20,537 nucleotides of DNA from a virus, in IMG/VR virus record IMGVR_UViG_3300033053_000056, positions 1 to 20,537 of that record, one strand, 5' to 3'. The position numbers and the translations under genes were made by a program. This document shows positions 1 through 20,537 of this stretch, in pieces. Below the pieces are notes generated by a model. It was not told the origin of the DNA. It did no database searches and was given only the letters and a program-made list of their open reading frames with translations. Every line of letters starts with the position of its first letter. Within the stretch, counting starts at the first letter, position 1.

Positions 1-85
1 CCGGCAGACAGAATATAGCCGTATAAAACTATTTCTTTATTATCAATATGTTTAGAGCAAATAAAAAGGCTTGAAGAAAGGAAAA
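1..85. other. Probable host chromosomal flank outside the prophage
   Basis: These bases lie beyond the CCA end of a truncated tRNA 3' segment, so after integration they should be the host sequence downstream of the tRNA gene. They are A+T-rich and I see no ORF, RNA gene or strong terminator. The host assignment rests only on the att geometry. Confidence 0.4.
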
Positions 86-111
86 TGGTGCGCTCAGCGG
101 GACTCGAACCC
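86..111 (-). other. tRNA 3'-end fragment, probable attachment-site core
   Basis: Read on the minus strand this is the end of a tRNA gene: the T-loop TTCGAGT, its 3' stem CCCGC, the acceptor strand TGAGCGC, discriminator A and CCA. The sequence 5' of the T-loop (TTGGG, then A+T-rich DNA) does not complete the T stem and contains no anticodon arm, so this is a fragment and not a functional tRNA. It lies about 275 bp beyond the 3' end of the integrase gene, the classic position of attL or attR for a tRNA-integrating phage. The complete, restored tRNA should lie at the other prophage end. The acceptor strand implies a tRNA starting GCGCTCA; I cannot name the isotype. Confidence 0.72.
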
Positions 112-193
112 AAGACAATTTTCAATTTTTGCTCATATAATTTAATGATTTAGCGAATTGCATGTTCTGAAATGTGCTTGATATGGGAATGGA

Positions 194-219
194 ATGCATA
201 AAATCTCGCTTTTATGCAT
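194..219. repeat. 10-bp inverted repeat in the att region
   Basis: ATGCATAAAA (194-203) and TTTTATGCAT (210-219) are perfect inverted repeats around the 6-base spacer TCTCGC. It lies between the att core and the integrase 3' end, so an integrase, excisionase or IHF site is possible. No T-run on either side supports a terminator. Confidence 0.45.
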
Positions 220-276
220 ATTTTGGCCAACTGCTTTAACGGTCGTGTTCTAAGGTCATTTTTATTGTTCTGGGCT

Positions 277-382
277 ATGTAATTGAATGGAGTAATAAAG
301 TAAGGCACAAAAAAAAGTGCTTAAACAATTAAGCACTTAGATCACAATGGCGATGTAATAAATGGAGTAATAATAAAGTAAT
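277..382. repeat. int: Direct repeats flanking the int terminator, possible integrase arm sites
   Basis: Bases 277-303 and 353-382 are near-copies: both read ATGTAAT, then AATGGAGTAATAA, then AGTAA. The second copy carries one extra TAA inside the repeat. They flank the integrase terminator and lie between the att core and int, where tyrosine integrases of temperate phages bind arm-type sites. The arm-site role is an inference from position and repetition. Confidence 0.4.
309..338 (-). terminator. Rho-independent terminator of the leftward int transcript
   Basis: On the minus strand a perfect 10-bp stem (bases 315-324 with 329-338, loop of four) is followed directly by a run of T (complement of the A-run 309-316). 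It lies about 50 bases past the integrase stop codon and should end the leftward early transcript before the att core. Confidence 0.85.
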
Positions 383-387
383 TAAAA

Positions 388-1548
388 TTACTGGTTAATG
401 TAATTATTGATCTTGGTTAAGTAGTCTGGAATGTCTTCAGCGATGAGCTTTCCGTAATGCTTATAGATCATTGATGTATCACTATGGCCAAGCTGGTCAG
501 CGATCCATTCCGGTGGTACCTGGCCAGATGATAATAACTGGCTGGCAAAGGTATGCCGGCCCTGGTTAATTCCACGGTACCGGACATTGGCTTTTTTTAA
601 ATGCCTGCGCCAGATATAGCGAAGTTCATAGTAATTAAATGGTTCATCGTATTCCTGGTTAATCCAGACAAAATGCAGTTTTTCCTGTTTGTGGGTTCGG
701 TTATCACGTTGCAATACGCTGACCACCTGGCTGTAACGGTTGCCAGTCACTGCATATTGTCTCCGGAGAGCCTGAATTGCTGGCTGCAATAGCTTAATTT
801 CACGTTTTCTACGTCGGTTTTTGGTGACTTTATATACCCCTTTGACATAGTTCCGGTTGATCTGAATGGTGCCTCTTTCAAGATCTACATCTTCCCAAGC
901 AATGGCAATCTGTTCTGAAATAGAAAGCCCTGTCCAGAACACACATGGCAGTAAATTTTGAATATCTGAGCTGGATACAGTCCCTAGAATTAAGGAAATC
1001 TCTGTTTTAGTGAATGGATCCGGTTCAAGGTTGTCCAGCTGCTTCACCACGATGGTTTCAAAAGGGTTATATGGAACTTTATTTTCCTGTCTCCATAAAT
1101 CATGAATAGAAGCCAGGCGTGTGACCACTTCACGTATCGTTTTTGGTGCCAGATATTCATGCAGTTCATTGACCCATTTTTTAACTGCAGCTGTGTCGAT
1201 GTCTTTTGGATGGGTTTTGGCCCAGCGTGGGAAAACGTGCTTTTTAATATGGCTGTTATAGCCGTCAAAAGTACTCGGTGCAACTTCCCAGCGGATCATC
1301 TCTTTGTATTGGGTGATGTAGTAAGACATTTGGTTCTTTTTCAAATGCTTTGAGTGCGGGAAATGTTTGGCTAGGTTAAATTGGTCCAGTTCAATTTCAA
1401 GTTTGATCAGTCCTGCCAGTTTTTTGGCTTTTTCCACATTTTCTGGCGTAAATGGCCAGTCGAGCGTTTCTTTGATGGGTGGTTCATTGGAGATGGGTTT
1501 CATCCAGATCCGCATGCTTTTGCCACGGATTTCAAGTCCTGCAGACAT
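388..1548 (-). CDS. int: Tyrosine-recombinase integrase with Min27-like arm-binding N-terminus
   Basis: A 386-residue site-specific recombinase that would integrate and excise the prophage at the tRNA gene. The N-terminus (LEIRGKSMRI at about residues 5-14, through residue 65) resembles the DUF3596/Min27-type arm DNA-binding domain; residues about 75-165 look like the SAM-like core-binding domain; the catalytic domain follows. Visible catalytic residues are Arg331 (GRHTFAS), His355 (LGHSD) and nucleophile Tyr365 (KHYGK). The usual first catalytic Arg of the TGLR-SE motif is replaced by Ser209 (TGLSISE; codon 922-924). The start ATG at 1548 has AGGTTG a few bases upstream. It is the last gene of the leftward early block and ends in a terminator. 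Integrase identity is secure from fold motifs and position. Whether Ser209 affects activity is unknown. Confidence 0.93.
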   Translation of the reverse strand: MSAGLEIRGKSMRIWMKPISNEPPIKETLDWPFTPENVEKAKKLAGLIKLEIELDQFNLAKHFPHSKHLKKNQMSYYITQYKEMIRWEVAPSTFDGYNSHIKKHVFPRWAKTHPKDIDTAAVKKWVNELHEYLAPKTIREVVTRLASIHDLWRQENKVPYNPFETIVVKQLDNLEPDPFTKTEISLILGTVSSSDIQNLLPCVFWTGLSISEQIAIAWEDVDLERGTIQINRNYVKGVYKVTKNRRRKREIKLLQPAIQALRRQYAVTGNRYSQVVSVLQRDNRTHKQEKLHFVWINQEYDEPFNYYELRYIWRRHLKKANVRYRGINQGRHTFASQLLSSGQVPPEWIADQLGHSDTSMIYKHYGKLIAEDIPDYLTKINNYINQ

Positions 1549-1598
1549 AGTTCAACCTACATTTAAGTATTTTAAGATATTGAGAGATATTTTAGAGG

Positions 1599-1624
1599 AA
1601 TGCACCTCCGGACGGAGGTGCATT
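1599..1624. repeat. Perfect 12-bp inverted repeat between the DUF551 gene and int
   Basis: AATGCACCTCCG (1599-1610) and CGGAGGTGCATT (1613-1624) are perfect inverted repeats with a 2-base centre. It occupies the only sizeable gap (1549-1636) between the integrase gene and the gene upstream of it. On the minus strand it is followed by CCTCTAAAATAT, not a clean T-run, so it could be a weak terminator or processing site that lowers int expression, or an operator. Confidence 0.5.
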
Positions 1625-1636
1625 AGAGGTGCGCAA

Positions 1637-2029
1637 TTAGATAAAAGGAAGTTCTTCAGGTGGGCTAGTTATAGGCATCCAATGTGTTATTACATGCTCA
1701 AAATGGGAGTTAATCCATATACCTTCTCCGCAATATGTAGCGATTTTAAAGTTTGGATCTCCATGAGGTTTTTCATGAGAAAAAGGTCGGTAAATTAAAA
1801 CCTTTTGGCCCTGCTCTGGCATACGTTCATTCACATCGATCCATTGCATTATAGGTTGAGCTTTACTTGTATTCCACAACTGCCAAATTTGACGAATTTG
1901 CTCTTTAAACCAAGTCACCCCATCGTCATCAATAACATGTTCAAATAATTGCTCATCTGTCAGGGTTCGAGAAAGCAGGTCATAAACAAATGTTTTCTTA
2001 AATTCAGCTATAAATTTTTGAATATCCAT
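1637..2029 (-). CDS. DUF551 domain-containing phage protein
   Basis: A 130-residue protein with a C-terminal DUF551-type domain. The motif WIDVNERMPEQGQKVLIYRP lies at about residues 63-82, and the closing HWMPITSPPEE at about residues 116-126. DUF551 proteins are frequent in phage accessory regions; their function is not established. The N-terminal half is hydrophilic and has no match I recognise. I place the start at the ATG at 2029, which overlaps the stop of the upstream gene as TGATG; a GTG one codon earlier (2032) is also open. It is the last gene before int in the leftward early operon. Confidence 0.72.
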   Translation of the reverse strand: MDIQKFIAEFKKTFVYDLLSRTLTDEQLFEHVIDDDGVTWFKEQIRQIWQLWNTSKAQPIMQWIDVNERMPEQGQKVLIYRPFSHEKPHGDPNFKIATYCGEGIWINSHFEHVITHWMPITSPPEELPFI

Positions 2030-2220
2030 CACGCCACCATTAATCTTTTATTGGCTTCAATTTCGTCTTGAGTTGCAAGACGAATCATTGCAGCGATGCA
2101 ACCACGGGAACCATTGTTAAAAGATACCCATCCATCGACTATGGAAGTGATGACTTCAACTGTGTCTGGCATAAAGGCATCGATATAAACGACTTGTTGC
2201 CCTTTTTGGAAGTTGGTCAT
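2029..2220 (-). CDS. Small hypothetical phage protein, 63 residues
   Basis: A 63-residue protein I do not recognise. It begins MTNFQKGQQVVYID and is rich in beta-prone stretches (VEVITSIVDGWVSF) followed by a basic/acidic helical tail, a pattern compatible with a small SH3-like barrel; that is only an impression. Its ATG overlaps the upstream stop as TGATG and its own stop overlaps the next ATG in the same way, so it is embedded in a translationally coupled operon. That packing is the main support for its being real. Confidence 0.62.
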   Translation of the reverse strand: MTNFQKGQQVVYIDAFMPDTVEVITSIVDGWVSFNNGSRGCIAAMIRLATQDEIEANKRLMVA

Positions 2221-2852
2221 CAAGATATCTCCTTCGCACTATTCATTATATCGTTTACCTTTTTGATGCCTTCGAGTCCGACTTTACGCATAACTTTTTT
2301 CACAAAGTTAAATTCTTTTAGGCAGTTGTAGTCGGTGAAGCCTGTCCAGCACGTCAGTTTTGCATCGCTCCGGACGCGGTTATAACCTACTGGTACATCT
2401 GCCAGTAAAATTTCATTGAGTTCGTCGTTGATGCCACGCCAGCGTGTCTTTAAACCATGTCCACGGTCGACTGCTAATTTGCTGCCGAACTTGAACTCGT
2501 TAAAGTGCATTTTTGGCGTTTGGAACTGCACCGGTACCGTCATGACTTCATCGGTTTCCGGATTGTAATAATGACTGTCTACACCGAGGTGCCACTCCTG
2601 ATCCAAAGGGATCAGAAGGTTTTTAAGGCAGATAATCAGGTCACCATGGTAAACAGAATAAGCCACATGCTCCGGAGTCATTTCTGCATCTTCCAGTTGC
2701 TGTTCTTCACGGTATTGATCGACGACTGTGTTCACTTCATCGATACAAAAGCTCATGCTGAGCTCATAAGGACCTTGAGCAGCTTGCTGCTGTTTAAGTT
2801 GAATTTCGGCTTCGCGTTTTGCCTTAAGTGCAAGAAATTTTTTTTTGTTCAT
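2220..2852 (-). CDS. Hypothetical phage early protein, 210 residues
   Basis: A 210-residue protein without a family I recognise. The first 30 residues are a charged helix rich in K, E and Q (KREAEIQLKQQQAAQ). The central part (about 35-125) is mixed alpha/beta. The C-terminal third contains CWTGFTDYNC and ends in a basic helix (KKVMRKVGLEGIKKVND). The ATG at 2852 has a GGAG ribosome-binding site about 10 bases upstream and overlaps the stop of the preceding gene by four bases (ATGA). No membrane segments are visible. Its place between small operon members suggests an accessory role early in infection. Confidence 0.7.
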   Translation of the reverse strand: MNKKKFLALKAKREAEIQLKQQQAAQGPYELSMSFCIDEVNTVVDQYREEQQLEDAEMTPEHVAYSVYHGDLIICLKNLLIPLDQEWHLGVDSHYYNPETDEVMTVPVQFQTPKMHFNEFKFGSKLAVDRGHGLKTRWRGINDELNEILLADVPVGYNRVRSDAKLTCWTGFTDYNCLKEFNFVKKVMRKVGLEGIKKVNDIMNSAKEIS

Positions 2853-3184
2853 GGGTTTCGCTCCGCCAAAGTTTCATAATGCTTTGAAGGGATTTCTGCA
2901 TAATCCTCAATATCGTCGTCCCAGATACTTAGATCGGCTTTACAACATGGCGAAACATAAATCATTTCGAATTTTTCCATGCCTTCACCTGTTTGCATGT
3001 TTACAATACGCTGATACACATTTTTATAGTGCAAAGGTTTCACAGCTTTACCAGATCCGCACTGGTCACATAGAAATGACTGTGTAGAAGTTAATTCTGG
3101 AAGCGTGTACAGGCTTTTTTGTGCTTTAAATGGGTTAAAACCGACATATTCATTTTCAAAGTCTTCAAATTCATCATCAAACAT
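2849..3184 (-). CDS. Small Cys-rich putative zinc-binding protein
   Basis: A 111-residue acidic protein. It carries a CxxC pair at Cys39/Cys42 (CDQCGSG) and a CC pair at Cys80/Cys81 (SPCCKADL), which together could form a four-cysteine zinc ribbon. The N-terminus is strongly acidic (FDDEFEDFENEY). A ribosome-binding site GAGGG precedes the ATG at 3184, and its stop overlaps the next start. It may be a nucleic-acid or protein adaptor; the zinc site is an inference from cysteine spacing and the function is unknown. Confidence 0.68.
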   Translation of the reverse strand: MFDDEFEDFENEYVGFNPFKAQKSLYTLPELTSTQSFLCDQCGSGKAVKPLHYKNVYQRIVNMQTGEGMEKFEMIYVSPCCKADLSIWDDDIEDYAEIPSKHYETLAERNP

Positions 3185-3187
3185 GGC

Positions 3188-3676
3188 TTAACCCTCCAAA
3201 CCTTGCTCTTTACGTGCTTTTTGTTCCTCTCGATCATGAATTTCTTCTGATATTTTTATTGCCTGTTCCGCTGCGTGTTTCATATCAGTAGCGAAGATCC
3301 AGTCTTGTTGATACCAGCCGCCAATCGAACATGATCGAAATTCACCTTTCTCATCAAACTCAATATTTCTCGGGATAGCAGACTCAACCAAAACTAAAAA
3401 CTCAAGATCACCGCAATAGCGTGCAAGTTGTTGTGCATGTTCTCCATACCAGTCTCTGTCTGTGTAATCCAAAAAACTCACTATAAGTTCATGAAGTTGT
3501 GGATGTGTTTCTAATAAATCATCGGCATTAAAATCCAAAGAACTTAAAAAATCTTCAAATTGCTCTGGTACTGAATCGCTTACTGACAATGTAGGAACAT
3601 GCAAAATTGCTTCAAATTTGACATTTTTATCGAACATTTGTTCTGCCAGTTCACGCGAAAATTTTTGATTATTCAT
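3188..3676 (-). CDS. Hypothetical acidic phage protein, 162 residues
   Basis: A 162-residue acidic protein I do not recognise. It contains a pattern of aromatic and acidic residues (FLDYTDRDWYGEHAQQLARYCGDLEFLVLVE, about residues 67-97) and ends in a charged coiled-coil-like helix (SEEIHDREEQKARKEQ). There are no membrane segments or zinc motif. An AGGAG ribosome-binding site sits about 9 bases before the ATG at 3676. It follows the 84-residue gene by two bases, so it belongs to the same leftward operon. Confidence 0.66.
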   Translation of the reverse strand: MNNQKFSRELAEQMFDKNVKFEAILHVPTLSVSDSVPEQFEDFLSSLDFNADDLLETHPQLHELIVSFLDYTDRDWYGEHAQQLARYCGDLEFLVLVESAIPRNIEFDEKGEFRSCSIGGWYQQDWIFATDMKHAAEQAIKISEEIHDREEQKARKEQGLEG

Positions 3677-3678
3677 GA

Positions 3679-3933
3679 TTAAGCTCCTAAAACTGCAGTA
3701 CTTGGAATATTGGCCAATACAGCCAGCTGACGAATAGACCAGCGTTTACGATGCTCAACGTCATAAGTCGAAAGCGGTACCGAATGTTTAAAATTCGATT
3801 GGCGTTTAAACTGGACATGCGGATGAGTCTTTTTCATTTTGAAAAAGTTCGGATGGATCTGATCCGGTGTAAGTACAGCATTTGAAACAGAAGTTTCAGG
3901 CTGAACGTTTTGTAGGTTAGAATCGTTTTGCAT
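3679..3933 (-). CDS. Small hypothetical phage protein, 84 residues
   Basis: An 84-residue basic protein starting MQNDSNLQNVQPE. The reading frame is open to a GTG at 3960, but I choose the ATG at 3933 because GGAGAG sits about 7 bases upstream, whereas the GTG has no visible ribosome-binding site. The C-terminal part (HRKRWSIRQLAVLANIPSTAVLGA) looks like one or two helices of a small DNA-binding or adaptor fold; that is an impression only. Leftward operon member. Confidence 0.6.
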   Translation of the reverse strand: MQNDSNLQNVQPETSVSNAVLTPDQIHPNFFKMKKTHPHVQFKRQSNFKHSVPLSTYDVEHRKRWSIRQLAVLANIPSTAVLGA

Positions 3934-4000
3934 AATTGCTCTCCGGTGATTGTGTGACACATACAGGAGTGGCCGCTTCTGTATGTGTGCTTGTTAAAAA

Positions 4001-4594
4001 TTAGTGGAATTTAAAACCTTTCTTTTCTTGTTCAGATTCCTTTTCAGCCATTGCAGCTGCTGCAAATAAGATTTTAAAAAGCTGTGGAATTGCTTCATCT
4101 AGCCCTTGGCGTTTCGGCTGTTCTTTAGGGAACTCTGGAAGTTTGAGCTGAGCATAAAATTCATCGGCATAAGCCCATTGATGAATCAGATGTTTTTTCA
4201 CATCCCCTTTTCGAGTGTGGAATTCATTATGTTCTTTGCAGTACTTCACACCAGACATAATTTCTTTGTCAGTGAATACCAGGATTAATAAACGGTCTTC
4301 TTCCGGTAGTGTTTCAATACTGCTGAAAATTGGGTTCAGTTTTGGTTCTGCTGGAACTGCTTCAATTTGAATGGTAAAAAATTCAGAATTTGAATCCTTT
4401 AAAATGTCCTCTAAAAAAACAAAAACTTTTGATAATTCAGGAGTGGTATCTACATCCACGAAAGCTTCAAGAACCTTTTCCCTAGGGGTCATTGAAGTCG
4501 CAAAACCTTTGGACAAAAGGAATTGAGCAAGTTCTGCTGATAATAAAAGCGAGTTTTTCAAACCTATGTGTGTTTCAACATTTAATTTGTACAT
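4001..4594 (-). CDS. Hypothetical phage early protein, 197 residues
   Basis: A 197-residue protein of unrecognised family directly downstream of the primase-helicase gene (24-base gap). It is mixed alpha/beta with an acidic middle (ETLPEEDRLLILVFTD, about residues 93-108). A region with CKEHNEFHTRKGDVKKH (about 119-135) could coordinate metal through Cys and His. The C-terminal helix is Ala-rich then charged (FAAAAMAEKESEQEKKG). The AAGGAA ribosome-binding site before the ATG at 4594 is good. Its adjacency hints at a replication accessory role, which I cannot confirm. Confidence 0.68.
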   Translation of the reverse strand: MYKLNVETHIGLKNSLLLSAELAQFLLSKGFATSMTPREKVLEAFVDVDTTPELSKVFVFLEDILKDSNSEFFTIQIEAVPAEPKLNPIFSSIETLPEEDRLLILVFTDKEIMSGVKYCKEHNEFHTRKGDVKKHLIHQWAYADEFYAQLKLPEFPKEQPKRQGLDEAIPQLFKILFAAAAMAEKESEQEKKGFKFH

Positions 4595-4618
4595 GGCGTT
4601 TTTCCTTAAAAAATGGGA

Positions 4619-7330
4619 TTAGTCCCGTTGTGAATTTGGTTTTTCAAAAATCCAGCAGCGTTTGGTGGTACTGGTAATTTTGCTTTGAATGGCTTTATTG
4701 GCTTCGACAAAGCGGTAATGCAGGCTGTGGCGCAATGCGTTTTGCAGCTCATTTACTTCTGGCAATGAATAGCGATAATCCGCTGCGACCTTGTATAAAT
4801 GGGCAAAATTGATGGCAAATAGGTCTGATTTGGCCGAGTGATTGACCACGCTGTCATGGTGTTCCGGATTGCGAATTGAATCCTCCATTTCTTCCACCGT
4901 GTTCCAGAAATTCTGAACAATGACTGAATCTGATTTCAGGATCTTGTCTCGGGTTTGAGCCATGGCCAGCAATTCTGCATGAACCTGTTTTTGCACCTGT
5001 ACCGGTACGGCAACAATGTGCTGACACATGGCATCAAACAAGGCCATAAGCTGTGCATGGTTATGCACCACACGTGAACTCTGGATGTTGAATTGTTCCT
5101 GGTGTAAAAATGCATCATGTTTTTGCAGATTGAGGTTATAGCTCTCCAGTACAGCTTTTTCTTTGTTTAAACACTGCAAAATAAACTGGCTGACATTCTC
5201 ATGTTCATACTTTGAAAGTCTGCGCGATGCATACAGGCTGTCTTTCGTGAGCTGATCCTTTACAAATCCAACATGAACAATACGTCCCATGATGGCTTCT
5301 GATGCCAGAACCGGTGCATTCTGGCTGATGATCAATGTCCCCATAAAAGGCGGTTCATACGTTTCATTACCGCCATTTTTTACCCCTTGCGCCCCCAGTG
5401 AACCACCGTCATACAAGGTTTTGCACATATCCCAGTTGAACTGTTTTGATGCGCTTTCTCCCTGGCGATCTGACTCAATTAAAATCACCGGCAAGTTGGA
5501 AACCTGTCTGAAGGTACGAGTCAAACCCGCTTTTGAAGTTTTGGTTGGATCCACACCTTCATAATTGATACGGCCAAACAATTTCCATAAAAATTGCAGC
5601 AAGGTTGATTTACCGGTACCCGGTTCACCGACAATTTCAATAAAGGGAAATGACTTATGTACCTGGCGGATCTGTTGGGCATACAGGCTGCCGAAAAATG
5701 CGGTGAGCGCGATAAGTCCCTTTACACCGTAGGCATCAATTAAATCTGTGCTCCATGCATTCTGGTATTCGGCCTGATTTGCATTGATATCCAGCGTGAA
5801 TGGTGCACGGCTTTTCAGGTTGATGTTTTTAGGCAGTTCAAAATAGTCTTCATTGTTAATTTTGAACTGTTTCCCGGTTTGATAGGCCAATTCACCCAGC
5901 ACATAAGTTTTCAGTTCACTGTGATAGCCCACATAGTTGATGAGCTGAACCCGTTTAATGTCCTCGATCCAGCGTTCAAGTAAACGGTCGAGCTGGGTGC
6001 CATTTCCGGTATAAACCACACCTGGTGCAACGGCCAGCAAGCGTTTTTTGAACTCTGATGCTGCAGCAAGCTGTGAGCCGGTAAAGGTGTTTTTGACTGA
6101 CTTTTGATTACGTGGGAAGTCAATATTGAAGTAATACCAGGCTTCGTCAGTTTCGTCGCTGTACTGGTAATACAATGCAGTCGGTTTGCAGTTAATGATT
6201 TTGGTGACATTGGCTGCAGCATGTAGAGCTTTATCACGACGATCTGCCTGTGCTTTTTCCTTTTCTTCTTCTAACCAGTCTTCATTGTCATCTTCAAAGT
6301 CGATATCTTTCATGTACTCGTCGTACTTGTCGTTATCTAGCTTGAACCAGAACACCTGATTATTAAAATCGAAAGGAAACGTTTTGGTACCGTGACGCTT
6401 GTAGATAAGTAACGCTTTATCCACAGGTTTTTCTGCTATAAGCAAGGCACCATAGTATTTATAGGTTTCAAGGTCACTGAACTTGAGACGATCTTGTTTA
6501 TACAGATCATTCCAGTCCTGCTTTTTACGACCAGCTGGCGGTAAAGCTGCTTCACACTCAAAACCATCGGCAATGGCCTTTTCGATATTATGAAAAATAC
6601 CGTCATGCCCTGCCTTGTCATTGTCAAATGCCCAGACCAGCTTGGGTAAAGGCAAATTACCTTCTGCACATTTCTGTTTGATGTGGTTTAAAAATATGAA
6701 AGGGTAATAACCATGCCCTGCAGATAAGCAGCTGAAACTGGTAATACCGGATAGCCATAAAGCGATGGTGTCAAAAATACCTTCAGTGATCCAGATTTCT
6801 TTGGATTCAATATAGTTGGTATTGGGTGTTAGCCAGGAATGCCCTTGTGACTTCCAGCCTTTCTTGAACATGGTCTTAGGCAATACACCCTGTTCATCCA
6901 GAATGCGTTGCCACCAGCCATGGTTGCCTTCTTCATCGGTAATAGGAAAACGTAAAGTCGTTGAGCCGACCTGAAGTTCAAAGTCTTTATAATATTCCTG
7001 AGAATAAAGACCTTTTAGCTGGTCGATGGGTAAACCACGACCTTCTACCAGGTAGGCATCGACTGTTTTGGTTGGGTTTTCTGGAGTTGGAGTGAATCTT
7101 TTTTCCCATTTTTCAAACAGATCCGGATACAGGTCACGTATATAGGTTGTTTCGCCACATTTGTTGTTGCGTGGGCAATGAATCACCCAAGGTGATTCAA
7201 GGCTGGTCCATGCTTCTTTTTGTGAACAGCTTGGGCATTTGCCTAGACGTAGTTTGTCACCACGTTCTTTAAATTCAAACTCTTGTTTTAAGCGTTCGAC
7301 CACTAAAGTCTGAGTTTCTGGGAACATCAT
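4619..7330 (-). CDS. Primase-helicase: zinc finger, Toprim and P-loop ATPase domains
   Basis: A 903-residue replication protein, the largest early gene. Domains in order: a CHC2-like zinc finger with Cys32, Cys35 (CPSC), Cys52 and Cys58; a Toprim primase domain with Glu183 (ITEGIFD) and the DND motif at 236-238 (WAFDNDKAGHDG); a long middle region with an acidic linker (about 342-366); and a helicase-type ATPase with Walker A GEPGTGKS at about 568-575 and a Walker B-like strand VILIES at 615-620. It should prime and unwind phage DNA at the fork, as in P4-alpha/D5-like or DUF927-type phage primases. P2 itself uses the rolling-circle nickase gpA, so this replication module is not P2-type. ATG codons at 7330 and 7327 are both possible; AGGAAG lies upstream. 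Confidence 0.88.
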   Translation of the reverse strand: MMFPETQTLVVERLKQEFEFKERGDKLRLGKCPSCSQKEAWTSLESPWVIHCPRNNKCGETTYIRDLYPDLFEKWEKRFTPTPENPTKTVDAYLVEGRGLPIDQLKGLYSQEYYKDFELQVGSTTLRFPITDEEGNHGWWQRILDEQGVLPKTMFKKGWKSQGHSWLTPNTNYIESKEIWITEGIFDTIALWLSGITSFSCLSAGHGYYPFIFLNHIKQKCAEGNLPLPKLVWAFDNDKAGHDGIFHNIEKAIADGFECEAALPPAGRKKQDWNDLYKQDRLKFSDLETYKYYGALLIAEKPVDKALLIYKRHGTKTFPFDFNNQVFWFKLDNDKYDEYMKDIDFEDDNEDWLEEEKEKAQADRRDKALHAAANVTKIINCKPTALYYQYSDETDEAWYYFNIDFPRNQKSVKNTFTGSQLAAASEFKKRLLAVAPGVVYTGNGTQLDRLLERWIEDIKRVQLINYVGYHSELKTYVLGELAYQTGKQFKINNEDYFELPKNINLKSRAPFTLDINANQAEYQNAWSTDLIDAYGVKGLIALTAFFGSLYAQQIRQVHKSFPFIEIVGEPGTGKSTLLQFLWKLFGRINYEGVDPTKTSKAGLTRTFRQVSNLPVILIESDRQGESASKQFNWDMCKTLYDGGSLGAQGVKNGGNETYEPPFMGTLIISQNAPVLASEAIMGRIVHVGFVKDQLTKDSLYASRRLSKYEHENVSQFILQCLNKEKAVLESYNLNLQKHDAFLHQEQFNIQSSRVVHNHAQLMALFDAMCQHIVAVPVQVQKQVHAELLAMAQTRDKILKSDSVIVQNFWNTVEEMEDSIRNPEHHDSVVNHSAKSDLFAINFAHLYKVAADYRYSLPEVNELQNALRHSLHYRFVEANKAIQSKITSTTKRCWIFEKPNSQRD

Positions 7331-7343
7331 TTATAAAAACTTC

Positions 7344-7523
7344 CTAAAACAAATGCCGTTTACTTTTCAGTTCTTGTCCCGCCAGTTTTGCAAGCATTTC
7401 CTGAATGCGCTCTCTGGCAAGGAACTCAATAGTTTCTTCCATGCTGGATAAGCCCAGCATTTCCTGTGTTTCTTCTACAATTTTCTTCTCTTGATCGCTT
7501 AGCGTTATTTCCTGAATTGGCAT
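7344..7523 (-). CDS. Short helical RHH-like protein, 59 residues
   Basis: A 59-residue ORF that translates as MPIQEITLSDQEKKIVEE at the start and ends LKSKRHLF. The pattern is a short strand (QEITLS) then two amphipathic helices, as in ribbon-helix-helix proteins; that fold is an inference. AGGAG sits about 9 bases before its ATG at 7523, overlapping the 3' end of the upstream RHH gene, and it closes the gap to the primase gene neatly. Start, ribosome-binding site and packing make it a probable real gene despite its size. Confidence 0.6.
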   Translation of the reverse strand: MPIQEITLSDQEKKIVEETQEMLGLSSMEETIEFLARERIQEMLAKLAGQELKSKRHLF

Positions 7524-7528
7524 TCGGT

Positions 7529-7762
7529 TCAGCTCCTAGAAAGGTGATCTTCCGCGCCTTTCTTCAAGTACTGATCCAGATTAAATTCTTCCTTAACGTC
7601 TTCAGCGATAAGCGTTGCAAGAGCCTGTTTCATAACCAGTTGACGAAGAATGACTCCGATATTTACACCCGTGAGTTTTGACACTGCGATAAATAAATCG
7701 GCTTCTGAATCGGTAAGATTGATGTTGTAACGGTTGTCACGTTTTTGCTTTCTTAAGGACAT
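7529..7762 (-). CDS. Ribbon-helix-helix (Arc/MetJ-like) protein, 77 residues
   Basis: A 77-residue protein with a basic N-terminus (SLRKQKRDNRYNINLTDSE) whose NRYNINLT segment looks like the DNA-contacting strand of a ribbon-helix-helix repressor. Two helices follow (EADLFIAVSKLTG and IGVILRQLVMKQALATLI), then a charged tail. Proteins of this type bind operators as dimers. AGGAG lies about 10 bases before the ATG at 7762. It is the second gene of the leftward early operon, so it could autoregulate that operon or control plasmid-like maintenance functions. Confidence 0.72.
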   Translation of the reverse strand: MSLRKQKRDNRYNINLTDSEADLFIAVSKLTGVNIGVILRQLVMKQALATLIAEDVKEEFNLDQYLKKGAEDHLSRS

Positions 7763-7775
7763 AAAGCATTACTCC

Positions 7776-7970
7776 TTATTTTTTTTCTGAAGTCTGTTTG
7801 CCCAGGAAATAAGTTTGGGCAATGATGCTGGAACGGCTCACATCGGCTTTTTTCGCCATTTTATCGATGGCGTCTACTTCATCTTTAGGTAGATAAACGA
7901 TGCACTGGACACGACCGCCGGTGATCTTTTTAGCTCTCGGTCGATTTCGAGGTGAATTTGATGTACTCAT
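7776..7970 (-). CDS. CopG-like ribbon-helix-helix protein, first gene of early operon
   Basis: A 64-residue protein with a disordered basic N-terminus (SPRNRPRAKKITGG), a predicted strand RVQCIVYLP, and two helices (KDEVDAIDKMAKKA and SRSSIIAQTYFLGK). This is the layout of CopG/Arc-type ribbon-helix-helix DNA-binding proteins. It is the first gene leftward from the divergent promoter shared with the CI-like repressor, the position of a Cro- or Apl-like regulator in temperate phages. It could oppose the repressor or act in excision; which one cannot be told from sequence. Confidence 0.74.
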   Translation of the reverse strand: MSTSNSPRNRPRAKKITGGRVQCIVYLPKDEVDAIDKMAKKADVSRSSIIAQTYFLGKQTSEKK

Positions 7971-7986
7971 ACAGTATTCTTACGGT

Positions 7987-8013
7987 TATAGTGATGTGCT
8001 ACAAATCACTATA
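7987..8013. promoter_or_regulatory. Repressor operator overlapping the early promoter -10
   Basis: TATAGTGAT (7987-7995) and ATCACTATA (8005-8013) are perfect 9-bp inverted repeats with a 9-base spacer. The 14-base sequence ATAGTGATGTGCTA at 7988-8001 recurs exactly twice more, at 9523-9536 and, inverted, at 9503-9516. The dyad covers the -10 of the leftward early promoter and lies 41 bases before the repressor ATG, so binding could repress early genes and adjust repressor synthesis. A second perfect palindrome, CATAAATTTATG, lies at 8015-8026. Confidence 0.72.
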
Positions 8014-8035
8014 GCATAAATTTATGTTCTTTCAA
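8008..8035 (-). promoter_or_regulatory. Leftward early sigma-70 promoter
   Basis: On the minus strand TTGAAA (8035-8030) is followed after 16 bases by TATAGT (8013-8008), which is preceded by TG at the extended -10 position (TGCTATAGT). It faces the early operon, whose first ATG is at 7970. The operator dyad overlaps the -10, as expected for a repressed lytic promoter. Confidence 0.68.
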
Positions 8036-8053
8036 TGCCTAAAGGTTAAATAT

Positions 8054-8404
8054 ATGTCCGAAAATACAGAAAAATTAGCTATCGAAATATCGGGAAGATT
8101 CAAGGAAGAACTGGAACGGAATGGTTTAAAGGCAAAGTCGTTAAGCCGGGAAATAGATGCCCATGAAAATACCTTAGGAAACTACGTCAGGAACAAGGTG
8201 CCGGATCAGTGGGTATATCTGTCCAAACTGCACCAGGAAGGTATTGATATTCGCTATGTGCTATTGGGAATTGATCCAGACTTTAGCGGACTGACCAGTG
8301 AAGAAAGCCTGTTATTAAAGGCATATAGACAGTTAAAACCGGAAGCGCAGGAAGCTTTGTTAAATTTAAGCCGTGTGATGGCGATAGATACAGAGAATAA
8401 GTAA
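8054..8404 (+). CDS. CI-like HTH prophage repressor
   Basis: A 116-residue regulator with an N-terminal helix-turn-helix region at about residues 22-48 (RNGLKAKSLSREIDAHENTLGNYV), followed by GIDIRYVLLGI, a signature of many phage HTH repressors, and a short helical C-terminus (KAYRQLKPEAQEALLNL). There is no LexA-type peptidase domain, so RecA-stimulated self-cleavage is unlikely and induction may need an antirepressor. I choose the ATG at 8054 over the upstream ATG at 8024: AAAGG lies about 9 bases before 8054, while the longer form adds ten residues outside the fold. It is divergent from the early operon, with operator dyads between, and ends at a bidirectional terminator. Confidence 0.82.
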   Translation: MSENTEKLAIEISGRFKEELERNGLKAKSLSREIDAHENTLGNYVRNKVPDQWVYLSKLHQEGIDIRYVLLGIDPDFSGLTSEESLLLKAYRQLKPEAQEALLNLSRVMAIDTENK

Positions 8405-8416
8405 TGGGCAGTCAAT

Positions 8417-8446
8417 AAAAAGCCCACTTATGAAAGTGGGCTTTTT
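8417..8446. terminator. Bidirectional terminator between repressor and C4-like operon
   Basis: AAAAAGCCCACTT (8417-8429) pairs perfectly with AAGTGGGCTTTTT (8434-8446) around the loop ATGA. Each strand ends in a T-run, so it should stop both the rightward repressor transcript (stop at 8404) and the leftward transcript ending at 8449. Confidence 0.92.
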
Positions 8447-8448
8447 GG

Positions 8449-9027
8449 TTATTTCTCTAACCTTGACTGCACCTGCTGCAGCTTATGTTCCAAGTCCATC
8501 AATTTATAGATGAGATCTGTAGTTTGATACGTGACATCTCTATTATTGGGTGCTGCCTCTAAAGACTGTCTCCAGATACGAAGTGTGCTAAGTGAACAAT
8601 CAAGTGACAATTCAGCTTCGTTTTGTGAAATTTCCATTATTTCCCCCTGGGCAATTTGATTTAATTGAAATTGCCAAACCGTTACTTCGGTATTGTTCCA
8701 GATGGGGCTGGTAATAATATGTTCTCCATTGAATTTAGGATAGATGAGGTCCGATAGCGACTGTTTTAACATTTTTATATCGATAGCTTGATCTGATTGA
8801 TCATTTTTTGCCAGCTCATTGAGCAGGTCATTAATCTGGTCCGGACTGATGGACAGATGGCCCCTGGCTGTGTCGTGATTAAATGAAAACTGCGCCTGGA
8901 CACAACGGTCAACAATTTCAAATAACTGTTTGCACAGCATCAGACTTTTTTCAGTTTTGGCTTTTACCCGGTCAGCAATAGGGACATAGGGAATAATGTT
9001 CTGGTTGATTTGTTCTGAATTCTGCAT
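8449..9027 (-). CDS. Unrecognised 192-residue protein in the antirepressor position
   Basis: A 192-residue hydrophilic protein with no family I recognise. It is largely helical and ends in a coiled-coil-like segment (MDLEHKLQQVQSRLEK). A central segment (QNEAELSLDCSLSTLRIWRQSLEA, about residues 134-157) has the look of a short helix-turn-helix. GGAGG lies 8-9 bases before the ATG at 9027 and overlaps the last codons of the upstream 67-residue gene, implying translational coupling. By position (second gene behind a C4-like antisense RNA, with an operator-controlled promoter) it matches the ant antirepressor gene of P1. That function is inferred from context only. Confidence 0.68.
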   Translation of the reverse strand: MQNSEQINQNIIPYVPIADRVKAKTEKSLMLCKQLFEIVDRCVQAQFSFNHDTARGHLSISPDQINDLLNELAKNDQSDQAIDIKMLKQSLSDLIYPKFNGEHIITSPIWNNTEVTVWQFQLNQIAQGEIMEISQNEAELSLDCSLSTLRIWRQSLEAAPNNRDVTYQTTDLIYKLMDLEHKLQQVQSRLEK

Positions 9028-9030
9028 CGC

Positions 9031-9234
9031 TTAGCCTCCCATAAACAGCATTGGGGAAACAAATAACACAGCACAGCAAAAAGTCAGCGTTTGAATGAGA
9101 TTTTTACGGAATCTGGCAAATTTATTTTGTTTTTGGCGTTCTAAATAAGCACCCATGTCATAGATTGGGGTGTGCTCCGGAGCCGGAGTGATTGGTGCAG
9201 GTGTGCGGGTACGGACTTGAATCTGTCTTTTCAT
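9031..9234 (-). CDS. Small membrane protein behind the C4-like leader
   Basis: A 67-residue protein: a basic, Pro-rich N-terminus (KRQIQVRTRTPAPITPAPEH), a charged helix (YLERQKQNKFARFRKNL) and one hydrophobic C-terminal segment (TLTFCCAVLFVSPMLFMGG, residues 49-67), suggesting a tail-anchored membrane protein. Its ribosome-binding site AAAGAGAG (9250-9243) is part of the repeated element complementary to the C4-like RNA, so its translation should be blocked by that RNA. It is the first gene of the operon, like icd in P1, and the next gene appears coupled to it. A toxic or division-blocking role would fit that position but is not shown. Confidence 0.65.
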   Translation of the reverse strand: MKRQIQVRTRTPAPITPAPEHTPIYDMGAYLERQKQNKFARFRKNLIQTLTFCCAVLFVSPMLFMGG

Positions 9235-9293
9235 GACGGAAACTCTCTTTTGAAGGTTTTAAACCCACCGCCATTACTTCCTACGGTAATGGT

Positions 9294-9360
9294 GGCAGAC
9301 CGAACAGGGGTAGGAATACCGTCCAAAAGAGTAAACGGCCAGTCAAAGACTGCCCTGCCC
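9294..9360 (-). ncRNA. C4-like antisense RNA
   Basis: On the minus strand this folds by inspection as a junction. CAGGG (9357-9353) pairs with CCCTG (9309-9305). Inside are the hairpin CAGTC-TTT-GACTG (9352-9340) and a hairpin CCGT/ACGG (9338-9319) whose loop carries CTCTTTTGG. TTCCTAC (9316-9310) is left unpaired. CTCTTTTGGA is complementary (one G-U) to TTCAAAAGAG, and TTCCTAC to GTAGGAA. Both target elements occur twice, in matching order, once upstream (9462-9433) and once over the 67-residue gene's ribosome-binding site (9285-9243). This is the a'/b' versus a/b logic of the P1/P7 C4 RNA, which blocks icd-ant translation. RNA ends are approximate. Confidence 0.72.
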
Positions 9361-9400
9361 GATCTACCATAACGAGTATAGCCGATCAGACATTTTAGGC

Positions 9401-9422
9401 AAAAAAAAGCCGCATTGAGCGG
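9401..9422 (-). terminator. Leader terminator inside the C4-like operon
   Basis: On the minus strand CCGC-TCAAT-GCGG (9422-9410) is followed by C and eight T (9408-9401). The stem is short, but outer A/T pairs (AAATAAA with the T-run) could extend it. It would end some transcripts about 85 bases after the promoter, before the C4-like segment and coding genes. Confidence 0.5.
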
Positions 9423-9432
9423 TGTTTATTTG

Positions 9433-9485
9433 CTCTCTTTTGAATTTAAACAGGTTCCTACGCCTGTACGCAGATTTTGCTGCGT
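9433..9485 (-). ncRNA. Leader RNA with upstream copy of the C4 target elements
   Basis: The predicted 5' end of the transcript forms two hairpins: ACGCAG/CTGCGT (9485-9468) and ACAGG/CCTGT (9467-9450). The second hairpin's 8-base loop is CGTAGGAA, the same element found in the loop of a hairpin (9294-9269) just before the 67-residue gene. TTCAAAAGAGAG (9444-9433) also recurs at 9254-9243. In P1 a matching upstream pair exists beside c4. Here the leader could be a decoy, a processing signal or a small RNA; the sequence does not decide. Confidence 0.5.
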
Positions 9486-9491
9486 TTTTAC

Positions 9492-9521
9492 ATATTGCTC
9501 GATAGCACATCACTATGTCAA
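9492..9521 (-). promoter_or_regulatory. Leftward promoter of the C4-like operon
   Basis: On the minus strand a perfect -35, TTGACA (9521-9516), is followed after 18 bases by CAATAT (9497-9492), a weak -10. The expected start is near 9485. The -35 sits at the centre of the paired operator, so repressor binding on both arms should block polymerase. Confidence 0.55.
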
Positions 9522-9537
9522 TATAGTGATGTGCTAT
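9502..9537. promoter_or_regulatory. Paired operator: 15-bp inverted repeat
   Basis: ATAGCACATCACTAT (9502-9516) and ATAGTGATGTGCTAT (9523-9537) are perfect inverted repeats with a 6-base spacer. Each arm contains the 14-base sequence found in the operator beside the CI-like repressor gene (7988-8001). It lies between the leftward C4-like operon and the rightward cargo genes starting at 9559, so it could control both. Confidence 0.75.
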
Positions 9538-9558
9538 TTTTAATAAGTTTCTGACTTT

Positions 9559-10305
9559 ATGAATAATTTAGAAGATAAAAAAGTATCAATCCCATTAGCT
9601 ATAGGGATTTTTTTAATTCCTTTAATTTTTGCTTGGTTTACTTTAAAAAAAGGATATTCAACCAAAGCACGTGTACTTAGTTTTGGATGGTTAATCCTTG
9701 GATTTATTGCATTTGCATTAATGCCTACACCTCCAGGTCAAACGAATAGCACCCCAAAAGCTGAAGTTGTAGAAAAAACCGAAGCTGAAAAAACGGCTCT
9801 TGCAGATGCTGAAGCCGCAGAAATTCGACAAAAATCTGAAGCTAGAAAAGCTGAATTAGCAGAAGAAGACAAACCACATTTTGAATGGCCACGAGTTGAC
9901 TATACCAAAGCTGTGGCAAAGATTGCTTCAATGGATGATCAATCAATCCTAAAGGCTGTAGCTAAACCGATTATCGAAAAAGAAGATATCACAAATGAAA
10001 ATGGTGAACCCGCAACAATTTATTATTTCAGTAAAAATTTAGTCAATGGTTTAGATATAGCTCTAAGCCGCGAATTCATTGATGTAACTTGGAGATTTGA
10101 TGAAAAAGATCCAGTTAAAGCTACCGATGCATTTAATGATGGACAGCAAATTACGCGGGCATTATTGGGTGGAAAAGAAGGTTCAAATCTTTATGAAGCA
10201 ATCGCTAAAGGGCAAAAATTCGATACTTTGCATTTAGAAGATGGTACTGAAATTAAGAATGCGCGTTGTGGGTCAAGTGTATGCAGATATCAAATTGTGA
10301 GATAA
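9559..10305 (+). CDS. Two-TM membrane protein, unrecognised (cargo gene)
   Basis: A 248-residue protein with two transmembrane segments near the N-terminus (about residues 10-28 and 38-56), a charged helical linker rich in E, A and K (about 65-110), and a soluble C-terminal domain (115-248) ending CGSSVCRYQIVR, where the two cysteines could form a disulfide. I do not recognise the family. The ATG at 9559 lacks an obvious ribosome-binding site. It starts 21 bases past the paired operator and runs opposite to the phage early and late genes, as phage cargo genes often do. The next gene follows after two bases, so the two are probably coupled. Confidence 0.72.
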   Translation: MNNLEDKKVSIPLAIGIFLIPLIFAWFTLKKGYSTKARVLSFGWLILGFIAFALMPTPPGQTNSTPKAEVVEKTEAEKTALADAEAAEIRQKSEARKAELAEEDKPHFEWPRVDYTKAVAKIASMDDQSILKAVAKPIIEKEDITNENGEPATIYYFSKNLVNGLDIALSREFIDVTWRFDEKDPVKATDAFNDGQQITRALLGGKEGSNLYEAIAKGQKFDTLHLEDGTEIKNARCGSSVCRYQIVR

Positions 10306-10307
10306 AA

Positions 10308-10523
10308 ATGAAAAATTTAGTTTTATGTATATCTCTCGCCTTTTGTTTCCCATCTATGGCCTTCGCAAAATATTGCAAAGACTTTAAAACCCATCAAGAA
10401 GCGCAAGCCTATTTCAATGCCAAAAAGCCGGGATATAAGCGTCTAGATCGAGATAAGGATGGCAGTGCCTGCGACTGTTTACCGGGTGGAAACGGTAAAA
10501 AATGCCCTAAGAGTAAAAAATAA
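10308..10523 (+). CDS. Secreted Excalibur calcium-binding domain protein
   Basis: A 71-residue precursor. Residues 1-20 are a signal peptide (MKNLVLCISLAFCFPSMAFA, probable cleavage after AFA). The mature part is one Excalibur domain: YCKDFKTHQEAQAYF, then a DRDKDGSACD calcium-loop-like motif with Cys residues, and a Lys-rich tail. Excalibur domains are extracellular and bind calcium through the DxDxDG loop. I choose the ATG at 10308, not the upstream in-frame codon, because it gives a clean signal peptide and follows the preceding stop by two bases. Its role in the prophage is unknown; an envelope change after lysogeny is one possibility. Confidence 0.82.
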   Translation: MKNLVLCISLAFCFPSMAFAKYCKDFKTHQEAQAYFNAKKPGYKRLDRDKDGSACDCLPGGNGKKCPKSKK

Positions 10524-10545
10524 GTAATATTAAGGAACCAGATAT

Positions 10546-11565
10546 ATGTCAATTTGTGCCACCTATCATCAACTCACTGCATCAGTAGAATCACTCATTC
10601 AAGGTAAACCTAAAGCTATTGCTACCATAAATTTATATGAGTATTTTCAAAAATTAGTTGAGTGGGGTTATGTCGATTTTAAACGTAATTTTTTGAATGA
10701 TAGATTTTGCGGATTAATTTCGGATGTGCATTTTGATGATGCTCTGAATGCAGTCAAATTTGTATTTATCATTGCTGATGCAGAAGCTGAAAATCAGGTT
10801 GCACGTAACTTAGAAACCAATAAAACACGACCTTTAAAGAGAAATAAAAATGAGGGAGCAGATAAAAGAGTAAATGTCGCGATACAAGTTGATTCATCCA
10901 ATCCTGCCATAGCTAAGGTTGCCCTAGAATATGAACGAGGCATCACGATAAAAAAACTTATTGATACTTTAAATTATTTCTTTAGCCATGCAAGAAAACA
11001 TGGTGGTTTTGAAAGTTACTTTATTGGTGATGATCCAGTGGAACGCTATCAAAAAGCACCTAGAACTGGGCAACCAAAACCTTTAGCTTATAAGCCAAAA
11101 TTAGAAATTAAGGCAGAAGTTGACCCAAGTATTATTAAGGCTTTCGAAGATGGAAAAATTCAGCACGTAGATTTTTATAAACAAGCCCAAAATAGTACAA
11201 ACTTTGATGCTACTGGACATTTTAGCCAGGATAAAATTAAAGTTTCAATGAGAGTAGATACTCAAATCATCAGTGATACTTCCACATCATTTTTGGATAA
11301 AGCCGCTGATGTTATTGGTACTTTTGCCCTGTTTAGAAAAGGCCAGCCAGATATGCAAGGCTCAGTTTTTACAATTAATTTTAAAGATGAAAATGGAAGC
11401 CCTCGTACTGCGGAATATGATGCTGATGATGAAGTTTTCCGTTTAGTCAAGAAAGAATATTTCCCAGAAGAACTACGACAACCTATGTCGGAAGAGGATG
11501 AAAATGGTGAGAGTCCTGCTCGTACCAATATTAACCTATGTGATAGAATGTTAGCTAAAATATAG
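10546..11565 (+). CDS. Unrecognised 339-residue soluble protein (candidate defence gene)
   Basis: A 339-residue protein of a family I do not recognise. The N-terminal half (about 1-170) is mixed alpha/beta with an aromatic-rich segment (YEYFQKLVEWGYVDFKRNFL) and a helical stretch before FFSHARKHGGFESYFIGDD. The C-terminal half (about 190-325) is beta-rich and acidic, ending EEDENGESPART. No membrane segments or nuclease or ATPase motifs are visible. AAGGA lies about 10 bases before the ATG at 10546. It is followed 29 bases later by a four-TM protein gene with a near-perfect ribosome-binding site, forming a two-gene cassette in the cargo block. A sensor/membrane-effector defence or exclusion pair is a hypothesis from layout alone. 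Confidence 0.72.
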   Translation: MSICATYHQLTASVESLIQGKPKAIATINLYEYFQKLVEWGYVDFKRNFLNDRFCGLISDVHFDDALNAVKFVFIIADAEAENQVARNLETNKTRPLKRNKNEGADKRVNVAIQVDSSNPAIAKVALEYERGITIKKLIDTLNYFFSHARKHGGFESYFIGDDPVERYQKAPRTGQPKPLAYKPKLEIKAEVDPSIIKAFEDGKIQHVDFYKQAQNSTNFDATGHFSQDKIKVSMRVDTQIISDTSTSFLDKAADVIGTFALFRKGQPDMQGSVFTINFKDENGSPRTAEYDADDEVFRLVKKEYFPEELRQPMSEEDENGESPARTNINLCDRMLAKI

Positions 11566-11594
11566 TCGTCCTACCTATAATTAAGGAGGTAGTT

Positions 11595-12185
11595 ATGCTT
11601 GAATTAATATTTAAGCCATTAAACTATCTTAGTATAAGATGGGATAATGGAATAATTAATAAAACTCGTTTTGATTTTATTATTCCTTTATTAATTGCAT
11701 TTATAATAAGTGCCATTATGACCTTTTTATGGTTTAAAATTGGCACTGATAAATCTAATATTTTTACCAATGATCTGACATATTATTTAATTTGTTTTTT
11801 ACAGACAATGCCAGGGTTTTATATCGCTGCTTTAGCTGCGATATCGACTATCAATAGTACGACTATGGATCAACCAATGGCTGGTGATCCTCCTAAAGAA
11901 AAATATGTTGAATATAATCCATATAAAGTTTTTTGGATTGAAATGAATAGAAGAAGATTCTTAGCACGATTATTTTCTTATCTAACATTCATCAGCATCG
12001 TATTATTTTGTTTTTTATTAATTATCCGATTTTCATATAGTTTAGAGATTAAAGTTTCTTCATTATATGCAGTTTATATAACTTACTTTTTTTCTTGTTT
12101 AGTTGTTATTTTTTCACTTGTACAGTTAATAATGATGACTTTTTTAAGTCTTTATTACTTAGGTGAAAGAGTACATAAAAATTAA
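11595..12185 (+). CDS. Four-TM membrane protein (candidate effector)
   Basis: A 196-residue membrane protein with four predicted hydrophobic segments at about residues 26-47, 62-85, 125-146 and 157-188. A cytoplasm-type basic loop (KVFWIEMNRRRFLARL, about 111-126) precedes the third. The sequence MDQPMAGDPPKEKYVEYNPYKVFW lies in the loop between segments two and three. I do not recognise a family. The Shine-Dalgarno AAGGAGG, 6 bases before the ATG at 11595, is the strongest in the cargo block, suggesting high expression relative to the upstream gene. A terminator directly follows. Membrane effectors in this arrangement occur in phage exclusion systems, but nothing here proves that. Confidence 0.75.
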   Translation: MLELIFKPLNYLSIRWDNGIINKTRFDFIIPLLIAFIISAIMTFLWFKIGTDKSNIFTNDLTYYLICFLQTMPGFYIAALAAISTINSTTMDQPMAGDPPKEKYVEYNPYKVFWIEMNRRRFLARLFSYLTFISIVLFCFLLIIRFSYSLEIKVSSLYAVYITYFFSCLVVIFSLVQLIMMTFLSLYYLGERVHKN

Positions 12186-12209
12186 ATCCCTCACTAAGAG
12201 GGATTTTTT
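12184..12209 (+). terminator. Rho-independent terminator of the cargo block
   Basis: AAATCCCTC (12184-12192) pairs with GAGGGATTT (12198-12206) around ACTAA, and the T-run continues to 12209. It begins at the stop codon of the four-TM gene. Its right edge touches the stop codon of the convergent 50-codon ORF. Confidence 0.9.
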
Positions 12210-12360
12210 ATAATTTAGATATATAAGTACCAGATAATAATTTACGGTGATGATGCTGTTTTGCTTTCAATGTTCCTTCTTTGTCTAAATCCAAGCCAAT
12301 ATACAAGCCATTTTCTAATATTCGCCTAGAATCTCCCCATAAAATAAAATTGATATCCAT
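12208..12360 (-). CDS. Small ORF of 50 residues downstream of the Ser-rich protein
   Basis: A 50-residue ORF beginning MDINFILWGDSRRILENG and ending GTYISKL. Its ATG at 12360 lies three bases after the stop of the Ser-rich protein gene, and its stop ends at the cargo terminator, so it fills the gap exactly. Upstream GGGATTAAGAG offers a weak ribosome-binding site. The strand-turn-strand pattern (NGLYIGLDLDKEGTLKAK) is protein-like. I do not recognise it. Packing and composition favour a real gene, but its size leaves doubt. Confidence 0.5.
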   Translation of the reverse strand: MDINFILWGDSRRILENGLYIGLDLDKEGTLKAKQHHHRKLLSGTYISKL

Positions 12361-12363
12361 CTC

Positions 12364-12726
12364 TTAATCCCAACTTGAACTGGATGAAGATCCGCTGTCA
12401 TAACTTGATGAGCTTTCTGAACTGCTTGATGAGCTGTTGTCATGAGATGAATTGCAGTGTGATGGGCTGGAATCAAAAATTCGATATTCAAAAGAACGTT
12501 CAATTCGACACGGTTCAGAAAGATCTGAATGTTGCTGCATTTGATTGATGTTTTGCTGATGCATAGCCAATAAGGCTATATCAGTGTCGTTGTTATAATT
12601 TGTGTGTTGAATGGAACGTGTTGCGGGTAAAATTGCTGCCCGTACTTTTAATTGTTCAGCTTTACAGTTGCATTTAACTTTTGATGAGAAAAACCAGCGT
12701 CGATTGCATATAGAACATTTAGCCAT
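12364..12726 (-). CDS. Small zinc-ribbon protein with Ser-rich C-terminal tail
   Basis: A 120-residue protein starting MAKCSICNRRWFFSS. The N-terminus has a CxxC (Cys4, Cys7) and a CNC pair (Cys19, Cys21), a likely zinc site. The middle is Gln/Asn/His-rich, and the last about 25 residues are almost all Ser with Glu, Tyr, Asp and Gly. I choose the ATG at 12726; an ATG at 12732 is equally placed behind GGAG, while starts at 12750-12753 lie inside the upstream gene with no clear site. It overlaps the end of the Ogr gene, so both are co-transcribed. The function is unknown; the tail resembles disordered linkers rather than an enzyme. Confidence 0.66.
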   Translation of the reverse strand: MAKCSICNRRWFFSSKVKCNCKAEQLKVRAAILPATRSIQHTNYNNDTDIALLAMHQQNINQMQQHSDLSEPCRIERSFEYRIFDSSPSHCNSSHDNSSSSSSESSSSYDSGSSSSSSWD

Positions 12727-12988
12727 TTTCATTATTCTCCATATTTTCATCATTTGCTGCTTTTCGTTCTGTTAATTCTTTAATGGTTTGTAGTCTTATT
12801 TCTGGGTTTGGTCTGGCACTGGGTGATATTTCATGAGTAATTTCTAATATTGCTGCTGCTGAAAAACTGCAGTGATAATTATTGCATTGCAAATAGATAT
12901 TTCTTAGTAAGGCATGGACCGATCTGCTGCTTCTTATTGACATACCAGAACTGCAATGGGGGCATTGATAACTTGCGCTTCTTGCCAT
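12719..12988 (-). CDS. ogr: Ogr/Delta-family late transcription activator
   Basis: An 89-residue zinc-finger activator of phage late promoters. In P2 and P4, Ogr and Delta bind upstream of late promoters and contact the RNA polymerase alpha subunit. The zinc ligands are visible as Cys9, Cys12, Cys35 and Cys40 (CPHC ... LQCNNYHC), the spacing of the Ogr/Delta family, followed by the conserved hydrophobic stretch SFSAAAILEITHEISPSARP. I start at the ATG at 12988 because the frame opens upstream only with a TTG. The charged C-terminus (ELTERKAANDENMENNENG) is a short extension. As in P2 it lies directly downstream of gene D. Confidence 0.85.
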   Translation of the reverse strand: MARSASYQCPHCSSGMSIRSSRSVHALLRNIYLQCNNYHCSFSAAAILEITHEISPSARPNPEIRLQTIKELTERKAANDENMENNENG

Positions 12989-13017
12989 AAAAACGTCCAA
13001 AGAACATATATTTATCC

Positions 13018-13023
13018 ATTATA
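13018..13023 (-). promoter_or_regulatory. Possible ogr promoter -10
   Basis: A perfect TATAAT lies on the minus strand 30 bases before the ogr ATG at 12988. The hexamer 17 bases further upstream (AACAAA) is a poor -35, so this is a weak call, supported mainly by position in the very A+T-rich gap between D and ogr. Confidence 0.35.
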
Positions 13024-13092
13024 TTTATTTCGGTTAAATATTTGTTATTTATTTTTAATTTTTATTACCAGCTATTGATGAGTAAATTTTAC

Positions 13093-13176
13093 AAAGGCTA
13101 AGGAAATAGCAGGTAGAACCATTTTAGTTGAAATTCTCCCTTATTTCCTTTTGGCCTTTATTGCACTATTTCCTTA
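13093..13176 (-). repeat. Competing inverted repeats after gene D
   Basis: AAAGGC-T-AAGGAAATA (13093-13108) can pair with TATTTCCTT-TTG-GCCTTT (13142-13159). The same left arm, TAAGGAAATAG (13099-13109), also pairs perfectly over 11 bases with CTATTTCCTTA (13166-13176), which includes the stop codon of D. The two pairings exclude each other. No clear T-run follows on the minus strand, so a leaky terminator, an mRNA end or a switch between D and ogr are all open. Confidence 0.42.
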
Positions 13177-14667
13177 TTCAGTATCGATTTTGACCTGTTG
13201 AATCATATCCTTTTTGGCATTCAGTCGTGGCATTTCACGATTAAGACGTGCTTCGGCTGCCTTTTTTGATTGGTACAGATAGTCAATCACTTTTGGATTG
13301 GATTGATCACCTTTAGTCACCACAAAACGCGGCTGCCTTGTTTTTGGATTGGTTGTGTAAAAAGCCTTTAAACCGGTGTAAGGCTTAACTTCCAATTCGT
13401 TATGCGCGATGAATTTACCGGTTTCCGGATCCAGCAAGGTAAACTCACGGTCAAGTCTGGCTTGCGCTGCGTCTTTAGTGGCATATAAACGTGTGAAATG
13501 CTTCGGAATGGACTGGTCGCCTTTGGTCAGTGCAACAGCTTTATCGCCCACCTGGTAATACACCACGACTCCGGTCCATTTTTTGTCTTTTTCCGTTTCA
13601 AACTGGTCTTCAAACAGTTCTGCTACATCATCTGCATCCGGAAAGAAAACTTCCAGCTCAATGGCTGTCGTAAAGCCGTTATCTGCATCCAGGGTATGAA
13701 CAAGTCTAGTACCCAGCCAGTAAATATCATCAATCTGTTCTTTTAAGCCATCAAACAAAAATGTCATTTCCGGAATGAGCTCAGGCTTTGCCAGGGCAAG
13801 GGTATAATTGAATGTGACTGCAGTACGTTTGAGTTCTGCCAGTTTGGCCTTGGCAGCCAAGGTCGCGGACTGTTTGTCCTGGTGAATGTGACGGAGTTCC
13901 TTAATATTCTGGTTACTGGCATCGCCATAAACCACTTCAAGTTTTTTGGCCAGAACTGAATCGTAATAAAAAGCACGTACGGCAGTAATTTCTTCCCCAC
14001 CGTCGGTATCACGATAGCTATGGTTATCCCCCTGCTTTCTGGTAATGAGGAAAGTCGGCAAGCTTTGTCCGGATACCGTTTGTGCAGCACCTTTAGGCAT
14101 AAACAGCAAGGTGCCATTTTTAACCGATGCCATGGCATCATGTTCGTCTGCCAGCCGGGTAAGCAGATTGGCATTGGATTCGTTTTGCACCAGGTTAATA
14201 ATTTTGTGCTGACCAAGTGATTCATGCACGTTTAAATCCAGTTCGTGTTCAAAGGCAATAACTTGCAGCACAGACAGAAGCGTAACGTTATTAAAGCTGC
14301 GTTCTTTTTTCTGTTTGAGACCAGACTTCAGGTCGGCACTGGTGGCGCGAATGGTCAGTACATCCGGTGCACCGCTATGCTCCACCTCTTTAACGGTATA
14401 TTGGCCCTTATAAACCAGACCTTCATTGCTCCAGCCGAGCCAAGCCTGAATGACTGCCCCTTTAGGTGGAAGTTCCAGTTTGCCATCATGGTCGGACAGT
14501 TGAATTTCAATAGAATCGGATTCAAAGCCACGGTTATCTGTGATGATCAGGCTTTTCAGCCGTTCAGTTGCACGCTGGGTAATATCCTTTCCATCGACCA
14601 GCACTCTAAAAATGGCATGCGGATAGCTGTCATCCAATTTGTCCGTAATTGCAGAGACAATACTCAT
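13174..14667 (-). CDS. D: P2 gpD-like tail protein with duplicated C-terminal extension
   Basis: A 497-residue baseplate hub/tail protein, homologous to P2 gpD (about 387 residues). The N-terminal about 345 residues show the family pattern (RVLVDGKDIT at 21-30, ESDSIEIQLSDHDG at 49-62, QNESNANLLTRLADEHDA at 161-178). The extra C-terminal about 130 residues contain two copies of one module, near 365-430 and 431-492. Their core TKGDQS-PK-LY-K-AA-ARL-RE recurs at 381-408 and 451-478. Such additions at the spike/hub end often contact the cell surface or peptidoglycan, but no catalytic motif is visible. The ATG overlaps the stop of U as TAATG. Last structural gene of the tail operon. Confidence 0.9.
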   Translation of the reverse strand: MSIVSAITDKLDDSYPHAIFRVLVDGKDITQRATERLKSLIITDNRGFESDSIEIQLSDHDGKLELPPKGAVIQAWLGWSNEGLVYKGQYTVKEVEHSGAPDVLTIRATSADLKSGLKQKKERSFNNVTLLSVLQVIAFEHELDLNVHESLGQHKIINLVQNESNANLLTRLADEHDAMASVKNGTLLFMPKGAAQTVSGQSLPTFLITRKQGDNHSYRDTDGGEEITAVRAFYYDSVLAKKLEVVYGDASNQNIKELRHIHQDKQSATLAAKAKLAELKRTAVTFNYTLALAKPELIPEMTFLFDGLKEQIDDIYWLGTRLVHTLDADNGFTTAIELEVFFPDADDVAELFEDQFETEKDKKWTGVVVYYQVGDKAVALTKGDQSIPKHFTRLYATKDAAQARLDREFTLLDPETGKFIAHNELEVKPYTGLKAFYTTNPKTRQPRFVVTKGDQSNPKVIDYLYQSKKAAEARLNREMPRLNAKKDMIQQVKIDTE

Positions 14668-15092
14668 TAGAACAGGCTCTCCGCTACTGCACCCATTACT
14701 CCGGTAATGAGTGAACCTGCTGACTTGGTTTTGCTCAGCTTCAAGCTGAATTCGACTTTGCGTGGTTTACCATTTTTAAAAAAGTAGGTCTGGGTTTCAT
14801 CGACTGAATCGAGTTTCCATAGCCCGTAAATTTTCCCATTACCGGCAATGAGCGGAAAGGACTTTCCGGTATTGCCCATTAAACGCAATGCAGTCAGGGA
14901 CAGTTGAGACCCGAACTCCGGAACAATCGATCCGTCCAGGGTAATGGTGTCTTCACCCGGGCCAAGGTACTGATATGCTGGAGCTTGTCCAACGCGAGAA
15001 TTGCTGGCATGTCGCCAGTTTGTGCTACGTTGCAGGCTTTGATAGGTGGCTGTTGGTATTGAAAATACGAACATGCCGAAGATCATCATCAT
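14667..15092 (-). CDS. U: P2 gpU-like tail terminator/assembly protein
   Basis: A 141-residue protein with the gpU family pattern: an N-terminal MFGMFVFSIPTATYQSL-like start, then GPGEDTITLDGSIVPEFG (about residues 45-62), LIAGNGKIYGLWKL (about 81-94) and a beta-rich KVEFSLKLSK end. In P2 gpU completes the tail at its head-proximal end. Three ATG codons in a row (15092, 15089, 15086) are possible starts. It lies between T and D in P2 order. Confidence 0.9.
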   Translation of the reverse strand: MMMIFGMFVFSIPTATYQSLQRSTNWRHASNSRVGQAPAYQYLGPGEDTITLDGSIVPEFGSQLSLTALRLMGNTGKSFPLIAGNGKIYGLWKLDSVDETQTYFFKNGKPRKVEFSLKLSKTKSAGSLITGVMGAVAESLF

Positions 15093-15104
15093 TATGTATT
15101 TTCC

Positions 15105-17744
15105 TTATTCTGAGTCGTGATAACTGTCGCGTACACGTTGCATTTTTTGACGCTGACGCTGATCCAGCATATTGGCGACCACCTGTGCGATCTGCTGTAC
15201 AGACTGTCCAGGCTGGGCATGAATGTGCATGGTGATGGTGTCGCCCTGGATAATGACTTCACCACGGCCAGCTGCTGCCGGTTGAGCGTGTGAAGTTTTG
15301 ATTTTGGCCAGTGCCGGTGCAACGTTAATTTTTTGCATCAAACCTGAAATGTTCGGGTTGAAGATGCCAAGCACGTCGGCAAACTTGGTTTTAAGATCCG
15401 GGAAACCATTTTGCAGGCCTACGCCCAAGCCACTCATAATGTGACCGCCCAGCCCTGCCATGACGCGGGATGGGCTTCTAATTTTTTGTTCCGCTTTGAA
15501 ATAAGAAGGGATATAGCTTGTTACTTCTGCCCAGATTGTTTTGAGTTTGTTAAAACCTGATTTGATACCATTGACCAAGCCATCAATGATCATGCCGCCA
15601 AAGCCGGTAAATTTGGACGGTAGCTCAATGCCAAACCAGCTCATGACTTTGGCGAATGCGGCATAAAACAGTCCGATTGGGGACCAGTTAATAATGAGTG
15701 CCGATACGCCTTTAATCCCGCCATTAAATGCAGTTTTGATGGTATTCCAGATACCGACAAAGAATCCTTTAATAGGTTCCCAGTTCTTATAGATCAGAAA
15801 AGCAGCCACAGCGATGGCGGTTATGGCCAGCCCGATTGGATTCATCAGGAACAGGCGTGCTACAAACATGAAGGCTTGTCCCAGTCCCAGGAATGCGGCT
15901 TTGGCAATGCCAAAAACGGTCGGCAAGGCTTTAAATACGGTCATGGACATACGACCGCTTAGAATCAGGGATGACAGACCAAAGCGCAGGCTGGCTATGC
16001 CCAATATAAGAGGTGAAAATACAACTAATGCACCACCAATCACCACCAGACTGGCAGCAATACCCAATAAACCCACACCCAGCATTTTAGCCAGTGTTGG
16101 ATTGCGTTCCATCCAGCCATTAAAGCCTTGAAGTGCAACGGTCGCGGTTTCAATGGCTTTGGTATAAATCGGCAAAATGGTGGTACCAAACTTGAGATAA
16201 GCATCATGCAGGTTGGCTTTGGCTTCGATTTCCTTACCCGTGGTGGTCCCCATGGCTTTAGAATTCAACTGGTCAATATTGTCTGCACCGGCATTCAGTC
16301 TGGCATTCTTATGGATCTGGTCGCGCTGCATGTACATTTGAGCAAACAGGTTAGATGCAGTCCGGTTAGTGAAGATACTGCCCATGGCATCGATAATATC
16401 GCCTTCTTTAGTGATACCTTTGGACTTTAATTGCGGTACCAGCACCTGTTCCATCCATGCGAACTGGTCTTTTTTAAATAGTTCTGCCCCTTTAATAGCC
16501 CCTACATCCAGGAATGATATCTGCCCGGATTTGTCATGCTTAACTTTGCTAGGATCTGAAATCAGACCAAGTCGCTCCAAGTTATTTGCTGCACGTTTGG
16601 TGGTACGTCCCTGGTAAACGTTCTGATAAGCCGACATCATGGCTGTACCGACACGGAAACCGCCCATTTCCTGAACTAAGGGTTCCAGTTTGTAGTAGAA
16701 AGCTTTGTTATCGATACCCTTGGCAGCAATACCACCAGTCTTGATGACGTTGAGCCATTCTTCCGCCTGGACACGCCCGCCGGTTGCGGTAATGACCTGT
16801 TGAATGATATTGGCTTGTTCATGGAATGCTTTTTCACTTTTTAAGCCATTCCGCATTTCGATGACTTTGAGCATGTCCATGAATTTTTTTTCATTTTCTG
16901 CACCGCTATCGCCATACATGGCTTCATTAGCAAATTTCATTTTTGCCAGGGTTGGGGCCACCATTTGGGCATGGTGTACGTCGGCAAATGCCGTTACACC
17001 ATCACGCACCAGTTGCAAGTTGTCCAGGGTTGAAGTACCAAAGGTTTGCATGGCTTTGGAATATTGCACGGCTTCTTTAGTCGCTTCTTTGCCTAACCCT
17101 AGTGATGCGATGCGGTTTTCCTCCACATCCATGCGTTTGGTTTCATCAATTGGCTTACGCATGGAGTACATGACACCGATACCGGTGGCAGCTGCACCGG
17201 CACCATAAGCAGCAGCCGTTCTGGCATTAGATGCAATTTTTTGATGACTTTGCTGCATGCGGTTTAAGTTCTGCAGGTTCTTTTTCTGCTTGTCGATTTC
17301 GGTATTAGTCCCCTGAATTTTATTTTTCAGATTCTCCTGGTGCTGTGCCAAATCTGTCGACTTTAAACCGGCCTGGTTCAGCTCCTGACGCAATGCCATC
17401 AGCTTGGGCTTCCCTTCAGTGATAACCTTGTTTAAACGACGTGCTTCGGTCTCGGCTTTTTTAAGTTCAGCCGATAACTGGGAATTTGGATTGCGGGATA
17501 GCTGGTCTTTGAGCGATGAAATCTTTTTATTGGTTTTATCCAGTTCCTGAGTGGCCTGTTTCACATCCTCCTTGAGCTTTCTAAAGGTTGCGATTTTATT
17601 TTGCTGGCGTTCCAGGTCTCTTAACTGGTCATTGGTTTTTTTTAAAGCCTTGCTGGCAGCATTACTGCTGCCGACAATGACCTTTAAAGCAGGGCTAAGT
17701 TTGTTTTTTGCCCCAAAAATGACTTCAAGTTTTAACGCTTTCAT
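15105..17744 (-). CDS. T: Tail tape measure protein
   Basis: An 879-residue tape measure that sets tail length and is ejected with the DNA. Residues about 30-175 are a long coiled coil (ERQQNKIATFRKLKEDVKQATQELDKT and similar). The Phage-related minor tail domain follows, with the TP901-like VEENRIASLGLGKEATKEAVQYSKAM region. A strongly hydrophobic region with several potential membrane segments lies at about 555-690 (GVGLLGIAASLVVIGGALVVF and others). The C-terminus contains IRSPSRVMAGLGGHIMSGL, typical of tape measures. The ATG at 17744 overlaps the stop of the E' frame as ATGA, so T is translationally coupled to the frameshift product, as in P2. Confidence 0.92.
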   Translation of the reverse strand: MKALKLEVIFGAKNKLSPALKVIVGSSNAASKALKKTNDQLRDLERQQNKIATFRKLKEDVKQATQELDKTNKKISSLKDQLSRNPNSQLSAELKKAETEARRLNKVITEGKPKLMALRQELNQAGLKSTDLAQHQENLKNKIQGTNTEIDKQKKNLQNLNRMQQSHQKIASNARTAAAYGAGAAATGIGVMYSMRKPIDETKRMDVEENRIASLGLGKEATKEAVQYSKAMQTFGTSTLDNLQLVRDGVTAFADVHHAQMVAPTLAKMKFANEAMYGDSGAENEKKFMDMLKVIEMRNGLKSEKAFHEQANIIQQVITATGGRVQAEEWLNVIKTGGIAAKGIDNKAFYYKLEPLVQEMGGFRVGTAMMSAYQNVYQGRTTKRAANNLERLGLISDPSKVKHDKSGQISFLDVGAIKGAELFKKDQFAWMEQVLVPQLKSKGITKEGDIIDAMGSIFTNRTASNLFAQMYMQRDQIHKNARLNAGADNIDQLNSKAMGTTTGKEIEAKANLHDAYLKFGTTILPIYTKAIETATVALQGFNGWMERNPTLAKMLGVGLLGIAASLVVIGGALVVFSPLILGIASLRFGLSSLILSGRMSMTVFKALPTVFGIAKAAFLGLGQAFMFVARLFLMNPIGLAITAIAVAAFLIYKNWEPIKGFFVGIWNTIKTAFNGGIKGVSALIINWSPIGLFYAAFAKVMSWFGIELPSKFTGFGGMIIDGLVNGIKSGFNKLKTIWAEVTSYIPSYFKAEQKIRSPSRVMAGLGGHIMSGLGVGLQNGFPDLKTKFADVLGIFNPNISGLMQKINVAPALAKIKTSHAQPAAAGRGEVIIQGDTITMHIHAQPGQSVQQIAQVVANMLDQRQRQKMQRVRDSYHDSE

Positions 17745-18252
17745 TCGGCATCTGATCCATTTCGTTCAATGGCTTTTTGATGCCATTGCATCAGTTCTGT
17801 AAGTGACATGCTTTCATAGGTTTGTGGTGGCCAGTTAAAGACCACCGCAATATTGGCAATGGCGTCTTCTACTGTTGGAGTGACAGTTCCGCACGCACTG
17901 ATTTCGGTTGCAAAAAATAGATCACCGCTGCACCAAGCTGAACGATATCTGCAGGTTCAACCGCGCCACTATTCAGCAGGTTTTGTGACAGTGTTGGTGT
18001 GGTACATAGTGGCAAGATGGTACAAATGGAGTTCACGTCACCATTCAGGATTTCTGAAATACGGATTTTTCGCAGTGCAGGTACGCTTGGTTTACGCACT
18101 TCGATTTGCGTAAATTCTGTATTGCCAATTTTGATGGGTTCATCCAGGTCTACAATCTGAATATCCGGGTTTTGGGTAATGAGTTTCTGGTTCTCAATTT
18201 GATCCGGAGTCGGCACTTGAACTTGTTCTTGGTTGCTTTCTTGATTTTGCAT
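17741..18252 (-). CDS. E': gpE+E' fusion made by -1 ribosomal frameshift
   Basis: A tail-assembly chaperone made by ribosome slippage within gene E, as in P2 and, by analogy, lambda G/GT. At the slippery heptamer T TTT TTG (minus strand 17917-17911) a -1 shift moves translation from ...VIYFL into ...VIYFFATEISACG and on to ...IANIAVVFNWPPQTYESMSLTELMQWHQKAIERN, ending at the TGA at 17743-17741. The IAxIAVVFxWPP and MSLTELxxW motifs match P2 E'. The predicted fusion is about 170 residues. Its stop overlaps the T start. No independent start for E' is needed. This product links tail tube assembly to the tape measure. Confidence 0.85.
17869..18252 (-). CDS. E: Tail assembly protein gpE
   Basis: The zero-frame product, 127 residues, longer than P2 gpE (about 91) because of a Gln/Glu-rich N-terminal extension (QNQESNQEQVQVPTPDQIENQ). 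The conserved part runs from PIKIGNTEFTQIEVRKPSVPALRKIRI (about 40-66) to VEPADIVQLGAAVIYFL (about 97-114). AAGGA lies 8 bases before the ATG at 18252. The slippery site overlaps codons 113-114, and the zero frame stops 13 codons later. Confidence 0.88.
   Translation of the reverse strand: MQNQESNQEQVQVPTPDQIENQKLITQNPDIQIVDLDEPIKIGNTEFTQIEVRKPSVPALRKIRISEILNGDVNSICTILPLCTTPTLSQNLLNSGAVEPADIVQLGAAVIYFLQPKSVRAELSLQQ
17911..17917 (-). promoter_or_regulatory. Slippery heptamer TTTTTTG for -1 frameshifting
   Basis: On the minus strand T TTT TTG lies in the zero frame of gene E (codons TAT TTT TTG). This is the same heptamer known from P2 gene E. The -1 frame beyond it stays open for 56 codons and carries E' motifs. 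Confidence 0.85.
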
Positions 18253-18279
18253 TTCATATTCCTTAAAGAAAATTTAAAT

Positions 18280-18313
18280 AAAAAAACCTTCTGCAGTACG
18301 AAACCACAGAAGG
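18280..18313 (-). terminator. Terminator or attenuator between FII and E
   Basis: On the minus strand CCTTCTG (18313-18307) pairs with CAGAAGG (18293-18287) over a 13-base loop and is followed by seven T (18286-18280). It lies just after the FII stop and before gene E. It probably lowers transcription of E, T, U and D relative to the abundant sheath and tube genes. Confidence 0.8.
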
Positions 18314-18322
18314 GCAGGAAAA

Positions 18323-18838
18323 TTAGTGGCCAATGTTGGCACGGTGTTTCTCTAACAGATCCACACCATTAACGTTTTCAATCAGGTTCGGGATATCAAT
18401 GTCGACTTTAACGACGCCATCGATACTGAGCTTGTAAGCTGACCAGATGGTTTTGATGGAGGTTTCAGTGTCGTCTCCGGCTTTCTGGTTGCCGAAATCG
18501 ATTTCTTCATGACGACCACGAACAATAATTTCGACTGCAGAGGTTTCGCCTGTGTCATCACGCTGGTATGAACCGGCAAAACGCAGCATGTGTTCGCCTA
18601 CCGTTGCAGCACCAAACTGTTCAATTACCAAGGCATCGATACCGCCAAGCTTCCAGTTGAACTCGGTAATGTCATCGCCTAGACCTAGATCGATTTTGAC
18701 ATTGCCGTTCATGCCACCACCACGCCAGTCTTCAAACTTGCGGACCAGCTTTGGAATGGTGATTTCACCGGTTTGGCCAAGGTAAGAATTACCTTCGTTA
18801 AACAGGTCCATCAGTTTTAATTTTTTAGGTAAAGCCAT
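18323..18838 (-). CDS. FII: Major tail tube protein (gpFII)
   Basis: A 171-residue tail tube subunit, the usual length of P2 gpFII (about 172). Family features: ALPKKLKLMDLFNEGNSYLGQ at the start, IPKLVRKFEDWRGGGMNG (about 28-45), VKIDLGLGDDITEFNWKLGGID, and the closing WSAYKLSIDGVVKVDIDIPNLIENVNGVDLLEKHRANIGH. It stacks as hexamer rings inside the sheath. AAGGA lies 9-10 bases before the ATG at 18838. It follows the sheath gene by about 20 bases and precedes a terminator-like hairpin. Confidence 0.94.
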   Translation of the reverse strand: MALPKKLKLMDLFNEGNSYLGQTGEITIPKLVRKFEDWRGGGMNGNVKIDLGLGDDITEFNWKLGGIDALVIEQFGAATVGEHMLRFAGSYQRDDTGETSAVEIIVRGRHEEIDFGNQKAGDDTETSIKTIWSAYKLSIDGVVKVDIDIPNLIENVNGVDLLEKHRANIGH

Positions 18839-18859
18839 GTGCTGTTTTCCTTATGTTTT

Positions 18860-20032
18860 CTATGCTGTCATACGTGCAGCAAAGTCACCTAGGTAACGAT
18901 CTGTAATGCGTGAACGTAGGGTTAAATCTTCAAGTGGTGGTACTGGGGTAAAGTCATAATCCAGCAGCAATCGACCTGATTTGAGTGACTCTTTTGAGTT
19001 TGCAGAAGGATCGAACCAGCATTCGGCATCGATGATGTAGCCCTGGCCTTTCAGGTCACGGAATTTGGCATTGATTCCTTCGACGATGTCGCGTGCCAGG
19101 CTTGGATGAAGTGGCTTATCGACTGCCCACATGTGCCCTTCTGCCATGGTGTCTGCCAGAATCTGAGAAGTACGGGTATAGTTTTCAAAGGCAAATAAAG
19201 GATCGGCAGAACAGGTACGGGAACCCCAGAAGCGGAAGCCATCACGCTGAATTAAGGTGGTGATTTCGTTCGAGTTGAGGTAACCGGCATCGGTTTCCAT
19301 GCTTTGCAGCTGCCAGAACACATCTTTTGAAATGCCGGTAACACCATTGACTGCAACGTTGGAAAGGGTTTTATGCCAGCCGGTGTCATTGTCGATTTTG
19401 GCACGTAGGCCCAATGCTCGAGCAGTTGCTTCAAAGGTCGTGGTAGATGAGGTTACAGTGTCCCAGCCCAGGAAGTCTGGCCAGATGATCATGGTTTCGC
19501 GGGAACCAATTGCATCACGATAAGCAGCTGCTTCTTCTTTGGTTTCACAGCCATTTGCCGAAACGTAAACAAAGGAACGTAGTTTTTCTGCAATACCGCC
19601 AAAAGCTGCGGCAACTGCTGCAGTATCCAGCCCTGGTGCACCCAAGATACGTGGTTTCACTTTGAGGTTTTGTTCAGCCGTCAGCAAAGCTTTCATGCCG
19701 GTGTATTTGCCGTTGACCTGCCCACCAATGACTGCGGTGGTTTGCTCTGCTTCCGTTTCTTTGCTTGCCACACGCACGACAACGACTACTGCATTGGTCT
19801 GGTCTGCAATGGCCTGTAATGAACGTGCCAAGGTACCTTGAGTCCCTGCTTTTTCAACTGAGCCTTGTACGTCGGTTAAAAGTACTGCTGTGTCTAAGGG
19901 AAATAGCAGCGGATCTGCATCTTCTGCAGTTGCGACCATGCCAATGACTGCGGTGGAGACCGTGCGGATGGGACGTGTGCCTTCATTGAGTTCTAGAACC
20001 CGGACACCGTGGAAATATGAATCTGTAGCCAT
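18860..20032 (-). CDS. FI: Contractile tail sheath protein (gpFI)
   Basis: A 390-residue sheath subunit, close to P2 gpFI (about 396). Typical features: [35 protein letters not shown] (residues 7-41), [16 protein letters not shown], the [12 protein letters not shown]-like middle, [13 protein letters not shown] (about 179-191), SKDVFWQLQ, and [20 protein letters not shown] (about 272-291) with the conserved C-terminal [21 protein letters not shown]. The sheath contracts to drive the tube through the envelope. The start ATG at 20032 has only a weak AGG ribosome-binding site, which falls in the 3' arm of an imperfect dyad. First gene of the FI-D block. Confidence 0.95.
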
Positions 20033-20040
20033 AAAATTAG

Positions 20041-20074
20041 CCTGTGATCTGTTGTTTTATATACAGATGACAGG
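20041..20074 (-). repeat. Imperfect 12-bp dyad over the FI ribosome-binding site
   Basis: CCTGTGATCTGT (20041-20052) and ACAGATGACAGG (20063-20074) are inverted repeats with one mismatch and a 10-base spacer. On the minus strand the downstream arm ends in ACAGG, the only Shine-Dalgarno-like sequence before the FI ATG. Transcripts that read in from the fibre genes could fold here and limit FI translation. The spacer also holds TATATAAAA, a possible -10. Confidence 0.45.
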
Positions 20075-20108
20075 CTTACAAAATGGCTTTTTAATTGCGA
20101 TGGGATAC

Positions 20109-20133
20109 TGTTGTATTTCGGCTTTTTACAACA
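20109..20133 (-). promoter_or_regulatory. Candidate Ogr binding site of the FI late promoter
   Basis: TGTTGTA and TACAACA form a perfect 7-bp dyad with an 11-base spacer. Its inner part reads TGT-N13-ACA, one base off the TGT-N12-ACA known for P2-type late activators. It lies in the intergenic gap before FI, where P2 has the late promoter PF. The -10 and start site are not clear, so the assignment rests on position and resemblance. Confidence 0.45.
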
Positions 20134-20136
20134 ATA

Positions 20137-20421
20137 TCAGTTTTGATTGATGAGCTTTAACACGTCCGGATTTTGCGCCAAAAATTCTGCCAGTTTTTCT
20201 TCTGGTGTCGTTTCCTGATGAACCTGTGGCTTTTGGATGAGTTCCCATTTGAAGCCATTCCAACGTGGCCACTGATCTTCTGGCCATTCAGTTGGCGGTG
20301 CAGTTTCGACACAGCCAGCCGGCAATGGAAAAACACCTGGTTCAAGCGGTGATTCATCTGCCACTGTTTCACCGACAAATAGTCCAGAATAGTTGGTTTG
20401 ATACACTGTAATCTGATTCAT
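20137..20421 (-). CDS. Small tail fibre-associated protein
   Basis: A 94-residue protein directly downstream of the tail fibre gene. It begins MNQITVYQTNYSGLFVGETVADESPLEPGVFPLPAGCV, followed by WPEDQWPRWNGFKWEL (about residues 46-61) and a charged C-terminal helix ending in FLAQNPDVLKLINQ. The WxxxxWPRWNGxxWEL stretch is typical of small proteins encoded beside phage tail fibres (fibre-assembly/Tfa-like). TAAGGAG lies just before the ATG at 20421, overlapping the end of the fibre gene. A role as fibre chaperone is inferred from position. Confidence 0.72.
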   Translation of the reverse strand: MNQITVYQTNYSGLFVGETVADESPLEPGVFPLPAGCVETAPPTEWPEDQWPRWNGFKWELIQKPQVHQETTPEEKLAEFLAQNPDVLKLINQN

Positions 20422-20431
20422 GGTTTACTCC

Positions 20432-20537
20432 TTAGTAGCGGATGCAGGCAAGAACAGCAATGTTGCGTGGTCGTGTTTCTGATCCAAAACTATTTTTAGT
20501 GTATACATCCTGAATAATTCCGTTATATGCACCATCA
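20432..20537 (-). CDS. Tail fibre protein, C-terminal end (cut by window edge)
   Basis: Only the last 34 codons are inside the window; the gene continues to the right. The visible end reads DGAYNGIIQDVYTK, then a GSETRPRNIAVLACIRY terminus. SETRPRNIA-LACI-Y at the very C-terminus is a hallmark of many phage tail fibre and collar proteins. Its position before the fibre-associated gene and FI agrees with P2 gene H. Receptor specificity cannot be judged from this fragment. Confidence 0.82.
   Translation of the reverse strand, partial: DGAYNGIIQDVYTKNSFGSETRPRNIAVLACIRY

Follow-up and report, generated by a model that had tools for sequence, protein, structure and literature searches.

The closest described systems to the locus analysed here are the c4-icd-ant (immI) immunity systems of phages P1 and P7, in which the parts run in the order operator/promoter, a1, b1, C4 (carrying b' and a'), a2, b2, small ORF and larger ORF, with the C1 operator Oc4 lying over the c4 promoter; in operons of the P1 type the antirepressor gene carries a KilAC domain and its product inactivates the phage repressor. 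A second comparison is offered by the isrK-orf45-anrP locus of the Salmonella prophage Gifsy-1, where, as reported in PMC4825925, supplying a short IsrK RNA in trans increased translation from the operon behind it approximately 139-fold and a stable RNA of ~80 nt, STnc1160, is cut from isrK read-through RNA. The C4 fold with variable recognition loops is also found in the 'Group 1' small RNAs of Acinetobacter baumannii AB5075 (Weiss et al. 2016, PMC5320573), a study that assigned no targets to them; more recent A. baumannii interactome papers likewise yielded no mention of C4 targets under the terms used. A further C4 occurs in N15, an unrelated telomere phage, again with an isrK match directly upstream.

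We analysed a 20,537 nt stretch of viral DNA (IMG/VR record IMGVR_UViG_3300033053_000056, positions 1 to 20,537), hereafter the window. Its minus strand carries a locus resembling the P1/P7 systems in C4 fold and score, the a1/b1 and a2/b2 pairs, the placement of b2 at a ribosome-binding site, a small ORF followed by a larger one (here of 192 aa), a candidate repressor operator on the leader promoter and the order of all these parts. Unlike P1 and P7, it encodes no Icd or KilAC homologue, uses other a and b sequences, has a -10-like element directly before C4 and is carried by a P2-like phage. With Gifsy-1 it shares an isrK-like, apparently terminated leader directly before C4, a small ORF and a downstream gene, but the leader falls under the isrK threshold and the second ORF is no known antirepressor. 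In our judgement the locus is best, and probably, explained as a C4 antisense-RNA immunity module carried by a P2-like Acinetobacter prophage.

The C4 module of the window

The module is bounded by a divergent plus-strand gene (9559-10305) and the 67-aa ORF (9234-9031) (Table 1). The virus is a P2-like (Peduoviridae) Acinetobacter prophage: GpU, tail tube FII and tail sheath genes lie within the window in P2 order, together with an E-type chaperone match just below threshold, and the capsid genes fall outside the window fragment. P2 itself gave no C4 match, in keeping with the preliminary description of this DNA, which had placed the module in a P2-like phage and noted that P2 has none. Between the module and the tail genes, divergent plus-strand genes (9559-12185) matched phrog_37565, phrog_35178 and phrog_8257, with an Excalibur domain in 10266-10523; these are likely variable cargo, and the first of them begins next to the C4 leader's operator region.

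The preliminary description, made from the letters alone, had proposed that two ordered elements each occur twice, with their complements between them in a segment folding as a three-way junction. Direct reading of the minus strand confirmed the 10-pair (one G-U) and 7-pair complementarities exactly, with the coordinates of the ordered repeats and their complements correct to within 1-2 bases, and the junction holding b' in a hairpin loop proved to be the minimum free energy fold. The Rfam C4 covariance model (RF01695), which that description had put forward as a check, matched at full length (9374-9288, minus strand, model positions 1-87/87), scoring 68 bits against a gathering score of 45 (E 1.4e-11); the corresponding scores were 68.8 bits in P1, 69.6 in P7, 78.8 in N15 and 69 in Gifsy-1. 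Folded as a piece separate from the leader, C4 reached -41.6 kcal/mol, a value equalled by none of 200 shuffled sequences (z -5.9). At a relaxed threshold, the other Rfam matches, all in the leader region, were isrK, c4-a1b1 (RF03163, at 19.6 bits below its gathering score of 46.7) and two families at chance level. By model match and fold the module is a genuine member of the C4 RNA family, and comparison with the P1 boundaries leads us to expect a mature C4 of about 9368-9291. RNAs of the family are short, of about 77 nt, and are cut by RNase P.

Table 1. Features of the C4 module and the adjacent switch region in the window
Feature	Position	Strand	Remarks
Candidate operator, perfect 15-nt inverted repeat ATAGCACATCACTAT-n6-ATAGTGATGTGCTAT	9502..9537		Arms 100% complementary; overlaps leader -35
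Candidate leader promoter	9492..9521	-	TTGACA 9521-9516, weak -10 CAATAT 9497-9492, 18-nt spacer
isrK-like leader RNA	9403..9486	-	H1, then H2 (a1 in loop), b1, terminator-like hairpin
a1 GTAGGAA	9461-9455	-	Upstream target for a'
b1 TTCAAAAGAG	9444-9435	-	Upstream target for b'
Terminator-like hairpin CCGC-TCAAT-GCGG-C-T8	9401..9422	-	Read from sequence; between b1 and C4
Candidate C4 promoter TTGCCT - 16 nt - TATACT	9375..9402	-	TATACT 9380-9375; 9/12 consensus match
C4 antisense RNA	9288..9374	-	RF01695, 68 bits, plus fold
b' CTCTTTTGGA	9331-9322	-	Loop of P3 hairpin
a' TTCCTAC	9316-9310	-	Strand joining P3 to P1
a2 GTAGGAA	9284-9278	-	Downstream target for a'
b2 TTCAAAAGAG	9254-9245	-	Downstream target for b'; overlaps Shine-Dalgarno of 67-aa ORF
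67-aa ORF, ATG at 9234	9031..9234	-	phrog_24540; occupies icd position
192-aa ORF	8449..9027	-	phrog_25537; last operon gene
Putative immunity repressor (phage transcriptional regulator)	8024..8404	+	phrog_8, E 5.6e-6
Candidate operator, between repressor gene and divergent RHH gene	7987..8013		Shares TATAGTGATGTG with C4 module

Relatives were collected through the 192-aa protein, giving 56 loci, 46 of them viral and 10 from Acinetobacter genomes, and nearly all carried C4 upstream on the same strand. Among GenBank phages, only two gave DNA matches, both weak: a Bracchivirus contig from skin and a Vibrio phage, each of which has a C4; no plasmid match was found.

Leader RNA, promoters and operon products

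The isrK model (RF01394) matched the leader over 9486-9403 along its full length (41.7 bits, E 7.6e-8); since this falls below the gathering score of 50, we call the leader isrK-like only. Its hairpins H1 and H2 covary, and the hairpin and T run that follow b1 are kept in relatives. A consensus scan did not list this minus-strand hairpin, whose stem is 4 bp, and we therefore describe it as terminator-like from its sequence. The leader TTGACA is likewise kept in relatives; its promoter was absent from the calls of the same scan, for which reason the -10 assignment is tentative. Matches to isrK also lay directly upstream of C4 in P1 (35.1 bits), P7 (43.7 bits) and N15 (62.4 bits), with only N15 passing the threshold. 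In Gifsy-1 (NC_010392), isrK at 34316-34240 is followed after 25 nt by C4 at 34214-34131, and visual inspection of the reverse complement picks out a1/a'/a2 and b1/b'/b2. The Gifsy-1 IsrK paper (PMC4825925) contained no mention of C4 RNA or phage P1 under the terms used; STnc1160 is probably the Gifsy-1 C4. The recurrence of the isrK-C4 pair in P1, P7, N15 and Gifsy-1, taken together with the published IsrK data, suggests that the leader RNA here would act as a C4 antagonist. The same succession was observed in Vibrio phage PE002 (L003, 3852-4082), where an isrK match above threshold (59.3 bits) is followed by C4 (67.2 bits) and then a Rha-family gene; neither RNA is annotated in that record.

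The preliminary description had derived C4 from the same transcript as its targets, a route to which a promoter of its own may be added. A -10-like hexamer ended 5-8 nt before the C4 GG in 41 of 43 phage-type loci versus 1 of 62 chromosomal loci, a conservation that is not independent evidence because the phage loci share descent; positions neighbouring the hexamer were likewise highly conserved. The start predicted from TATACT falls on the GG at 9368 and fits the 5' end in P1, which has no -10-like element there. Given the hexamer's position in these phage loci, C4 may be transcribed from its own promoter, for which the sequence offers a good candidate. Small-RNA evidence, which covers other A. 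baumannii C4-like RNAs rather than the window phage, shows abundant RNAs beginning at GGW, with the rise in coverage at that point read as RNase P cutting (Weiss et al., PMC5320573). Both routes to the 5' end may exist, since the copies in that study resemble the chromosomal type without the hexamer.

The leader promoter and the adjacent switch share a candidate operator sequence. The TATAGTGATGTG of the leader-promoter repeat recurs at 7987-7998, inside the inverted repeat 7987-8013, and TCACTAT/ATAGTGA-type repeats were present at both places in most relatives, some variants occurring at both (e.g. L030 and L044). A putative repressor gene stood beside the operon in most relatives as well, and the product of 8024-8404 is probably the immunity repressor; its candidate operator would overlap the leader promoter much as Oc4 overlaps the c4 promoter in P1.

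The operon products departed from the P1 pattern. The 67-aa ORF, one of a conserved family marked by the motif EHTPIYDL and by a hydrophobic C-terminus, was considered as a candidate Icd; it gave no BLASTP alignment to P1 Icd, and NF033153 matched P1 Icd only. The 192-aa protein was similarly rejected as an Ant1 counterpart, as there was no meaningful alignment, and P1 Ant1 carries KilAC (PF03374) whereas the 192-aa protein has no Pfam match. An AlphaFold2 model of the latter (mean pLDDT 69, pTM 0.51) matched nothing in the PDB or among viral folds at E <= 0.001, and searches found no PDB sequence match and no relative of assigned function. It is the constant last operon gene in relatives, a constancy that holds by construction because the relatives were found through it. 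Approximately 20 relatives have a further gene between the 67-aa and 192-aa ORFs, of 268 aa and of the Rha family (PF09669, TIGR02681), and a Rha gene also follows the Vibrio phage C4. The C-terminal part of one Rha-family product (L013:2183-2989) resembles a stretch of the phage primase (window 4619-7330), with ~37% identity over 68 residues. The proteins of the window operon match none of the Icd, KilAC and Rha families; position and the sister loci with a Rha gene suggest that the operon may act in an antirepressor-like manner. The likeness to c4-icd-ant that the preliminary description had drawn thus stands for C4 and the order of parts and fails for the antirepressor, none being recognisable here, and by gene homology the module is not a P1-type icd-ant operon.

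In the mechanism that we propose, the three-way junction presents b' in its hairpin loop and a' in the joining strand, and C4 would pair in trans with both a2 and b2, the latter overlapping the ribosome-binding site of the 67-aa membrane-type ORF. Such pairing would keep that ORF from being translated and, because translation of the two would be coupled, the 192-aa ORF as well. In the lysogen, a repressor (probably the 8024-8404 product) would bind an operator common to its own switch and the leader promoter, whilst C4 would come from its own small promoter and/or be cut from read-through RNA. Were the repressor absent or inactivated, the leader promoter would make a short isrK-like a1-b1 RNA sequestering C4; read-through mRNA would also be made and would then be translatable, and its product would favour lytic growth.

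An alternative that we regard as unlikely is action in cis, whereby the long transcript would switch between folds pairing either a1/b1 or a2/b2 with a'/b' and no free C4 would be needed. Two alternative long-mRNA structures are described in PMC4825925 for Gifsy-1 isrK-orf45-anrP, a locus with the same isrK-C4 arrangement, and here a single transcript could span leader and C4. Against this, C4 alone is very stable (z -5.9) and has a -10-like element at its 5' end, and the abundance of A. baumannii C4-like RNAs favours a separate RNA; cis switching would in any case be compatible with action in trans.

Recognition sequences across related modules

Pairing was assessed in 47 distinct modules, comprising 45 of the window type and two distant ones (L002 and L003). 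Both a' and b' matched their own downstream targets in 46 of the 47, over approximately 7 bases for a'-a2 and 9 for b'-b2, and likewise for a1 and b1; none of 5000 partner permutations reached the observed means of cognate pairing to both sites. The exception, L046:2359, has a1/b1 and lacks a2/b2. In L003, a1 fell outside the 110-base search window, and CGTAGGAA could be read by eye further upstream. In an alignment of 42 modules that included a'-a2, 49 pairs were 96.4% paired and 20 changed on both sides, as against 8.6 two-sided changes in shuffles (0 of 500 as high) and at most 4 with slid partners; the modules share kinship, and these counts are not independent events. Substituting a'-a1 gave 96.2% paired and again 20 two-sided changes. 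The P1, P2 and P3 stems were 99.6, 92.8 and 99.5% paired, with 8 two-sided pair changes within them. The stems covary, and changes in the loops are compensated at both target sites; the preliminary description had pointed to both as tests among homologues.

From variation in the loops, Weiss et al. (PMC5320573) suggested a role on host mRNAs. That the prophage C4 chiefly regulates host mRNAs is nevertheless very improbable, as loop variation is mirrored at the cis targets in those same 46 modules. Least probable of all is that the module is a decayed remnant without function, as orphan or truncated copies in some relatives (the first copies of L013, L016, L019 and L021; L046:2359) might suggest, since the window retains every part intact and compensatory changes continue to be seen from one relative to another.

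Across modules there were eight a strings and 26 loop strings; strict triple matches gave approximately eight a types and roughly at least 17 b types, with length variants merged by hand, and 37 a/b combinations before such merging. The window's own b type, CAAAAGAG, was combined with four a types, indicating that a and b are exchanged independently. Modules with nearly identical flanks can differ in specificity: L024 and L044 share 99.0% identity over 699 nt downstream and differ in b, whilst L029 and L033, which are 97.1% identical, differ in both a and b. That loops and targets switch together between phages otherwise almost identical suggests selection for new immunity types. A full module matched a mean of 1.7 of 76 other targets.

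Tandem arrangements were also observed. The first copies in four pairs (L013:888, L016:891, L019:891 and L021:70) have C4 and target intact and the small ORF truncated; they differ in specificity from the full module behind them and share that of L017/L038. At L046:2359-2441, a C4 with a1/b1 only stands immediately before a full module that has another specificity. The idea that orphan C4 copies form a repertoire of RNA immunity directed at other phages found no support in this sample: among 33 copies without a full cis target, compared with the small target sample of 77 other modules, only 5 matched any target.

C4 RNAs on Acinetobacter chromosomes

C4 was detected in 50 of 59 Acinetobacter genomes, six of which had 20-24 copies, and in none of 14 control genomes. 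Six genomes with 69 copies (L090-L156, e.g. L134, L135 and L140) made up the detailed chromosomal set. Many of these copies, scattered over the genome, represent a second C4 type with a GCTGGCC-(TA)CATT-GCCAG hairpin. This hairpin matches Region 1 of Weiss et al., whose loop (CACAUU or CUACAUU) in AB5075 is of the chromosomal second type, unlike the phage type of the window. In 33 loci C4 is followed, 182-322 nt further along its strand, by the start of a TetR-family-like ORF, and in 14 a small lipoprotein-like ORF comes after it, these labels being a reading of the sequences rather than the product of a domain search. By a simple score, a full a2/b2 is missing from almost half of the 69 copies, with a few class labels borderline or wrong through chance matches; most keep an a1/b1 match.

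C4 is a known family, which the present finding extends rather than founds; the interest of the module lies in its population-level diversity, its link to IsrK and the chromosomal branch. The comparison joins the P1/P7 C4 and Salmonella IsrK literatures as one module type. The same switch recurs in dozens of related viruses, with recognition sequences that differ between modules yet match within each. What the abundant Acinetobacter C4-like RNAs act on was left open in 2016; for the phage type the question is testable because exact, co-varying targets adjoin C4. We tentatively advance, with somewhat less than even confidence, a broader view in which C4 would be a diversified RNA recognition system across Acinetobacter. 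In prophages it would set many immunity types through approximately eight a and some 17 or more b sequences, mixed and switching together at three sites, with the leader as the built-in antagonist of each module, whilst a second branch may have been taken over by the chromosomes, where up to ~20 copies per genome would control TetR-family and lipoprotein genes.
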